64,000 nt of DNA from Serpentinicella alkaliphila. GTDB lineage: Bacteria; Bacillota; Clostridia; Peptostreptococcales; Natronincolaceae. The position numbers and the translations under genes were made by a program. How positions within the stretch are numbered: the first letter of the stretch is position 1; each line of letters opens with the position of its first letter. Of the stretch, positions 1 to 64,000 are shown piece after piece. The stretch is from contig NZ_CP058648.1 of assembly GCF_018141405.1 (NCBI RefSeq), positions 2,940,502 through 3,004,501 of the forward strand, read 5' to 3'. The notes below the pieces were generated by a model. It worked only from the letters and a program-made list of their open reading frames with translations. It was not told where the DNA came from and did no database searches.

Positions 1-70
1 GCGTCTTTAATGCATATATAATTCCCTCAAAGGCATAGTTAAAGCTATCAAGTAATTTTCTAACTCTCAT
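1..70 (-). CDS. dgkA: Diacylglycerol/undecaprenol kinase, N-terminal fragment
   Basis: Only the first 23 codons lie in the window; the gene runs off the left edge. The visible residues (MRVRKLLDSFNYAFEGIIYA and on) match the start of the small membrane kinases DgkA/UdpK, where SFxYAxxGI is typical. These enzymes phosphorylate undecaprenol or diacylglycerol in the membrane. An AGTGGAGT ribosome site precedes the ATG, and the gene starts 12 bases after the ybeY stop, the same order (ybeY-dgkA) as in Bacillus subtilis. Identification rests on the short N-terminus plus the conserved neighbourhood. Confidence 0.8.
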   Translation of the reverse strand, partial: MRVRKLLDSFNYAFEGIIYALKT

Positions 71-82
71 ATTTTACTCCAC

Positions 83-547
83 TCATTCCCTTATTAATCC
101 TAATTCCGTTAATACTGCTTCTTCTTTTTCTCTCATCTCATTTGTACTTTCTTCATCAAAGTGATCATAGCCCATTAGATGGAACATAGAATGCACAAAT
201 AGAAACACTAGCTCTCTAATTAATGAATGATTATATTCTTTTGCCTGCTCAATAGCCTTTTCTGTTGATATAACTATATCACCTAAGGCCTTTTCTTCAT
301 CAAAAACCGGTGTTTCTCCATTAAATTCAACTAATGGAAAAGATAGAACATCCGTTGCATAATCCTTTCCCCTATACATTTTATTCAACCGTTGAATTTC
401 TTTATTACTCACTAATGACAGACTTATTTCAAAATCCCTGTCCCATTTTTCATGCTTTAAACATTTTACAGCTGCTTTCTTAAACATATCAATTATTTCA
501 TTGTTTAATTCGATAAATTTTTGCTTATTTCTAATTACTAGTTTCAC
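83..547 (-). CDS. ybeY: Endoribonuclease YbeY (rRNA maturation factor)
   Basis: A 154-residue protein of normal length for YbeY, the metal-dependent RNase involved in 16S rRNA 3'-end maturation and ribosome quality control. The UPF0054 signature HSMFHLMGYDH near residues 118-128 supplies the three zinc-binding histidines (HxxxHxxxxxH). The start is GTG, behind a GGAAGGAAA ribosome site, and it overlaps the last 17 bases of pgpH, so the two are translationally linked. The order phoH-pgpH-ybeY-dgkA is the usual Firmicutes operon. Function is inferred from family membership, which the motif makes clear. Confidence 0.95.
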   Translation of the reverse strand: MKLVIRNKQKFIELNNEIIDMFKKAAVKCLKHEKWDRDFEISLSLVSNKEIQRLNKMYRGKDYATDVLSFPLVEFNGETPVFDEEKALGDIVISTEKAIEQAKEYNHSLIRELVFLFVHSMFHLMGYDHFDEESTNEMREKEEAVLTELGLIRE

Positions 548-2639
548 TGGCTTTCCTTCCCTTCAAATCCTTTACATCTAAATCTGGATATTCAATTCTC
601 TCATGGAATATACCTAAAATAATTTTAATAAAGGTTTGTTTTATTAGTTCGAGTTCCTTTAAGGTCAAATCACATTCATCTAACTGACCATCTTCTAGTT
701 TTTCTTGAATAATTTTTGATACAAGTTTTTCAATTTTTTCCTTTGTTGGCGAAGAGATACTTCTTACCGCTGCCTCTGCTGAATCTGCTAACATTACAAT
801 TGCTGTCTCTTTAGTTCTAGGTTTAGGACCATGATATCTAAATGTATGCTCATCTACACAATCTATGCTATCATCATTTTTTGCCTTATGATAAAAATAT
901 GCTACTAGAGTATTCCCATGATGTTGTTCTATAAAATCAATGATCTCCACAGGCAGTTTGTGTTTTTTTGCTAGTTCCACACCATCTCTTATATGCCCCG
1001 TAATAATTAAGCTACTTAAAGATGGATTTATTTTGTCATGGGGGTTCTCTGATGTAAGCTGATTCTCTTTAAAAAAGTACGGCCTTTTAGTTTTACCAAT
1101 ATCATGATAGAAGGCACCAACTCTTGCCAAAAGGGGATTTCCACCAACTGCATCAGTTGCAGACTCACTTAAATTACCTACGATTATACTATGGTGATAG
1201 GTTCCCGGAGTTTCTAATAAAAGTTTTTTTAGTAAAGGATGATTTGGGTTTGCTAATTCTAAGAGTTTTAGTGGCGTTACAATACCAAATAAATTTTCCC
1301 AGAGTGGTAATGTCCCTATAGTTAGTATTGCACATAAAACACCATTAATAAACCCATATATTGTAAGGCTAATGACCTTTGCAAATTCATTACTATATAT
1401 GAACCATATTCCTATTATTATAGCGACATTTACAATTCCAACTACAAGACCAGATAAAAGTAGACTTGAACGTTGATGTGTGTGTAGAACACTAAATACA
1501 CCTACTGTACCACCAACAATTGCCATTACAATGAAAATTATATCATTTCCAGTTAAAATACTTATTAATATAGTTAAACATATATTTATTAATAATCCTA
1601 GCCTAGGTTCGATTAATATTGATAAAAGCATTGCACTTGCCCCAACAGGTATAAGGTAGATAGAAATATTTGCAATTGCCTCGGAAATAATTAATGTTGT
1701 AATAAATATAATTGATATCATTAAAAGCTTATCAGTTTTTAATAAGAGATCTTTATTAAAAACATAAATATATGCAATAATCAATAACTCGAAAGCTATA
1801 CCTATTAGCAAAATCCCTAGATAAAGCATAAAGTCAATTTTATTCTCTTCCTCTAATATTGAAAGTTCACCTAACAACTTATATTTATCTAAAGTAATGA
1901 CTTCCCCCTGCTCAATAATTAAGTCACCCTTTTTTACCATTACTTTAGGTATGCTTTCCATAGCCTCTTGTTTTTTTTGCTGAGTCAACTCTAAATCTAA
2001 AAACTGGTTAGGCCTAATAGCTGTGTTAATTAAACTAATTGCAAATTCTCTTTTAGGTACGCTGAAATCGCTAATGTTTAATACGAATTCTCTAATATCA
2101 TTTTTTTGCCTTTGTAAATCCTCTACCTTTAGCCCGGTATTCATATTTTGAGCAACAATTTCATATATGTATGTTTCTAAATATTTAAGTTTTTCGTTTG
2201 ATGTATTTAGTATTGCTTGAAAAGTTTCTTCTGTCAAATCGTAAGTGTTATTATTAATTAGAGCATTTATTTTTTCATCATTTTCCAATTCACTATTGTC
2301 CTTAACGGAATAAATATATGATAAATAGCTTTCTATTTCTCTCTTTACCTCTAAATGCACCCCTAAATCGACTTTATATATTAAGTCCACAGATTCTGCT
2401 GCTTCACTTCTAAGTCGTTCAGTCTCCCATTTATTTTCAATGTCCTTAGGAGAATAAATATTTATTGTGGCTGTTTCTCCAAGATTTAGGTCAAACTTTT
2501 CGGGAATTAAATGATTGGCTAATATAGCTGTAATACTTATTAGAAATATAAGCGCAACAAAAAATTGTTGTATTTGTCTCCTCTTAAAAAGTCTACCTAT
2601 AAATGTATTATTAAGCTTGTCCATTATTTTATTAGCCAT
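531..2639 (-). CDS. pgpH: 7TM HD-domain phosphodiesterase, PgpH type (c-di-AMP hydrolase)
   Basis: About 702 residues. One N-terminal membrane helix is followed by a long extracellular 7TMR-HDED sensor region, seven clustered membrane helices and a cytoplasmic HD domain. The HD metal ligands are visible in HHSIIVGNLSE, the FYHDIGKT motif and EQHHGNTL. In Listeria and Bacillus PgpH (YqfF) hydrolyses the second messenger cyclic di-AMP; the domain order is the same here. A longer reading frame starts at 2702, but it would run into phoH; ATG at 2639 has a GGGGGTGAG ribosome site and is preferred. It lies between phoH and ybeY in a conserved operon. Confidence 0.93.
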   Translation of the reverse strand: MANKIMDKLNNTFIGRLFKRRQIQQFFVALIFLISITAILANHLIPEKFDLNLGETATINIYSPKDIENKWETERLRSEAAESVDLIYKVDLGVHLEVKREIESYLSYIYSVKDNSELENDEKINALINNNTYDLTEETFQAILNTSNEKLKYLETYIYEIVAQNMNTGLKVEDLQRQKNDIREFVLNISDFSVPKREFAISLINTAIRPNQFLDLELTQQKKQEAMESIPKVMVKKGDLIIEQGEVITLDKYKLLGELSILEEENKIDFMLYLGILLIGIAFELLIIAYIYVFNKDLLLKTDKLLMISIIFITTLIISEAIANISIYLIPVGASAMLLSILIEPRLGLLINICLTILISILTGNDIIFIVMAIVGGTVGVFSVLHTHQRSSLLLSGLVVGIVNVAIIIGIWFIYSNEFAKVISLTIYGFINGVLCAILTIGTLPLWENLFGIVTPLKLLELANPNHPLLKKLLLETPGTYHHSIIVGNLSESATDAVGGNPLLARVGAFYHDIGKTKRPYFFKENQLTSENPHDKINPSLSSLIITGHIRDGVELAKKHKLPVEIIDFIEQHHGNTLVAYFYHKAKNDDSIDCVDEHTFRYHGPKPRTKETAIVMLADSAEAAVRSISSPTKEKIEKLVSKIIQEKLEDGQLDECDLTLKELELIKQTFIKIILGIFHERIEYPDLDVKDLKGRKASETSN

Positions 2640-2673
2640 ATACTCACCCCCGTTAATCTTGTAGAACCGCAAC

Positions 2674-3639
2674 CTAGTTCTTTTCTTTTTCAAATTTATC
2701 ATAAGCCTTTATAATCTTTTGTACTAACTGATGTCTTACTACATCCTTGTCTGATAAATAGCAAAAACCAATTTCTTCTATATCACTTAGAACCTGAATA
2801 GCATTTTTCAAACCTGAAAATTTACCTCTAGGCAAATCTATCTGAGTAATATCTCCAGTAATAACTGCCTTTGACCCTATTCCAAGCCTTGTAACAAACA
2901 TTTTCATTTGTTCCTTTGTTGTATTTTGAGCCTCATCCAAAATTACAAAGGAATTATTTAATGTTCTTCCCCTCATATAGGCTAAAGGTGCAACTTCTAT
3001 AACACCTCTTTCCATATATTTCAAATATTTTTCTTGGCCTAAAAGATCAAATAAACTATCATATAACGGTCTTAAATAAGGATCAACTTTATCCTTTAAA
3101 TCTCCCGGTAAAAAACCTAGACTTTCCCCTGCCTCAACTGCAGGTCTCGTTAAAACTATTCTATTAATTCTTTGCTCCTTTAGTGCTTTAACTGCCATTG
3201 CTACAGCCAAATATGTTTTTCCTGTTCCTGCTGGTCCAATACCAAATGCAAGATCCTTTTTTTCTATTACGCTAATGTAGCTTTTCTGTCCTATAGTTTT
3301 TGGCTTAATGGGCTTACCCTTATGATTTATTAATATGGCTTCACCTAATAATTTATTAATTTCACTATTATTACCTTCTAAAACTAGGTTCATAACATAG
3401 CTTATTTTTTGACTATTTAAGCTTTCTCCTTCTTTTCTAATCTTAAATAATTCATTGATTAAACACCTTGCTATGGAAAGGCTTTTCTCCTCGCCAATTA
3501 ATACTAACTCATCTTCTCTCAACACTATATTTATATTTAGGGTGCTTTCAATAACTTTTTTATTGCTATCAAAATCCCCAAACAATTCTCGAATAAATAT
3601 TTCATCTTCAACTGGTAATCTTAATTGTTTTTCACTCAA
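2674..3639 (-). CDS. phoH: PhoH-like P-loop ATPase (YbeZ family)
   Basis: A 321-residue PhoH-family ATPase. The Walker A motif GPAGTGKT and the Walker B segment FVILDEAQNT are both intact, and the N-terminal region carries the KH-like segment usual in this family. Family members are linked to RNA metabolism and work near YbeY, encoded two genes downstream. The start is TTG, eight bases after a GGGAGGA ribosome site. The gene sits directly after yqfD (15-base gap) and 34 bases before pgpH. The exact substrate is not known even in model organisms. Confidence 0.93.
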   Translation of the reverse strand: MSEKQLRLPVEDEIFIRELFGDFDSNKKVIESTLNINIVLREDELVLIGEEKSLSIARCLINELFKIRKEGESLNSQKISYVMNLVLEGNNSEINKLLGEAILINHKGKPIKPKTIGQKSYISVIEKKDLAFGIGPAGTGKTYLAVAMAVKALKEQRINRIVLTRPAVEAGESLGFLPGDLKDKVDPYLRPLYDSLFDLLGQEKYLKYMERGVIEVAPLAYMRGRTLNNSFVILDEAQNTTKEQMKMFVTRLGIGSKAVITGDITQIDLPRGKFSGLKNAIQVLSDIEEIGFCYLSDKDVVRHQLVQKIIKAYDKFEKEKN

Positions 3640-3654
3640 TGATTAATCCTCCCG

Positions 3655-4842
3655 TCAATAATTTATGATTATTTGTTTTCCTATTTCTTCTATTGTTTCT
3701 ATTACTAAATCTAAATAAAGTACATCACCCTTTCGAGAAAAGTTTACTAGGGAATGCACCATTTCACTTTCTTCAGGAATTTTAGGGACTAACTCCTCAA
3801 TTGCTTGCTCATGCAACTTATTTTTAGCCTCATTAATATCTACTTTAAATTCGTAATCTATAGCCTCATAATATTCATCGGTAATTATTTCTACAGGAAA
3901 ATTTACTTTCTTCCAATTTAATAGGCTTTTAACATTACTCTCTACAACATAATTATTAAATGGTATGTTACCCCGACTAAAAGCTATGACCATATCCCCT
4001 ATTTTAATAGTCCTTCTAGTAATCATTTTATCAGTTTTTTCTTTTTTTATCTCTATTAGATTCATATATTTAGTTGTTTCGTAGTAAGTCTTAGCAAAAA
4101 CTTCTCCATATGCGTGCACATATATTGGGTTTTCTAGATTTTGTCTCTTTACAACACCTGTTATAAGTAAATCCCCAGGCTCTACTATATCCCCCACTTT
4201 GACCACCGCATCTCCATTTCTTGCTATAACTTTATGAATTACACCATTTGTTTTTGCTACTACATTAGTAGGAGTTTCTTTATCAATTTTTTCTGGTGGA
4301 AATACCTTTTCAACAACTTTAATTTTAGCAGTAATACCATTAATTTCGATACCCACCCATGATAGTTCGTTTATTTCCATTAACACATTGTTTTCTATAT
4401 CCCTTAAATCTAGTCCATATCTATTTGTCCCTACTTTAAGCCCCGAATTGTACAAGGAACTCATTATTTCATCATTTGAAACTACCATATTTCCTTGAAT
4501 TTCAATTCTATAAATAAAGCTTAATAATATAATTAAAAAACTTACAGAAAAAAATGCCCCTAGTAAAAGCATTTTTCTTTTTTTCACTCGACTAAACCAA
4601 AAGGGATATCCATTTTTATTAGCTATATATACTCTACATCCAGCTTTTCTAATTATTTTTCTTATGGCTTTAAATCCCTTTAAGCTTACTTTTGCTTCTA
4701 ATGTCGTATAGTTTATTCTATTAATATCCCATAGAAATATTTGCTCCGCTATACAAATATTAATAAATTTTTCTAATGCTAATCCCTCTATCCTAATAAT
4801 AACATAGCCTCTGAAATAATTCCATAATGAAACAACTAACAT
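3655..4842 (-). CDS. yqfD: Sporulation protein YqfD
   Basis: About 395 residues, the usual YqfD length. A short N-terminal domain is followed by one membrane helix near residues 90-110 (LLLGAFFSVSFLIILLSFIY) and a large domain probably outside the membrane. YqfD is a mother-cell sporulation protein of unresolved biochemical role in Bacillus. The frame is open from a GTG at 4851, but that GTG overlaps the AAGGAG ribosome site; the ATG three codons later is correctly spaced and is taken as the start. It follows yqfC by 12 bases, and the two probably form one sporulation transcript that also reads into phoH. Confidence 0.92.
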   Translation of the reverse strand: MLVVSLWNYFRGYVIIRIEGLALEKFINICIAEQIFLWDINRINYTTLEAKVSLKGFKAIRKIIRKAGCRVYIANKNGYPFWFSRVKKRKMLLLGAFFSVSFLIILLSFIYRIEIQGNMVVSNDEIMSSLYNSGLKVGTNRYGLDLRDIENNVLMEINELSWVGIEINGITAKIKVVEKVFPPEKIDKETPTNVVAKTNGVIHKVIARNGDAVVKVGDIVEPGDLLITGVVKRQNLENPIYVHAYGEVFAKTYYETTKYMNLIEIKKEKTDKMITRRTIKIGDMVIAFSRGNIPFNNYVVESNVKSLLNWKKVNFPVEIITDEYYEAIDYEFKVDINEAKNKLHEQAIEELVPKIPEESEMVHSLVNFSRKGDVLYLDLVIETIEEIGKQIIINY

Positions 4843-4854
4843 TGAAAACACTCC

Positions 4855-5130
4855 TTAATTGATAAATTCGACATTATTTATATTGCCGACAATTATAATC
4901 TCCTCTACAACTATATTTTTAATTACAAGATTGCTTCCAGTTATTCTCAAAACTCCACTTTTAGTATTTATCCTTATTCTTGTTGTTGTGTATTCTAAAA
5001 TCCCTTTATGGTTTTCAATATATACTTGAAGTTGGCCAACTAATATAATTTTAGGTAAATCTAACATTACATCCTTCGGCAACTCTAAAAGTTCAGCCAA
5101 ACTTTTTTTAATCTCAGTGTTTTTATTCAA
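4855..5130 (-). CDS. yqfC: Sporulation protein YqfC
   Basis: A 91-residue protein of the YqfC family (YabP/YqfC superfamily), rich in beta strand (GVLRITGSNLVIKNIVVEEI), as in other small mother-cell sporulation proteins. A GTG three codons upstream lies inside the AGGAGGTGG ribosome site; the TTG at 5130, eight bases from GGAGG, is the likely start. A terminator hairpin lies upstream at about 5205-5239, so yqfC probably has its own promoter. A TCTATA/CATAAAA pair upstream resembles a sigma-E site but with short spacing, so I do not call it. Expression in the mother cell is inferred from the Bacillus homologue. Confidence 0.88.
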   Translation of the reverse strand: MNKNTEIKKSLAELLELPKDVMLDLPKIILVGQLQVYIENHKGILEYTTTRIRINTKSGVLRITGSNLVIKNIVVEEIIIVGNINNVEFIN

Positions 5131-5204
5131 ATGACCCACCTCCTATATCAATTTTTATGCTTTTGAATTTTTATATAGACCTTTAATTGCAACAAAAATA
5201 AATA

Positions 5205-5239
5205 CAAAAAAGGAGCTAAGATTTTATCTTAAACTCCTT
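5205..5239 (-). terminator. Rho-independent terminator of the unknown membrane protein gene
   Basis: Arms AAGGAG-CTAAGAT and ATCTTA-ACTCCTT form a long stem with a TTT loop, followed on the minus strand by a run of T. It separates the 5268-5771 gene from yqfC. Confidence 0.8.
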
Positions 5240-5267
5240 CTAAGCTATTAGTTATTCTATTATAAAA

Positions 5268-5771
5268 TTATCTACGCATACTTTTAGGTTTATCCAAAAC
5301 TTCAGACATTATTATTGCCTGAACTATAGAATTAGGTGTAAAACTAAGTAACTCACCACTTAATTTTGATTCTTTTTCAAGTTCCATTGTCTCTACGTCT
5401 ACCACTTTAAACTGCTTATTACTTTGTTGATAGTTTGTCAATCGATTTACTTGTTCCTTTGGCTTAGCCTCTTCCCTTAAATGATAGTAATTAGCCTCTA
5501 TATCCTCAATAGTTTCGTATTTAAAGACTTCTCTTTCATCAGGTAGCCTTCGATTATTTTCATTTCCCTTAACCTTACGTTCCGTACGCCCAACAGTGTT
5601 TGATGTAGTGTTTTTTCTTGTATTTTGTCGTGTGTTTTGTCGGTTGTTTTGTTTTGTACTAGTTTGAGGCTGTGTAGGTATATAGGGTGGTCTTCTTTTT
5701 TGCCCACTCTTATCTTTACTAAACAATGAAGATATTATCGCAATGACGACAAACATGAGAATAGATTCCAT
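5268..5771 (-). CDS. Unknown single-pass membrane protein with low-complexity linker
   Basis: I do not recognise this 167-residue protein. Residues 1-18 form one membrane helix (ILMFVVIAIISSLF). Next comes a linker rich in Q, N, R and T (residues about 30-62, with repeated RQNTRQNTRKNT), then a charged segment and a C-terminal stretch (LSFTPNSIVQAIIMSEVLDKPKSMRR) that looks like a short conserved peptide. It sits directly downstream of floA, where Bacillus has the unrelated small gene yqfB. It begins 35 bases after the floA stop with a GGAAGTG ribosome site and ends at a terminator, so it may be co-transcribed with nfeD-floA. A role with the flotillin is only a guess from position. Confidence 0.6.
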   Translation of the reverse strand: MESILMFVVIAIISSLFSKDKSGQKRRPPYIPTQPQTSTKQNNRQNTRQNTRKNTTSNTVGRTERKVKGNENNRRLPDEREVFKYETIEDIEANYYHLREEAKPKEQVNRLTNYQQSNKQFKVVDVETMELEKESKLSGELLSFTPNSIVQAIIMSEVLDKPKSMRR

Positions 5772-5806
5772 ATAAACACTTCCTTTAAATTAAGGCATTT
5801 AATTAG

Positions 5807-6802
5807 CTATTTCTTATCTTTATCCTTTGTAGAATCAGATTTAGTTATGTCAGATATAGATTCTCTCATACTAGTATCTGCTAATACATTTTTCATATTA
5901 TAGTAATCCATAACTCCCATTTTACCGTCTCTTAATGCTGCTGCCAGTGCCTTAGGTACCTCAGCTTCAGCTTCAACTACCTTAGCTCTCATTTCTTCAA
6001 CTGATGCCTTCATTTCTTGTTCTTTAGCTACGGCCATTGCTCTTCTTTCCTCTGCCTTAGCTTGTGCAATTCTTTTATCCGCTTCTGCTTGATCAGTCTG
6101 TAATTGTGCACCTATGTTTCTACCTATATCGATATCAGCAATATCAATAGAAAGAATTTCATATGCAGTTCCTGCGTCTAATCCTTTTCCTAAAACTGTT
6201 CTAGAAATCAAATCTGGATTTTCTAATACATCCTTGTGGGTTGCAGCAGAACCAACGGTTGTTACAATACCTTCACCAACTCTGGCAATAATAGTTTCCT
6301 CACCTGCTCCCCCTACTAATCTTTCAATATTAGCCCTTACAGTAACTCTAGCTTTTGCCATAACTTCAATACCATCTTTAGCCACTGCAGCTATTTTAGG
6401 AGTCTCGATAACCTTAGGATTTACACTAACTTGAACGGCTTCTAATACTTGACGACCTGCTAAATCTATTGCAGCAGCTCTTTCAAATTCTAGATTAATA
6501 TCGGCTCTTTGAGCCGCTATTAAGGCATCTACAAGACTATTTACGTCCCCGCCTGCTAAATAGTGAGCCTCAAGCTTATCAATATTTAATTCTAATCCGG
6601 CTTTAGTTGCTTTAATTAATGGGTTTACTATTCTAATTGGTTGTACCCTTCTGAACCTCATACCTACTAATGTGAAAATACCAATTCGTACGCCAGAGAA
6701 CCAAGCAGTAATCCATAAACCTACTGGTACAAAACTTAAAAAGATTGAAATGAAAATAAAAAATATAGCTATAAGTATAACAAAACTAATAATTCCTTGC
6801 AT
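5807..6802 (-). CDS. floA: Flotillin-like protein FloA
   Basis: A 331-residue protein matching the FloA/YqfA family: an N-terminal membrane hairpin (residues 5-45), a long SPFH-type domain with repeated V/A-rich strands, and a C-terminal coiled region rich in A, E and K ([20 protein letters not shown]). FloA forms membrane microdomains and affects membrane fluidity and signalling. It follows nfeD by 20 bases with a GAAGGAGG ribosome site; the nfeD-floA pairing is typical of Firmicutes. Length and pattern are complete. Confidence 0.95.
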
Positions 6803-6822
6803 CTAAAAAACCTCCTTCAATT

Positions 6823-8121
6823 CTAGTTAATTTTTTTTACAATAATTTTTCTTCCTTCTACTTTAACTATTTTTACAGTACTTCCTTTTTCAACAAAGCC
6901 GACATCAGATACTACATCTAATATCTCATCACCAACTTCTATTGTTCCTGAAGGTCTTAGTAGGGTTAATACTACCCCCTCCTTACCAATTAAGTGACCA
7001 TATTCCTTATTGGCCTGATACCCTTTTTCTTTAGTAAGATTCTCCATTAAGATTATTTTATCAAAAAATTTAGACCTTGACCCATATTTTAACAAAAGAA
7101 TTAAAAATATTATCGACAATACTAGTGCTACAAATATGTATATCGTTGCGCTTCTAGCATCATTTGCAGCCATTACAATACTTATAATAATACTTATTAT
7201 ACCCCCAATACCTGGAACACCAAAACCAGGCACTACGGCCTCAATAAGCAATAATAAAATCCCTGCTAAGAAAATTATTAAAACCCCAGCACCTGTATTA
7301 CCAGCAAGTATACCTCCAGCAAAATATAGGGCAAAGGCTATTAAGCTAATCGTTCCGCCTAGTCCAAAGCCTGCTGTAAATATTTCTATTATAAATCCAA
7401 TAAAACCGATAGTTATAAGCATTGATGCTACATATGAACTTGATAATGCTTGTGCTAGTCTTACAGTAAAGTTTACATCCTTAACAATTATATTAGCATT
7501 TCCTATTTCTAGCTCTTCAACAATTGAAAAATAGTCTTTAGCACTAAACTCTGCTAAACCTAAATTTATGGCCTCCTGAGTAGTTAAATTTAAGAGCCTG
7601 CCTTCTTCAATGACACCGGGTATACTAATACTCCTATCTGCCATCGAAGCTATAAGATTAGGGTCTCTGTCCTTCTCTTCTGCAACACCTCTTAAGAGAC
7701 TAGTCCACATGGAAAGGACCTTTTCTGTATTTGGTATTGTCTCTGCAGAGCCAATAGTTCCAGCAGGAGCCATAACGATAGTATCTCCGGATATAGTTAG
7801 TAAAACACCAGCAGATTCAGCTTTTGTATTCACAAATGAAACCGTAGGTATACTAATTCCTAATATTTCTTTACTTATTTCCTCTGCCGCATCAATTCTA
7901 CCACCATATGTATCAATATCAAGAATTATTAATGCTGCATTTTGATCTCTGTTTATTTCACTAATTGCTTTACTCACATGGCCTGTAATCGCAGGATTTA
8001 TTTCCCCATGAATAGGAATAACATATACATTGGTTCCAGTTGGCTGCCCACTTGAAAAGTATGGTGTTAAAGCTCCTAACAAAATAAATATGATATATGC
8101 TATATATCTTATTCTTTTCAA
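6823..8121 (-). CDS. NfeD-family membrane serine protease (YqeZ)
   Basis: About 432 residues: N-terminal signal/membrane segment, a ClpP-like serine protease domain (VYVIPIHGEINPAI; NTKAESAGVLLT; MAPAGTIGSA), four or five membrane helices at residues about 235-345, and a C-terminal NfeD OB-fold (GKEGVVLTLLRPSGTIEVG). Long NfeD proteins pair with flotillins and are thought to process or stabilise them; the next gene is floA. The frame is open from ATG at 8136, but the GGGGGTGAT ribosome site lies after that ATG, so TTG at 8121 is the better start and gives a normal signal sequence (MKRIRYIAYIIF). Confidence 0.9.
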   Translation of the reverse strand: MKRIRYIAYIIFILLGALTPYFSSGQPTGTNVYVIPIHGEINPAITGHVSKAISEINRDQNAALIILDIDTYGGRIDAAEEISKEILGISIPTVSFVNTKAESAGVLLTISGDTIVMAPAGTIGSAETIPNTEKVLSMWTSLLRGVAEEKDRDPNLIASMADRSISIPGVIEEGRLLNLTTQEAINLGLAEFSAKDYFSIVEELEIGNANIIVKDVNFTVRLAQALSSSYVASMLITIGFIGFIIEIFTAGFGLGGTISLIAFALYFAGGILAGNTGAGVLIIFLAGILLLLIEAVVPGFGVPGIGGIISIIISIVMAANDARSATIYIFVALVLSIIFLILLLKYGSRSKFFDKIILMENLTKEKGYQANKEYGHLIGKEGVVLTLLRPSGTIEVGDEILDVVSDVGFVEKGSTVKIVKVEGRKIIVKKIN

Positions 8122-8232
8122 TAATATCACCCCCATTTAGATTATAATATTTAAGTCTTATCTTTATTTATATTCCTTTATATTATTATTTAAACATTTA
8201 TTAAATAAAATCCTTTTAAATCAAAAAAATAA

Positions 8233-8257
8233 AATAACCCGATTTAATCGGGTTATT
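8233..8257 (-). terminator. Rho-independent terminator after yqeY
   Basis: A near-perfect palindrome AATAACCCGATT / AATCGGGTTATT lies two bases after the yqeY stop and is followed on the minus strand by a T-rich tract. It ends the rpsU-yqeY transcript and separates it from nfeD-floA. Confidence 0.88.
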
Positions 8258-8258
8258 A

Positions 8259-8702
8259 TTAGTTTAAAGATTGTCTAACTACTTGATTAACTATTTTACC
8301 GTCAGCCTTACCTTTTACTTTAGGCATTACTGCAGACATTAATTTTCCCATATCTTTACTGGTATTAAAACCAGTTTCATTTATAGTCGCTATTACAATT
8401 TCTCTTACTTCTTCTTCAGACAACTGTTTAGGTAGATATTTAAGTAGTACTTCGATTTCACTTTCGCATTGCTCAACTAAATCTTGTCTATTGCCATTTT
8501 GAAACTCTTCTTTAGCATCTCTACGTTGCTTAAGTTGACGTGATATTATTTCTATAATATCTTCATCAGAAGCTTCAATACGTTTATCTACTTCCATTTG
8601 TTTAATATCAGAGCGAATCATAGTAATAACATTTTTACCTACAGTATCTTTGTTTTTCATGGCTTCTTTTAATTCATTAGTTAATCTCTCTTTGAGGGAC
8701 AT
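8259..8702 (-). CDS. yqeY: GatB/YqeY-domain protein
   Basis: A 147-residue YqeY protein of standard length. It is all helical and resembles the tail domain of the GatB amidotransferase subunit, as in KDTVGKNVITMIRSDIKQME and the C-terminal GKLMSAVMPKVKGKADGK. The tail domain binds tRNA in GatCAB; the role of free-standing YqeY is not settled. A GAGGTGAG ribosome site precedes the ATG. It follows rpsU by 22 bases, the conserved rpsU-yqeY pair. Confidence 0.93.
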   Translation of the reverse strand: MSLKERLTNELKEAMKNKDTVGKNVITMIRSDIKQMEVDKRIEASDEDIIEIISRQLKQRRDAKEEFQNGNRQDLVEQCESEIEVLLKYLPKQLSEEEVREIVIATINETGFNTSKDMGKLMSAVMPKVKGKADGKIVNQVVRQSLN

Positions 8703-8724
8703 ATTCTCACCTCTTTTTCATATA

Positions 8725-8907
8725 TTAGAACTTTTTAGTGTTCTTTCTGCGCGCAGCCTCAGCTTTTTTCTTACGCTTTACACTTGGCTTTTCATAATGC
8801 TCTCTTTTTCTCACTTCAGAAAGAACGCCTGACTTCGCACATTGACGCTTAAATCTTCGCAAAGCATTATCTAAAGATTCATTTTCTCTAATCTTAATCT
8901 CTGACAT
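8725..8907 (-). CDS. rpsU: 30S ribosomal protein bS21
   Basis: A 60-residue bS21 with the expected basic C-terminus ([20 protein letters not shown]) and the N-terminal [18 protein letters not shown]. The frame extends upstream to 8931, but the GGAGGGAGG ribosome site lies between, so ATG at 8907 is the true start. A good sigma-A promoter sits about 90 bases upstream, leaving a leader with a small GC-rich hairpin (GCAC/GTGC). Co-transcribed with yqeY. Confidence 0.96.
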
Positions 8908-8994
8908 ATTTCTCCCTCCCTCCGCGAGCACCCGCTGTGCTTACCTATGTAATAGATAGTTAATATGCACGTGGGATCACTACAATACTTCGTT

Positions 8995-9023
8995 ATTATA
9001 CCTTAAATTCAGCTTATATGCAA
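8995..9023 (-). promoter_or_regulatory. Sigma-A promoter of rpsU-yqeY
   Basis: On the minus strand TTGCAT and TATAAT are separated by exactly 17 bases, a near-consensus vegetative promoter located between hit and rpsU. Confidence 0.8.
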
Positions 9024-9031
9024 TAATTTTT

Positions 9032-9379
9032 TTAGCCTGGTGGCCACATTAATTGCCTTCCGCCTAATAAGTGAAAATGTATATGGCCAACAGTTTGTCC
9101 ACCCATTTTGCCACAGTTGTTAACAACCCTATAGCCCTCTTCAGAAATATCCAAATCCTTCGCAATTTTATTTATTGCAGTAAACACATAAGGTATTATT
9201 TCCTTGTTATCTTCCTCTGTTAAATGATCAAAGGAAGCAATATGCTTTTTAGGAATAACTAAAACATGTTTAGGGGCCTGAGGACTTATATCATTAAATG
9301 CTACAACATAATTATCTTCATATACAATTGTAGCAGGAATCTCTTTATTAACGATTTTACAAAATAAACAATCAGACAT
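9032..9379 (-). CDS. HIT-family nucleotide hydrolase (HinT-like)
   Basis: A 115-residue histidine triad protein. The catalytic motif HIHFHLLGG (HxHxHxx) is near the C-terminus, and the N-terminal CLFCKIVNKEIPA is typical of the HinT/PKCI group, which hydrolyse purine nucleoside phosphoramidates such as adenylated adducts. A GGAGGTGG ribosome site precedes the ATG. It stands between mtaB and rpsU. The physiological substrate cannot be told from sequence. Confidence 0.93.
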   Translation of the reverse strand: MSDCLFCKIVNKEIPATIVYEDNYVVAFNDISPQAPKHVLVIPKKHIASFDHLTEEDNKEIIPYVFTAINKIAKDLDISEEGYRVVNNCGKMGGQTVGHIHFHLLGGRQLMWPPG

Positions 9380-9438
9380 CCATCCACCTCCTTACTCTAT
9401 TGTTATTCCACATAAATAACATAATTCCTTCTTTGTTC

Positions 9439-10740
9439 CTATACGATTTTTCCAATCATAAAAGAATCTTTTACTTCAGTTAATTCAACCTTTAATATTC
9501 TACCCTCAATATTTTCATTAGCTGAACATAGAACCTTTATATAATTATTCGTAGTTCCCTCTATATAACCTTCTAATTCCTTAGAAGAACTTTCAAATAG
9601 TACATCTAAGGTTTTACCAAAAAATTTATTCATATATTCTAATTGCATTTCGTCCCCAAGCTTTATTAGCCTAACACTTCTTTTATGCTTTGTTACTCCA
9701 TCTATTTGATCAGCATATTCTGCAGCAGGAGTTCCCTTTCTAGGTGAAAATTTAAACACATGAATCATACTAAAGTTCATTTCTTTTACAAAATCATATG
9801 TCTCATTAAACTCCTCATCTGTTTCACCAGGAAAACCAACAATAATATCCGTTGTTAGTGATACATCTGGATACACACTTCTAATAATTTTAACAATATT
9901 CCTATATTGGTCTGTAGTATACTTTCTATTCATTCTTTTTAGAACAGTATCACTACCACTTTGTAAGGATAGGTGAAAGTGATCACAAACTTTATTTAAT
10001 TTACTGAGCTCTTTAAGAAAATATTCAGTGAATAAGGTTGGCTCTAAGGAACTTAATCTTATTCTTTCAAGACCCTCTATATCATTTACCTCTTTTAAAA
10101 CATTTATTAATGTGTTATCATCCTTTAAATCCCTTCCATAGGATGCAACATGTATTCCAGTTAATACAATCTCTTTAAAACCATTCTCAACTAACTTTTC
10201 TATTTCATTAATGATTTCCGATTTTTTTCTGCTTCTAATATTACCCCTAGCATAAGGAATAATACAATAAGAACAATATTGATTACAGCCCTCTTGAATC
10301 TTTAGAAAGGCCCTAGTCTTGTCCTTTATTTCTTGAATTGACATTTCTTCGAACTCTCGTACCTGCATAATATCTTCAACTATATTAATCCTATCGTCTA
10401 CCGTACATTCTTCTACTAAATCCACAATTTTGTTTCTATCGTTAGTCCCAATTATAATATTAACTCCTTCTATTTTCGCAACTTCCTCAGGGGCTGTCTG
10501 AGAATAGCATCCTACTACAGCAATGATAGCATCGGGATTAATCCTTTTGACCTTTCTAATGAACTGCCTTGATTTCTTGTCACCAACGTTAGTTACGGTA
10601 CAAGTATTAATAACGTAGACATCAGCTGCTTCCGTATCGTCCACAATATCATAACCATTACTTATAAATCTTTCACTCATTGCCTGTGTTTCGTATTGAT
10701 TAACTTTACAACCTAATGTATGAAAAGCAACTTTTTTCAC
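9439..10740 (-). CDS. mtaB: tRNA (N6-threonylcarbamoyladenosine) methylthiotransferase MtaB
   Basis: A 433-residue radical-SAM methylthiotransferase. Three cysteines of the N-terminal UPF0004 domain (LGCKVNQYE, INTCTVT, VGCYSQ) and the radical-SAM cluster CNQYCSYC are present, with a C-terminal TRAM domain. MtaB (YqeV) converts t6A to ms2t6A at position 37 of tRNAs reading ANN codons. The start is GTG immediately after the rsmE stop, with AGGAGG inside the rsmE end. It forms the prmA-rsmE-mtaB group known from Bacillus. Confidence 0.95.
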   Translation of the reverse strand: MKKVAFHTLGCKVNQYETQAMSERFISNGYDIVDDTEAADVYVINTCTVTNVGDKKSRQFIRKVKRINPDAIIAVVGCYSQTAPEEVAKIEGVNIIIGTNDRNKIVDLVEECTVDDRINIVEDIMQVREFEEMSIQEIKDKTRAFLKIQEGCNQYCSYCIIPYARGNIRSRKKSEIINEIEKLVENGFKEIVLTGIHVASYGRDLKDDNTLINVLKEVNDIEGLERIRLSSLEPTLFTEYFLKELSKLNKVCDHFHLSLQSGSDTVLKRMNRKYTTDQYRNIVKIIRSVYPDVSLTTDIIVGFPGETDEEFNETYDFVKEMNFSMIHVFKFSPRKGTPAAEYADQIDGVTKHKRSVRLIKLGDEMQLEYMNKFFGKTLDVLFESSSKELEGYIEGTTNNYIKVLCSANENIEGRILKVELTEVKDSFMIGKIV

Positions 10741-11508
10741 TTATTCGGTTCCTCCTAAATCTCCTAGTGAATACATTAAAGCACTTATTAAAGCTGCACC
10801 AGCAGTTTCTGTTCTTAAAATACGTGGCCCTAATGTAATCGTTTCAACTTTAATATTTTCAAGTAATGATATTTCCTTATCATCAAACCCACCCTCTGGG
10901 CCTATCCAAACACCTATATTTACAATTGACTCTACTCCACTATATTTCTCTATAACCTTTTTTAAACCTATATTAGATTCCTTTTCATAGGCTAAAAGGT
11001 TTAAATCATAATCATTTACTCTTTGTATGGATTTTTTGAATGTTATTGGCTCTTCAACATTAGGCACTATCCCTCGCTTACTTTGCTTAGCAGCCTCTTG
11101 CACGATTTTTTCCCATCTTTCTCTTTTCTTCTCAGCATCCTTATCATTACTAAACTGGACTATAGTTCTTTCAGAAATAATAGGTACAATATTCTTAACT
11201 CCAAGTTCTGTAGCCTTTTGTACAATATAATCCATTTTTGTACTTTTAGGAATAGATTGGAATAGAGTGATGTTTATATTTGATTCAGTTGTAATCTTTT
11301 CACTGCTTATAATAGTAGCTAGAACTTCATTTTTATTAATATCGCTAATTTCCGCAATATATACGTATTCCATACCATCACTAACTTCAATTTCATCTCC
11401 GTTATATAGCCTTAAAACCTTAGAAATATGTTTTACATCCTCATCAACAATTGTTATTTCATTTTTATCCCTATTTATTTGATTAGGAGAAACAAAAAAT
11501 CTATTCAT
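10741..11508 (-). CDS. rsmE: 16S rRNA m3U1498 methyltransferase RsmE
   Basis: A 255-residue SPOUT-class methyltransferase with an N-terminal PUA-like domain and the trefoil-knot signature GPEGGFDDKE followed by LGPRILRTETA. RsmE methylates U1498 of 16S rRNA at N3. It overlaps prmA by eight bases and abuts mtaB, so the three are translated from one message. Length and motifs are complete. Confidence 0.95.
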   Translation of the reverse strand: MNRFFVSPNQINRDKNEITIVDEDVKHISKVLRLYNGDEIEVSDGMEYVYIAEISDINKNEVLATIISSEKITTESNINITLFQSIPKSTKMDYIVQKATELGVKNIVPIISERTIVQFSNDKDAEKKRERWEKIVQEAAKQSKRGIVPNVEEPITFKKSIQRVNDYDLNLLAYEKESNIGLKKVIEKYSGVESIVNIGVWIGPEGGFDDKEISLLENIKVETITLGPRILRTETAGAALISALMYSLGDLGGTE

Positions 11509-12454
11509 TCATTTCATCCTCTACTTTAGCTGTTATTGCAGCCCACTCACCCTTTGTGTTCACTTCTATAACCTTAAGTCCATTTTCTTCTAGGCTATCC
11601 TTAACATCATTGATTTTGTCTAATATAATTCCTGAAGTTATAAAAAGTCCATTATTGTTTAGATAGTTTTTAATATCCCTACTTAAAAGAATAATAATAT
11701 CAGCTATAATATTTGCAACTACTATATCAGCTTTGTCAGTTATAACATCCATAAGATTACCATGCTTAACTTCTACGATGTGTGAAACTTCATTTTTTTC
11801 AACATTTTCTATAGATACATGTACCGCTACCTTGTCTAAATCTATTGCTACAACTTTTTTTGCACCTAATTTTGCAGCAGCAATTGATAATATACCGCTA
11901 CCACAACCAATATCAAAAACTGTAGTATCTTCTTTAACTGCTTTTTCAAGCCCTTCTATACACATCATAGTTGTTTCATGGGTACCTGTACCGAAAGCCA
12001 TACCTGGATCAAGATCTATTACTAAATCTTCACTCAGTGGAGAATATTCCTCCCAAGTCGGTTTTATAACTATATTTTTACCAATTCTTGTAGTCTTATA
12101 ATACTGCTTCCAAGCATTTGCCCAATCATTTTCATCTACAATATTAGTAGTTACCTCTCCTAACCCAATATCAAGTCCGTAATTAGGTAAGTATGCCACA
12201 AGATTTTCAATGATTTTAAGTTTTTCCTTAAGATCTGCAGTCTCTGATAGGTAACCCTTTACTAAAGCCCCTTCGAATCCTATATTATATAGTGATTCAT
12301 CTACATAATCCCAGCTCTTTTCTTCATCACTCACAAAATTTATATCGTTTGGGTCAATAATTACTACACCCGTTACACCAGCGTCATATAAAATATTAGA
12401 AACTGCATCAACTGCCTCTGTAGTAGTTTTGATTGATACTTCAATCCATTTCAA
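11501..12454 (-). CDS. prmA: Ribosomal protein L11 methyltransferase PrmA
   Basis: A 317-residue PrmA with an N-terminal L11-recognition domain and a class I SAM domain (DIGCGSGILSIAAAKLG) preceded by the family signature DPGMAFGTGTHETT. It methylates lysines and the N-terminus of ribosomal protein uL11. The start is TTG behind AAGGATGTG. It follows dnaJ after a 230-base gap that contains a large hairpin, so it may be partly separated from the heat-shock operon. Confidence 0.95.
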   Translation of the reverse strand: MKWIEVSIKTTTEAVDAVSNILYDAGVTGVVIIDPNDINFVSDEEKSWDYVDESLYNIGFEGALVKGYLSETADLKEKLKIIENLVAYLPNYGLDIGLGEVTTNIVDENDWANAWKQYYKTTRIGKNIVIKPTWEEYSPLSEDLVIDLDPGMAFGTGTHETTMMCIEGLEKAVKEDTTVFDIGCGSGILSIAAAKLGAKKVVAIDLDKVAVHVSIENVEKNEVSHIVEVKHGNLMDVITDKADIVVANIIADIIILLSRDIKNYLNNNGLFITSGIILDKINDVKDSLEENGLKVIEVNTKGEWAAITAKVEDEMNE

Positions 12455-12615
12455 ACTATCACATCCTTAATATATTATTAGTTTAAAGATTTTATTGTTA
12501 AACTTATCTATTAATTACAAATATTAATTATATACTATGATTCTCTAAAATTGAAACATTATATACCAAAATTTAAAATATTGTTTATTATCTTGATTTA
12601 TCTTATATGTACTGA

Positions 12616-12674
12616 AAAAGTCCTTAAATGATTAATTAACGCTAAAGTCTGTTAATATACATTTAAGAACTTTT
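12616..12674 (-). terminator. Hairpin terminator/attenuator between dnaJ and prmA
   Basis: Arms AAAAGTCCTTAAATG and CATTTAAGAACTTTT pair over 15 positions with one mismatch or wobble; the spacer itself contains a second pairing (TTAAC/GTTAA). On the minus strand the stem ends in five T. It probably ends or reduces read-through from the heat-shock operon. Confidence 0.65.
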
Positions 12675-12684
12675 ATAAATAAGT

Positions 12685-13806
12685 CTATTTCAAAGCCTCT
12701 TTCACTTTTTCAAAGAAAGATTTTCTTTGCTCATGTACATCTTCACCGCTTTCAGCAGCAAATTGTCTAATAATATCTTTTTGTCTTTCAGATAACTTTT
12801 TAGGTACCTCAACAACTACTTTAACAAACTGATCTCCCTTACCATGTCCTTTTGGATGGACAATACCTCTACCCCTTAGTCTAAATACTGTGCCAGACTG
12901 TGTACCCTCAGGTATTTTATATTTTACTTTGCCTTCCAGCGTAGGTACTTCTAATTCATCACCTAATGCAGCCTGTGCAAAAGTAATCGGTATTTCACAA
13001 TATACGTTATATCCTTCTCTTTCAAAAAGATTATGGTCCATTACACGTATAACTACATATAAGTCCCCGTGAGGACCACCCTTTAGACCAGGCTCACCCT
13101 CACCTCTCAAGGATATAACAGAACCATTATCTACACCTGCAGGGATTTTTACCTTTACTTTTTTCAGCTTTCTTTCTACCCCTTTACCTCTACATGTAGA
13201 ACATGGTACTTCAACTTGCTTACCTGATCCGTGACATTTCGTACAAGGTCTTACATTTACAATTTGACCTAGGGGGGTCCTTTGAACAAATCTTACTTCT
13301 CCGGAACCATTACAGTCAGTACAAGTTTTGACTGATGTACCAGGCTTAGCCCCAGTTCCATCACAAGTATCACAGGTTTCATCCTTATGGAACTGTATAG
13401 TTGTTTCTGTACCAAAGGCTGCTTCTTCAAAGGTTATTGTAGTTTCATACTTAACATCTGCACCTTTTTGTGGACCACGATTTCTTCTGCCAAAACCGCC
13501 GCCACCAAACATATCAAATATATCACCAAAAATATCTTCAAAACCTGCTCCGCCACCAAAGCCCTCAAAACCACCCTGTCCATTCATCCCTGCATGGCCA
13601 AATTGGTCATATCTTTGTTTTTTATCTGGAGAGCTTAATACCTCATAAGCTTCGCTTACTTCTTTAAATTTAGCCTCTGCGGATGCATCACCTGGATTTT
13701 TATCAGGATGATACTTCATAGCTAGTTTTCTATATGCCCTTTTTATATCTTCTGGACTTGAGCCTTTATCAACACCAAGCACCTCATAATAGTCTCTCTT
13801 ACTCAC
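12685..13806 (-). CDS. dnaJ: Chaperone DnaJ (Hsp40)
   Basis: A 373-residue type I DnaJ: J domain with HPD (KYHPDKN), glycine/phenylalanine region (residues about 75-110), four zinc motifs ([32 protein letters not shown]) and two C-terminal substrate-binding domains. It stimulates DnaK ATPase and delivers unfolded clients. The start is GTG behind GAGGTGG. Last gene of hrcA-grpE-dnaK-dnaJ, separated from dnaK by a GC-rich hairpin. Confidence 0.97.
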
Positions 13807-13850
13807 TATTTCACCACCTCATTCACTTAGTTAGCAAATAGCAACTACGA

Positions 13851-13872
13851 AGACACCCCCCAAGGGGTGTCC
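13851..13872 (-). other. Strong GC-rich hairpin between dnaK and dnaJ
   Basis: GACACCCC and GGGGTGTC form an eight-base stem with a four-base loop, and outer sequences TTAGCAA/TTGCTAA can extend it. It is far more GC-rich than its surroundings. There is no T tract after it in the direction of transcription, so it is more likely an RNA processing or stability element than a terminator. Confidence 0.6.
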
Positions 13873-13883
13873 TCACTTGCTAA

Positions 13884-15716
13884 TTATTTTGTGTCATCAT
13901 CATTAACTTCTTCATACTCTGCATCTACAACATTCTCATCTCTATTTTGTTGTCCTGCATCTCCAGCATTTTGAGCCTCTGATGCCTGTTGATACATTTG
14001 CTGTGAAATAGCATGGAATGCGTTTGTTAAGTCTTCAATTGCTTTCTTTATTTCATCTACATTATCTGTTTCAACTGCTTTCTTTAATTTCTCAACTTCA
14101 GCTTTTACTTTTTCTTCATCTTGCTTAGCAATTTTACCTTCTGCTTCTTTTAAAGTTTTTTCAGTTTGATATATTAAAGAGTCAGCTTGATTTAATGTTT
14201 CAATTTTTTCTTTACGTTGCTTATCTTCCTCAGCAAATTTTTCTGCTTCTTTGATTTTAGCCTCAATTTCAGCATCAGATAGATTAGTTGAAGCAGTAAT
14301 AGTTATTTTTTGTTCCTTACCTGTTCCTAAATCTTTAGCAGACACATTAACGATACCATTTGCATCAATATCAAAGGCTACTTCTATTTGAGGTACTCCT
14401 CTTGGAGCTAATGGTATTCCTGTTAATTGGAATCTTCCCATAGTTATATTATCTGCAGCCATTTGTCTCTCACCTTGAAGAACGTGAATATCCACTGCTG
14501 ATTGATTATCTGCAGCTGTTGAGAATACTTGGCTTTTCTTAGTTGGTATAGTAGTATTTCTTTCGATTAGTCTCGTAAATACTCCACCTAGAGTTTCAAT
14601 TCCTAGGGACAGAGGAGTTACGTCTAATAATAATACGTCCTTAACTTCTCCAGTTAATACCCCTGCCTGAATTGATGCTCCAACAGCAACACACTCATCA
14701 GGATTAATACCTTTATGCGGGTCTTTATTAGTTATTTTCTTTACTGCATCTTGCACTGCAGGAATTCTAGTTGAACCTCCAACTAAAATAACTTTATCAA
14801 TATCCCCTGCTGATAATTTAGCATCTCTCATAGCATTTTTTAATGGTCCAATTGTTCTTTCAACTAAGTGAGCAGTTAACTCATCAAATTTAGCTCTTGA
14901 TAAATCAATGTTCATATGTTTTGGACCTGTATTTGTAGCTGTAATAAATGGTAAGTTAATGTTAGTTGTCATTGTGCTCGAAAGCTCTTTTTTAGCCTTT
15001 TCAGCAGCTTCCTTTAATCTTTGAAGTGCCATATTATCTTGTCTTAAATCAATTCCCTCTTGCTTTTTAAACTGCTCTGCTAAGTAGTTAATAATAGCCT
15101 CATCGAAATCGTCTCCACCTAGATTATTATCTCCATTAGTAGCTAAAACTTCGAATACTCCATCCCCTAGCTCTAGTATAGAAACGTCAAAAGTTCCTCC
15201 ACCTAAGTCATATACTAATATTTTTTGTTGAGTATCTCCCTTATCTAATCCATAGGCTAAAGAAGCAGCAGTTGGCTCATTAATAATCCTTTGAACATTA
15301 AGCCCTGCAATTTTTCCCGCATCTTTAGTTGCCTGTCTTTGGCTATCTGTAAAATACGCTGGAACTGTAATTACTGCATCTGTTACTTTTTCTCCTAAGT
15401 AAGCCTCAGCATCTGCTTTTAATTTTTGAAGTATCATAGCAGATATATCTTGAGGTGTATATTCTTTACCATCAATATTTACTTTATGGTTGGTTCCCAT
15501 ATGTCTTTTAATAGATATTATTGTTCTATCAGGGTTTGTAACTGCTTGTCTTTTTGCAGGCTCCCCTACGATTCTTTCACCATCTTTTCCAAAAGCAACT
15601 ACTGAAGGTGTCGTTCTATTTCCTTCTGAATTTGGGATAACAATTGGATCCCCACCCTCTAACACAGCAACACATGAGTTTGTTGTTCCTAAATCTATTC
15701 CAATTACTTTACTCAT
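13884..15716 (-). CDS. dnaK: Chaperone DnaK (Hsp70)
   Basis: A 610-residue DnaK, standard length for Gram-positives. Nucleotide-binding domain signatures [14 protein letters not shown] and [16 protein letters not shown] are present, followed by the substrate-binding domain and a lid ending in an acidic tail. It lacks the segment of about 24 residues in the ATPase domain found in Gram-negative DnaK, as expected for Firmicutes. It is preceded by grpE and a period-8 AT repeat in the intergenic region. Under HrcA/CIRCE control from the hrcA promoter. Confidence 0.98.
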
Positions 15717-15732
15717 ATATATCCTCCTTCAA

Positions 15733-15790
15733 TTTTATATTTATATATTTATATATTTATATATTTATATATTTATATATTTTTATATTT
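15733..15790. repeat. Period-8 AT microsatellite between grpE and dnaK
   Basis: The unit TTTATATA is repeated about six times almost perfectly within the grpE-dnaK spacer, just upstream of the dnaK ribosome site. It can form A-U hairpins in RNA and is prone to slippage. Confidence 0.85.
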
Positions 15791-15808
15791 TAAAATTTAA
15801 CTAAGTTA

Positions 15809-16375
15809 TTATGCTGATACTTTAACCATTGCAGGCCTTAACACTTTACTATGTATTGTATAACCCTTTTGATACACTTCTATAACCGTATTAGATTCTA
15901 CATCTGACTCTTCTTTCATAACTGCATGATGAAGATTTAAATCAAAGGGCTTATTTAAGGCCTCAATTTCCTTAATACCATGTTTATCTAATATATCTAA
16001 AAACTGCTTTAATATTAACTGTATTCCTTCAGTAAAGCTATTTGTAGTGTCTTTTTGTGAGTCTAATGCCCTTTCTAAGCCGTCAATAATATTTAACAAA
16101 TCAATAGCAAGTTTTTCAACTCCATATTGATATATTTCACTTTTTTCTTTTTCAACTCTTTTTTTATAGTTTATGAAATCTGCCTGAAGCCTTTGATGTC
16201 TATTTTGAAAATCTATACTCTCTAATTCCTTTTCCTTAAGTAAATTCTTTAGATTCTCAATACTTTCTGCCTCCTGTTGATCCTTCATCTCTTCTTGAAA
16301 AGCCTCTAAATTGCTATCAGCATCCATTTCTTCTACTGATATCTGATTATCCTCTTTAATATTTTCCTCAAACAT
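15809..16375 (-). CDS. grpE: Nucleotide exchange factor GrpE
   Basis: About 188 residues: an acidic N-terminus, a long coiled coil (NLLKEKELESIDFQNRHQRL) with the conserved ADFINYKKRVEKEK, and a C-terminal beta domain ending in KVLRPAMVKVS. It releases ADP from DnaK. The frame is open to 16414, but the ATG at 16375 lies after GGTAGGTGA and starts the acidic GrpE-type N-terminus, so it is preferred. Second gene of the hrcA operon. Confidence 0.93.
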   Translation of the reverse strand: MFEENIKEDNQISVEEMDADSNLEAFQEEMKDQQEAESIENLKNLLKEKELESIDFQNRHQRLQADFINYKKRVEKEKSEIYQYGVEKLAIDLLNIIDGLERALDSQKDTTNSFTEGIQLILKQFLDILDKHGIKEIEALNKPFDLNLHHAVMKEESDVESNTVIEVYQKGYTIHSKVLRPAMVKVSA

Positions 16376-16508
16376 TGCTAAACATTCACCTACCCTTTTC
16401 AAATTATAATACAAAGATAGAGTGCAAAATGCAATGCACTTCGCACTTATTATTTATAGCTTACTGCCTAATTTATGGCAGAAGCTCCAATTACTTTAAT
16501 AAACAAAT

Positions 16509-17540
16509 CTATTTATATCTTTTTCTTAATAAATCATTTATATACTGACTAACTTGAAGCATTACTCCTGCAACATTTGAATAATCCATTCTAGTTGGGC
16601 CAATAACACTTAACCATCCGACAGTACTACCATCTAATTTATATGTGGCTGTAACTAAACTACATTCCTTCGCCTCTTCACAGCTATTTTCACTTCCAAT
16701 AGAAATCGTTAATCCCGAATCACTAGAACCAGTTATTAAGCTTGACAGTGTTTGTTTTTCCTCTAACAACTTCAAAAAGGCTTTTGCTTTTATTAAGTCA
16801 TTGTATTCAGGAAAATTAAAGATATTTGTTGCTCCACTCATAAACAATTCAAATTCATCCCCAGATTCTAAACCACTGAATATATCAGGGAAAATAGATT
16901 GAACTAAGCTTTCGAATTCGCCCATCTCTGTTTTTATGTTTAGAACTATATCGTTTTCTATCTCTTTTATAGTCTTGCCCTGTATCTTTGCATTTATAAT
17001 ATTTGATATTCGTTCTAATGTATTATTATTTACCTTTTCACTCAGCTTTAAAATTGGATTTTTCACAATTCCTGTATCTGTAACCATTACTGCAAGAACC
17101 TTTTCACTATCTATTGGGACAAGCTGCACATGTTTAATTTTATTTTCCTTAATATGAGGTGCCAAAACAACAGAAGTATAATTAGTAAGTTGAGAAATTA
17201 TCTTTGAGCTATACTGTAGTAATTGTTCTACCTCACCAAACTTCTTCAATAAATCCACTTTCATTTGTTGCCTATGGTACTCTGCTATTCTTTTAATCTC
17301 CATTAAATCATCCACATACAATCGATAGGCCTTATCTGAAGGTATCCTCCCTGCAGAGGTATGAGGTTGCTTTAAAAAACCAAGCTCTTCTAGGTCAGAC
17401 ATTTCATTTCTTATGGTGGCTGGACTTATTCCAAGTTCATACTTTTTAGATAATGTCCTTGAACCCACAGGCTCTGCCGTTTGGATGTAATCATGAATAA
17501 TAGCTTGTAATATAGTTAGCTTCCTATCATTTAGTTTCAT
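16509..17540 (-). CDS. hrcA: Heat-inducible transcription repressor HrcA
   Basis: A 343-residue HrcA with an N-terminal winged helix (ILQAIIHDYIQTAEPVGSRT), the family motif HTSAGRIPSDKAYRLYV and a C-terminal GAF-like domain. HrcA binds CIRCE and represses the chaperone operon until heat titrates it. A perfect CIRCE lies just upstream, so it is autoregulated. The ATG has a GGTGAT ribosome site. Confidence 0.97.
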   Translation of the reverse strand: MKLNDRKLTILQAIIHDYIQTAEPVGSRTLSKKYELGISPATIRNEMSDLEELGFLKQPHTSAGRIPSDKAYRLYVDDLMEIKRIAEYHRQQMKVDLLKKFGEVEQLLQYSSKIISQLTNYTSVVLAPHIKENKIKHVQLVPIDSEKVLAVMVTDTGIVKNPILKLSEKVNNNTLERISNIINAKIQGKTIKEIENDIVLNIKTEMGEFESLVQSIFPDIFSGLESGDEFELFMSGATNIFNFPEYNDLIKAKAFLKLLEEKQTLSSLITGSSDSGLTISIGSENSCEEAKECSLVTATYKLDGSTVGWLSVIGPTRMDYSNVAGVMLQVSQYINDLLRKRYK

Positions 17541-17559
17541 ATTATCACCCTATTTTTTA

Positions 17560-17586
17560 TTAGCACTCTTATTTGTTGAGTGCTAA
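17560..17586 (-). promoter_or_regulatory. CIRCE operator of the hrcA operon
   Basis: TTAGCACTC, nine spacer bases, GAGTGCTAA: a perfect consensus CIRCE inverted repeat, 20 bases upstream of the hrcA start and just downstream of its promoter. It is the HrcA binding site. Confidence 0.98.
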
Positions 17587-17599
17587 TTATTCTGACTAT

Positions 17600-17628
17600 A
17601 AAATATCATTTCAGAAATTATTTGTCAA
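17600..17628 (-). promoter_or_regulatory. Sigma-A promoter of hrcA-grpE-dnaK-dnaJ
   Basis: TTGACA and TATTTT on the minus strand with 17 bases between them, directly upstream of CIRCE. Confidence 0.75.
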
Positions 17629-17645
17629 TACTAAAATTAGAATTT

Positions 17646-18785
17646 TTAATCCAATAATAATTGTTGGAAAACAATGTTAGATAAAACCAGCCCTGATTCA
17701 GTCAATTTAATAACTTCATTGTCATATGCTATTAGTTTTTTCTCTTTTAATTCTAATAATATATCTCCATATATATCCTGTGGAGTCTTACCAAATCTCC
17801 TCTTAAAATCTGATATATCTATACCTTCAAGAAGTCTAAGTCCTAAAAACATAGTTTCACTTATTTCATCATTTAATGTAGTTTTAATCTCTTCCATTAT
17901 CGGAAGTCTGTTATCTTTTAAAGACAACATATATCCAGTGATATCATTGATATTACTATACCTTACCTTATTTACATTAGAGTGGGCTCCTGCTCCAAAC
18001 CCAATATATTCACCATTTAACCAATAATTTATATTATGCCGACATTCATAATCTGGAAGTGCAAAATTAGATATTTCATAATGTTTATATCCACTATTTC
18101 TTAAAAATCTAATACCCTCCTCATACATCTTTAAATCTGTATCTTCATCCTGCTGTGCAATCTTTTTTTCTTCTACCCAAGTATAAAAAGGAGTTTCCTC
18201 TTCGATTATAAGGCTGTAAGTAGATATATGTGGTATTTTTAGTTTTATTAGCTCAGATAAACAGTGTATCCACTGATCAACAGTTTGGCCAGGCAAAGCA
18301 AAGATTAAATCTGTGTTAATATTTGTAAAACCAACTTCCCTAGCCTCTCTAACATTTCTCAAATAGTCCTCATAGCTATGAATTCTACCAATAAGCTTTA
18401 AGGTCTCATTGTAACAGGACTGTAGACCAATACTTAATCTATTAATGCCTAAATCATAATATAGCTCTAACTTCTCCTTATTAACAGTGCCAGGATTAAC
18501 CTCTATAGAAATTTCAGCATTCATTTCTATATTGCAGTTTTTCTTTAAAGCATCTATTATTTTTGTAATACATTCATTATTTAATAAGGACGGAGTTCCT
18601 CCACCGATGAAAATGGTCTTTACCATATATTTAGAAAGCTTATGCCTATATAACTCTATTTCTTTAATTAACATATCTACATAAGTGTCCATCAATGGCT
18701 CTTTACCGCTATATGAATTAAAATCACAATAAAAGCACTTCTGCTTACAAAAAGGTATATGAATATATATACTTACAGGTTCCAA
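17646..18785 (-). CDS. hemW: Radical-SAM heme chaperone HemW
   Basis: A 379-residue HemW/HemN-like protein. The radical-SAM cluster motif is CKQKCFYCDF, followed by GGGTPSLL. The fourth cysteine-flanking pattern (CDF rather than CxxCxC of HemN) marks it as HemW, a heme-binding protein and not the coproporphyrinogen oxidase. The start is TTG behind GGCGGTGA. It lies between lepA and hrcA, the conserved Firmicutes order. Confidence 0.92.
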   Translation of the reverse strand: MEPVSIYIHIPFCKQKCFYCDFNSYSGKEPLMDTYVDMLIKEIELYRHKLSKYMVKTIFIGGGTPSLLNNECITKIIDALKKNCNIEMNAEISIEVNPGTVNKEKLELYYDLGINRLSIGLQSCYNETLKLIGRIHSYEDYLRNVREAREVGFTNINTDLIFALPGQTVDQWIHCLSELIKLKIPHISTYSLIIEEETPFYTWVEEKKIAQQDEDTDLKMYEEGIRFLRNSGYKHYEISNFALPDYECRHNINYWLNGEYIGFGAGAHSNVNKVRYSNINDITGYMLSLKDNRLPIMEEIKTTLNDEISETMFLGLRLLEGIDISDFKRRFGKTPQDIYGDILLELKEKKLIAYDNEVIKLTESGLVLSNIVFQQLLLD

Positions 18786-18844
18786 CTTTTCACCGCCCGC
18801 CCATTAATAAAATATATAAATAAAGTAATATATAATTAAAGTAT

Positions 18845-18872
18845 AAAAGAATCTTCTAACGAAGATTCTTTT
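18845..18872 (-). terminator. Rho-independent terminator after lepA
   Basis: Perfect 12-base arms AAAAGAATCTTC / GAAGATTCTTTT with a TAAC loop, six bases after the lepA stop, with trailing T on the minus strand. Confidence 0.9.
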
Positions 18873-18878
18873 GATTTA

Positions 18879-20684
18879 TTAATCTAACTTAAGCACAGAC
18901 ATAAAGGCCTTTTGAGGTACCTCTACACTTCCTACTTGTCTCATTCTTTTCTTACCTTCTTTTTGTTTCTCAAGAAGCTTTTTCTTTCTTGTTATATCTC
19001 CACCGTAGCATTTAGCTAAAACGTCTTTTCTTAAAGCCCTAATTGTTTCCCTAGCTATTACCTTAGTTCCAATCGAAGCTTGAATTGGTATTGGGAATTG
19101 ATGTCTTGGTATTTCATTTACAAGCTTTTCGCACATTGCTTTTCCTCTTGGATAAGCCTTACTTGTATGAACGATAAAAGAAAGCGCATCTACTTGCTCT
19201 GAATTAATTAGAATATCAAGTTTTACAAGGTCAGACTCTCTATATCCTAAAAATTCGTAGTCCAGAGAACCAAATCCTTTAGTTCTAGACTTAAGAGCAT
19301 CAAAAAAGTCATATATAACCTCATTTAATGGTAGTTCATAATGAAGTATTACTCTAGTCTCTTCAATATACTCCATATTCTTCATTTCACCACGACGATC
19401 TTGGCATAGATCCATAACTGCTCCTACATAGGTATTTGGAACCATTATACTTGCCTTAACTATAGGCTCTTCCATCATGTATATTTCCTGTGGCTTAGGA
19501 AGGTTTGCTGGATTTTGTATCATTACTACCTCATTGTTTGTCTTTGTAACCCTATAAATTACACTAGGAGCTGTAGTTACAAGGTCTAGATTAAATTCTC
19601 TCTCTAATCTTTCCTGTATTATCTCCATATGTAACAATCCTAAAAATCCACATCTAAAACCAAATCCTAGGGCTGCAGAGGTCTCTGGCTCAAATACTAA
19701 AGCCGCATCATTTACTTGAAGCTTTTCTAATGCATCCCTAATATCTTCATATTTTTCACCCTCAGCAGGATAAACTCCACAGTATACCATTGAGGTAACT
19801 TTTCTATATCCCGGCAGTGGCTCAGCCGTTGGGTTATTCTTATCTGTAATTGTATCCCCAACCCTACAATTTTTAACATCCTTAATACTTGCGGCAACGT
19901 AGCCAACATCTCCTGGCATTAATGCATCTACTTGAATTTGTCCCGGTGACATAACTCCTACTTCTGTTACCTCGAACTCCTTATTTGTAGCCATCATTTT
20001 TATTTTCATGCCCTTTTTAAGGGTTCCTTCTACCACACGTATATATGCAACTACACCTTTATAATTGTCATAGTATGAGTCAAAAATTAGGGCCTTTAGT
20101 GGTCCATTTTCATCACCCGAAGGGGCAGGAACTTTTGCTACTATGGCTTCTAATACATCAATAATATTAATTCCTTCCTTAGCAGAAATTAATGGGGCAT
20201 CACTAGCATCTAAACCAATAACATCTTCAATTTCCCTCTTAATTTCATCTGGTCTAGCACTAGGTAAATCTATTTTATTTATAACTGGTACTATTTCTAA
20301 ATTCTGCTCTAATGCTAAGTAAACATTCGCTAAGGTTTGAGCCTCAATTCCTTGCGCTGCATCAACTACTAAAATTGCACCCTCACAAGCAGCTAAACTT
20401 CTGGATACCTCATATGTAAAATCAACATGACCAGGAGTATCAATTAAGTTTAAGTAATACTCATTACCATCCTTAGCCTTATATATAAGTCTAATATTTT
20501 GTAGTTTTATAGTAATTCCACGTTCTCTTTCTAAATCCATATTATCTAATAGTTGCTCTTGCATTTCTCTTTCACTGACTAGGCCTGTATATTCAATAAG
20601 TCTATCAGCCAAGGTTGATTTTCCATGATCGATATGAGCAATGATTGAAAAATTTCTTATTTTACTTAGTCTCTCGCTTGGCAT
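18879..20684 (-). CDS. lepA: Elongation factor 4 (LepA)
   Basis: A 601-residue translational GTPase. G motifs: [30 protein letters not shown]. The LepA-specific C-terminal domain ([20 protein letters not shown]) is intact. LepA affects ribosome assembly and elongation under stress. The ATG follows GGAGCGATT. A TATAAT box with a poor -35 lies in the upstream gap. Followed by a strong terminator. Confidence 0.97.
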
Positions 20685-20776
20685 TCAAATCGCTCCTTTA
20701 AACTTCATCTTAGGTTAACTTTTTAAATTATATCACAATAATATTTTAGTGTGTATATTTTTTATATAAATTTGAA

Positions 20777-20803
20777 AAAAATGTCGGTTAACCTCCGACA
20801 TTT
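20777..20803 (-). terminator. Terminator overlapping the end of the small membrane gene
   Basis: AAATGTCGG and CCGACATTT form a nine-base stem that includes the stop codon of the 20788-21117 gene and is followed on the minus strand by a T run. Confidence 0.8.
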
Positions 20804-21117
20804 ATAGAAAGGATTCTTTCCTTTATAGCTATAATGTTATCCAATGTAACTTCATAAGCCTCTTCTAGTTTACTTCTTATCTCTACTGCTATGTCTACAT
20901 AATCTATATCATACTCATTGCCTAGGAAATGTACTATAGCTATATCATTTTCAACCTCTATGTCAATAGCCCTAATGTCATTATTTCCTGTTATATGTCC
21001 TATAGTTTTATCTACAAGAGATAGACCTACAATCAATAAAATGAATATGGCTAATAATATATATGTCACTTTAATATTTTTTTCTTTTCTTAATTGTTTT
21101 TTTGCCATCCGGCCCAT
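20788..21117 (-). CDS. Unknown small membrane protein
   Basis: I do not recognise this 109-residue protein. A basic N-terminus (KKQLRKEKN) precedes one membrane helix (residues 19-39, YILLAIFILLIVGLSLV), then a soluble domain of about 65 residues with alternating strands and helices (NDIAIVHFLGNEYDIDYVDI). A type II signal-anchor orientation is likely. It starts with ATG behind GGGTGAT. It lies between spoIIP and lepA, where a sporulation role would be plausible but is unproven. Confidence 0.6.
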   Translation of the reverse strand: MGRMAKKQLRKEKNIKVTYILLAIFILLIVGLSLVDKTIGHITGNNDIRAIDIEVENDIAIVHFLGNEYDIDYVDIAVEIRSKLEEAYEVTLDNIIAIKERILSINVGG

Positions 21118-21190
21118 AAAAAAATCACCCTTACTAGTTTAAGCGTTTTTAAAAATTTTAAACTATTAAAGGCAATATTATTATTCATTA

Positions 21191-22399
21191 TTATTGACTT
21201 AATAATTCTAGGGATGTAGCTAATACATCAGCTAAATATTTAGCTGTTCTTTCTGCCTGCTCAATTGTATTTGCATTACTACCTAACTCAATTAGCCCAT
21301 AATAATCCGATAAAAACTGGTTGTATCTTCCTAGAGGCTTAACTAAAATCGGCTTACTAAACCCTGGGTACTTACTATCGCTAACAGCTTTAACAAGCTT
21401 TGCAAACTTTTCTACTTCTGATCTATTCTTACTATCAGGCCCTATAACAAACTGAAATCGTGTAGCAGTCTCTCCATTAATTGAAACAGTATTATTATTA
21501 ATTAAATTCTGTCTATTTGGTGTAGCATCAACATTATCAAATCCATCCCTATGAATATCTAGTACTACTTTAACAGTAGGATTTTTATCTAGTATGTTTT
21601 TGGCCGTTTCTAGAGACCTACTATATGAACCATTGTATGATGGATAGTCATGTAATGTTTGATCATGGATAACTTCAAATCCTCTTTTTTCAAGCTCTCG
21701 AGTAATTATTTCAGATACATGTATTACAGTGTACTGAGTTCTTAAGGAATGGTAATTTCCTTCTGAAGCAGGATAATAAGACTCGGTACCATGAGTATGA
21801 TAAATTAAAATCTGTGGTTTTCCTTTTTCAAAAGTAATAGGTCTCGGCTTATCTATATTCCCTAAATCCACCTCATTATTATTTATACTATCTACTACGT
21901 TATTTTCCTCAAGTAAATACACACCACCAGACCTAAGCTCTCCTAAGTCATCTTCGTCACCTTCCGTAATATCAATTTCTGTACCATCAAAATTCGTAAA
22001 GTATATAACAGGATTATTATTGCTCGTTTCATCATTTAACTTCCTTTGATTGAAGGCACTTTGACTACTAAAGTTATTTTGATGAAGATAACTTGCGGGG
22101 AATTGCGCTTGAGCATATGTCACTGGATTACTTAAATCAACCCGAAAAATACTTTTAAACAAGGATTTATTAACGCTTCCAAAAGTACTAATATTATTGT
22201 TATCATTAATTGTTGATGCTGGAAAAGCATGACTAATTGTACCTTTCATAAATATTGACTGATTGTTATTAGAAATGAAATCCTTAAAGTTATATTGTAT
22301 TACTATCTTCATTAAAAAGAAAAAGATTACTATTAGAAGTACTGCTATTATTAAATTGTAATGGTCATCACTAAAGCTATTTCTAGGTTTTTTACCCAA
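21191..22399 (-). CDS. spoIIP: Stage II sporulation protein P (SpoIIP)
   Basis: About 402 residues: N-terminal membrane helix (LIIAVLLIVIFFFLMKIVI), long linker, and a zinc amidase/endopeptidase domain with ILIYHTHGTESY and later VVLDIHRDG (metal and catalytic residues). SpoIIP cleaves peptidoglycan with SpoIID during engulfment and is made under sigma-E. A GTG at 22408 overlaps the ribosome site; TTG at 22399, nine bases after AAGGTGG, is the better start. That ribosome site is buried in a 10-base-pair hairpin (22406-22450). Confidence 0.93.
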   Translation of the reverse strand: MGKKPRNSFSDDHYNLIIAVLLIVIFFFLMKIVIQYNFKDFISNNNQSIFMKGTISHAFPASTINDNNNISTFGSVNKSLFKSIFRVDLSNPVTYAQAQFPASYLHQNNFSSQSAFNQRKLNDETSNNNPVIYFTNFDGTEIDITEGDEDDLGELRSGGVYLLEENNVVDSINNNEVDLGNIDKPRPITFEKGKPQILIYHTHGTESYYPASEGNYHSLRTQYTVIHVSEIITRELEKRGFEVIHDQTLHDYPSYNGSYSRSLETAKNILDKNPTVKVVLDIHRDGFDNVDATPNRQNLINNNTVSINGETATRFQFVIGPDSKNRSEVEKFAKLVKAVSDSKYPGFSKPILVKPLGRYNQFLSDYYGLIELGSNANTIEQAERTAKYLADVLATSLELLSQ

Positions 22400-22405
22400 A
22401 AGTGT

Positions 22406-22450
22406 CACCCACCTTCTTAAGTATCTATTGATTAATATGAAAGGTGGGCG
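22406..22450 (-). promoter_or_regulatory. Hairpin that buries the spoIIP ribosome binding site
   Basis: On the minus strand CGCCCACCTT (22450-22441) pairs with AAGGTGGGTG (22415-22406), nine Watson-Crick pairs plus one G-T, with a 25-base loop. The second arm is the spoIIP Shine-Dalgarno sequence. There is no T tract, so it does not look like a gpr terminator. Confidence 0.55.
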
Positions 22451-22467
22451 TTAATTATTCCTTATTT

Positions 22468-23442
22468 TCAGTTTAAATATCTATTAACATCTTTTAAATC
22501 TATGGATGGATGAACAGCTATATTAATTCCATTTGCAATGATTTGTGCCATGTTTACAATTACTTCGTCTACCTCTTTAGGTGTAACCACAAGATTTGCT
22601 CCATATGGTTCTAATATTTCTCTAATTAAATTATATTTTTCTTGTTCCTTAAGTTCCCCAAGCATATTATAAAACTGAGAGCCAACAATAGCTTCGTTTG
22701 AAAATTCGTTTATTACCATCTCTATTGTATCACTAGTTAATGTAGCAGCATCAACAACGGTTGGAACCCCAATTGCAACAACAGGTATTCCTAAACTTTC
22801 CTTATCAAGAGCCATTCGCTTATTCCCAACTCCCGAACCCGGACTAATTCCAGAAGTAGAAATTTGAATAGTTGTATTTACCCTTTCCATTTTACGAGAA
22901 GCTAATGCATCTACAGCTATAACCATATCTGGTTTTGACTTTTCTACTATTCCTCTAATGATTTCAGAGGTTTCTAACCCTGTTGTACCCATTACACCCG
23001 GGGAAATCGCACTAACCTCTGCTAAATCCTTATCGCCTTCCTTATTATACATTTTAAATAGATGTCTAGTAACAAATACCTTAGAAACAACCTTTGGGCC
23101 TAATGCATCAGGAGTGATATTCCAATTACCTAGTCCTACTATTAAAATTTTAGGATTTTCCTTTATCACTACTAATTTTTTAAGTTCTTTAGCTAAGGTT
23201 TGGCTTACTTCATCCTTTAAATCAGCATCTGCCCTACGTAAAGCTTTACATTCTAAAGTTATGTACTTCCCTTTGGCCTTACCCATTACCTGAGCCCCAT
23301 AATCATTCATAATATCGACTCTGGTTATATTAACATTCCCCATTTCTTCTACATCAACGGATACCCCTTCAACTTCCTGTTTAGTTCTCTCTTTATATAG
23401 CTCTCTAACCTCCATAGCTAAATCAGTTCTTACATTAAACAT
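22468..23442 (-). CDS. gpr: Germination protease GPR
   Basis: A 324-residue aspartic-type endoprotease that degrades small acid-soluble spore proteins at germination. Family features are MFNVRTDLAMEVRELYKE at the propeptide, NWNITPDALGPKV, and VDALASRKMERVNTTIQISTSGI. It is made as a zymogen under sigma-G in the forespore; no clear sigma-G site was seen. A TTG one codon earlier is possible, but ATG at 23442, seven bases after GAGG, fits better. It sits next to spoIIP and opposite rpsT, as in Bacillus. Confidence 0.95.
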   Translation of the reverse strand: MFNVRTDLAMEVRELYKERTKQEVEGVSVDVEEMGNVNITRVDIMNDYGAQVMGKAKGKYITLECKALRRADADLKDEVSQTLAKELKKLVVIKENPKILIVGLGNWNITPDALGPKVVSKVFVTRHLFKMYNKEGDKDLAEVSAISPGVMGTTGLETSEIIRGIVEKSKPDMVIAVDALASRKMERVNTTIQISTSGISPGSGVGNKRMALDKESLGIPVVAIGVPTVVDAATLTSDTIEMVINEFSNEAIVGSQFYNMLGELKEQEKYNLIREILEPYGANLVVTPKEVDEVIVNMAQIIANGINIAVHPSIDLKDVNRYLN

Positions 23443-23660
23443 CAATATACCTCATTTCCTAATGTAAAATTTTATTCTCTATATTTTTTATTATTATTTG
23501 ATTTTATTTAGATATTTATATATAATTTTTAAAAATAAATAATTTAATGTATTAAATTATAACCCGCTAATATAGAGGTTTTGTTAAAAAAAGTAATGAA
23601 TAATGAATAATGGAAATTAATAAAGGAAATAAATGAATATATAATATACAATATTTCTTA

Positions 23661-23689
23661 TTGCAATCCATACTTTTTTTTGGTAAAAT
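23661..23689 (+). promoter_or_regulatory. Sigma-A promoter of rpsT
   Basis: TTGCAA and TAAAAT separated by 17 bases, ending 36 bases before the rpsT start. Confidence 0.7.
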
Positions 23690-23725
23690 TATCGATGTTA
23701 GCGACCATTTAAGGGGGTGAAATAA

Positions 23726-23989
23726 TTGGCAAATATAAAATCAGCACAAAAAAGAATCAAAGTTATTGCTAAAAAAACTTTGAGAAACAAAATGGTAAAA
23801 TCTCAACTTAAAACAGCTATTAGAAGATTTGAAGATGCTTTAAGCCTAGGTAACTTAGAAGAAGCTAAAGCTTTACTTAAAACTGTTGAGAAAAAATTAC
23901 ATCAAGCTGCTGCTAAAAATGTAATTCACAAATCTAAAGCTTCAAGAAAAGTTTCAAGATTAGCGCAAAAAATCAACAAAGCAGTTTAA
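23726..23989 (+). CDS. rpsT: 30S ribosomal protein bS20
   Basis: An 87-residue bS20, basic and helical (ANIKSAQKRIKVIAKKTLRN; HKSKASRKVSRLAQKINKAV). The start is TTG behind GGGGGTGA; there is no ATG that would give a full protein. TTG or GTG starts in rpsT fit the autoregulation known for bS20 in other bacteria. It stands alone on the plus strand between gpr and holA with its own promoter and terminator. Confidence 0.96.
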   Translation: MANIKSAQKRIKVIAKKTLRNKMVKSQLKTAIRRFEDALSLGNLEEAKALLKTVEKKLHQAAAKNVIHKSKASRKVSRLAQKINKAV

Positions 23990-24030
23990 TTTTATCTAAA
24001 AAAAAACCGTGTCTCAGGTTTATTATAAAT

Positions 24031-24056
24031 AAGCGTACCTTTTGGTACGCTTTTAT
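24031..24056 (+). terminator. Rho-independent terminator of rpsT (also usable by holA)
   Basis: AAGCGTACC / GGTACGCTT with a TTTT loop and trailing T. It lies between the convergent rpsT and holA genes and may serve both. Confidence 0.9.
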
Positions 24057-24062
24057 ATTTGC

Positions 24063-25109
24063 TTAATTATTATTATTTTTACACATTTCTATTATTAATA
24101 GCTCTGTAGCAATTTGTTGCTTTATCTTACTCAATTTTATCTTTGCATCAAATTCCAAGCATATGTCTATAAGCTTTCTTAACCTTCTTTCGTCAAATCT
24201 TCTAGATTGATCTACTAATTTTCCAGCTACAAATGGATGAATCTTTAATTCCTGGGCTATCATCTTAGAGGAATACCCCTGAACTAAAAGTAATTTTGTC
24301 TTAAATAAATTTCTTATATGATTACTTAAAACAACTAATATTTTAATAATTGGTTCACCTTCATTAATTAATTCATTTAAAATATTTATTGCTTTTTTTA
24401 CATTATTTTTTTCTATTTCATCTAAAAGCTTAAATATATTATTCTGTGATGTGGATACGAAAACTAAATTTATGTCACCTTCATGTATTACATCTTTATC
24501 CCCAACAAAAGCAATTAGTTTTCTAATTTCATTTTCAATATTATATAAATCCTGATTACCACTTTTATCAAAGTAGTTAAGATTATTTATAAAATATGTA
24601 ATATCAGATTGATTCATTTCTTTTTTATGGCTTCTTAATATTTTTTCAATCCACTTTTTAAGTTCAGCTAATTGTAGTTTGTCAAAACTAATTACCGTTC
24701 CATTTTTTTTAATTTCCTTACTTATTTTTTTTCTTGCGTCAATAGCATCAAAAGTAACAAATATTAAACAAGCAGTATCTGGCAAGTTATTTAAATACTT
24801 AATTAACTTATCTTCCTCGTCCTCTGATAGCATTTTTTTCTTAGTCCCGAATAATTCACTGTTTTTAACTACTACTATTTTTTTTTCAGACATGAAAGGT
24901 AATGTCTCTAATGAATTTATTAATTTATCTACTGTGAATTCTTTTTCATCCATTTTAATATAATTTAAATCCTCAAAATCCTTAGAAATAAATTTATTTT
25001 TAATTTCATTTATATAGTGGTTCATTAAATAACTCTCTTCACCATGAAATAAATACATTTTCTTTAAATTATTATTTTTTATATCTTTCGCAATTTCCTT
25101 ATAACTCAT
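24063..25109 (-). CDS. holA: DNA polymerase III delta subunit
   Basis: About 348 residues with the HolA pattern: an N-terminal AAA+-like domain lacking Walker motifs (LKKMYLFHGEESYLMNHYIN), LETLPFMSEKKIVVVKN, and a C-terminal collar domain (LVVLSNHIRNLFKTKLLL; KLSKIKQQIATELLIIEMC). It opens the sliding clamp in the clamp loader. The frame opens at 25136, but ATG at 25109 directly follows GGAGGATTAATA. It overlaps the 3' end of comEC by 11 bases. Confidence 0.93.
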   Translation of the reverse strand: MSYKEIAKDIKNNNLKKMYLFHGEESYLMNHYINEIKNKFISKDFEDLNYIKMDEKEFTVDKLINSLETLPFMSEKKIVVVKNSELFGTKKKMLSEDEEDKLIKYLNNLPDTACLIFVTFDAIDARKKISKEIKKNGTVISFDKLQLAELKKWIEKILRSHKKEMNQSDITYFINNLNYFDKSGNQDLYNIENEIRKLIAFVGDKDVIHEGDINLVFVSTSQNNIFKLLDEIEKNNVKKAINILNELINEGEPIIKILVVLSNHIRNLFKTKLLLVQGYSSKMIAQELKIHPFVAGKLVDQSRRFDERRLRKLIDICLEFDAKIKLSKIKQQIATELLIIEMCKNNNN

Positions 25110-26580
25110 TATTAATCCTCCAAGTGTATATACCAAATTGTTTTCTACTTTTTACTAACATGTAGATTAAAACAATAACTACATAGTAAATTATAACATG
25201 ATATAGCTGAATAAATTCAATAGTAATACCTGAAAAAAGAGATTCACTACTAATTTCTGCAATTTTAAGAATATACTTTAATAGTAAATTAATTAGAAAG
25301 TTTAAAAAAATAGCAATATTTATAGGTAATAAGCTTAATATAATGCTAATTAATGTTATAGAAATCAAAGCTCCTATTACAGGTACTATTAATAAATTAG
25401 CAACTATAGAAATAATTGATAAGTAATTGAAATGAAAAACTAATATTGGTAACGTGGCTATTTGTGCAGACAATGTAACCGCAAGTAGACCACATATACT
25501 CTTATGAACAAATCCTTCTAATCTAGAATAAATTAAAGGATAAAGCACTAGTATTCCGAAAGTTGCACAAAATGACAGTTGGAATGAAACTGAAAAAATA
25601 ATATGTGGATTTAAAATTAATAGTATGACTGCTATTAGCATCATAGTATTTATTGCATCATATTTTCTTTCTAGAAAAAAAGCAGCTATATATAAATAAT
25701 ACATTAGACTAGCCCGTACTATAGATACTGGAAAGTTAACTGCATATGAATATAAAAGCAATATAAAAACAGTTATTATTTTTATATATGTCTTTCTTAT
25801 TTTTATAAGCTTTAATATACGATCTAAAAAGACAATTAATAATCCTATATGCAAACCTGAAACTGCAATAATATGTGCGGTACCACTTTTACTAAAATGT
25901 GCAATCATTTCAGGTGGCATATATCCTCTATTACCAAATATAATACTCTTCAACAGACTTCCTTCTCGATTCGAAAAGGATTGATCGAAATAATATTCTA
26001 CATACCTTCTTAAACTATTACCAAAATACCTAAATCCAAAGGTTTTCGCACCGACTCTGTATATATTATCCATGTTTACATCAATAATGTTTTTAATTCC
26101 TCTGCTCTTATATATATTATAAAAGCTACCTATAACTTCATTAGATGAATCTATAGGATTCACTTTATATTTATATAGTCTAATTATATCTCCTACCTCA
26201 AATAAAGAGCTACTCGAATTATATACTCTTATTAAAGATCTTTCATTTGTTATTTTAACTATTGTCTCATACTCCATATATGTTTTGAAACTACCCTTTT
26301 GTATACCATCATTAATAATTAGAACCTCGATAGGATTATTCAAATTAACATATGAGGTAATGGATTCTTCATTAACTGAAAAGTTGTAAAGCATGCCTCC
26401 GAGTATAATAAATAAAGCTATAATGAAAAATTTTTCATGCTTTTTCATAGCCAATAGCATAGCAACAATAGCTATTAACATATAAATAGCTATTGGAGTC
26501 TTCAATCTAAAGTTAGAGAAATATGCAATCATTATACCACTTAGCAAGCTAAAAAATATGTACACAAAGGGCCTTTTCAA
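25099..26580 (-). CDS. comEC: ComEC/Rec2-type DNA channel protein lacking the beta-lactamase domain
   Basis: A 493-residue polytopic membrane protein with the DUF4131 OB-like N-terminal region and the Competence domain (FGNRGYMPPEMIAHFSKSGT, then AHIIAVSGLHIGLL), which form the channel carrying single-stranded DNA into the cell. Canonical ComEC is about 700-800 residues and ends in a metallo-beta-lactamase nuclease domain; here the protein stops after the last membrane helices and runs straight into holA, so that domain is absent. A separate protein resembling it is encoded at 29250-30122. The start is TTG behind GGGGATG. No other com genes are in the window, so competence itself is not shown. 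Confidence 0.85.
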   Translation of the reverse strand: MKRPFVYIFFSLLSGIMIAYFSNFRLKTPIAIYMLIAIVAMLLAMKKHEKFFIIALFIILGGMLYNFSVNEESITSYVNLNNPIEVLIINDGIQKGSFKTYMEYETIVKITNERSLIRVYNSSSSLFEVGDIIRLYKYKVNPIDSSNEVIGSFYNIYKSRGIKNIIDVNMDNIYRVGAKTFGFRYFGNSLRRYVEYYFDQSFSNREGSLLKSIIFGNRGYMPPEMIAHFSKSGTAHIIAVSGLHIGLLIVFLDRILKLIKIRKTYIKIITVFILLLYSYAVNFPVSIVRASLMYYLYIAAFFLERKYDAINTMMLIAVILLILNPHIIFSVSFQLSFCATFGILVLYPLIYSRLEGFVHKSICGLLAVTLSAQIATLPILVFHFNYLSIISIVANLLIVPVIGALISITLISIILSLLPINIAIFLNFLINLLLKYILKIAEISSESLFSGITIEFIQLYHVIIYYVVIVLIYMLVKSRKQFGIYTWRINNEL

Positions 26581-26676
26581 GTTAACATCCCCTTAAGCTA
26601 ATTTTATAACTACACTCTAAAATCCCGTTTAATTTAGTAATATTTTAACATACTTTTTTGTTTAGTAGGCGTGTAA

Positions 26677-26714
26677 TAAAAAAATAGAAAGCCAAATAAA
26701 TATGACTTTCTATT
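26677..26714 (-). terminator. Terminator after the 96-residue gene
   Basis: AATAGAAAG / CTTTCTATT with a T-rich tail on the minus strand, placed between the 26722-27012 gene and comEC. Confidence 0.8.
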
Positions 26715-26721
26715 ACAAATT

Positions 26722-27012
26722 TTATATATCTCTTAAATAATGAGGAAGGACATGTTCAGGTGTATGATCATTATCTAAATAATTCAACATAGCAGAAATC
26801 GTAACTATGTGTGTATTTTTATTATGCTTAATTTCAATATCACTCGGAGACCCATCATCCTGGTGATATTCTAAAAAGGTTGATATTACTTCCCCTGCTG
26901 ATTCCTCATCTAAATTTTCATATATCTGATAAAATTCTCTTTCAGGAATTTCTAAAATTAAGTCATAACCATCCTCATGTCTAACTCTTCGTTCAAATAT
27001 ACTATTTAGCAT
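26722..27012 (-). CDS. Unknown small acidic soluble protein
   Basis: A 96-residue protein I cannot assign. It is acidic, has no signal peptide or membrane segment, and looks alpha/beta (LILEIPEREFYQIYENLDEE; THIVTISAMLNYLDNDHTPE). It has two histidines and two aspartates near the C-terminus but no motif I know. A GAGGTGAT ribosome site precedes the ATG, and a terminator follows, so it is a true gene, possibly the last of the 27825-26722 transcript. Confidence 0.6.
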   Translation of the reverse strand: MLNSIFERRVRHEDGYDLILEIPEREFYQIYENLDEESAGEVISTFLEYHQDDGSPSDIEIKHNKNTHIVTISAMLNYLDNDHTPEHVLPHYLRDI

Positions 27013-27087
27013 TAAATCACCTCAATTATGATATATTTACTGCTAATAGTATTTTCCCCAACAAAGAGAATGATATAATATGAGAAT

Positions 27088-27825
27088 TTATATAAAGTAT
27101 CCTTTTCCTTCCTCAGCCATCTCTAAAATATATGGAAAAACCTCTCTAGCTTCAGTATATAGACTATCTGGCTTTATTTCAGGTAATAAATGAGTTAATA
27201 GCAGTCTCTTAATCCCTGCATTTAGTGCGATTTCTGCTGCTTGCTTTGCTGAAAGATGAGCCATGCTTTCAGTTCTATCTTTTTCTAAAACACTTGCTTC
27301 ACATAGAAATAAATCGCTACCTCTTACAAAATCTATAAATCCATCAAAAACCTTTGTATCTCCAGAATATACAAATCTTTTTCCGCTATGTTCAAATGCA
27401 ATAGCATAGCATTCCACTGAATGGTCTGTTTTTTTGAAAGATACGTTAAAGTTATTTACTTTTACAGTAGTTTTTTCATTTATAATGTTTCTAATAAAGG
27501 CATTGTTAAATTGAATTTTGTCATACTCATCCTTTGGACTAGAAGGTAAATAAATAGGTATTGATTTTCTAACTTTTCCCATTAATTGTCCTATACCTAT
27601 AGCGTATCTAAGAACTAATAAATCCCCCATATGATCAGAGTGTAAATGGCTAATGAAAATAGCATCTAACTTGTTCAGATCACTCATTATAGCAAAAAGC
27701 TTTGAAAGGACTCCATTACCACAATCGATTAATATTTTCGAATCATCATCCTCTAATAAATATCCTGAACAAGCACCTCTTGCTTTTGGATATGGACCAT
27801 AGCAACCTAGTACAGTTAACTTCAA
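27088..27825 (-). CDS. Metallo-beta-lactamase-fold hydrolase (YhfI/RNase Z-like)
   Basis: About 245 residues with the MBL core: HLHSDHMGD (metal ligands), a second histidine in KKTDHSVECYAIAF, YSGDTKVFDG (ligand Asp) and LLLTHLLPE. The pattern fits the YhfI group of RNase Z-like hydrolases with unknown substrates; it lacks the extended exosite arm of tRNase Z. The frame is open from TTG at 27840, but that codon precedes GAGGAG; the TTG at 27825 gives a typical MKLTVLGCYGPYPKARGA start. Confidence 0.85.
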   Translation of the reverse strand: MKLTVLGCYGPYPKARGACSGYLLEDDDSKILIDCGNGVLSKLFAIMSDLNKLDAIFISHLHSDHMGDLLVLRYAIGIGQLMGKVRKSIPIYLPSSPKDEYDKIQFNNAFIRNIINEKTTVKVNNFNVSFKKTDHSVECYAIAFEHSGKRFVYSGDTKVFDGFIDFVRGSDLFLCEASVLEKDRTESMAHLSAKQAAEIALNAGIKRLLLTHLLPEIKPDSLYTEAREVFPYILEMAEEGKGYFI

Positions 27826-27882
27826 AATATCACTCCTCAAAACTTTTATATATTATAGTATTTTTAAAGGAATACATATTTA

Positions 27883-29139
27883 TTACTTTATTTTTTTCAA
27901 AGAATTAATTGCGTCCTGTACTGGTAAAAAATTAGGCATGATTTGTCTCGCTCTATATAGATGCCATTTAGCTTTTTCAAAGCTATTCATTTGTGAATAT
28001 ATTAATCCTAATTGAAACTGGCCATAGCCATTTTCCGGCATTTTATCAGTTAATATTTTTGTATACTTTAGTGAAGCCTTAATATCTTTTAATTGAAAGT
28101 AGTATATCTGTGATAAGTTTAGTAAAGCTACAGAATCAAATGGAGTGTAATTAAGAACTTTCCTAAAATACTTAACTGCTTCCTTATAATTTTTTTTGTC
28201 ATAGTAACAAGTGGCAATACTCAAACAAACATCAGCCTGTAGGTCTTCTAAATTTTCACTCTTTCCTTTTTCATGGGAATTTTTAAAACACTTGATTGCT
28301 TCATCAATATTTTCAAGTTCATAAAAAATATCACCTAGTAGCTTCCAGTAATATGGATTATTCGGTTCATCAGATAATACCTTTCTTAAGTAATCTGTTG
28401 CATACTCAAAGTTACCCATATTAGAAGCAGCAATAATTAAATTACTCATTAAGTATTGGTTTTTCGGACTTTTAAGTAAAGCTTTTTCACATACTTCAAT
28501 TGCATCTGTTTCCATTCCGTTAATTATATAGAAACTACTCATATTTAAATAGGGTTCCATAGATTCTGGACATAGTACAGATTGAATTTTCAAGCATTTA
28601 AGAGCTTTTCCCAAATTCCCCACTTCTTCAAAATAATAAGCTAAGTCTTCTAAAATATAGTATCTCTTATATTTTTTTAGGAAAAAAGGATTGTATTTAA
28701 GAATCAACAATACGCCATTATAAGCAACCTCAACACTGTTATATTCAAAATGATGCTTTATCTCCTGAAAAAAGACCTTCCACATATCCTCAGATAATCT
28801 ATTCTTTAAAATATTATATTTTTTTATCCATGATAGATTTAATTCTTTAATAGACATATTGTTTTGTGGAAAGAAAACATTTTCATTAATACTGTTTTCA
28901 CCATAATTATTTGTTATAGATTTATATAACTCTTTACCTAAAGTATTATTTTGCAGAGATACCTCAGCCCAAAAACCTGGTATATGTTTATAGACAGTTT
29001 TAAGTCTAATAATTTTAATACATTTATTTTCAACAACTATCGTTTTTTTGTCTTTAATAGATTCTAAATTTATATTACAATCAAAATTAAGAAAGCTCTT
29101 TCTCTCATCTGCTGTAGCAAAGAAAATATTAAATGTCAT
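27883..29139 (-). CDS. Tetratricopeptide repeat protein
   Basis: About 418 residues. The N-terminal 150 residues have no known domain; after that come at least six TPR-like helix pairs (for example LKCLKIQSVLCPESMEPYLN, AIEVCEKALLKSPKNQYLMS, YWKLLGDIFYELENIDEAIK, VALLNLSQIYYFQLKDIKAS). TPR proteins act as scaffolds; the partner here is unknown. ATG at 29139 follows GAGAGGAGG and is preferred to an upstream in-frame start at 29193. Divergent from the ComEC-like beta-lactamase gene. No signal peptide, so it is probably cytosolic. Confidence 0.75.
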   Translation of the reverse strand: MTFNIFFATADERKSFLNFDCNINLESIKDKKTIVVENKCIKIIRLKTVYKHIPGFWAEVSLQNNTLGKELYKSITNNYGENSINENVFFPQNNMSIKELNLSWIKKYNILKNRLSEDMWKVFFQEIKHHFEYNSVEVAYNGVLLILKYNPFFLKKYKRYYILEDLAYYFEEVGNLGKALKCLKIQSVLCPESMEPYLNMSSFYIINGMETDAIEVCEKALLKSPKNQYLMSNLIIAASNMGNFEYATDYLRKVLSDEPNNPYYWKLLGDIFYELENIDEAIKCFKNSHEKGKSENLEDLQADVCLSIATCYYDKKNYKEAVKYFRKVLNYTPFDSVALLNLSQIYYFQLKDIKASLKYTKILTDKMPENGYGQFQLGLIYSQMNSFEKAKWHLYRARQIMPNFLPVQDAINSLKKIK

Positions 29140-29249
29140 AATATAACCTCCTCTCGAAAGGGCCATTCGCTTTCTATATAATACTACATTCAAAAATTAT
29201 CATCAATCTAATATTTATTAATATTCTATCATTTTTATGGAGGGAAACA

Positions 29250-30122
29250 ATGAATAATATAAAAAAATATGGCATAATTATATGCACCTTTATACTGTCT
29301 ACTATACTATTATTTAATTTATATAATAATAATGCAGAAAAATTACTTGAAATTCATTTGTTAGATGTGGGACAAGGGGATAGTATTCTAATTGTTACTC
29401 CAAATAAAAAGACTATATTAATTGATGCAGGGGATACAAGTAATGGTCCTAAGGTTTTAGCACACCTGAAAAAAAATAAAATAAAATCCCTAGATGTTCT
29501 AATAGGTACCCATCCTCATAGTGATCATATTGGTGGTTTGCATAAAATAATCGAAAGCACGAACATAGAAAGTTTTTATATACCGCCAGTTGCTCACACA
29601 TCTAAAACTTTCGAAAACATGCTTATCACTGCCAAAAATCATAGTTTAAAAATATCAACTCTGCCTGTTGGCTCAAAGATAGACTTTGATGAGGAAATTA
29701 GTTTGTACTTTCTATCCCCTTTGAAGAATTACGGTGAGGACCTAAATAACTGGAGTATAGTTTTAAAGCTAGACTATTTAGAAAAATCATTTCTTTTTAC
29801 AGGCGACATAGAATATGAGGCAGAACAAGATATTATAAATCATTATGAGCATAGATTTTTACGTTCTCATTTACTAAAGATTGCACATCATGGAAGTAGT
29901 AGCTCCTCATCTCTTTCTTTTTTAAACACTATAAATCCAGATGTAGCTTTAATATCCTGTGGCTATAACAACTCATACAGTCACCCCCATGATGAAGTTA
30001 TGAATCGTCTAAAAAATATGGCTATTAATATTTATAGAACTGATTACAATGGAACAGTCATTATTAAAAGTAATGGGAAAGAGATTTGGTCAAATAATAA
30101 ACCATACTCTTACCCAAATTAA
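29250..30122 (+). CDS. Secreted/anchored MBL hydrolase resembling the ComEC C-terminal domain
   Basis: A 290-residue protein: signal-anchor (residues 7-24), then the whole ComEC-type metallo-beta-lactamase domain in order: LLDVGQGDSILI, ILIDAGD, THPHSDHIGGL, LFTGDIE, LKIAHHGSSSS and a final SHPHDEVMNRL. In ComEC this domain lies outside the membrane and is proposed to degrade one DNA strand. Here the domain is a separate protein 2.7 kb from, and on the opposite strand to, a ComEC that lacks it. Related stand-alone proteins also exist with unknown roles, so the link to DNA uptake is inference. GGAGGG ribosome site. Confidence 0.82.
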   Translation: MNNIKKYGIIICTFILSTILLFNLYNNNAEKLLEIHLLDVGQGDSILIVTPNKKTILIDAGDTSNGPKVLAHLKKNKIKSLDVLIGTHPHSDHIGGLHKIIESTNIESFYIPPVAHTSKTFENMLITAKNHSLKISTLPVGSKIDFDEEISLYFLSPLKNYGEDLNNWSIVLKLDYLEKSFLFTGDIEYEAEQDIINHYEHRFLRSHLLKIAHHGSSSSSSLSFLNTINPDVALISCGYNNSYSHPHDEVMNRLKNMAINIYRTDYNGTVIIKSNGKEIWSNNKPYSYPN

Positions 30123-30130
30123 CAGAATAA

Positions 30131-32290
30131 CTACTTTGGTTTTTTGAAGCTTAAAATTTCCTTCCTATCTATACTAGTAGTCTTGTATAACTCAAATACT
30201 AAATTGTCTATGTTAGACTCCATATTCTCTTTTGAAGTACTATCAATATTAGAATTCAGTAACTCTTTTACATAGTTTTCCAACAAACTTATTTTGTTTT
30301 TATCCTTCGTATATACTATTGGTAGTTCTTTAAGCGGAGTTGCATATAATTCCAAATATTTTCCCTTTCTCTTTCCTCTATTAAATAGGTAGTAATACAT
30401 TAATGAGGAATTTAAAATGCCAAGTATATATATAAGTGAAACATCACTAGTCTTTTTAGTAATATAGTACACATCTGCACTGGCATATAAAGGCTCCATA
30501 GAATATGCAAATGAGTTATCTAAAGAACGTTGTGGTGAAACAATCTTTTCTTCTTCGAATATATTAATATTTCTAGGCCACTGCAAGGCATACCATTTTC
30601 TAGTACCCTTTTGTACTTCTCTTCTCTTTAATAATATAGTTTTGTATTTACTTAGGTGTGCTATTAAATGGGGATATTCTTCTTCCGTACTTAAGCTATC
30701 ATCATCAATATATAAAATAAATAAATCATCTTTTTCTATAGTTAAATATTTTTTTATTTGACTATTTTTATAAAAAGGCTTAATAAATTTTATATACTTA
30801 TCTTTTAATAAGTTTAATTCTTCAAGTTCTTCTCTAGTAAGTACAAATATGCCTTTACCAGTCTTAGAATCTTTATCAGCACCACTAACGATACCTTGAT
30901 TAACATTACATAATTCCCGTAAAAGAAAGTTACTGTTATCTTCTATTTTATTTAACAGTCCTAGCTCATTATCACATTGTATTAATATATGACCTCTGTT
31001 TGTATATAGCTCCCTATTATTTAAAACTTTATATTCTCTATTATCCTTTCTTTCGATTGTATCCTTTAAGTAGGTGTCAAAATTATTAAGTTTAAAATTT
31101 TCATCTTTTAACGAAAAAAGTTTTACCTGTTTCTGTAGTTTACTTTTATTTGCAATGTAAATTAAATTATGTTGTCCCTTTGCATTCTGAAAAATATTTA
31201 TTTCATCAAAGTTTATTAGCCAAGTAAATTGAAAATTATCCTTCATAAATTCTCTTAACTTTTTACCACTATCAGCAGTTACAAAATAATTAGTTGTTAT
31301 GTATCCTAATACGCCCTTATCTTTTAAAATTTCTGCCGCTTTATAAATAAAGAAATAGAAATAGTCCATTCCCTTTTCATAGTATTTAATCCCAAATTCC
31401 TCATTGCGAATGGATTCAAATATTGCTCTATTACCCTTTTCACCAATATAAGGGGGATTACCTAGTACTATATCATACTTTACTTCTGAATTTAAATATA
31501 ACGCATTGCCTGTAGTAATGTTTAACTCCACCTCTAAACTTGTACCCATTAATAATAGAAGTTTACAAATATCAACAGAGGCCCTTTGAATGTCAATTCC
31601 AAATATATTGTTAGACAAAATTGAGCTTATTAAATCTTCCCTTTCGTAGGGTATACCTAAATAATCATAGCAAATAGTAAGCATATTATATATTTGTCCT
31701 ACTGCTTCTCTAAGGAAAACTCCACCCCCACAGGCGATATCAATTATTTTAATTTGTTCAAGAGTACTTATTACATTCATAACATCTTCTATATGTATAC
31801 TAAGGTTTTTATTGTCTAAAAAGCTTTCTATTGGTATATTTATCTCATTTAACTGAGATTTTAAATATTCAATAATAGACTTCTTTGTAATAAATTTTAC
31901 AATAGGGATAGGAGTATAATATGATCCTGTCTTATTTTTTATTTCTTCCTGTAAAAAAGACTCGTATACTTCTTCCATATCCTTCAAGGAGATATTGCAA
32001 TGTATGTAATCTTTAAAATTGAAAGAGAGTTTCCTTAAGATTGTTTCATGTATATTTTTATAATACTCATCATCTATAGATTCAAAAACACTTAAATAGC
32101 CACTAAAATTACGACTATTATTAAGAAAGTATATGAACTCAAATTTATCACAACAAACTTTTTTATCAATATTTTTATACATATAAAGATTCAAATATAT
32201 CCATATAAGAGAATCTACTTTAGTTAGACCATATTGTCCAACTAGTTTATCAGTTAAGTCATTACATGAATCTTTAAAAACATTTACCAT
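30131..32290 (-). CDS. Solitary type IIG-like N6-adenine DNA methyltransferase (CamA-like architecture)
   Basis: A 719-residue protein. Family hallmarks: TGSYYTP at 121-127, SAM motif I DIACGGG at 184-190, catalytic GNPPY at 277-281, and a C-terminal TaqI-type target-recognition region (RKWYALQWPRN; ASADVYYITKK; LNSSLMYYYLFNRGKRKGKY). From memory the overall plan resembles the Clostridioides difficile orphan methyltransferase CamA, which influences sporulation; the N-terminal 115 residues are extra. I see no PD-ExK motif in the N-terminus and no restriction gene beside it, so it is probably a solitary modification enzyme. The recognition sequence cannot be predicted. Convergent with the MBL gene. 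Confidence 0.82.
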   Translation of the reverse strand: MVNVFKDSCNDLTDKLVGQYGLTKVDSLIWIYLNLYMYKNIDKKVCCDKFEFIYFLNNSRNFSGYLSVFESIDDEYYKNIHETILRKLSFNFKDYIHCNISLKDMEEVYESFLQEEIKNKTGSYYTPIPIVKFITKKSIIEYLKSQLNEINIPIESFLDNKNLSIHIEDVMNVISTLEQIKIIDIACGGGVFLREAVGQIYNMLTICYDYLGIPYEREDLISSILSNNIFGIDIQRASVDICKLLLLMGTSLEVELNITTGNALYLNSEVKYDIVLGNPPYIGEKGNRAIFESIRNEEFGIKYYEKGMDYFYFFIYKAAEILKDKGVLGYITTNYFVTADSGKKLREFMKDNFQFTWLINFDEINIFQNAKGQHNLIYIANKSKLQKQVKLFSLKDENFKLNNFDTYLKDTIERKDNREYKVLNNRELYTNRGHILIQCDNELGLLNKIEDNSNFLLRELCNVNQGIVSGADKDSKTGKGIFVLTREELEELNLLKDKYIKFIKPFYKNSQIKKYLTIEKDDLFILYIDDDSLSTEEEYPHLIAHLSKYKTILLKRREVQKGTRKWYALQWPRNINIFEEEKIVSPQRSLDNSFAYSMEPLYASADVYYITKKTSDVSLIYILGILNSSLMYYYLFNRGKRKGKYLELYATPLKELPIVYTKDKNKISLLENYVKELLNSNIDSTSKENMESNIDNLVFELYKTTSIDRKEILSFKKPK

Positions 32291-32349
32291 TACTTACCTC
32301 CTATCAAACCATAATACTTTCTTAATTATACTATTTGGCATATAATAGT

Positions 32350-32378
32350 CAACAAAATAAGCCCTAGTAATTAGGGGC
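32350..32378 (-). terminator. Possible terminator overlapping the end of histidine kinase 1
   Basis: CCCTA / TAGGG stem spanning the stop codon, followed on the minus strand by CTTATTTTG. The stem is short, so this is a weak call. Confidence 0.35.
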
Positions 32379-34232
32379 ATTTACTAATTTCAAGTAGATA
32401 TCAGAGAATTCAATATTAATTCTTTCAATATTAGGGAAGGACTTTTCCTCTGTTTGACTCTCAGTGTTCTCTATAGTTATTAAAGGTAATTCAACAATAA
32501 ACTCACTGCCTTTACCTTCAATACTAAATACTTTGACACTTCCACCATGAAGATCTACAAGTGACTTCACCAACGAAAGTCCAATACCACTCCCTTCTGC
32601 CTTTCTATGGGAGGAGATACCTACTTGGGTAAAATAACTAAATATAGCTTCAAGCATATTCTCAGGTATACCTATTCCAGAGTCTTTTACAGATATATCT
32701 ACTTTGTCTTCTTTAGCTAAAACAGTTACTTCAACTCTACCACCTGGATTTGTAAATTTTATTGCATTTGAAATAAGATTAAGTAAAATTCTCTCTATTT
32801 TATCTGGATCCACAGCGATAATTATCTCTTCCTCATTAGTATCAAATATTATTTCAATATTTTTTAATTCTACATAATCAGAAACCGATAACGTTATATC
32901 CTCTACTAGCTCAACAATATTACAATTGACAGGATTAATTTTAAACTGATTGGATTCAATTTTATTTATATCTATAAGATTATTGATAAGCCTTAACAAT
33001 CTGTAACTATTTTGTTTTTGCATTTTCAAATATTTATTCCTTGAATACCTATCTAAATCCTCTGTCTTTTCCATTAATTGCACAGCTCCTAAAATAATAT
33101 TTATTGGAGTTTTAAGTTCATGAGAAACCGTTGAAAAAAATTTGGTCTTTACTGTAGTAATTTCATCTCTCTGTGTAATTTGATTATTAATCTCTTTAGT
33201 CATTTTGTTAAATGCTTCACTAGTTGATGCTAGTTCATCTCTAAAGTTAGTCTTTACAGTTAAATTACCTTTAGATATTTCCTCAACCGCATCTTTTAAA
33301 AGTTCAATCGAGCTTGAGTATTTATTTGCAATAACTATAGCTATAAGGACCGAAATATATAGAGTAAGTAAAAATATCACTACTTCAAACTTTAGAAATT
33401 TAATAAGATCACTAATTATTTCACCTGCAGGAACACTATAAAAACTCCCCCAACCAATATCTTCAATAGGTTGAACTGATCCTAAACGGTTACCATTATC
33501 AAACTTCGAATAAAATTTACTACTAGAACCAGCTTTCCCTTCAATAGCTTCTCTTAAAAGAGAGTTGCTATCAATAAGTCTTTCGTTAAAAGACATATTA
33601 TTTGTTTCTCCTGAGTTATAAACAAGTCTACCGGAGTTGTCAACTATTCCGAACATTGTTGTTTCAGTGACTTCAATTCCAAAGATAGAATTTAGACTAG
33701 ATATATCAACAATTCCAAGTAGTATCCCCTTTAGCTCGTTATCACTATAGACTGCTGTGGCAATATGGAATACTAAGCTATCATCTAAAATACTTTCTCT
33801 TAAATTAGATACCACGTTCTTTTCCCCACTAATAACACGCTCGAAGAACTCCATTTGCTCGACACTTACTCCAATTGCAGCTTCATTAGAGCTTGCTAGT
33901 GTTATTCCATCTGGGCTTATCCACGAGTACCCCTTTAATTGTTTAACATAATGTATATCAGCTAAATATCTATCAATATCTTCATTAGTCCAATGATCAT
34001 TAATAACAATATAAGTGCCAATTGCATTTTGCTTTACCCAATTTTCCTCAATATAGTTCATAAATGTTAGTCCTACTGTTTTAGCATGTTTTTGGCTTAA
34101 AAGCAATTCATCTTGTATGGTCAAATTATATCTATGTTTAAGGCCTCCCAAATGTACAATTGTTAATGGCATTAATGTTATTAATACCAATAAAATTAAT
34201 CTCTGTTTTAATGTTGAAGTAAACTTAAACAA
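32364..34232 (-). CDS. Membrane sensor histidine kinase (dCache-HAMP-HisKA-HATPase), copy 1
   Basis: A 622-residue kinase: membrane helix 1 (residues 11-29), extracellular double-Cache type sensor (about 30-270, with YSWISPDGITLASS), helix 2 (about 283-303), HAMP (about 304-355), HisKA with phospho-acceptor His371 in VSHELKTP, and HATPase with N box (NLISNAIKF), DSGIGIP and GSGIGLSLVK. The start is TTG seven bases after AGGGGG. It is a clear paralogue of the kinase at 34910-36787 and of the pseudogene between them. No response regulator is adjacent, so partner and signal are unknown. Cache domains usually bind small metabolites. Confidence 0.92.
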   Translation of the reverse strand: MFKFTSTLKQRLILLVLITLMPLTIVHLGGLKHRYNLTIQDELLLSQKHAKTVGLTFMNYIEENWVKQNAIGTYIVINDHWTNEDIDRYLADIHYVKQLKGYSWISPDGITLASSNEAAIGVSVEQMEFFERVISGEKNVVSNLRESILDDSLVFHIATAVYSDNELKGILLGIVDISSLNSIFGIEVTETTMFGIVDNSGRLVYNSGETNNMSFNERLIDSNSLLREAIEGKAGSSSKFYSKFDNGNRLGSVQPIEDIGWGSFYSVPAGEIISDLIKFLKFEVVIFLLTLYISVLIAIVIANKYSSSIELLKDAVEEISKGNLTVKTNFRDELASTSEAFNKMTKEINNQITQRDEITTVKTKFFSTVSHELKTPINIILGAVQLMEKTEDLDRYSRNKYLKMQKQNSYRLLRLINNLIDINKIESNQFKINPVNCNIVELVEDITLSVSDYVELKNIEIIFDTNEEEIIIAVDPDKIERILLNLISNAIKFTNPGGRVEVTVLAKEDKVDISVKDSGIGIPENMLEAIFSYFTQVGISSHRKAEGSGIGLSLVKSLVDLHGGSVKVFSIEGKGSEFIVELPLITIENTESQTEEKSFPNIERINIEFSDIYLKLVNAPNY

Positions 34233-34356
34233 CTCTATACCCCCTAGTTACAAAGTCTCAGTTATTAATTAGTAAAATATGTTAATTTATTATTCTGCTC
34301 TAAAGTACAAAATCCTTCTTTTTTTAATCGAGTCTTCACTCACTTGACTTATAATG

Positions 34357-34380
34357 AAAAAAAAGAATGGTCAACCATTC
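34357..34380 (-). terminator. Terminator after the kinase pseudogene
   Basis: GAATGGT / ACCATTC with a two-base centre; on the minus strand it is followed by eight T. It sits 10 bases after the pseudogene stop. Confidence 0.8.
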
Positions 34381-34390
34381 CTTCTATAAT

Positions 34391-34907
34391 TTATTTAATT
34401 ACGTAGATATCAGATATCTCTTCAATGGCTTCACTTATGTCATTAGTTAAAACCACTGGAAGTTCAATAATAAATTCACTACCTTCCCCAAGGGTGCTAT
34501 TTACTCTAATAGTTCCCTCATGCATTTCTACAAGACTCTTCACCATCGAAAGACCAATTCCACTACCCTCAACTTTTCTATGGAAGGAATTATCTCAACC
34601 TGAGTACCCTTCGATACCTCTTCCACCACATCTTTTAGCTGATCGAAAAAATTTGAATATCTATTACCAATTTCAATTGCAAAACATATTGATAATATTA
34701 ATGTAATTATTAATATCATAATGTGCTGATTCGCATTTAATGAAACCTTGTCAAATACATCTTCTGAAGAAACACCATAAAAACTAACACAATTGATATC
34801 ATTAATAAGGCAAACTGCTCCTAATCTCCCACCATAATCATATTGTAATGGGTTATTATTGCATTCTGTTATCCCACCATTTAATATAGCTAATTTAGGA
34901 GAATTAT
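34391..34907 (-). pseudogene. Remnant of a third dCache histidine kinase
   Basis: The minus strand still encodes, in order, the end of a Cache domain (YDYGGRLGAVCLINDINCVS), a second membrane helix, a HAMP start (IGNRYSNFFDQLKDVVEEVSKG) and then, after a junction at about 34589, the final part of a HATPase (HRKVEGSGIGLSMVKSLVEM; GEGSEFIIELPVV) ending at a TAA. Compared with the flanking kinases, the rest of HAMP, all of HisKA and the N and G1 boxes are missing. At the junction the frame shifts after TQVE, so a kinase cannot be made. The 5' end is cut off at the stop of the upstream kinase. It is a tandem duplicate decayed by an internal deletion. Confidence 0.88.
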
Positions 34908-34909
34908 TA

Positions 34910-36787
34910 TCAAGAATTAGGAGTCTTTTCTACTTTCAAATATATATCTGAAAATTCAATATTTATTCTCTCAACATTAGTAAAAGAAGTATGCTCTATC
35001 GTATCACTAGAATTGTCTAATAATATTACTGGTAATTCTATAATAAATTCACTACCTTCACCTACTGTACTCTCAACCCTTACAGTTCCACCATGCATAT
35101 CAACTAAAGACTTAACTAATGCCAAACCAATTCCACTGCCCTCAGCTTTTCTATGGAGGGAGTCGTCAACCTGAGTAAAGTATTGAAATATTGACTCCTG
35201 CATATGTTCGGGTATTCCAATACCAGTATCCTTCACAGAAATTTGAACCTTATCTTCCTTATCATATATAATGACTTCTATCTTCCCACCTGAATCTGTA
35301 AACTTTATGGAATTTGATATAAGATTCAATATCATTCTCTCTATCTTATCTGGGTCAACAGCCATTATTTTTTCTTCTACCTCAGTATCAAAAACTATTT
35401 CAATATTTTTAAGTTCTGTATATTCGACTACAGATGTGGTTATATCTTCAACTAGACTGATTATATCATAATTAACTGGCTTAATTTTAAATTGATTGTT
35501 CTCAATCTTATTTATATCTATTAGATTATTTATAAGTCTAAGTAATCTATAACTATTTTGTTTTTGCATTTTTATATACTTTTGTATAGATGCCTTACTA
35601 ATGTCTTCCATTTTATCCATGAGCTGAACAGCACCTAATATTATATTAATTGGTGTTTTAAGTTCGTGGGAAACTGTTGAAAAGAAATTAGTTTTTAACA
35701 TAACAACTTCATCTCTTTGACTTATCTGATTGTTAATCTCCCTCGTCATGCGATTAAATGCTTCGTTTGTAGCTGAAATTTCATCGCTACCAGTAAAATT
35801 TGTCTCGAAGGAGAGGTTCCCTTTACTAATCTCGTCTGCCGCATCTTTTAATCTCTCCAATGAACTTGTATATTTATTCCCTACGAATAGAGCTATTAAA
35901 ATAGAGAAAAGGGATGTTAAAAATAACACAGCTATATCTCTTCTAGCATACCTCATTAAGCTGCTTAATACCTCTGCTGAGGATATACTATAATAGCTTA
36001 ACCATCCGATATCTTCGATTAAAGTAGCGGCTCCAAGCCTATTAGTTGAATCAAATTGAGAAGGATAATTGAACTTTACGTTTTTTTCTGAAAATGCTTT
36101 AAATAAGCGAGATTCTGTTTCTATTTTTCTTTCGCTTAAGGGAATATTAGGTTCTTTGTGCCTATGTACTAGCATTCCTGCTTTATCAATTAAACCGTAT
36201 TTCACAGACCTACCAGTATATTGAATATTTAAAATTTCACTCAAGGCTTCTACATCCAGTATTCCTAACATTATACCTTTTAACTCACCATCAGCATATA
36301 TTCCTCTTGCAATATGTATAATTAAATTATTATCATTAATTATATCCTCTCTTAAATTTGAAACTACTTTTTGTTCTCCACTTAGTATTCTCCTGTAAAA
36401 TTCCATACCCCTAGCATTTACATTAACAATCTCCTCATTAGAGCTAGCTAAAACTATACCATCAGGACTAATCCAGGAATACCTTTTTAAGTTCTGCTTA
36501 CCAGAAAGCACATTATTAATATATTTATCAATGTCCTCTCTCTTCCACTCTGGGTTGGCTATTATTGCCATCCCAATCGCATATTGCTGAGACCAATTCT
36601 CTTCAAGATAATTCATAAAGGTTAATTCTACTGTCTGGGCAATGCTGAGGCTTGATTCTAATTCCTCTTCTATTCTTTCGCTGTATTGACTCATAATTCC
36701 TATAAGCTGTAATAATATCAATGGTATAAGTGCAATTAAAACAAGTAAAACCATTCTTCTTTTTATAGTCATTTTGAATTTTGTCAA
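34910..36787 (-). CDS. Membrane sensor histidine kinase (dCache-HAMP-HisKA-HATPase), copy 2
   Basis: About 625 residues with the same layout as the kinase at 32364-34232: helix 1, double-Cache sensor (RYSWISPDGIVLASSNEE), helix 2, HAMP, HisKA (STVSHELKTPINIILGAVQL) and HATPase (GSGIGLALVKSLVDMHGGTV). The two share long identical runs in the kinase core but differ more in the sensor, which suggests different ligands. ATG codons at 36793 and nearby lie too close to GGAGG; the TTG at 36787 is eight bases from it and aligns with the TTG start of copy 1. No neighbouring response regulator. Confidence 0.92.
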   Translation of the reverse strand: MTKFKMTIKRRMVLLVLIALIPLILLQLIGIMSQYSERIEEELESSLSIAQTVELTFMNYLEENWSQQYAIGMAIIANPEWKREDIDKYINNVLSGKQNLKRYSWISPDGIVLASSNEEIVNVNARGMEFYRRILSGEQKVVSNLREDIINDNNLIIHIARGIYADGELKGIMLGILDVEALSEILNIQYTGRSVKYGLIDKAGMLVHRHKEPNIPLSERKIETESRLFKAFSEKNVKFNYPSQFDSTNRLGAATLIEDIGWLSYYSISSAEVLSSLMRYARRDIAVLFLTSLFSILIALFVGNKYTSSLERLKDAADEISKGNLSFETNFTGSDEISATNEAFNRMTREINNQISQRDEVVMLKTNFFSTVSHELKTPINIILGAVQLMDKMEDISKASIQKYIKMQKQNSYRLLRLINNLIDINKIENNQFKIKPVNYDIISLVEDITTSVVEYTELKNIEIVFDTEVEEKIMAVDPDKIERMILNLISNSIKFTDSGGKIEVIIYDKEDKVQISVKDTGIGIPEHMQESIFQYFTQVDDSLHRKAEGSGIGLALVKSLVDMHGGTVRVESTVGEGSEFIIELPVILLDNSSDTIEHTSFTNVERINIEFSDIYLKVEKTPNS

Positions 36788-36956
36788 TTTCATTGCCTCC
36801 AAACATTTATTAGTATTACTTAAAAAAAAAAGACTTAACTAAAGCCTTAAGAAGATGGATTCGAAAAGTCATTTTATACATTTAATTCTAATTTATTATA
36901 GTTAAAATTCCTATAACATTCAAGTGTCAATATCTCATTTATAGTATTACTTACAG

Positions 36957-37001
36957 AAAAAAAGATGGTTATTGTCATTTTGAACAATACCATCCTTTTT
37001 T
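36957..37001 (-). terminator. Terminator after the UPF0210 gene
   Basis: GATGGTTATTGT and ACAATA-CCATC pair with one bulge; runs of A and T flank both sides. It follows the 37031-38404 gene on the minus strand. Confidence 0.85.
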
Positions 37002-37030
37002 TAAAATTAATTTATAACCTTTTTAGTTTA

Positions 37031-38404
37031 CTAATTATTAAATGCTTGAAGTGGGGCAGGTATTCTACCTCCTCTTTTGATTATAGCATCTGAACTAAAT
37101 TTATTTACAGGCATTATTGGAGCTCTACCTAAAAGACCACCAAACTCAACCATTTGACCAACTGACTTACCAGCTACCGGAATTAATCTAACAGCAGTTG
37201 TTTTTCTATTAATCATTCCTATAGCAGACTCATCAGCTATAATAGCAGCAATTGTTTCAGCTGTTGTATCTCCTGGTACTGCAATCATATCAAGACCTAC
37301 TGAACATACACATGTCATGGCTTCAAGCTTATCTAATGACAGGGCACCTACTTCTACAGCGTCTATCATCCCTGCATCCTCACTAACTGGAATAAATGCT
37401 CCACTTAAGCCCCCAACATATGAAGATGCCATAATTCCACCCTTTTTAACTGCATCATTTAGCATTGCTAATGCAGCTGTAGTACCATGAGTTCCAGTTC
37501 TCTCTAAACCTATGGCCTCTAATATATCAGAAACACTATCTCCAATTGCTGGTGTAGGTGCTAAAGAGAGATCCATAATTCCAAATGGTACATTTAGCCT
37601 TCTTGATGCTTCTCTACCTACTAATTCACCCATTCTAGTTATTTTAAAAGCAGTCTTTTTAATAATGTTAGATAGTTCCCCTAAATCCACATTAGGATGC
37701 TTTCTTATTGCATTTAAAACAACTCCCGGGCCACTAACACCCACATTAATTACACATTCTGGTTCTCCAACACCATGGAATGCACCGGCCATAAAAGGGT
37801 TGTCCTCAGGAACGTTACAGAACACCACAAGCTTTGCACATCCTAAACTATCTCTATCCCTAGTTAATTCTGCAGTTTGCTTAATTATCTTTCCCATGTG
37901 ATATACAGCATCCATATTTATTCCAGCTTTAGTACTGGCAACATTTACAGATGAACATACTCTTTCTGTCTCAGCTAAAGCCATCGGTATAGAATTTATA
38001 AGAGCTAGATCGCCCTTTGTGTATCCCTTTTGAACCATGGCAGAAAATCCACCTATAAAGTTTACTCCTACCTCTATTGCTGCTTTATCTAAAACCTTTG
38101 CAAAATCCACATATGTATCTATATCACTTGATTCAGCTACCATTGCCATTGGTGTAACTGATATTCTCTTATTAACAATTGGTATACCATATTCTAGCTC
38201 GATTTTATTTCCTTCTAAAACAAGTTTTTCTGCATATTTAGTGATTTTATCGTAAATTTTTCGTTGAGCTATCTTTGGATCCGTATGTCCACAATCTCTT
38301 AAACTTATTCCCATTGTTACTGTTCTAATATCAAGATTCTCCATCTCAACCATTCTAATGGTTTCTAGAATTTCTTGACCAGTTGCTGCTGATGAAATAG
38401 GCAT
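37031..38404 (-). CDS. UPF0210/DUF711 (PFL) family protein
   Basis: A 457-residue protein of the UPF0210 family, very well conserved in Firmicutes and archaea ([54 protein letters not shown]). The fold is related to glycyl-radical-type (PFL) barrels, but no glycyl radical motif is visible and the function is unknown. It forms a pair with the ACT protein gene 12 bases upstream, an arrangement common in Clostridia, which suggests control by an amino acid or small ligand. Confidence 0.92.
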
Positions 38405-38416
38405 CTTTACACCTCC

Positions 38417-38695
38417 CTATATTCGATGCATGAAATCAAATACTTCAGATTTTTGAGCATTTACTTGAACACCCATTTTTTCTCCTGCAGTTACTAGCTG
38501 ATTTCTTAAATCAGTAAAATCTACAGTAGTTTTAGATATGTCAACAACCATAATCATTGTGAAGTATTGTTGTAGAATTGTTTGACTAATATCTAATATA
38601 TTTGCATTTGTGTCAGCAAGTATTCTTGTTATTGTAGCAATTATTCCTACCTTATCTGAGCCTAAAACTGTTACTATAATTTTATCCTCTTTCAT
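38417..38695 (-). CDS. ACT-domain protein (UPF0237)
   Basis: A 92-residue stand-alone ACT domain (KIIVTVLGSDKVGIIATITR; ILDISQTILQQYFTMIMVVD), the regulatory ligand-binding fold, of UPF0237 type. A GAGGAGG ribosome site precedes the ATG. Upstream partner of the UPF0210 protein; the two probably work together. Ligand unknown. Confidence 0.93.
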   Translation of the reverse strand: MKEDKIIVTVLGSDKVGIIATITRILADTNANILDISQTILQQYFTMIMVVDISKTTVDFTDLRNQLVTAGEKMGVQVNAQKSEVFDFMHRI

Positions 38696-38882
38696 TTGTA
38701 TCCTCCTCTTTTAAATTAATTGTCGATAAATTAAGAAAATTTTTAATAAAAACTATTATACCAACAAATCCTTATTTTTCAAAGATTAATTTTATTAAAT
38801 ATATAACTTTTATTTTACTCTATTAACCCAAAAACAATAATAATAATCTTTTCTAACCATATAATTTATCGAGGTGAGTTTA

Positions 38883-39893
38883 ATGAAAAGAAAAACCCTA
38901 TATAGCTTATTTTTTATATGTTTACTATTAATATACTTCTTTACATTTAATTTTTTTAATTCTCCAGAATCTATTTCTACGTATAAGCAATACAGTGCTC
39001 CTAGCCATCGATTATCAAAAGAACTTGTAAATTCCTATTTCAACGGAAATCAAAATAATATAGATGAAATCAAATATAATATTAAATTAACTCTGTTAAA
39101 TAACCTAGGATATGAGCAGTGGAAAGAGTATATAGATTATATTGAACTTAGGATGTACTTGAACAACGTAAATTCAAGTAATAGTGAACAATTAGTTGCT
39201 GTTTTAAATCTATCAAAGGATTTAGCTACAATCGTTATTTTAGAAGATACCCAAAATCAATATATTTATAAAGATAAGTTAGAAAATATTAGTAAAGTTA
39301 AAAATATTGCTTTTTTAGAAAATAAGATATTTGATAGAAACTTAATGTTAATCTATCAAGAAATAGACGAATATTTAGGTGCCTTTTTTTATAAGGAATT
39401 TTTAGAGATATACGTATATAAAGATAATCAATTTAAAAATTTATGGGAACAGACTATCTACTTTGAAGAAACCTATAAGGAATCTTGGATAAATCCAGAT
39501 GATAAGAGCAATAAATGGAATAGGGTTATTGAAAAAACTGTGATAGAATTTGATTTTATAGATAATTCAAAGTTTAATACTTATACAGATCAAAAAAAAT
39601 ATATAGCTTACTCAATTCAGCAACCAAATATCAAGGAGTACGTTCTTGAAAACTCCTATAGCTTTAATCAATGTGTTTATTGGAGCAATAAATATAATTC
39701 TTTTATATTAGGTGAAGTCACTAAAGATAGATTTTTAAAGGATTTAGCCCTTATAAAGGATATGAATAATTCAATAGAAAACCTCTTTGGGATTAAAAAT
39801 AATAACTTAAAAGTACTTTCTGAAAATGGTGAAGTAACTTATTTAAATAAAAATAAATTTGGTAATTTATTTAGAAATTTAAGTGAACAGTAA
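38883..39893 (+). CDS. Unknown N-terminally anchored extracellular protein
   Basis: I do not recognise this 336-residue protein. A basic start (MKRKTLYSLFF) and one membrane helix (residues 6-23) with no lipobox cysteine point to a signal anchor; the rest is soluble, rich in Y, N, E and K, and probably faces outward. The frame opens at a GTG at 38874 that is part of the GAGGTGA ribosome site, so ATG at 38883 is used. It stands alone on the plus strand with a good terminator behind it. Nothing nearby indicates its role. Confidence 0.6.
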   Translation: MKRKTLYSLFFICLLLIYFFTFNFFNSPESISTYKQYSAPSHRLSKELVNSYFNGNQNNIDEIKYNIKLTLLNNLGYEQWKEYIDYIELRMYLNNVNSSNSEQLVAVLNLSKDLATIVILEDTQNQYIYKDKLENISKVKNIAFLENKIFDRNLMLIYQEIDEYLGAFFYKEFLEIYVYKDNQFKNLWEQTIYFEETYKESWINPDDKSNKWNRVIEKTVIEFDFIDNSKFNTYTDQKKYIAYSIQQPNIKEYVLENSYSFNQCVYWSNKYNSFILGEVTKDRFLKDLALIKDMNNSIENLFGIKNNNLKVLSENGEVTYLNKNKFGNLFRNLSEQ

Positions 39894-39904
39894 ATTATAT
39901 TATA

Positions 39905-39944
39905 AAAAAACATAAGTGTTTAATAGAGGACACTTATGTTTTTC
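39905..39944 (+). terminator. Bidirectional terminator
   Basis: AAACATAAGTGT / ACACTTATGTTT with A run before and T run after; it serves the plus-strand 38883 gene and probably the convergent 39950-41032 gene. Confidence 0.9.
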
Positions 39945-39949
39945 TTTGT

Positions 39950-41032
39950 TTACTTACTATTTAATATCTTTTCTATTAATTCAGATGTTAACTTGTTAAT
40001 ACCTTCAAAGTCTATATTAGGTATATAATAAGACTCTATTATATCATGGTTTTTCTTAGACTTTCCTAAGTTTATTCTTGCATCATCTAACATTCCATTA
40101 AACAATTCTTCACTTTCTCTTAATTCTTCTTTATATGCTTCTAGAATTTCTGTGTTTAATAATGTATTTAGATTTAATTTTTCTCTATCTATAAATCTTT
40201 CATTAGTAGTTATTGCTAGATCTAGCTCCTCAATAACTACAGATTCTATTTTTAATGGCTCTAAAGGCTCATGATAGACGTCAACATTATATCCATATTC
40301 AATGGCTCTTTCAGCTACCTTTTTTAGAATAGTGGATTTCCCTGTGCCATCTTTACCATTTATATAATGTATGTTTTTCATTGTACCCACAAATGTATCG
40401 GCAAAATCTATATGTCCCTTATGAGTATATGCACTGCCAAATAGATGTCTAACTCCTGACTGTTTATTTTGTTTTTTTGCTTCTCGAAACACTTCTTCTA
40501 AATAGTCATATGTCACATCGTTTAATTTATCGAAATCCATAGCCTTACAATAAATCCATTCTATATCATCATGAATTAACTTTGCCGCTCCTAGGTATTT
40601 ATATACCCTTTTATATATATTGCTATTCCCTTCAATAGCTGTAATTATTTCATCCCTACTGGATCTTAGAGAATCCTCATTCCAATACTCACCGAGATTT
40701 ACTACTTCGTCAACGGCACCAGGGTATTTAGGATCTATTACGTGTGGTGCTGTTCCATCAATCATCCCTATATTAAGCTCGGGTATAACAACAGCATCAA
40801 TAGAATCAGGGTCTGCTGAACAATGGTGGAACTCTACATTATATCCCTCTTCTAACATCCTTTGACCAATCTTTTTCATCATACTAGATTTTCCAACTCC
40901 AGGTCCACCTTTTAGAAAGAAAATTCTATTCGCATTTTTAACATCTATAACATATTGGTAATAGGAATAGAATCCTACAGAGGTATTACCCCCAGGAAAA
41001 AGCCTTTTAATCCTACTTGATTTACTCTCCAT
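39950..41032 (-). CDS. Duplicated P-loop ATPase of unknown function (PRK06851-like)
   Basis: A 360-residue protein made of two related NTPase halves. The first Walker A is KGGPGVGKSSMMKKIG (residues about 40-55), the second NGKDGTGKSTILKKV (about 225-240); each is followed by a similar segment (HHCSADPDSIDAVVIPELNI and YHEPLEPLKIESVVIEELDL), showing an internal duplication. It resembles a conserved Firmicutes family without assigned function. ATG at 41032 follows GAGGAGGG and is preferred to the upstream in-frame start at 41047. Neighbours give no clue. Confidence 0.78.
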   Translation of the reverse strand: MESKSSRIKRLFPGGNTSVGFYSYYQYVIDVKNANRIFFLKGGPGVGKSSMMKKIGQRMLEEGYNVEFHHCSADPDSIDAVVIPELNIGMIDGTAPHVIDPKYPGAVDEVVNLGEYWNEDSLRSSRDEIITAIEGNSNIYKRVYKYLGAAKLIHDDIEWIYCKAMDFDKLNDVTYDYLEEVFREAKKQNKQSGVRHLFGSAYTHKGHIDFADTFVGTMKNIHYINGKDGTGKSTILKKVAERAIEYGYNVDVYHEPLEPLKIESVVIEELDLAITTNERFIDREKLNLNTLLNTEILEAYKEELRESEELFNGMLDDARINLGKSKKNHDIIESYYIPNIDFEGINKLTSELIEKILNSK

Positions 41033-41194
41033 ATTTACCCTCCTCAACTAAAAAACAACTTATAATATAATATGTAATAATAATTATTATGTGCAACCCA
41101 ATGGAATTTCATATGCTTTATGAGCATAAAATATATAATTAGCATTAAATATATAAAATATCTAATCTACCAAAATTTTTTCCTTTCATTTTGT

Positions 41195-41449
41195 CTAAAT
41201 TTCTGATATTATATTACTGTTACCGTCTATAAGCGGCCGTAACACTGTAAATATAAGCAAATTTCGATTATATCCAATAATTGATTTTTCTAAAACTTCA
41301 CTGAGGTTTATCAAAGCGCCGAATAATTCAACTATCGGCAAATGTCTATAATTTCCTTGAACAAATCATTGAATATCACAAATTGATGCTTCAAAGATAT
41401 CTAGTTCATCAGAAAATCTTTTAGTTCTAAAAGTCCAAGAGGTTATTAC
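41195..41449 (-). pseudogene. Possible decayed small reading frame
   Basis: Reading the minus strand gives 27 codons (RTKRFSDELDIFEASICDIQ) then an in-frame TGA at 41366-41368, then 56 more codons (GNYRHLPIVELFGALINLSE; NLLIFTVLRPLIDGNSN) to a TAG. The amino-acid mix looks protein-like, and 56 open codons are unlikely by chance at this base composition, but there is no start codon or ribosome site and I recognise no family. It may be a gene remnant or chance. Confidence 0.3.
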
Positions 41450-41551
41450 CTACCAGCATAACATATTATGTCTTTATTATTACTTTTTAAAATGTTATTG
41501 GTAGGAAAAATAAACATTATGAATTTCTACAAATAAAAGTAGATATTTAAT

Positions 41552-41597
41552 CATATGTGAGGCTGCGCTTGTTAAAAAAATGACATTTTCACATATG
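41552..41597 (+). promoter_or_regulatory. Spaced inverted repeat in the leader of the OFA transporter
   Basis: CATATGTGA at 41552-41560 and its exact reverse complement TCACATATG at 41589-41597, 28 bases apart, ending 36 bases before the start codon. The half-sites also contain the palindrome CATATG. This could be a paired operator or an RNA stem; no T tract follows. Confidence 0.5.
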
Positions 41598-41632
41598 TGT
41601 TTAAAATATATAATAAAAGGGAGATGAGAAAA

Positions 41633-42871
41633 ATGAATAAAACAACAAACAAAGGATTAATTGTTGTTCTTGCAGGTCTTGGTGTTAACCTTATGCTTGG
41701 AACGCTTTATGCTTGGGGAGTAATCGCAAAAGCGCTAAGAGCTGAATTTGGTTGGTCAGCTACACAAACGCAAATACCATACATGGTAGCATGTGCTTTA
41801 TTCGCCTTCTCTATGATTCCTGGGGGTAAAGCTCAGGATAAATTAGGTCCAAAGCCTGTAATTATGCTTGCTGCAGTTCTAGCTGGTATAGGTCTTGTAT
41901 TTTCTGGATACGTTTTAACATTACCTGCTTTAATTATTGGGTTTGGTCTTATTTTCGGTATTGCAATGGGTATGGGTTATTCAGCACCTACACCAGCAGC
42001 TATTAAGTGGTATCACCCAAGTAAAAAAGGAATTATATCAGGTATCGTAGTAAGTGGATTTGGTCTTGCACCAGTTTATGTTGCACCTCTTACAACTTAT
42101 TTATTAGATAACTTTGGAATTTCTAAAACATTTTATTTCTTAGGAACTGCATTTTTAATTGGTATTATGATTTTATCTCAAATTATTTCAAATCCTCCAG
42201 CTGGTTATGTTCCTGCAGAACCAAAGGATTTCGCTAATTCTAACAAACCTAAAGTTGTAGCTGAAGATTGGAATTGGAGAGAAATGGTTAAATCAAAACA
42301 ATTCTTTATGGTTTGGACTACTTTCGCTTTCGGTACTTTTGCTGGACTATTAGTAATTGGTCAATTATCTGCAATCGGTATTGAGCAAGCAGGTATACCT
42401 AACCCATTCACACTAACTATACTTTATGCTATTTGTAATGCTGGTGGACGTATTATTTGGGGAATTATTTCTGACAGAATCGGAACTAAGACTTCTATGA
42501 CAAGTATGTTCATATTACAAGTTGTTGCTTTCTTATTAATGCCATACCTAAAAACACCATTAACATTAATGGCTGGTATCGCTGTAGTAGGATTCACTTT
42601 TGGTGGTATGTTAACTGTGTTCCCATCAATTACTGCTAGCTTCTATGGTATTAAAAACTTAGGTTTAAACTATGGATTAGTAATTACAGCTTGGGGTATC
42701 GGTGGAGTTTTCGGACCTCTTGTTGGTGGTATAGTAAGAGATGCAACTGGAACTTACGCTTTTAGTTATTTAGTTTCAGCAGTATTAAGCTTACTAGGTG
42801 CACTTATTTCTATGAAAACAGTTGCTCCTACATCTAAACCAGTTTTAAACAACGCCCCAAAAAATGCATAA
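41633..42871 (+). CDS. OFA-type major facilitator transporter (oxalate/formate antiporter family)
   Basis: A 412-residue protein with 12 predicted membrane helices in two halves and the OFA signature regions (GVNLMLGTLYAWGVIAKAL; GGKAQDKLGPKPVIMLA; GFGLAPVYVAPL). Family members exchange small carboxylates such as oxalate/formate or lactate; the arginine and lysine positions needed to name the substrate cannot be judged here. The frame is open from 41597, but ATG at 41633 follows GGGAG at the right distance. It is transcribed alone, with an inverted repeat upstream and a terminator downstream. Confidence 0.88.
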   Translation: MNKTTNKGLIVVLAGLGVNLMLGTLYAWGVIAKALRAEFGWSATQTQIPYMVACALFAFSMIPGGKAQDKLGPKPVIMLAAVLAGIGLVFSGYVLTLPALIIGFGLIFGIAMGMGYSAPTPAAIKWYHPSKKGIISGIVVSGFGLAPVYVAPLTTYLLDNFGISKTFYFLGTAFLIGIMILSQIISNPPAGYVPAEPKDFANSNKPKVVAEDWNWREMVKSKQFFMVWTTFAFGTFAGLLVIGQLSAIGIEQAGIPNPFTLTILYAICNAGGRIIWGIISDRIGTKTSMTSMFILQVVAFLLMPYLKTPLTLMAGIAVVGFTFGGMLTVFPSITASFYGIKNLGLNYGLVITAWGIGGVFGPLVGGIVRDATGTYAFSYLVSAVLSLLGALISMKTVAPTSKPVLNNAPKNA

Positions 42872-42890
42872 TTAATTTAGAAAAGATATT

Positions 42891-42922
42891 AGAGTAACAA
42901 CTTAAAACTGTTACTCTTTTTT
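42891..42922 (+). terminator. Rho-independent terminator of the OFA transporter gene
   Basis: AGAGTAAC / GTTACTCT stem followed by six T. Confidence 0.9.
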
Positions 42923-43096
42923 ATTTCTCCTTTAGGCTAAATTTAAAAAAATATGGGAATAACTAAAAATATACTTGATTTATATACTTATAAAATCCGT
43001 TTGATTTATATATCATATTAAAGTAAAATATTAAAAGAACATTGTAGTTTTTTAATAATATTTGTTGAAAATTATACTGTTTAAGAGGTAACCTAT

Positions 43097-44251
43097 ATGA
43101 ATAATGCAGTAATTTTAGGTTCTAACTATTATATTGGTTTAAGCGCTATACGCTGTTTAGGAATTCACGGGATTAAAACAGTAGCTGTTGACTATTCAAC
43201 TAAAGGTACATATGGAGCAAAATCAAAATATTGTTCTGAGCAGCTAATTGCCCCATATTATAGAAATGATCCGAAAGGCTTCATAGCTTTTCTAAAAAAT
43301 TACGCAGGTAAGCAGGATTTTAAGCCAGTCCTTATTCCCTGCCATGATTCTTACGTTGAAATCGTTGATCAATACTTAGAAGAACTAAAAGAATGCTTCC
43401 TTATCCCTCAAACCGAGCCTGGTTTATATACTAAACTTATGAATAAGGAAACTCTACAAAAGTTAGCATTAGAAAAAGGTGTTGCAGTACCAGAAACAGT
43501 TAGGGTAAATGAGGATAATTTTAACGAGAAGATTGAAACTAAAATTAAATTCCCATGTATAGTGAAGCCGGTCGACTCACCTTCCTTCGTTTCTATTTTT
43601 AGGAAGAAGCTATTTAAAGTCCATAATCTCCAGGAGCTTCATCATGCTCTAAATCAAGCTCAAAGTGCTGGATTAGAGGTTATAGTTCAAAGAATTATCC
43701 CAGGTTTTGATGACCATATGTATACCTTTGATGCCTATTTAAATCAAACCTCAAAGGTAACCCATTGGGTTACCTGCCAAAAGTTTAGACAATTTCCAAT
43801 TAACTTTGGGGCCTCTGTTTACACTGGCCAAAAATACGTACCTGAGTTATATGACATAGGTGCAAAATTTCTTGAGAAAGTTGGTTATAAAGGGTTTGCA
43901 GAGATAGAATTTAAAAAAGACTCAGAAACAGGAGAGTTTTACTTAATTGAAATAAATGTGCGTATAACTAATTTAAACAATCTCTTATTTAAATTAGGAG
44001 TTAATTTTCCATATATAACCTACATGGAGCTGACCGGAAATCCTTTAGAGCCTAAGTCGGTTAAAGAAAATACTAACCTTGCCTTTTGGTACGCATTTGA
44101 AGACTTTCTTGCAATAAGAGACTATTTAAAAACTGGACAACTCACACTTAAGGAGGTCCTAATATCTCTACTTAAACCCAAAGCCTATGCTCTATGGGAC
44201 TGGAGCGATCCAATGCCAGTTTTTTCATTTGTGATCAATAAAATATTTTAA
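43097..44251 (+). CDS. ATP-grasp carboxylate-amine ligase (D-aspartate ligase-like)
   Basis: A 384-residue ATP-grasp enzyme: an N-terminal nucleotide-fold domain (NNAVILGSNYYIGLSAIRCL), the ATP-binding region (KFPCIVKPVDSPSFVS) and the metal/catalytic end (GFAEIEFKKDSETGEFYLIE; then INVRITNLNN). The arrangement resembles ligases that attach D-Asp or D-Glu to the peptidoglycan stem peptide in Gram-positives, but sequence alone does not fix the substrate. The next gene in the same direction encodes a MurE-type ligase, which supports a cell-wall role. GAGGTAA ribosome site. Confidence 0.75.
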   Translation: MNNAVILGSNYYIGLSAIRCLGIHGIKTVAVDYSTKGTYGAKSKYCSEQLIAPYYRNDPKGFIAFLKNYAGKQDFKPVLIPCHDSYVEIVDQYLEELKECFLIPQTEPGLYTKLMNKETLQKLALEKGVAVPETVRVNEDNFNEKIETKIKFPCIVKPVDSPSFVSIFRKKLFKVHNLQELHHALNQAQSAGLEVIVQRIIPGFDDHMYTFDAYLNQTSKVTHWVTCQKFRQFPINFGASVYTGQKYVPELYDIGAKFLEKVGYKGFAEIEFKKDSETGEFYLIEINVRITNLNNLLFKLGVNFPYITYMELTGNPLEPKSVKENTNLAFWYAFEDFLAIRDYLKTGQLTLKEVLISLLKPKAYALWDWSDPMPVFSFVINKIF

Positions 44252-44267
44252 AATTTATCTATTGCTC

Positions 44268-44339
44268 TTAAACAGAACATAAATTAAATTAAAGGTACAT
44301 AGTAATATAAGTTGATATATAAACTGCTATTCTGTTTAA
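44268..44339. repeat. Inverted repeat between the ATP-grasp and murE genes
   Basis: TTAAACAGAA at 44268-44277 and TTCTGTTTAA at 44330-44339 are exact reverse complements separated by 52 bases. Too widely spaced for a typical terminator; may be an operator pair or an RNA stem. Confidence 0.45.
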
Positions 44340-44409
44340 ACTTTCAGTACTGAGCAATAATTATAATATGGAACACAGCCATTTTGACTGTAGAACGGAG
44401 TTGATTAAT

Positions 44410-45894
44410 TTGTTATTATCGAAGCTAATAAATAATCTCGAATATACTTTGACTTCTGGTAGTTTAGAAGTTGAAATATCATCTATTGCATATGATTCCA
44501 GAAGAGTAGCTGAAAATTCTATCTTTGTTGCTGTAACAGGTTTTTCTGTTGATGGCCATAAATTTATTGATATGGCAATAAAAAATGGTGCCAAGGCTAT
44601 AGTAGTTGAAAAAGATATATGTGTAGAAACAGATGTCACAATTATAAAAGTTAAGGATACGAGAAATGTACTTGCCAAATTATCTGCTCTTTTTTTTGAT
44701 AACCCTACTAGTAAATTCAATCTAATTGGAGTTACGGGTACTAACGGAAAAACCTCTGTTACCTATCTTCTTAAGGCAATCTATGATAGAGCCAATAGAA
44801 CTACTGGATTAATAGGCACTAACGGCACTATAATTAAAAATCAGTCTATTAAAAATAAAAATACTACACCTGAATCTTTAGATTTACAGCAATTATTTTC
44901 TAATATGGTCGCCGCAAATACTAGTGATTGTATAATGGAAGTTTCATCACATTCCTTAAGCCTAGATAGAGTTGCTTATAGTAATTTTAATGTTGGAATT
45001 TTTACTAACTTGACGCCTGATCATTTAGAATTACACAAAAGTATGGAAGAATACTTTAGAGCTAAAGCTAAACTATTTTACTTATCAACTGATTTTAATA
45101 TTATTAATGTTGATGATCCATATGGTAAGAGATTAGCAGATGAGGTCCGTAACCTTAATACGAAGCTAATTACCTATGGTATAAATAACGAAGCTGATAT
45201 CTACGCCTCCAATATTGAATACTCATCAGACTCCGTAACCTATATAGCTAATACCCCTAAGGGCCAAATCTCAATAAAAGTAAATATTCCAGGAGTTATA
45301 TATGTTTACAATAGCTTGGCTGCTATCGCTTGTGCTTACTGCAATAATATAAGTCTTAAGGATATTCAGACTGGTATAAGTTCTGTAAAAGGTATTAAAG
45401 GAAGATTTGAAATTGTTCCTACAAATAAAGACTTTACGGTAATAATCGATTTTGCTCACACAGAAGATGGTTTGCAAAAAGCCCTTACAACTGTCAAACA
45501 ATTTGCTAAAGGAAGAATAATACTTGTATTTGGAGTATATGCTGCCCCTGGTGAGGAGGGTTCAGATAAAAGATGGGGAATGGGTAAGGTTGCAGCCGAA
45601 TATGCTGATATAGCTATTGTTACGTCGGACAACCCTAAAGAACAGGATCCTGTATCCATAATTGAGGATATTGTAGAGTCTATAAAAGTCCATAATGGTG
45701 AATTTAAAGCTATAGTAGATAGAAAGGAAGCCATTAAATATGCCATTGGTATTAGCCAAAAAGACGATATTATTTTTATTGCAGGCAAAGGTCATGAGAC
45801 AACACAAATAATTGGTACAGAAGAAATACCATTCAACGAGAAAGAAATTGTAACTGAAACAATTAATAATTCTGGTGAAATCAAAATAAGTTAA
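44410..45894 (+). CDS. murE: MurE-type Mur ligase (UDP-MurNAc-tripeptide synthetase)
   Basis: About 494 residues, the normal MurE length. Domain 1 has SIAYDSRRVAENSIFVAV, the ATP loop is GVTGTNGKTS, and the third domain has TSDNPKEQDP and AGKGHETTQ. In meso-diaminopimelate enzymes the motif is DNPR; here Arg is Lys, while the GKGHE glutamate that contacts diaminopimelate is kept, so the added amino acid (diaminopimelate, lysine or ornithine) is uncertain. TTG at 44410, eight bases after GGAG, gives a typical MurE N-terminus; a longer frame from 44368 has no ribosome site. It lies outside a dcw cluster, next to an ATP-grasp ligase. Confidence 0.85.
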   Translation: MLLSKLINNLEYTLTSGSLEVEISSIAYDSRRVAENSIFVAVTGFSVDGHKFIDMAIKNGAKAIVVEKDICVETDVTIIKVKDTRNVLAKLSALFFDNPTSKFNLIGVTGTNGKTSVTYLLKAIYDRANRTTGLIGTNGTIIKNQSIKNKNTTPESLDLQQLFSNMVAANTSDCIMEVSSHSLSLDRVAYSNFNVGIFTNLTPDHLELHKSMEEYFRAKAKLFYLSTDFNIINVDDPYGKRLADEVRNLNTKLITYGINNEADIYASNIEYSSDSVTYIANTPKGQISIKVNIPGVIYVYNSLAAIACAYCNNISLKDIQTGISSVKGIKGRFEIVPTNKDFTVIIDFAHTEDGLQKALTTVKQFAKGRIILVFGVYAAPGEEGSDKRWGMGKVAAEYADIAIVTSDNPKEQDPVSIIEDIVESIKVHNGEFKAIVDRKEAIKYAIGISQKDDIIFIAGKGHETTQIIGTEEIPFNEKEIVTETINNSGEIKIS

Positions 45895-45926
45895 AAAAAG
45901 TAACAGAGTTAGTTCTGTTACTTTTT
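45895..45926 (+). terminator. Rho-independent terminator of murE
   Basis: AAAAGTAACAGA / TCTGTTACTTTT with a six-base loop, directly after the stop codon. Confidence 0.9.
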
Positions 45927-45957
45927 AATTTATGTAGTTGAAATACTATGAGTAAAA

Positions 45958-45990
45958 TAAAAAGACCTCTAATTTATTTATTAGAAGCCT
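45958..45990 (-). terminator. Terminator of the tRNA-Leu/tRNA-Val transcript
   Basis: Minus-strand stem of 11 pairs (AGGCTTCTAAT with ATTAGAGGTCT, two G-T) followed by TTTTT, just after tRNA-Val. Confidence 0.85.
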
Positions 45991-45994
45991 AAAC

Positions 45995-46070
45995 TGGTGC
46001 GAGATAAGGGACTCGAACCCATGACTCCTTCCACGTCAAGGAAGTACTCTACCAGCTGAGTTAATCTCGC
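45995..46070 (-). tRNA. tRNA-Val (anticodon GAC)
   Basis: A 76-base cloverleaf with encoded CCA. Acceptor GCGAGAT, D arm CTCAGCTGGTAGAG, anticodon arm CTTCC-TTGACGT-GGAAG with anticodon GAC, T arm with GGTTCGAGTCC. Transcribed after tRNA-Leu(GAG), seven bases apart. Confidence 0.97.
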
Positions 46071-46077
46071 ATATATT

Positions 46078-46162
46078 TGGTGCGGATGATGGGACTTGAA
46101 CCCATACGTCTACTGACACACGCCCCTCAAACGTGCCTGTCTGCCGATTCCAGCACATCCGC
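46078..46162 (-). tRNA. tRNA-Leu (anticodon GAG)
   Basis: An 85-base class II tRNA with a variable arm and encoded CCA. Acceptor GCGGATG, anticodon arm CACGT-TTGAGGG-GCGTG with anticodon GAG, T arm with GGTTCAAGTCC. First gene of a two-tRNA unit. Confidence 0.96.
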
Positions 46163-46182
46163 ATTTTTAGGGTTACCTAGAC

Positions 46183-46211
46183 ATTATAATACTTTACTGC
46201 GCAACTGTCAA
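46183..46211 (-). promoter_or_regulatory. Consensus sigma-A promoter of the tRNA pair
   Basis: TTGACA, 17 bases, TATAAT on the minus strand, 20 bases before tRNA-Leu(GAG). Perfect consensus boxes and spacing. Confidence 0.93.
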
Positions 46212-46236
46212 TATGAGAATCAAGGGGCCTAGGCCC

Positions 46237-47859
46237 CTATTCTGCAATAAACCATTCTTCAACTTTATAAAATATGTTATATGGTGTAGGTCTTATATTT
46301 CCATGCACTTTATTTCTAATTAAAACTGAAGAGTCTTTAAAGAATAATGTTACATATGGAAGTTCTTCAAGTAAATAGCCCTGTAATTCATTATAGGCTT
46401 CTAATTTTTGTATTCTATTACGGGCACTATTTGTATTTTGAAGAATTTCATCCATTACCTCATTGCTATAATAAATAAAGTTTGTATTACCTACTTGGGA
46501 TGAGTGAAAGGCAAAGGTTAAATCTGGTATATATGATAATTCCCATCCTCCTAAAATTAAATCGTAATTACCTGCTTTAGCATCATTTTGATACTTATCC
46601 CAATCTGCAATAACTAGTTCTAGTTCAATTCCTATTTTTCTAAGCTCATCTCTTATAAAATAAGCTTTCTTCTCTCTCAAAGTATTATCATTGTTTAATA
46701 GTAACTTAAATTTCAATGGTGTACCATCTTCATTTATACGTATATTAGATTGATTAACTGTACTGAACGTACTTTGTTCAAGTAATTGTATAGCTGAATT
46801 TAAATCATTACCAATTTGTATACTTCCTTCATCGTATAGCCATGATGTAGGGTTAATAGGTAAGTCTGCCACTGTTCCGTGATCTAAATAAACATCTTTA
46901 ACAAGCCTATGTCTGTCTATACCATAAGCAATCGCCCTTCTTACATTATTATCACGTAAAAGGAAATTCTTAAAATTGAACCCTATAAACTCAAAGTGGT
47001 TTGAGATATATTCGAATAAATTAACACTACTATCGTCTAGATATTTTGCCCAATCAAGAGAATTTGGCTGAGCTATATCTACATCTTTATTTTCAAATAA
47101 AGATAATTGTGCTTCTTGATCTGGAACAATTAAAACATTTATAGCCTCTATATACGGTTTAGATCTCCAATATTGCACATTTCTCCTTAACTCAATAACT
47201 CTAGTACTGTCATAATTGTTTAATTTAAATGGACCAGTACCAATCATTTCAAAACTATTACTTTGCATATTCTCAAGATTAGCCTTTGTAAAGTAATGTG
47301 CTGGTAAAATTGGAAAAGTTAGTACTTCTAAAATATTAGAATATGGTTTTGAAAATGTAACTCTAATAGTGTTTGAATCAATCTCTTTTACTTCTGATAA
47401 GTGTTGTAAATTCGTTGTATATATAGTCCTACCTTTTACTTCTTTTATATTACCCTTAATAAGATTTATTGTAAAAATAACATCTTGGGAAGTAAATGGG
47501 GTACCATCATGCCATTTAACTCCTTCCCTTAGTTTAATATCAATACTTTGTCCATCAGGTGCAACAACCCAACTCCTAGCTAACAATGGCTCAATATCAA
47601 GATTTTCAGTAAAAGTTACTAAACTTTCATAAATTAAGTGATGCATTTGAAATACACTATAGTTTTGATTGTATAGCGGATTTAAAGTATTAAATCTAGT
47701 AACTGAAAGATTTAATGACCCTCCCTCAACTGGTTCTATGGTCGTAACAATGTCATCATTTTCTTGCTGGCTATCATCAATTTTTTCTCTAGTACACCCA
47801 ACTAAAAGCAGTACGAAGCATAATACCAAAGATAAGATTGAAATACTTACCCTTTTCAT
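46237..47859 (-). CDS. ABC transporter substrate-binding lipoprotein, peptide type (family 5)
   Basis: A 540-residue solute-binding protein with a lipoprotein signal (LVLCFVLLLVGC, lipid-modified Cys22) and the SBP_bac_5 domain (ARSWVVAPDGQSIDIKLREG; VKWHDGTPFTSQDVIFTINL; FNFKNFLLRDNNVRRAIAYG). It should bind oligopeptides or nickel-type ligands outside the membrane. No permease or ATPase genes are adjacent, so it either uses a distant transporter or is a sensor. The gene lies between a lytic transglycosylase and the tRNA pair, hinting at recycling of cell-wall peptides, but that is a guess. GGGGGG ribosome site. Confidence 0.9.
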   Translation of the reverse strand: MKRVSISILSLVLCFVLLLVGCTREKIDDSQQENDDIVTTIEPVEGGSLNLSVTRFNTLNPLYNQNYSVFQMHHLIYESLVTFTENLDIEPLLARSWVVAPDGQSIDIKLREGVKWHDGTPFTSQDVIFTINLIKGNIKEVKGRTIYTTNLQHLSEVKEIDSNTIRVTFSKPYSNILEVLTFPILPAHYFTKANLENMQSNSFEMIGTGPFKLNNYDSTRVIELRRNVQYWRSKPYIEAINVLIVPDQEAQLSLFENKDVDIAQPNSLDWAKYLDDSSVNLFEYISNHFEFIGFNFKNFLLRDNNVRRAIAYGIDRHRLVKDVYLDHGTVADLPINPTSWLYDEGSIQIGNDLNSAIQLLEQSTFSTVNQSNIRINEDGTPLKFKLLLNNDNTLREKKAYFIRDELRKIGIELELVIADWDKYQNDAKAGNYDLILGGWELSYIPDLTFAFHSSQVGNTNFIYYSNEVMDEILQNTNSARNRIQKLEAYNELQGYLLEELPYVTLFFKDSSVLIRNKVHGNIRPTPYNIFYKVEEWFIAE

Positions 47860-47870
47860 TAGATGCCCCC

Positions 47871-48446
47871 CTATTCATATATTCTTTTGTATCTTTCATA
47901 ATCTCTTAAAACTCTTTGTTGATAAATTCTAGTCTCACCGAAAGGAATATTATCTAAGTTCTTTCCGTCAGCACTATACTCCGGATTACTTAACCATCTT
48001 GAAACATTACCATTCCCTGCATTATACGCTGCAACTACCAATTCAAAATTGCTTGCAAATTGATTATTCAATATACTCAAGTACCAACAACCAATCTGTA
48101 TATTAAGCTCAGGATCAAAGAGCATATCTTGGGAATAGCTCTCTATAGGTAGCTTTTCTGATGCCCATTGACCTGTAATTGGTGCTATTTGCATTAACCC
48201 CCTAGCATCCTTTCTAGATACTGCCTCAGGATTAAATTTACTCTCGTTTTTTATAATTGATAATACTAAATAAGGATCAATGTTATAAACCTCTGCGTAT
48301 TTTTCAACTATATCTATATAGTGTGTAGGATATATAGCTTTAACTATCCAACTAAAACTATGAAATGCTACAATAACTATTGATAAGATTAATATAAGAG
48401 AAAATATAATTAACCTTAACCAACTAAACCTGCGCCTTTTTCTCAT
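47871..48446 (-). CDS. Membrane-anchored lytic transglycosylase (SLT domain)
   Basis: About 191 residues: N-terminal membrane helix (LIIFSLILILSIVIVAF) and a soluble lytic transglycosylase domain with the catalytic glutamate in IIKNESKFNPEAVS, then DARGLMQIAPITGQW and VVAAYNAGNGNVSRWL. It cleaves glycan strands to anhydromuropeptides outside the membrane. A TTG start two codons upstream is possible; the ATG is better spaced from GAGGTGAT. Close to coaE upstream and the peptide-binding lipoprotein downstream (11 bases). Confidence 0.93.
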   Translation of the reverse strand: MRKRRRFSWLRLIIFSLILILSIVIVAFHSFSWIVKAIYPTHYIDIVEKYAEVYNIDPYLVLSIIKNESKFNPEAVSRKDARGLMQIAPITGQWASEKLPIESYSQDMLFDPELNIQIGCWYLSILNNQFASNFELVVAAYNAGNGNVSRWLSNPEYSADGKNLDNIPFGETRIYQQRVLRDYERYKRIYE

Positions 48447-48461
48447 AACCAACAGATCACC

Positions 48462-49067
48462 TCAAATCCTACTATCCCTAAGGTCTAGCCAATGCTCTAG
48501 TACTTGTTTTTTCAAATCTTCTAATGTTCCTGAATTACATATGATTCTGTTTGCTAATTTTAATTTTTCCTCATTAGATAGTTGTACACTGATGCGCTTA
48601 TTTGCATCTTCTATTGTAATATTATCTCTATTCATTAATCGAATTCGCTGAATCTCTAAAGGGACATAAACTATCCATAATTCGTCAACTAGCTTGTGTA
48701 GATTTAATTCAACCATAAGTGCTGCATCTAAAATTATAACAGAGTTTTTTGAATGGTGCTTATGCCAATTTATTTCATTTTTTATTTGTTCATTTATTTT
48801 GGGATGAGTAATAGCATTTAATTTTTCTAAAGCATCCTTATTAGAAAATACTATTTCTCCAAGCTTCTTCCTATTTAGTTCACCATTTGCTTGTAAAACT
48901 ATAATACCAAATTCATCTACAATCTCTTTTAAAGCAGGTTTCCCTCTTTCTACAATATCCCTAGCAACTTTGTCTGCATCAATTATTATTGCGCCTAATT
49001 CATCTAAATAATTTGATACAGTACTTTTTCCGCTTGCTATTCCGCCTGTTAAACCGATTATTTTCAT
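48462..49067 (-). CDS. coaE: Dephospho-CoA kinase
   Basis: A 201-residue CoaE with P-loop GLTGGIASGKSTVSNYL, the conserved DADKVARDIVERGKPAL and VYVPLEIQRIRLMNRD. It performs the last step of coenzyme A synthesis. GGAGTAAT ribosome site. The polA-coaE pair is common in Firmicutes; it begins 13 bases after polA. Confidence 0.96.
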   Translation of the reverse strand: MKIIGLTGGIASGKSTVSNYLDELGAIIIDADKVARDIVERGKPALKEIVDEFGIIVLQANGELNRKKLGEIVFSNKDALEKLNAITHPKINEQIKNEINWHKHHSKNSVIILDAALMVELNLHKLVDELWIVYVPLEIQRIRLMNRDNITIEDANKRISVQLSNEEKLKLANRIICNSGTLEDLKKQVLEHWLDLRDSRI

Positions 49068-49080
49068 TCTTAATTACTCC

Positions 49081-51771
49081 TTACTTAGCATCATACCAAT
49101 TTTGTGCTATAGATAAATCAACCTTTAACTCTACATCTAATTTAACAGCCTCTTCCATAGACTCCTTTAAAATTGCTGAAGCTTTTTCTACTTCCTCAAT
49201 AGGACTTTCAACAATTAGCTCATCATGTACTTGCAATATAAGTTTAGATTTCAAATTCTGTTCCTTTAGCTTTCTATACACATTAATCATAGCAATTTTA
49301 ATAATATCAGCTGCGCTACCTTGGATTGGTGAATTCATCGCAACCCTTTCTCCAAAAGACCTAATATTAAAATTTTTCGATTGTACCTCTGGTAAATAAC
49401 GTCTTCTATTCAATATAGTTACTACATATCCATTGTTTTTTGCCATTTCTATTGAATCATTCATGTATTTTTTAACATATTCATATCTTTCTAAGTAATT
49501 GTCTATATATTGTTTAGCTTTTTGTCTTGATATATTTAAATTCTCAGATAAGCCAAAATCACTAATACCATATACAATACCGAAATTCACTGCTTTTGCA
49601 TCACTTCTCATAGATGAAGTAACATCCTCTATAGGAACATTAAATATTTCTGAGGCTGTTCTTGTATGTATATCTTGATTAAGTCTAAATGCTTCAATTA
49701 AATTATTGTCTCCAGATATATGTGCCAAGACCCTTAACTCAATTTGAGAATAGTCCGCATCGATAAGCTGATTATTACCTTCTGCTACAAATACTTTTCT
49801 AAGACGTCTTCCCATCTCTAACCTAACTGGAATATTCTGAAGATTTGGTTCTGTACTAGAAATTCGACCTGTAGCTGTTACAGTCTGATTAAAATTCGAA
49901 TGTACCCTGTTAGTCACTGGATTAATTATATTCAGCAAACCATCAACATATGTTGTTTTTACCTTATTAATTTGTCTATATTCAAGTATCTTTCCTATAA
50001 TTTCATGCTGATCATATAGTTTTTCTAAAACCTCTACATTAGTTGAGTATCCCGTTTTTGTTTTTTTAATAACAGGAAGTCCTAATTTATTAAACAATAT
50101 TTCTCCTAACTGTTTCGGTGAATTAATATTAAACTGTTCTCCAGCTAATTTATATATTTCATCCGTAAGCATAAATAAACTTTTATTATATTCCTCCTGA
50201 AAATCTAAAAGCATTTGTTTATCAACTTTAATTCCGACTAACTCCATAGAAGCTAGCACTTCAATTAATGGCAATTCTACATTGTAATAGAGTGACTCCA
50301 TCTCCATATCCTTTAAATTATGTTCTATATAGCTTTGAAGAAGTAATATTGTATTTACTTGTTTACAAAGATATTCCTTAAAATCTTCTGAAGCTAATTC
50401 AACGATTTTGGTTTTAGATTTTCCTTTGCCTAATAGTTCCTCTTCATCCATTAGATTTTCTCCAAAGTATTTTGCTGCTAACTCCTTTAACCCATAGCTT
50501 GACCTAGATGGGTCTAATAAATATTCTGCAACCATTATATCAAAGGCAACACCACTTAAGTGTATATTATGTTTACTAAAATGTATTATTTCTTTTTTAA
50601 TATCATGGCTTATTATTTTAATTTCGTCGTTTTCTAATACCTCTTTCAATCCAGCAAAAATATACTCTGACTCTTCATCACTTTTATTTCTTAGATCAAT
50701 AAAAAATTGTTCTTCAGCAGTTAGACTAATAGCTATAGCTAAAATTTTGTCTTTAATCACATTGTTTTCCTCTGTAATTGACAGTATTGACATCTTCTTG
50801 TTTTCTAGTATTTTATTAACTAAAATATCGATATCCTCTCTGTTATCAATTAAGAGACTTAAACTATTTTTTTCTTGTACTAACTCTTCATCTTTTTTTG
50901 TAGCGAAGAGACTTACCTTATTTAAAAGGCTCGTGAACTCGTATTCACTAAAAGTTTTAGTGACCCTATGTATATCGCTAGACCCTCTTTTTAATTCGTC
51001 TATATTTAGCTCAATTGGGACTTGAGTAACGATTGTTCCTAGTCGTTTACTTAAAACTGCTTGTGCCATATTGTTCTCAATCTTTTCTCTTAATTTTACT
51101 CCATCAACTTTATCTATATTATTAATTAAATTTTCTATGGAACCAAACTCTCTAATTAGCTTAAGGGCTGTTTTTTCTCCAACACCCGGCACTCCTGGTA
51201 TATTGTCTGATTTATCCCCCATAAGTCCCTTAAGATCAATTAATTGATTAGGAATTAATTCGTATTCTTCTTTAATTCTACTTTCATCATAAATCTCAAG
51301 TGATGAAATTCCTTTCTTAGTAATTAATACTTTTATTTTGTCACTAGCAAGCTGTAGAGCATCCTTATCGCCTGTTACAATAAGGACCTCCATGCCTAAG
51401 CCCTCCGATTCTTTCGCAACTGTTCCTATTAAATCATCAGCTTCAAAGCCATCTAGCTCTAATCTATGTATATTTAAAATATCAAGAACATCCTTTAGGG
51501 GCTCCATTTGCTCAGATAGCTCCATAGGCATTTTTTTCCTTCCAGCTTTGTATTGATCATACTCAACGTGTCTGAAGGTAGGTTTCTTTTTATCAAAGGT
51601 TACACTTATATATTCTGGTTTGTAATCCTCCAGTACCCTAATTAGCATTGTTAAAAAACCATATATGGCATTTGTGTGCTTCCCCTCCTTTGTAGTTAGA
51701 GGAGGAAGTGCATAAAAAGCTCTATTTATTAAACTATTCCCATCTATAATTACTATACGGTCTTTAATCAT
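49081..51771 (-). CDS. polA: DNA polymerase I
   Basis: An 896-residue Pol I. The N-terminal 5'-3' exonuclease/flap domain is present (IIDGNSLINRAFYALPPLT; FEADDLIGTVA; GLMGDKSDNIPGVPGVGEKT). The middle 3'-5' exonuclease region lacks the DxE metal motif (ILSITEENN at that place), so proofreading is probably lost, as in Bacillus and Taq enzymes. The polymerase domain is intact (DYSQIELRVLAHIS; RSDAKAVNFGIVYGIS; LQVHDELIVE). It fills gaps in repair and removes RNA primers. First gene of polA-coaE-transglycosylase-binding protein. Confidence 0.97.
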   Translation of the reverse strand: MIKDRIVIIDGNSLINRAFYALPPLTTKEGKHTNAIYGFLTMLIRVLEDYKPEYISVTFDKKKPTFRHVEYDQYKAGRKKMPMELSEQMEPLKDVLDILNIHRLELDGFEADDLIGTVAKESEGLGMEVLIVTGDKDALQLASDKIKVLITKKGISSLEIYDESRIKEEYELIPNQLIDLKGLMGDKSDNIPGVPGVGEKTALKLIREFGSIENLINNIDKVDGVKLREKIENNMAQAVLSKRLGTIVTQVPIELNIDELKRGSSDIHRVTKTFSEYEFTSLLNKVSLFATKKDEELVQEKNSLSLLIDNREDIDILVNKILENKKMSILSITEENNVIKDKILAIAISLTAEEQFFIDLRNKSDEESEYIFAGLKEVLENDEIKIISHDIKKEIIHFSKHNIHLSGVAFDIMVAEYLLDPSRSSYGLKELAAKYFGENLMDEEELLGKGKSKTKIVELASEDFKEYLCKQVNTILLLQSYIEHNLKDMEMESLYYNVELPLIEVLASMELVGIKVDKQMLLDFQEEYNKSLFMLTDEIYKLAGEQFNINSPKQLGEILFNKLGLPVIKKTKTGYSTNVEVLEKLYDQHEIIGKILEYRQINKVKTTYVDGLLNIINPVTNRVHSNFNQTVTATGRISSTEPNLQNIPVRLEMGRRLRKVFVAEGNNQLIDADYSQIELRVLAHISGDNNLIEAFRLNQDIHTRTASEIFNVPIEDVTSSMRSDAKAVNFGIVYGISDFGLSENLNISRQKAKQYIDNYLERYEYVKKYMNDSIEMAKNNGYVVTILNRRRYLPEVQSKNFNIRSFGERVAMNSPIQGSAADIIKIAMINVYRKLKEQNLKSKLILQVHDELIVESPIEEVEKASAILKESMEEAVKLDVELKVDLSIAQNWYDAK

Positions 51772-51803
51772 TAATATTCTCCCTTCAAATATATACTGTA
51801 TCT

Positions 51804-51832
51804 ATTTTAGCACGACTTGATTAATTAGTAAA
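51804..51832 (-). promoter_or_regulatory. Likely sigma-A promoter of polA
   Basis: TTTACT, 17 bases, TAAAAT with an extended TG motif before the -10 box, about 33 bases before the polA start codon. Confidence 0.6.
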
Positions 51833-51890
51833 TTAAGGGTCTAATATAGTATTAGCTAATTACAAAATACTACTTACTATTTGACAAAAT

Positions 51891-51928
51891 AATACCCTTT
51901 GAGATTAAGTAGCTACTCAAAGGGTATT
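51891..51928 (-). terminator. Terminator after the DUF4349 gene
   Basis: AATACCCTTTGAG / CTCAAAGGGTATT, 13-base perfect arms, with a central GTAGCTAC palindrome. Confidence 0.85.
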
Positions 51929-51943
51929 ATTTAATATTATCAA

Positions 51944-53200
51944 CTACATATTTGAACCATTTTTTCTTTTTTTAATAAAACTCCATAACGGTATTCCAAG
52001 CAAAGCTAATACTATTGCGATTGGCAGTATTGAAAATATACCAACAAATATCTTTTCACCAACTACAATTATTTTATTTAATGAATCGATAAAACTATTT
52101 TTAGCCTTTGATACAATTCCTGTGCTCATGTGTTGTAGTTGTACTTGGTCTGGTTTTACCTGTCTAATATATAGATTTATAGTTGATAGAGAAACTAAAT
52201 TATCATAATTACTTAGGTTTGAATCTATCTGATGTATTTGACCTCTTATTCTAGATAACTCGTTTTCTATCCTTAGTATATCTTCTACCTTATCAGCTTT
52301 CTTTAATACTTCTCTTAGTCTTTCCTCTTGAATTTTTAAATTAAACTTATCACTTTCCATATCAATATAACTTCTAGTTATATCTTGACCGTTAATTTGT
52401 TCATCAGTAACTGTTCCTAAACCTTTTATACTCTCAAAAGTCTCTAGAAACAGTTGACTTGGTATTCGTATCACTATTTGTGCACTCTTTAATGTCTCCT
52501 CAGGTTTATTTCTATTTAAGGTATAGTTAAAGATCTCTGAGCTCTGGATAAATCCGTTTTTACTTTCTATATCTTTAATAATGCTATTATATATGTCATC
52601 AAAGGTTTCAACCTCTATAGACATTCTACCATTTCGAATAATTTTTCTCTCAATGCTCATTTCTTCAGGAATTAAGCTTGATCTTACCGGCTCCTCACTA
52701 TCACTTAAAACAGAAAATTCGTTATTACTTAAATCCATATCTTGAGTAGTGTTTGGAGGTAGAGCTCTGTTGTAAGAAGTAATTTTCAAGGACTCTTCCC
52801 CATTCGTACCATATCTACCACTGTCCTCAGATGCCAGTTCCATATTAGATTTGTTCTGAGCATTTTTGGGACTACCCAAATTACCTATCATTTGAACTGA
52901 AACTACAGCAACCAATAACATAGCCGCAATCCCTAGTAACGGCTTTCTATAAGTCCCTAGTCCCCTGACAATACTTTTTTGTTCTTTTACTAATTTCTTA
53001 TTTAATTGCTCATTGAAGTTTATAGGTGGGTCTATTAAATCTATTTCATTTAGACTTTCTATCATCATTTTAAAGTTTTGAAAATACATATTGCATTCAT
53101 CACATTGTAACAAATGATTATGAAATTCTATGTTTTCTTGTTCTTCTAGCATATTATCAATGTATTCAGATATTCTCAGTTTAATATCATTGCATTTCAT
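51944..53200 (-). CDS. Zinc-finger anti-sigma-like membrane protein with DUF4349 domain
   Basis: About 418 residues. The N-terminus is a zf-HC2 domain (HNHLLQCDEC: HxxxCxxC), typical of anti-sigma factors. A membrane helix follows (residues about 86-106), then an extracellular DUF4349 region with a coiled coil and a second helix near the C-terminus (IFSILPIAIVLALLGIPLW) ending in a basic tail. ATG at 53200 follows GAAAGGAGGG. The gene begins 14 bases after the ECF sigma gene, the standard sigma/anti-sigma order, so it probably binds that sigma factor and senses the envelope. The DUF4349 ligand is unknown. Confidence 0.87.
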   Translation of the reverse strand: MKCNDIKLRISEYIDNMLEEQENIEFHNHLLQCDECNMYFQNFKMMIESLNEIDLIDPPINFNEQLNKKLVKEQKSIVRGLGTYRKPLLGIAAMLLVAVVSVQMIGNLGSPKNAQNKSNMELASEDSGRYGTNGEESLKITSYNRALPPNTTQDMDLSNNEFSVLSDSEEPVRSSLIPEEMSIERKIIRNGRMSIEVETFDDIYNSIIKDIESKNGFIQSSEIFNYTLNRNKPEETLKSAQIVIRIPSQLFLETFESIKGLGTVTDEQINGQDITRSYIDMESDKFNLKIQEERLREVLKKADKVEDILRIENELSRIRGQIHQIDSNLSNYDNLVSLSTINLYIRQVKPDQVQLQHMSTGIVSKAKNSFIDSLNKIIVVGEKIFVGIFSILPIAIVLALLGIPLWSFIKKRKNGSNM

Positions 53201-53214
53201 TACGTTCCCTCCTT

Positions 53215-53784
53215 TCAACAAGTTGTTGATGCCACGTTTTGACTTAATATATTCTTTAATTGCCCTCGAGCTCGACTTATTCTAGATTTAACGGTACCTT
53301 CTGAACAGTTTAATATATTTGCAATTTCATCATATGAGAAACCCTGTATATCCCTTAATATTATTACTGTTCTATGTTCTTTACTTAGTTTATTAATTGA
53401 ATCGTGTATAACTCTTTTTATTTCTTTTTTCTCAAACAAATGTTCAGGTGTATTTATATTGTCAGGAACTTCTATTTTCATTTTATCTTCTTCCTTTTTG
53501 TCTAAGTAAACAACATCTGTCTTTCTATTTTTTCTCATATAGTCTATACTAGCATTAGTTACAATAGAATAAAGCCATGTTGAAAACTTGCTATCTCCTT
53601 TAAATTTACCAAGAGACTTGTATACCTTTACAAATGCCTCTTGAGTAACATCGTTTGCATCTTCTAAATTCCCCAACATTCTATAAGCTATATTAAATGC
53701 TTTTTTTTGATATGTCTCTATTAGCATTTCAAAGCTTTTTATATCTCCTGCTTGAGATTTTTGAATTAACAAATTCTCATCCAA
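53215..53784 (-). CDS. ECF-type RNA polymerase sigma factor
   Basis: About 189 residues with sigma region 2 (FNIAYRMLGNLEDANDVTQEAFVKVY split across the -10 recognition helix) and region 4 (LSKEHRTVIILRDIQGFSYD; CSEGTVKSRISRARGQLK). It belongs to the SigW/RpoE-like group. The frame opens at GTG 53802; the TTG at 53784, eight bases from GGGAG, is the better start. It is paired with a zinc-finger membrane protein, so it is probably released by envelope stress. Self-regulation is likely, but no target promoter was recognised. Confidence 0.92.
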   Translation of the reverse strand: MDENLLIQKSQAGDIKSFEMLIETYQKKAFNIAYRMLGNLEDANDVTQEAFVKVYKSLGKFKGDSKFSTWLYSIVTNASIDYMRKNRKTDVVYLDKKEEDKMKIEVPDNINTPEHLFEKKEIKRVIHDSINKLSKEHRTVIILRDIQGFSYDEIANILNCSEGTVKSRISRARGQLKNILSQNVASTTC

Positions 53785-53890
53785 ACTACCCACTCCCTTC
53801 ACCCACTCATTTATTATGACGTAACATATATTACATTAGTTCCCTTTTTGAAAACAGAACACCATTTATTTTAACATTTATTTTTAAAAA

Positions 53891-53919
53891 TTGACAACTG
53901 TATTTATTTGTGATATTAT
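53891..53919 (+). promoter_or_regulatory. Sigma-A promoter of tRNA-Leu(CAA)
   Basis: TTGACA, 17 bases, TATTAT, ending 18 bases before the tRNA. Confidence 0.88.
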
Positions 53920-53937
53920 TAATCAGTAACTCAATAT

Positions 53938-54024
53938 GCCGTGGTGGCGGAACTGGCAGACGCAGCAGACTCAAAATCTGCCGATGGCAACATCGTGGGG
54001 GTTCGATTCCCTTCCACGGCACCA
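53938..54024 (+). tRNA. tRNA-Leu (anticodon CAA)
   Basis: An 87-base class II tRNA with encoded CCA: acceptor GCCGTGG, D arm GGCGGAACTGGCAGACGC, anticodon arm GCAGA-CTCAAAA-TCTGC with anticodon CAA, long variable arm, T arm with GGTTCGATTCC. It has its own promoter and terminator. No integrase or repeated tRNA end was found beside it. Confidence 0.97.
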
Positions 54025-54062
54025 ACAAAAAAATACTTCCATGAAAAGGAAGTATTTTTTTG
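54025..54062 (+). terminator. Terminator of tRNA-Leu(CAA)
   Basis: AAATACTTCC / GGAAGTATTT stem followed by T run; may also stop the convergent 54070-54519 gene. Confidence 0.9.
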
Positions 54063-54069
54063 TTTTTGT

Positions 54070-54519
54070 TTAATTAATTTTTATTCTTTGGGGAATTATT
54101 AACATTAGATAATCAAATTGTTTATTAATTAATTTTTCTAATTGATACTCTACTAGAATTTTATTATAGTTACTACTATAGTTTTTATCAACTGATTCGA
54201 TTATTTTAATTAGACTTGCCTTAAACATAGATAAATTATCGTCATTTTCAAGGAGTACATCTTTTGGAAAATATTCACTTATGACGCTATTTTTAATTAA
54301 AAGAGTAACTATAAATGTTATTACAGGTATTCTGAAATATTTTATTAAATTTAAATCTAATTCATATTTTTTACATATAGAATAAAAGGAATCATCAAAT
54401 TGCCAAACCACACTATCTAATCTATTATTTAAAGATTTATTTAATAAGTTATATATCTTGGCTATAATTTCAGTCTGTTTTAATATCCTATAATTATCTA
54501 GTTCTATAATTTGTGCCAT
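54070..54519 (-). CDS. Unknown small protein
   Basis: A 149-residue protein I cannot assign. It is mostly helical, with one hydrophobic stretch (residues about 65-81, YFRIPVITFIVTLLIKN) that may be buried or membrane-associated, no signal peptide, and a basic C-terminus. A GGAGG ribosome site precedes the ATG, so it is likely a real gene. It stands between tRNA-Leu and a secreted-protein gene and is transcribed alone. Confidence 0.55.
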   Translation of the reverse strand: MAQIIELDNYRILKQTEIIAKIYNLLNKSLNNRLDSVVWQFDDSFYSICKKYELDLNLIKYFRIPVITFIVTLLIKNSVISEYFPKDVLLENDDNLSMFKASLIKIIESVDKNYSSNYNKILVEYQLEKLINKQFDYLMLIIPQRIKIN

Positions 54520-54683
54520 GTTTGAGCCTCCTTGCTTTTATTTTTTGCACTTTTGTCAATAATATGTGGCTCAATTTTGTGGAATACTAGAAGTAGATTT
54601 GTAATTATTTCATGTATTTAATATTGAATATATTTTATACTCATATTAACTCACTATCAGTCATTTAAAAATCATCTCAAAAA

Positions 54684-54724
54684 TAAAAAAAGTCCTTTAA
54701 CATTTACGTAAAGGACTTTTTTTC
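54684..54724 (-). terminator. Terminator after the secreted copper-amine-oxidase-like protein gene
   Basis: AAAAGTCCTTTA / TAAAGGACTTTT, 12-base perfect arms with long A and T flanks. Confidence 0.92.
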
Positions 54725-54754
54725 TAAAAAACTTCAATTTTTTATACTAAATTT

Positions 54755-55945
54755 CTATTTATATATCTCAATTCTATTATATACATCGCTCCAATTAACT
54801 ATATAACCATAATTATTTAAATCTCTAATCCATATTAACTCTTCAAAAGCCGAAGAACTAATATCAACTAGTTTAATCACATCTTCCTTAGCAATATAAG
54901 CCCTACCTTCTTTAATATAAAGTTTAACTTTACCTTCTTCTACTTTTTCACGACCAAGTTTTGCATAATTTCCTTCTAAATCAACTACCGCTAACAATGA
55001 CTGTGCATCAGTAACATTTTTAGGTGCAAAATGACCTATTATTAAATTATTTAATTCTTCTGCACCAATAGTCATTACTGATGTTGGTAGTTTAATGTTT
55101 AATCCATCTGATCTTTTTGTTTTTGAGGTCATTTTTACTTCTATTTTCATATTTTCAACTAGTGGACTTGTAATAAATAATTCAGCCTCTTCCTTATATG
55201 AATCTTTCTCAAATACACTTAATTGATTGTAAAAACTTCCTGCTATAAATGTCCTTGCCATTTCAAGTTGTGGGGCAATCATAATATTATATTGTTCCAA
55301 AGCTTCAAGTTTTTGTTCTTCCGTTAACTTCATTTCTTCAGGTAACATTCCAACAGGCATTTTATCCATATTATTAATAATATATTTGATATAAGCATCG
55401 AATAAATCTACAATCTTATTTGAATCTAAGGTTAATTTATAGGTATTACCTTCTTTAATCATGCCAAGATCTATTCCTAAATCCATTTCATCAATAAATT
55501 TAATCATGTCTTGCAAGAAATTTCCATTAATTTGAATATTATTTTGATCATTTTTTAATAGAATAAACTCTTCTTTTATATCTATCTCGTCTTTTACCCC
55601 CAAAGTCTTCAGAAGAGCTACAATAGCATCTCTACTTATGTATACATCTGTGCCGCTAGCGTACATTTTAATAATTGGTAACTCTATTTGTCCGTTAACA
55701 TCTAAAACATCTATCTCGGTATATGAGATAACATCCTTTAAGTTGCTTTGTGAATGCAATCTTAATTTATACTGTTGGCTAACATTGGGTATAGATATAA
55801 CTAAATCAATTTCTGAGTGTCCTTCTAAAGCATCCCATTTGTAAATCTCTTTCATGCCTTCCCAGTATGATGCTTCTGCAGTTGTAAAACCAGTTGTTAC
55901 TAACATAGTGATTAGTAATAGCAAGATGATAGAAATTTTTTTCAT
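54755..55945 (-). CDS. Secreted protein with a C-terminal stalk-like (copper amine oxidase N-like) domain
   Basis: A 396-residue exported protein with a signal peptide (IILLLLITMLVTTGFTTAEA). The centre is alpha/beta and lacks a motif I know (a lipoprotein-like domain with DLGIDLGMIKEGNTYKLTLD). The last 60 residues (KLYIKEGRAYIAKEDVIKLV; NNYGYIVNWSDVYNRIEIYK) resemble the copper amine oxidase N-terminal-type repeat common in clostridial surface proteins. No sortase motif or lipobox. GGAGAGG ribosome site. Role unknown; probably binds something at the cell surface. Confidence 0.65.
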   Translation of the reverse strand: MKKISIILLLLITMLVTTGFTTAEASYWEGMKEIYKWDALEGHSEIDLVISIPNVSQQYKLRLHSQSNLKDVISYTEIDVLDVNGQIELPIIKMYASGTDVYISRDAIVALLKTLGVKDEIDIKEEFILLKNDQNNIQINGNFLQDMIKFIDEMDLGIDLGMIKEGNTYKLTLDSNKIVDLFDAYIKYIINNMDKMPVGMLPEEMKLTEEQKLEALEQYNIMIAPQLEMARTFIAGSFYNQLSVFEKDSYKEEAELFITSPLVENMKIEVKMTSKTKRSDGLNIKLPTSVMTIGAEELNNLIIGHFAPKNVTDAQSLLAVVDLEGNYAKLGREKVEEGKVKLYIKEGRAYIAKEDVIKLVDISSSAFEELIWIRDLNNYGYIVNWSDVYNRIEIYK

Positions 55946-56350
55946 TTAATCCTCTCCTTTTTAAATACATTACTGTCAAACTTCTTTGGCAGCCTTTTTA
56001 TATAGCTTGCTCCTACTGATTATATAATACAATCTACAAGGGCAAGATATATACAAAATAAATAAAGCTGAAAATTGGAAACATTTAACACATTGTTTAT
56101 TATATCACAATTATTCCCGAAGTAAACCTTAAAGCTCTTTATTTTTAAAAAGTTAGTAAATATTAAGAATCTTAAATCAAATTATTAATTGATTATCAAT
56201 TAAAAATGCATTATAATAAAAACTATAGTTTTTTACCTAGTGAAAAATGACATTTTATTTTAGATCTCAGTATAACTATTTTGTTTATAATTTGTTAAAA
56301 ATAATGTTGTGTAAGAAATAGTGCAAATACTAATTAAAAGGAAGGTACAT
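55946..56350. other. Intergenic region of about 400 bases
   Basis: Lies between two divergently transcribed genes and should hold promoters for both. The only structure seen is a small hairpin TGTCAAA-CTTC-TTTGGCA at 55974-55991 with a T run on the plus side, in the leader of the secreted protein. No riboswitch or reading frame was recognised. Confidence 0.5.
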
Positions 56351-57277
56351 ATGAATGATAAATTAAGATATGAATATTCTAGAAAAGCATCAATTTTAAG
56401 TATAATAGGAAATATTCTTTTAACTGGTTTTAAAGTAATTATTGGACTTCTATCTGGAAGTATTGCTTTAGTAGCCGATGCCTTTCACTCAGCCTCAGAC
56501 CTTATTGGCACAATCATTTTACTACAAGGCTTAAAAATTGCTCATATGCCCCCAGACGAGTCCCACCCCTATGGGCATCATAGGGCAGAAACAATTACAT
56601 CCAAAATATTAGCTATTATTTTAATAATAACTGCTCTAGGTATAGGTTACAGTTCATTTAGAATCATAAGATCACCAAATGTGACCCCACCAGAAACTTT
56701 TGCAATTTACATTATTATTTTATCTATAATAGTTAAAGAAGGTATGTATCGATATGCTTATAAAATAGGTAAACTCATTCAAAGTGATGCAGTCATTGCT
56801 GATGCATGGCATCATAGATCTGATGCATTTTCATCGATTGGAGCACTAATAGGAGTGGGCGGAGCAATACTAGGTTATCCAATTATGGACCCATTGGCTG
56901 GTATTTTTGTATCTATTCTTATTCTTAAAACGGGAATTGAAATATATATTAGTGCAGTTAGAGATTTGATGGATACAGCACCAAGCGATGAGATTATAAA
57001 CGAATTAAAAGATGCTGCCTATGAAGCCAACGGAGTTGAAGGAGTACAAGATATTAAAGTACGAAAACATGGTTCAAAGTTATTTGTAGATATGAAAATT
57101 TGTGTTAATAGTAATATTACAGTCTCTGAAGGCCATGGGGCAGCGGCTAGGGCAAAAGAAAATATTATCAAATCAAACGAATATATTCAGGATGTTCTAA
57201 TTCATGTAAACCCATGCTATAAGGAACACTCTAAAGACTGTGATACCTGTACTGAAGAGAAGAAAAATGGCCATTAA
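56351..57277 (+). CDS. Cation diffusion facilitator family transporter
   Basis: A 308-residue CDF protein with about six membrane helices and both metal sites: VADAFHSASD in helix 2, DAWHHRSDAF in helix 5, and the HPYGHHRAE loop; a cytoplasmic C-terminal domain follows. It exports divalent metal (Zn, Fe, Co or Mn) in exchange for protons. The HxxxD/HxxxD type suggests Zn/Fe/Co rather than Mn. The C-terminus ends in HSKDCDTCTEE, an extra Cys/His tail that might bind metal. ATG at 56351 follows GGAAGG. Confidence 0.92.
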   Translation: MNDKLRYEYSRKASILSIIGNILLTGFKVIIGLLSGSIALVADAFHSASDLIGTIILLQGLKIAHMPPDESHPYGHHRAETITSKILAIILIITALGIGYSSFRIIRSPNVTPPETFAIYIIILSIIVKEGMYRYAYKIGKLIQSDAVIADAWHHRSDAFSSIGALIGVGGAILGYPIMDPLAGIFVSILILKTGIEIYISAVRDLMDTAPSDEIINELKDAAYEANGVEGVQDIKVRKHGSKLFVDMKICVNSNITVSEGHGAAARAKENIIKSNEYIQDVLIHVNPCYKEHSKDCDTCTEEKKNGH

Positions 57278-57295
57278 GTTCATCAAAAATTACAA

Positions 57296-57339
57296 GGCAC
57301 AATTCATCCTCCGAGATAACAACGGAGGTTTCTTGTGCC
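57296..57339. terminator. Bidirectional terminator between the CDF and response-regulator genes
   Basis: GGCACAA and TTGTGCC outer arms, CCTCCG and CGGAGG inner arms, forming an interrupted long stem between the convergent genes. No strong T run, so termination strength is uncertain. Confidence 0.65.
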
Positions 57340-57348
57340 CCAAGTAGT

Positions 57349-57996
57349 TTATAATAATTTTTTAACATTGTTCCTATATGCATAAATTGCCGCTTGTGTT
57401 CTATCATTAACATCGATCTTTTTAAAGATGTTTGATACATGATTTTTAACGGTTTTTTCACTAATAAACAGAGTATTTGCTATTTCCTTATTATTTTGAC
57501 CCTCTGCAATTAGAGATAGTACTTCGAATTCCCTTCTTGTTAATTCATCAACACCATCATTACCTTTATACTTATTATTAAGTTCTTTTACGATTTCAGT
57601 CGTTATATTTGGGTGTATATATGACCCACCCTTATTAACATCCCTTATTGCTTTAATGAGACTTGCACTTTCCGCATCCTTTAGAACATATCCATTAGCA
57701 CCTAAATTAATTGTTTCAAATAGATATTCTCTGTCTTCATGGAAAGTAAGCATTATAACCTTAATTGTCTTATCCATATCCTTTATTCTTCTTAATGTCT
57801 GAATCCCATTCATTTTAGGCATATTAATGTCAAGTAATATTACATTAGGTTTAACTTTACTAATTAACTCAAGGGCCTCTTCTCCATTACTAGCCTGTCC
57901 AATAACTAAGATATCTTCCTCTAATTCTATTATTTGCTTTAATCCTTGTCTAACTAAACTATGATCATCTACTAATAATACTCTTATCTTTTCCAT
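57349..57996 (-). CDS. NarL/DegU-type response regulator
   Basis: A 215-residue regulator: receiver domain with the acidic pocket Asp10/Asp11 and phospho-acceptor Asp56 (ILLDINMPKMNG), and a LuxR-type helix-turn-helix at the C-terminus (LTRREFEVLSLIAEGQNNKE; FISEKTVKNHVSNIFKK). Order and length match DegU. The kinase gene lies 12 bases upstream. In Bacillus DegSU controls exoenzymes and biofilm or motility; the target set here is unknown. Confidence 0.93.
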   Translation of the reverse strand: MEKIRVLLVDDHSLVRQGLKQIIELEEDILVIGQASNGEEALELISKVKPNVILLDINMPKMNGIQTLRRIKDMDKTIKVIMLTFHEDREYLFETINLGANGYVLKDAESASLIKAIRDVNKGGSYIHPNITTEIVKELNNKYKGNDGVDELTRREFEVLSLIAEGQNNKEIANTLFISEKTVKNHVSNIFKKIDVNDRTQAAIYAYRNNVKKLL

Positions 57997-58008
57997 TTTT
58001 ACTCCTCC

Positions 58009-59157
58009 TTAGTTATCGTGGGGAATATGTACAAAAATCCTTGTACCATTATTTTTCGTACTTTTTATTTCAAAGTTTCCGTTTAATAGCTTTACACGTT
58101 CTTCCATGTTCATTAAACCAAAACCACCTTCGATTTTATCTTTAGACTCAACTTCCTCTATATTAAAACCTAGACCATTATCAATAATGCTCATGGTAGT
58201 ATATTCTTTAGTCATCTCTATCCTAAGCTTTACTAAGCTAGCGTTAGAGTGTTTTCTAACGTTATTAAGTGCTTCTTGTATTACACGAAAAATACAAAGA
58301 TTTTTAACCTTATCTTCTATCCACTGCTTCGACAGTATAACAAAATCTACTTCTATATCTGTCTCATCTTGAAAATTCTTTATGTATTGTTGAATAGTAG
58401 GTACAAAACCTAAATCATCTAATGACATCGGTCTTAGATTATATATTATTTTGCGTATATCCTTAATTGTATCTCTTAAATTTTTCTTAAGTAGGTCTAT
58501 TTCAATCTTAGTCCTATTTGTGTCAATATCAATCAGTTTTTCACAAACCTCTGCTTTAATTACAACATTTGATAATGACTGGGCAGGACCATCATGTATA
58601 TCTCTTGCAATTCTCTGTCTTTCATCTTCCTGGGCTTGAATTATTCTTTTTGCTAGAACATGTTTTTGTTGTATGTCTTCTAGAGTGCTGGTTATATCTT
58701 GTATATTCCCATCTAAAAACTCAAGTACTATGCCCATTTTAGATGTTAGATTCTCAGCTTTTTGTAAAGTTTGAGCCGCATTCTTAAGTCTAAATTCTGT
58801 TTCTGTTCTTTTCTTTATTAATTCTTTCTCTTGCTGTCTTCTTAAAACAAGATTGATTTGGAATTCATTTGCCTTCTCATAAGCTTCTCTTATATCCTCT
58901 TCATTGTAATCAATAAAATTCTTACTAACATCAACTAATCTTTTTCTAGACTTTTTTTCTAATACTTCTAGCTTATCTACTTCACTAATAACTGTTTGAA
59001 TGCTTTTTTGAATTTCAATTAATTCCTTTTTTAAGTCATTATATTCATTTCTCGCACTCTCAGCAATATCAAAAATCTCTCGCTTACTCTCATCTATGGC
59101 TGCAGTAACCTTACTCAATATATCATTCATTTTGTGTGTGTTAATCATATGATTCAT
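58009..59157 (-). CDS. DegS-type cytoplasmic sensor histidine kinase
   Basis: A 382-residue kinase without membrane helices. Residues 10-170 form a long coiled-coil DegS sensor domain, then HisKA_3 with His188 in ARDIHDGPAQSLSN, and a HATPase with VIQEALNNVRKHSNASLV and GGFGLMNMEERVKLL. It should phosphorylate the response regulator encoded just downstream. GAGGTGG ribosome site. Signal unknown; DegS of Bacillus senses an intracellular cue. Confidence 0.93.
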   Translation of the reverse strand: MNHMINTHKMNDILSKVTAAIDESKREIFDIAESARNEYNDLKKELIEIQKSIQTVISEVDKLEVLEKKSRKRLVDVSKNFIDYNEEDIREAYEKANEFQINLVLRRQQEKELIKKRTETEFRLKNAAQTLQKAENLTSKMGIVLEFLDGNIQDITSTLEDIQQKHVLAKRIIQAQEDERQRIARDIHDGPAQSLSNVVIKAEVCEKLIDIDTNRTKIEIDLLKKNLRDTIKDIRKIIYNLRPMSLDDLGFVPTIQQYIKNFQDETDIEVDFVILSKQWIEDKVKNLCIFRVIQEALNNVRKHSNASLVKLRIEMTKEYTTMSIIDNGLGFNIEEVESKDKIEGGFGLMNMEERVKLLNGNFEIKSTKNNGTRIFVHIPHDN

Positions 59158-59282
59158 TTATACCACCTCAATCTATACTACTACAATTCGACATTTTTTC
59201 TGATTATCCTCTTTATTATATCAAAGTAATTTGCTATTGTTAATCCTACTAATTATCCATATATATATGTAAAAAATGGAAT

Positions 59283-59304
59283 AAAAAAATCCCCTGACGG
59301 GGAC
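59283..59304 (-). terminator. Terminator after the zinc-ribbon gene
   Basis: TCCCC / GGGGA with a TGAC loop and seven T on the minus strand, just after the 59310-59588 gene. Confidence 0.85.
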
Positions 59305-59309
59305 TGTGT

Positions 59310-59588
59310 TTAAAAAGGAATACACTCATCATCTTCTTCTAGGTATGAGTGTTTTTCTTCTTTTTGTTCACCAAAATAATAAAAATCCTCATTACAATTA
59401 GGGCATACCATAATCGGCATACCTTTTCTATTTTTATTTTGTTCTTCGTCGTACTCTTCGTCACAGTAGGTATCCAAATCTGCAAACTCATCCACAATAT
59501 CTGCGGGAGCCCACTCCAAATACTTACACTTCAAACAATGATATTTGTACAACTTTTCTTTGTAATGGCGCTCTACTAATGGGCTCAT
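59310..59588 (-). CDS. Small zinc-ribbon-like protein
   Basis: A 92-residue acidic protein with CLKC near residue 19 and CPNC near residue 62, two CxxC pairs suitable for one zinc site, and a very acidic C-terminus (EEKHSYLEEDDECIPF). I know no named family. GGAGGAAAT ribosome site and its own terminator show it is a gene. It sits beside the IS91-type element, downstream of the transposase, but its acidic, conserved look suggests a chromosomal gene. Confidence 0.65.
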   Translation of the reverse strand: MSPLVERHYKEKLYKYHCLKCKYLEWAPADIVDEFADLDTYCDEEYDEEQNKNRKGMPIMVCPNCNEDFYYFGEQKEEKHSYLEEDDECIPF

Positions 59589-59630
59589 ATAATATTTCCT
59601 CCATATCCCTAGATTCTCTTATATCATATA

Positions 59631-60788
59631 TCACCCCATAGTCTTTATGCCATATTCTCCATAAAATTTTTCAGTGGTACATTTTACACATAAAAGTGGA
59701 TTTCTTCCGAAATTCTCTATAATCCTCTCTTTCCAGGTCTTTTTCTTTTCAAAACTTTTTCTCTTATCCCTAAGCAATTTTTCTATAGACTTTTCCTTCA
59801 TAAAATTATATAGATGCACTATATCCTTGGATATCTTATTTCTTCTCCTTGAATACAGTCCATATCTTCTTACTGTCTTGAATCCTTTAGGTACTATATG
59901 TTGTGTTATTTTTCCTATAAATTCTAACACATCCATAGTTATCTTTACTTTTTTTCCATCGTTATGATCTTCATACCAAAACGTAACCTTTTCTCCATCA
60001 TATTCCTCTATTCTATATTCTGCTATATTTGCTCTAGCAAGATATCTTCCTATGTACTTTACTGCTTGTCTTGTATCATTCAGTTTTCTCTTTGCATTAA
60101 CATAAAACCCATTTGGATATCTTTTATACATCTCACTTATTAGCTGCCTGGTTTCATAACTATTAAAATATTTCTTAATTATTTCTAGTAGCACCTTCTG
60201 CCATGCTTTCTTCAAAAATGGATATGGTATATATTCAACACTCTTCCACCAATTATTATTTCTATCTATTGCTCCCTCTGTTACTAATGCATGTATATGT
60301 GGGTTCCATTTCAAATCTCTTCCAAAGGTGTGCACTACAGCTATTATACCTACTTCATAATCACATTTCCTATTATTTTTATACCAATATGAAATTACGT
60401 TGTATACTGCATCCTGCAATTCTTTTAATAATTCTCTCCTTGCATAAAAGAAGTTTCTCAGTTCCTTAGGCATTGTAAATACACTATGTCTATGCCCTAC
60501 CCTTAACATGTTCTGTTGCTGCTTTTCAGCCCATTTTAGTGTATATACTCTTCCGCATTTATTGCAAAACTTGCTTTTACATGTAAATGGTACTTTCGTT
60601 ACACTAAAACAATCCTCACATATATATTCGGCATATCCATTTTTAACATCGCTACAATTTATAGCCTTATTTACTAGATCATCTATATGTTCTCTCATAA
60701 CCTTAGGAACTCTAGACCAGTATGTGTTTTTAAAGTCCTCATATCTATCTACCAATATCTCTTTAACTGTTATCTTTTTTCTATTCAT
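59631..60788 (-). mobile_element. IS91-family transposase (HUH/Y2 type)
   Basis: A 385-residue rolling-circle transposase. A zinc domain comes first (CEDCFS, CKSKFCNKCGR at 57-80), then the HUH metal motif HIH at 164-166 in KWNPHIHALVTEG, then two tyrosines Tyr245 and Tyr249 in KYIGRYLA, the Y2 signature of IS91. It moves by single-strand transposition from an origin end to a terminus end. The frame is intact. I could not place the element ends; no terminal inverted repeats are expected in this family. The ribosome site is weak (TTGAGAT). Confidence 0.88.
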
Positions 60789-60845
60789 ATCTCAATCATA
60801 CCATATGTTATCCACAGATTTTTAATTTTATAATTTCCTATAGAA

Positions 60846-60866
60846 TAAAAAAACGGCATACGCCGT
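60846..60866 (-). terminator. Terminator after the secreted 156-residue protein gene
   Basis: ACGGC-ATAC-GCCGT hairpin followed by seven T on the minus strand, four bases after the stop. Confidence 0.85.
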
Positions 60867-60869
60867 CAA

Positions 60870-61340
60870 TTAATTCTGAGTTATGTAATTGCTTAACATC
60901 CAGTTATTATTAATCTTTTCTAAATATACTGTGTAGCAAACATTCTCTGTATATGTTTGCATAATATCCTGAACAGTCCATCTTAATTCTACATTAGCCT
61001 TTATTTTCTCTTTTTGAACAGTAATAATTTCTAAATTTTCTAGTTTTACGTCATCAATTAACTCATATGATGTTGGATTATATCTAATATGGCTATATAT
61101 TTCTAAATCACTTTCAAGTAATGGCTCTGTTGTATTTTGTTTTAAATCTGACTTCAAGAGCTCCATAGATTCATAACCTCCTAAGACAAAAGAATTCCAT
61201 ATATCTGATCTTGTTTGAAATAAACTTTCAATATGAGACTCAAGTGAATAATGACCAACAGTAACTTCGCTGTAAGTATTGAACGGTATAAAAAATAAAG
61301 AAAAAGCAATAGTTATAACTACAACTAATGAAAGACGCAT
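60870..61340 (-). CDS. Unknown secreted protein
   Basis: A 156-residue protein with a signal peptide (LSLVVVITIAFSLFFIPFNT) and a soluble domain of about 130 residues that looks like an alpha+beta NTF2-like or SnoaL-like fold (IWNSFVLGGYESMELL; KIKANVELRWTVQDIMQTYT; VYLEKINNNWMLSNYIT). The fold is a guess from the strand pattern; no family is recognised. GGGGGTAAA ribosome site. It is transcribed alone upstream of the IS91-type element. Confidence 0.6.
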   Translation of the reverse strand: MRLSLVVVITIAFSLFFIPFNTYSEVTVGHYSLESHIESLFQTRSDIWNSFVLGGYESMELLKSDLKQNTTEPLLESDLEIYSHIRYNPTSYELIDDVKLENLEIITVQKEKIKANVELRWTVQDIMQTYTENVCYTVYLEKINNNWMLSNYITQN

Positions 61341-61469
61341 AAATTTACCCCCTAATTATTTATCTATGGCTTGTGATAAGCTTAATTATAAATAATAGAG
61401 GGTAAAAAATTTAGTTTATTTTGACAGGCATTACATATTATTTAACTACATATTAATTCAACTTCTAAG

Positions 61470-61922
61470 TTAAATCGATGCTAACTGCTTTTTTTCATCA
61501 TCCTTAAATATATATTCTAAATCTATTAAAACTATCATTCTTTCTTCAACCTTAGCTATACCAGCTATGTATCTAACGTCATCATTAACTATTAATTCAG
61601 GTGTTTGTTCTATATCCTTATCATTAATTGTCAATACATAGGATGCATCATCAACAAAAAAACCTACTTGCATATCATTAACATTTACTATTATTATTCT
61701 ACTATTCTTCTTGTTAACTTGCTCAAAAGGCAGATTAAATTTTTTTCTAAGATTGATTACAGGTGTTATTACGCCTCTTAAATTAATTATTCCCTCAATA
61801 AACTCTGGTGAATTAGGTATACTTGTAATATCTCTAAATTCACTAATTTCTTTTACATTTTCGATATTAACCCCATATTCCTCACCATTTATCTTTAAAA
61901 TTACAAATTGCTTTTCACCCAT
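61470..61922 (-). CDS. cheW: Chemotaxis coupling protein CheW
   Basis: A 150-residue CheW (FVILKINGEEYGVNIENVKE; GIINLRGVITPVINLRKKF). It couples receptors to the CheA kinase in chemotaxis arrays. GGGGGGATAAA ribosome site. No other chemotaxis genes lie in the window, so it is an isolated CheW whose partners are elsewhere. It begins 15 bases after the DUF896 gene stop. Confidence 0.95.
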   Translation of the reverse strand: MGEKQFVILKINGEEYGVNIENVKEISEFRDITSIPNSPEFIEGIINLRGVITPVINLRKKFNLPFEQVNKKNSRIIIVNVNDMQVGFFVDDASYVLTINDKDIEQTPELIVNDDVRYIAGIAKVEERMIVLIDLEYIFKDDEKKQLASI

Positions 61923-61937
61923 TTTTATCCCCCCACG

Positions 61938-62108
61938 TTAATCTGTAAACTCTATCCTATCTAACTGTTTTTTAAAGCTCTCTTTAAAAGCTTCTATATA
62001 TTCTTTTCTCAGTATTTGCTGCTCATCTTTTTCTGACTCAGATAGATTCCTTGCTTTTGATTCTTTTGCTAAAAAATTAAGTCTATTGAGCTTATCATTT
62101 GGTAACAT
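61938..62108 (-). CDS. DUF896 (YnzC/UPF0291) small protein
   Basis: A 56-residue reading frame: MLPNDKLNRLNFLAKESKAR, later SESEKDEQQILRKEYIEAF and a C-terminal KKQLDRIEFTD. The pattern of two helices with LAKESKARNLSESE is that of DUF896, the family of Bacillus YnzC, associated with the SOS region there. AGGAGTG ribosome site seven bases before ATG. It is short and easily missed by gene finders. Probably co-transcribed with cheW. Confidence 0.88.
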   Translation of the reverse strand: MLPNDKLNRLNFLAKESKARNLSESEKDEQQILRKEYIEAFKESFKKQLDRIEFTD

Positions 62109-62197
62109 TAAAACACTCCTTTAATTCTCACTAATTATATTTATATTTATACTATTATACTATAATATTGTCAAATATTAATATACTATAAATTATT

Positions 62198-63013
62198 TTA
62201 GCTGCTAATTATATTAATAGAGTCATCTTTTTTGTCCTCAGGCTTAGGTTGACTTTCTATTAATTGTTCGTTTTCTTTGGGTTTGTCGTCCATACTAATA
62301 CTTGATACAACTTTCATAATGTTAACCATTCTAGATAAGTTTTCTCTTTGTTCTTCGGCTATATAAGGTTTTAACATCTCAATTATATCTATTTCGTTAA
62401 TTGTGCCCTTTTCTTCTATAGATTTATATAACTTTAGCATAGATAAGAGCTTTTTACCCTCACTGATTTTAGTAGAAATTTCTTTATCTAAAAACGGCTC
62501 AATAACATCAATATATTTTTCAATATGATCCATTGTTAGTCCTGTACCTTGACTATTTATGGTTTGTAAATCTTTTAATTTATTTGTAAATTTTTTAACT
62601 TGAACATCCATATCAATGGCCTGATGAATAACATCTCTTTTTTCATCGTCTATAAACTCGCTTAAATCAATTAACATATTTCGTTTTCTATCATCTAAAG
62701 TTAGGGAACTGTTTCTAATATTTGCGTTTACAATTTCATCCGTTTGGAATAATAGTTTTGCATTTCCAATAAGCTGAAGTATTATTTCTGCCCTATGAAT
62801 AATTTTTTGTTCATCTGTATCCATGTATCCTTTTATTCTATTGAGTAATTTCGCTTTTTTATCAATACTATCCGTATCTATTTCTTTAAAACTCAACTTC
62901 TTAGTAATATTTAATTTAGATTTATCTCTTGAAAGAAAAAGATATAAAAAAAATCCTAATACAAGTATATTTAATATATCACTATCATTATTTTTTTCTA
63001 TTTTGTTATACAT
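62198..63013 (-). CDS. Unknown membrane-anchored protein with four helical repeats
   Basis: A 271-residue protein I cannot assign. Residues 13-28 are a membrane helix, followed by a cytoplasmic region. I see four copies of a roughly 27-residue helical unit of the form hydrophobic-x-P/Y-acidic-xx-hydrophobic, at about 56-82 (RIKGYMDTDEQKIIHRAEI), 113-139 (DLSEFIDDEKRDVIHQAID), 167-194 (VIEPFLDKEISTKISEGKK) and 210-236 (MLKPYIAEEQRENLSRMVN). A divergent gene at 63172 carries the same unit. AGGAGG ribosome site. Role unknown. Confidence 0.65.
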   Translation of the reverse strand: MYNKIEKNNDSDILNILVLGFFLYLFLSRDKSKLNITKKLSFKEIDTDSIDKKAKLLNRIKGYMDTDEQKIIHRAEIILQLIGNAKLLFQTDEIVNANIRNSSLTLDDRKRNMLIDLSEFIDDEKRDVIHQAIDMDVQVKKFTNKLKDLQTINSQGTGLTMDHIEKYIDVIEPFLDKEISTKISEGKKLLSMLKLYKSIEEKGTINEIDIIEMLKPYIAEEQRENLSRMVNIMKVVSSISMDDKPKENEQLIESQPKPEDKKDDSINIISS

Positions 63014-63171
63014 TCTTTACCTCCTATTGGACTTATTTATTTATTAATAATATATTCATAGGTTTTCTTTTTATTAAAACTTTAAATTTTAGTAACAAAT
63101 TTTATTACAATTGCATACTTTATATAGAAGTTATTTTTTCATGTCATTTTATAAATTGGGGGGAAAGATTA

Positions 63172-63456
63172 ATGGATTTTAATAAGATTAATGAACTAAT
63201 GAATGCAGCTAAAAGAGGTGACTATTCAAAGTTAGAAGAGGTAAAATCAATGGTTTCTGATGAAGATTATCAAAAAGCAGTTAATATCTTTAATGAATAT
63301 AGTCAAAAATCTGAGGAAGAAATTTTAAAAGAGTTAAGCATGCTCAGGAAATTTGTGAAAAATGAGCAAGAAGTTATCGACAAAATCATGCCGTTTTTAA
63401 ATGAAGAGCAAAAATCTAAGTTAGCGAATGTTTTGAAAGCTTTAGATAATTATTAA
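63172..63456 (+). CDS. Unknown small protein with two copies of the same helical unit
   Basis: A 94-residue all-helical soluble protein. Units: LEEVKSMVSDEDYQKAVNIF at residues 21-40 and VIDKIMPFLNEEQKSKLANV at 68-87, matching the repeats of the divergent membrane protein at 62198-63013. The frame is open upstream to 62929, but ATG at 63172 has GGGGGGAAAG in front and is the natural start. It has a strong terminator. No function known; it may bind the membrane partner through the shared helices. Confidence 0.65.
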   Translation: MDFNKINELMNAAKRGDYSKLEEVKSMVSDEDYQKAVNIFNEYSQKSEEEILKELSMLRKFVKNEQEVIDKIMPFLNEEQKSKLANVLKALDNY

Positions 63457-63458
63457 AA

Positions 63459-63500
63459 AAAAACAGTGCTTCACACATTTTAATGTGAGCACTGTTTTTA
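63459..63500. terminator. Bidirectional terminator
   Basis: AACAGTGC / GCACTGTT outer stem with an inner CACATT/AATGTG pairing and A and T runs on both sides; it lies between the convergent 63172 gene and the GAF-domain gene. Confidence 0.9.
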
Positions 63501-63507
63501 CTTTTAC

Positions 63508-64000
63508 CTATGTCAGCAGGGCTGCTATTACACCACTGGTCAATTTAACTAAGTTATAGGAATTGTAATCAAACTCCCTATATTTAGTGAATGCAGTAAA
63601 ATACATAATTCCCTTAATATTACCATTATGCATTATCGGCATGATTATAATTGATTTCCAATTTGGGCTCCCAGTTAAAACATCGATGCTAGAAGTATCT
63701 TCCCAATCAATCAAATATTCACCCTGCTTCATATCAATAACTTTTTCGATTAATCTATTATTGTATTCTAATCCTTTTATCCAGCCTTCTACTAGTCGTC
63801 TTCGACAGTAACGGTTTGTAATTTGCATATTATCTTCTAGCTCAAAAACTGTTCCTTCTTCTGCCTCTAATATGTCGATTAACCTTCCTAATATCTCATA
63901 CAGCTTATCCTCTAATGTACCCTGACTACTAACCATTTCAATAGCCTTTACTAAGACCAGTGCATTTCTTTGATCCTCTACAACATTCCCTGTAATTACT
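63508..64000 (-). CDS. GAF-domain protein, C-terminal part
   Basis: The frame is open to the right edge, so the start lies outside the window; about 163 residues are visible. They form a GAF-like sensory domain (LYEILGRLIDILEAEEGTVF; WKSIIIMPIMHNGNIKGIMY). The domain ends the protein with no output module behind it, so any catalytic or DNA-binding part must lie upstream, outside the window. GAF domains bind small ligands or cyclic nucleotides; the ligand is unknown. Confidence 0.75.
   Translation of the reverse strand, partial: VITGNVVEDQRNALVLVKAIEMVSSQGTLEDKLYEILGRLIDILEAEEGTVFELEDNMQITNRYCRRRLVEGWIKGLEYNNRLIEKVIDMKQGEYLIDWEDTSSIDVLTGSPNWKSIIIMPIMHNGNIKGIMYFTAFTKYREFDYNSYNLVKLTSGVIAALLT

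Follow-up and report, generated by a model that had tools for sequence, protein, structure and literature searches.

A divergent pair of CotL- and CD1066-like genes in Serpentinicella alkaliphila shares a helical hairpin and probably belongs to the spore coat

The DNA analysed, called the window here, is a stretch of 64,000 nucleotides of contig NZ_CP058648.1 of Serpentinicella alkaliphila. Near its end lie two adjacent and divergent genes separated by 158 bp, whose coordinates, strands and arrangement agree with those given in a preliminary description of this DNA. The large gene (62198..63013, minus strand) encodes a CD1066-like protein of 271 amino acids and pI 4.4, composed of a predicted N-terminal membrane helix, four predicted helical hairpins and an acidic, low-complexity tail, and the small gene (63172..63456, plus strand) encodes a soluble protein of 94 amino acids that is a remote homolog of CotL (CD1065). 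In the large protein, a helix is predicted at residues 5-30 (62924..63001, minus strand), where the hydrophobic stretch ILNILVLGFFLYLFL can be read from the sequence, consistent with the previous description of this protein as membrane-anchored. It is followed, on the same strand, by the predicted helix pairs of hairpin unit 1 (residues 47-89, helices 47-61/66-89; 62747..62875), unit 2 (residues 106-154, helices 106-118/123-154; 62552..62698), for which repeat support is weak, unit 3 (residues 161-202, helices 161-174/177-202; 62408..62533) and unit 4 (residues 207-240, helices 207-217/220-240; 62294..62395). Unit 1, which includes LLNRIKGYM..EQ, is the best-conserved part of the protein, and unit 4 is homologous to the C-terminal unit of the small protein. 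The latter contains a helix at residues 45-61 (63304..63354, plus strand) carrying the class-wide motif (G)KSE-E-I--EL, and a C-terminal hairpin at residues 64-92 (63361..63447, plus strand) which is the unit common to both proteins.

Scans of both proteins against Pfam and NCBIfam gave nothing above cut-off, and PDB searches with sequence profiles and predicted folds gave no credible match for either of them, in agreement with the earlier remark that no named domain with this pattern was known; a fold match could nevertheless have been missed in the PDB search since both structural models are of low confidence. These AlphaFold2 models are all-helical with the expected hairpins, with a pLDDT of 64 (small protein) and 59 (large protein), so that the structure prediction proposed in the preliminary description recovered the hairpins in both proteins but only at low confidence. 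As for the surroundings, an intact IS91-like transposase ORF with Zn_Tnp_IS91 and Y2_Tnp domains (59631-60788, minus strand) is located about 1.4 kb from the pair, and a DUF896 gene lies close to it (61938-62108). A tRNA-Leu (CAA) gene at 53938-54024 (plus strand) is overlapped by an opposite-strand ORF that is probably spurious.

Each of the two genes is preceded by a putative promoter of sporulation type. For the small gene, a sigma-K/E-type element, AC-N17-CATACTTTA, is located at 63092..63124 (plus strand), with a -10-like box in 17/17 family loci, and for the large gene a sigma-E-type element, ATA-N17-TATATTAT, at 63047..63074 (minus strand). The -10 box of the latter, TATATTAT, agrees at 7 of 8 positions with the CATATTAT box of C. 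difficile, the mismatch being the first base. Since the patterns searched for were picked after viewing the sequences, their counts represent conservation above shuffles rather than blind prediction: GCATA-N(2,3)-TATA occurs 5' of the small gene in 17/17 Natronincolaceae loci (shuffle mean 0.2), with a suitably spaced -35-like element containing AC or GC in 16 of the 17, TTAATA..ATATA occurs 5' of the large gene in 16/17 (shuffle mean 1.0), and CATA-type boxes are less strongly enriched in other families (8/24 vs 1.4). In sequence, the conserved elements are similar to sigma-K and sigma-E sites of the mother cell. Past the 3' end of the small gene, an inverted repeat with flanking A and T runs is read directly at 63464..63494; it probably acts as a terminator in both directions, for the small gene and for a convergent gene encoding a GAF-like protein (63508-63999, minus strand), which continues past the window end.

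The hairpin common to both proteins centres on 'P-F/Y-(L/I)-x-x-E-Q' and its clearest likeness joins residues ~206-240 of the large protein to residues ~64-92 of the small one (best stretch 206-232 with 64-90). This match between unit 4 and the C-terminal unit of the small protein has a profile score of 17.0 (z 5.6 over all windows) and a p of 0.0006 against shuffles preserving the hydrophobic pattern, and reaches 16.1 in 24-column windows against a reversed-profile maximum of 7.5. Pairwise hhalign comparison of the large with the small protein returned the same alignment at E 1.4e-4. Unit 3 of the large protein also resembles the small unit (9.9, above the reversed control of 7.5). The shared unit reported previously therefore stands against shuffled and reversed controls, and the shared origin that had been suggested for the two genes is supported for one hairpin of the two proteins. 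The copy numbers given with it, four in the large and two in the small protein, fared less evenly. Within Natronincolaceae, the internal repeat of the large protein scored 9.3, below its reversed-profile control of 12.7, and the case for four copies comes mainly from homologs in other families, where the internal repeat scored 17.4, 17.2 and 12.1 (reversed control 10.8) and where the four large-protein units read like the small-protein C-terminal unit. The likeness of the large-protein units to the small C-terminal unit extends to four other families; it exceeds the reversed control in three of these and falls short of it in the fourth. In the small protein the C-terminal copy was recovered, but the putative N-terminal copy (about residues 17-45) was not significant against shuffles (p about 0.15).

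Both genes are widely kept among Natronincolaceae. The small protein was found in 17/20 genomes of the family, with 54-71% identity among relatives, and the large one in 19/20, with full-length relatives at 38-48% identity; the two genes are adjacent and divergent in all 17 genomes having the small gene, and the window genome has a single match for each protein. The named relatives are Natronincola, Anaerovirgula and Alkaliphilus, the first and the last of which are placed in Natronincolaceae. Among the three genomes of the family without the small protein are two reduced genomes of 1.6 Mb (G014 and G015, loci L036 and L037), which retain spoIVA together with a large protein reduced to ~195 amino acids and in which the small protein is undetectable despite spoIVA.

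Beyond the family, a small-protein profile (A2) found remote relatives class-wide, and a broader one (A6) gave matches in 42/293 genomes of the class. Five of these genomes (G074, G093, G138, G199 and G270) have partial matches in long ORFs and were not counted for co-occurrence, leaving 37, an exclusion based on match length and ORF length and decided after the SpoIVA result was known. In the phylum-wide sample, a single marginal match was obtained besides the window genome, so that within that sample the pair appears restricted to Clostridia. A divergent ORF lies upstream of the small gene at 26/28 loci outside Natronincolaceae, in 12/14 families, usually with an early hydrophobic segment; together with the 17/20 Natronincolaceae genomes above, this bears out the conserved divergent pairing that the preliminary description proposed to look for. 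At many of these loci the upstream protein is built in the same way, its units including MLKTLGPYLHEAEQ, AIKAMKPYLSQDSR, MLKVIHPILPEEQK and IMDSLTPMLNEEQK, and at L067, L109, L110, L113 and L114 the partner is short and devoid of recognisable units.

SpoIVA is present in 36/37 small-protein carriers and in 219/293 class genomes overall, with a hypergeometric p of 1.4e-4 which ignores phylogeny and, the carriers being partly close relatives, has to be taken as uncorrected for it. The only carrier lacking a spoIVA match (G167) is a fragmented genome, 92% complete. Among same-family and same-order genomes of the class sample, the small gene occurs in 4/4 spoIVA-positive and 0/13 spoIVA-negative ones. 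On the other hand, a small homolog was detectable in only 36/219 spoIVA-positive genomes and the pair is therefore not universal among spore formers.

Gene neighbourhoods vary between families. A subtilase (Peptidase_S8) gene is directly 3' of the small gene at L062 (161-1405), with equivalents in families f7, f40, f58, f21, f35 and f9, and families f47 and f65 have a cysteine-desulfurase-like gene in the neighbouring place instead. In f7 and f21, a hydrophobic mini-ORF of 56-72 amino acids (VLFFFMALTLIWDVHFEINHLLFFFIFLVL) is found between the two genes on the strand of the large one (L058, 1798-2010; L059, 1204-1422; L061, 1205-1387; L073, 1900-2070), and an AC-N16-CATATTAT-like element present in f7 may be the promoter of this mini-ORF.

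One carrier of the class sample connects the pair to a published locus. In genome G278 (4,259,110 bp), locus L084 consists of a LacI regulator, a Lys-rich small protein of 147 or 133 amino acids depending on the start codon chosen, a divergent acidic protein of 296 amino acids, then a 401-amino-acid Cys-rich, CdeC-like protein (8.7% Cys) and an antisense polysaccharide flippase; a DUF896 gene (L084 1122-1331) is farther away from the pair than in the window. In C. difficile, cdeC (CD1067) is flanked by CD1066, of unknown function, and by the antisense polysaccharide biosynthesis gene CD1068 (PMC6101409), CD1065 is cotL (PMC11460543), and its product has 146 amino acids (PMC6232153). Because gene order and composition of L084 match the cotL/CD1066/cdeC locus, G278 probably represents C. 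difficile or a very near relative of it, in which the small gene would be cotL and the large one CD1066. The small-protein family profile aligned with the G278 protein at an hhalign E of 4.5e-10 over 62 columns, an HMM genome search with a Natronincolaceae-only small-protein profile found the same CotL-like protein at E 2.3e-10, and the large-protein family profile aligned with the CD1066-like protein at an hhalign E of 1.7e-6 over 102 columns. Consequently, the possibility of an undescribed protein family, raised in the preliminary description, holds inasmuch as no named domain was found, but the small protein is remotely homologous to the published CotL and the large one to CD1066. PMC8265636 and PMC9542656 present CotL as a coat morphogenetic protein specific to Peptostreptococcaceae, without which coat and cortex are thinner, and cotL mutants as having coat, exosporium and cortex defects. 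CD1066 is listed as a conserved hypothetical protein in the table of the sigma-E regulon, and CD1065 in that of sigma-K (PMC3789822).

Several explanations were considered for these observations. That the shared unit is a chance likeness between two amphipathic helical proteins, encoded by unrelated neighbours, would fit the helical and charge-rich character of the sequences as well as the failure of the Natronincolaceae large-protein repeat to exceed its reversed control, and yet the match between unit 4 and the small C-terminal unit lies far above both shuffled and reversed controls and the likeness recurs independently in four other families, above the reversed control in three, leaving this explanation, already disfavoured, with very little probability. 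Equally improbable is a divergent regulator-target or toxin-antitoxin-like module in which the small protein would keep the large membrane protein repressed or neutralised. A divergent layout that pairs a small soluble protein with a membrane protein would suit such a module, against which stand the lack of any DNA-binding or toxin/antitoxin match in Pfam and NCBIfam, the single copy in the window genome, the stable paired position across Natronincolaceae, the separate conserved sporulation-type promoter elements, the linkage to spoIVA, and the coat role published for the C. difficile homolog.

A sporulation pair acting elsewhere than in the coat deserves more weight, though it is still considered unlikely. 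The anchored protein would then function in cortex synthesis or forespore engulfment, the small one would be a cytoplasmic regulator or chaperone, and the relation to CotL would reflect a shared hairpin and not the same job. The homology to CotL indeed extends over ~62 columns only, the Lys-rich C-terminal region of CotL is absent here, the small gene adjoins the subtilase gene and not coat genes in several other families, and the cortex too is thinner on CotL loss (PMC8265636). Nevertheless, the whole divergent arrangement is kept, large partner included, and the locus adjoins a cdeC-like gene in the C. difficile-like genome.

Taken together with the homology to CotL and CD1066, the divergent arrangement, the shared hairpin, the promoter-like elements and the co-occurrence with spoIVA, all of them observed, the explanation retained as probable is that of a mother-cell spore-coat pair, made of an anchored scaffold and a soluble CotL-like partner that docks via the shared hairpin. 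Both genes would be expressed in the mother cell as a sporulation pair. The N-terminal helix probably holds the large protein in a membrane, most likely the outer forespore membrane, and the protein would then present its row of helical hairpins for docking. Through the common C-terminal hairpin, the small protein probably docks on the large one or co-assembles with it, direct binding of the two being plausible, and would thereby act as a CotL-like assembly factor organising the layers of coat and cortex, a part that genetics assigns to CotL in C. difficile. A coat role in S. alkaliphila would be a transfer from C. difficile, for which the CotL phenotype and the mother-cell regulation are drawn from the literature. 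More speculatively, and with somewhat less than even chances, CotL and CD1066 could represent, in C. difficile, a two-part system that anchors the coat throughout the clostridial class. In it, a protein of the outer forespore membrane bearing a row of hairpins would recruit a soluble protein that has this hairpin too, perhaps through stacking of hairpin on hairpin, and the coat would thereby be tied to membrane and cortex.

The pair described here adds new members to the CotL/CD1066 kind and extends its range beyond one bacterial family, to Natronincolaceae and 12 further clostridial families. So far, CotL has been treated as a coat factor of Peptostreptococcaceae only and CD1066 as hypothetical, and neither the wide range nor a regular divergent partner nor the shared hairpin was found in the available CotL literature that followed the original description, a paper which may itself note part of this. 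Should the pair prove to be inherited together across the class as a unit with a common building block, CotL would gain a partner and the clostridial coat a candidate membrane anchor, and coat assembly could be tested in non-pathogenic species.

Known sporulation proteins offer comparisons at different levels. SsdC of Bacillus subtilis, a mother-cell protein of the outer forespore membrane involved in coat and cortex, is likened here by its description, and differs in being described as Bacilli-specific (PMC8265636). SpoVQ (CD3457) is the bitopic membrane protein tying coat to cortex in C. difficile, with a sigma-E gene, an N-terminal membrane helix and a soluble part that binds coat proteins (PMC8265636), and it resembles the large protein only in its described way of working. 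Identity of the two was considered, SpoVQ being also bitopic, sigma-E-dependent and coat-binding, and was rejected: the 144-amino-acid product encoded beside a CtpB-like protease in G278, which its position designates as the probable SpoVQ, is without helical repeats, and no similarity was visible in a by-eye comparison. With CotL, homology spans the C-terminal two thirds of the window small protein, both genes are divergent from a CD1066-type gene (in the window, in the family and at L084), the window small gene has a putative sigma-K/E-type promoter element, and spoIVA is in the genome. In contrast, CotL has ~133-147 amino acids, 24% Lys, a pI of 9.8 and a basic tail, whereas the window protein has 94 amino acids, 13.8% Lys, a pI of 4.9, no tail and an extra N-terminal helical region, and CotL is reported as Peptostreptococcaceae-specific (PMC8265636), whereas the named relatives of the window are Natronincolaceae. 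Being neither Lys-rich nor basic-tailed, the window protein is therefore a CotL homolog and not CotL itself, and its acidic character against the Lys-rich CotL means that their functions may differ. Finally, CD1066 resembles the window large protein by its N-terminal hydrophobic helix, its homologous unit 1-2 region, its acidic tail and a gene divergent from that of CotL, and in the C. difficile-like genome it differs by a long Asp/Glu-rich tail which stands in place of units 3-4, unrecognisable there.
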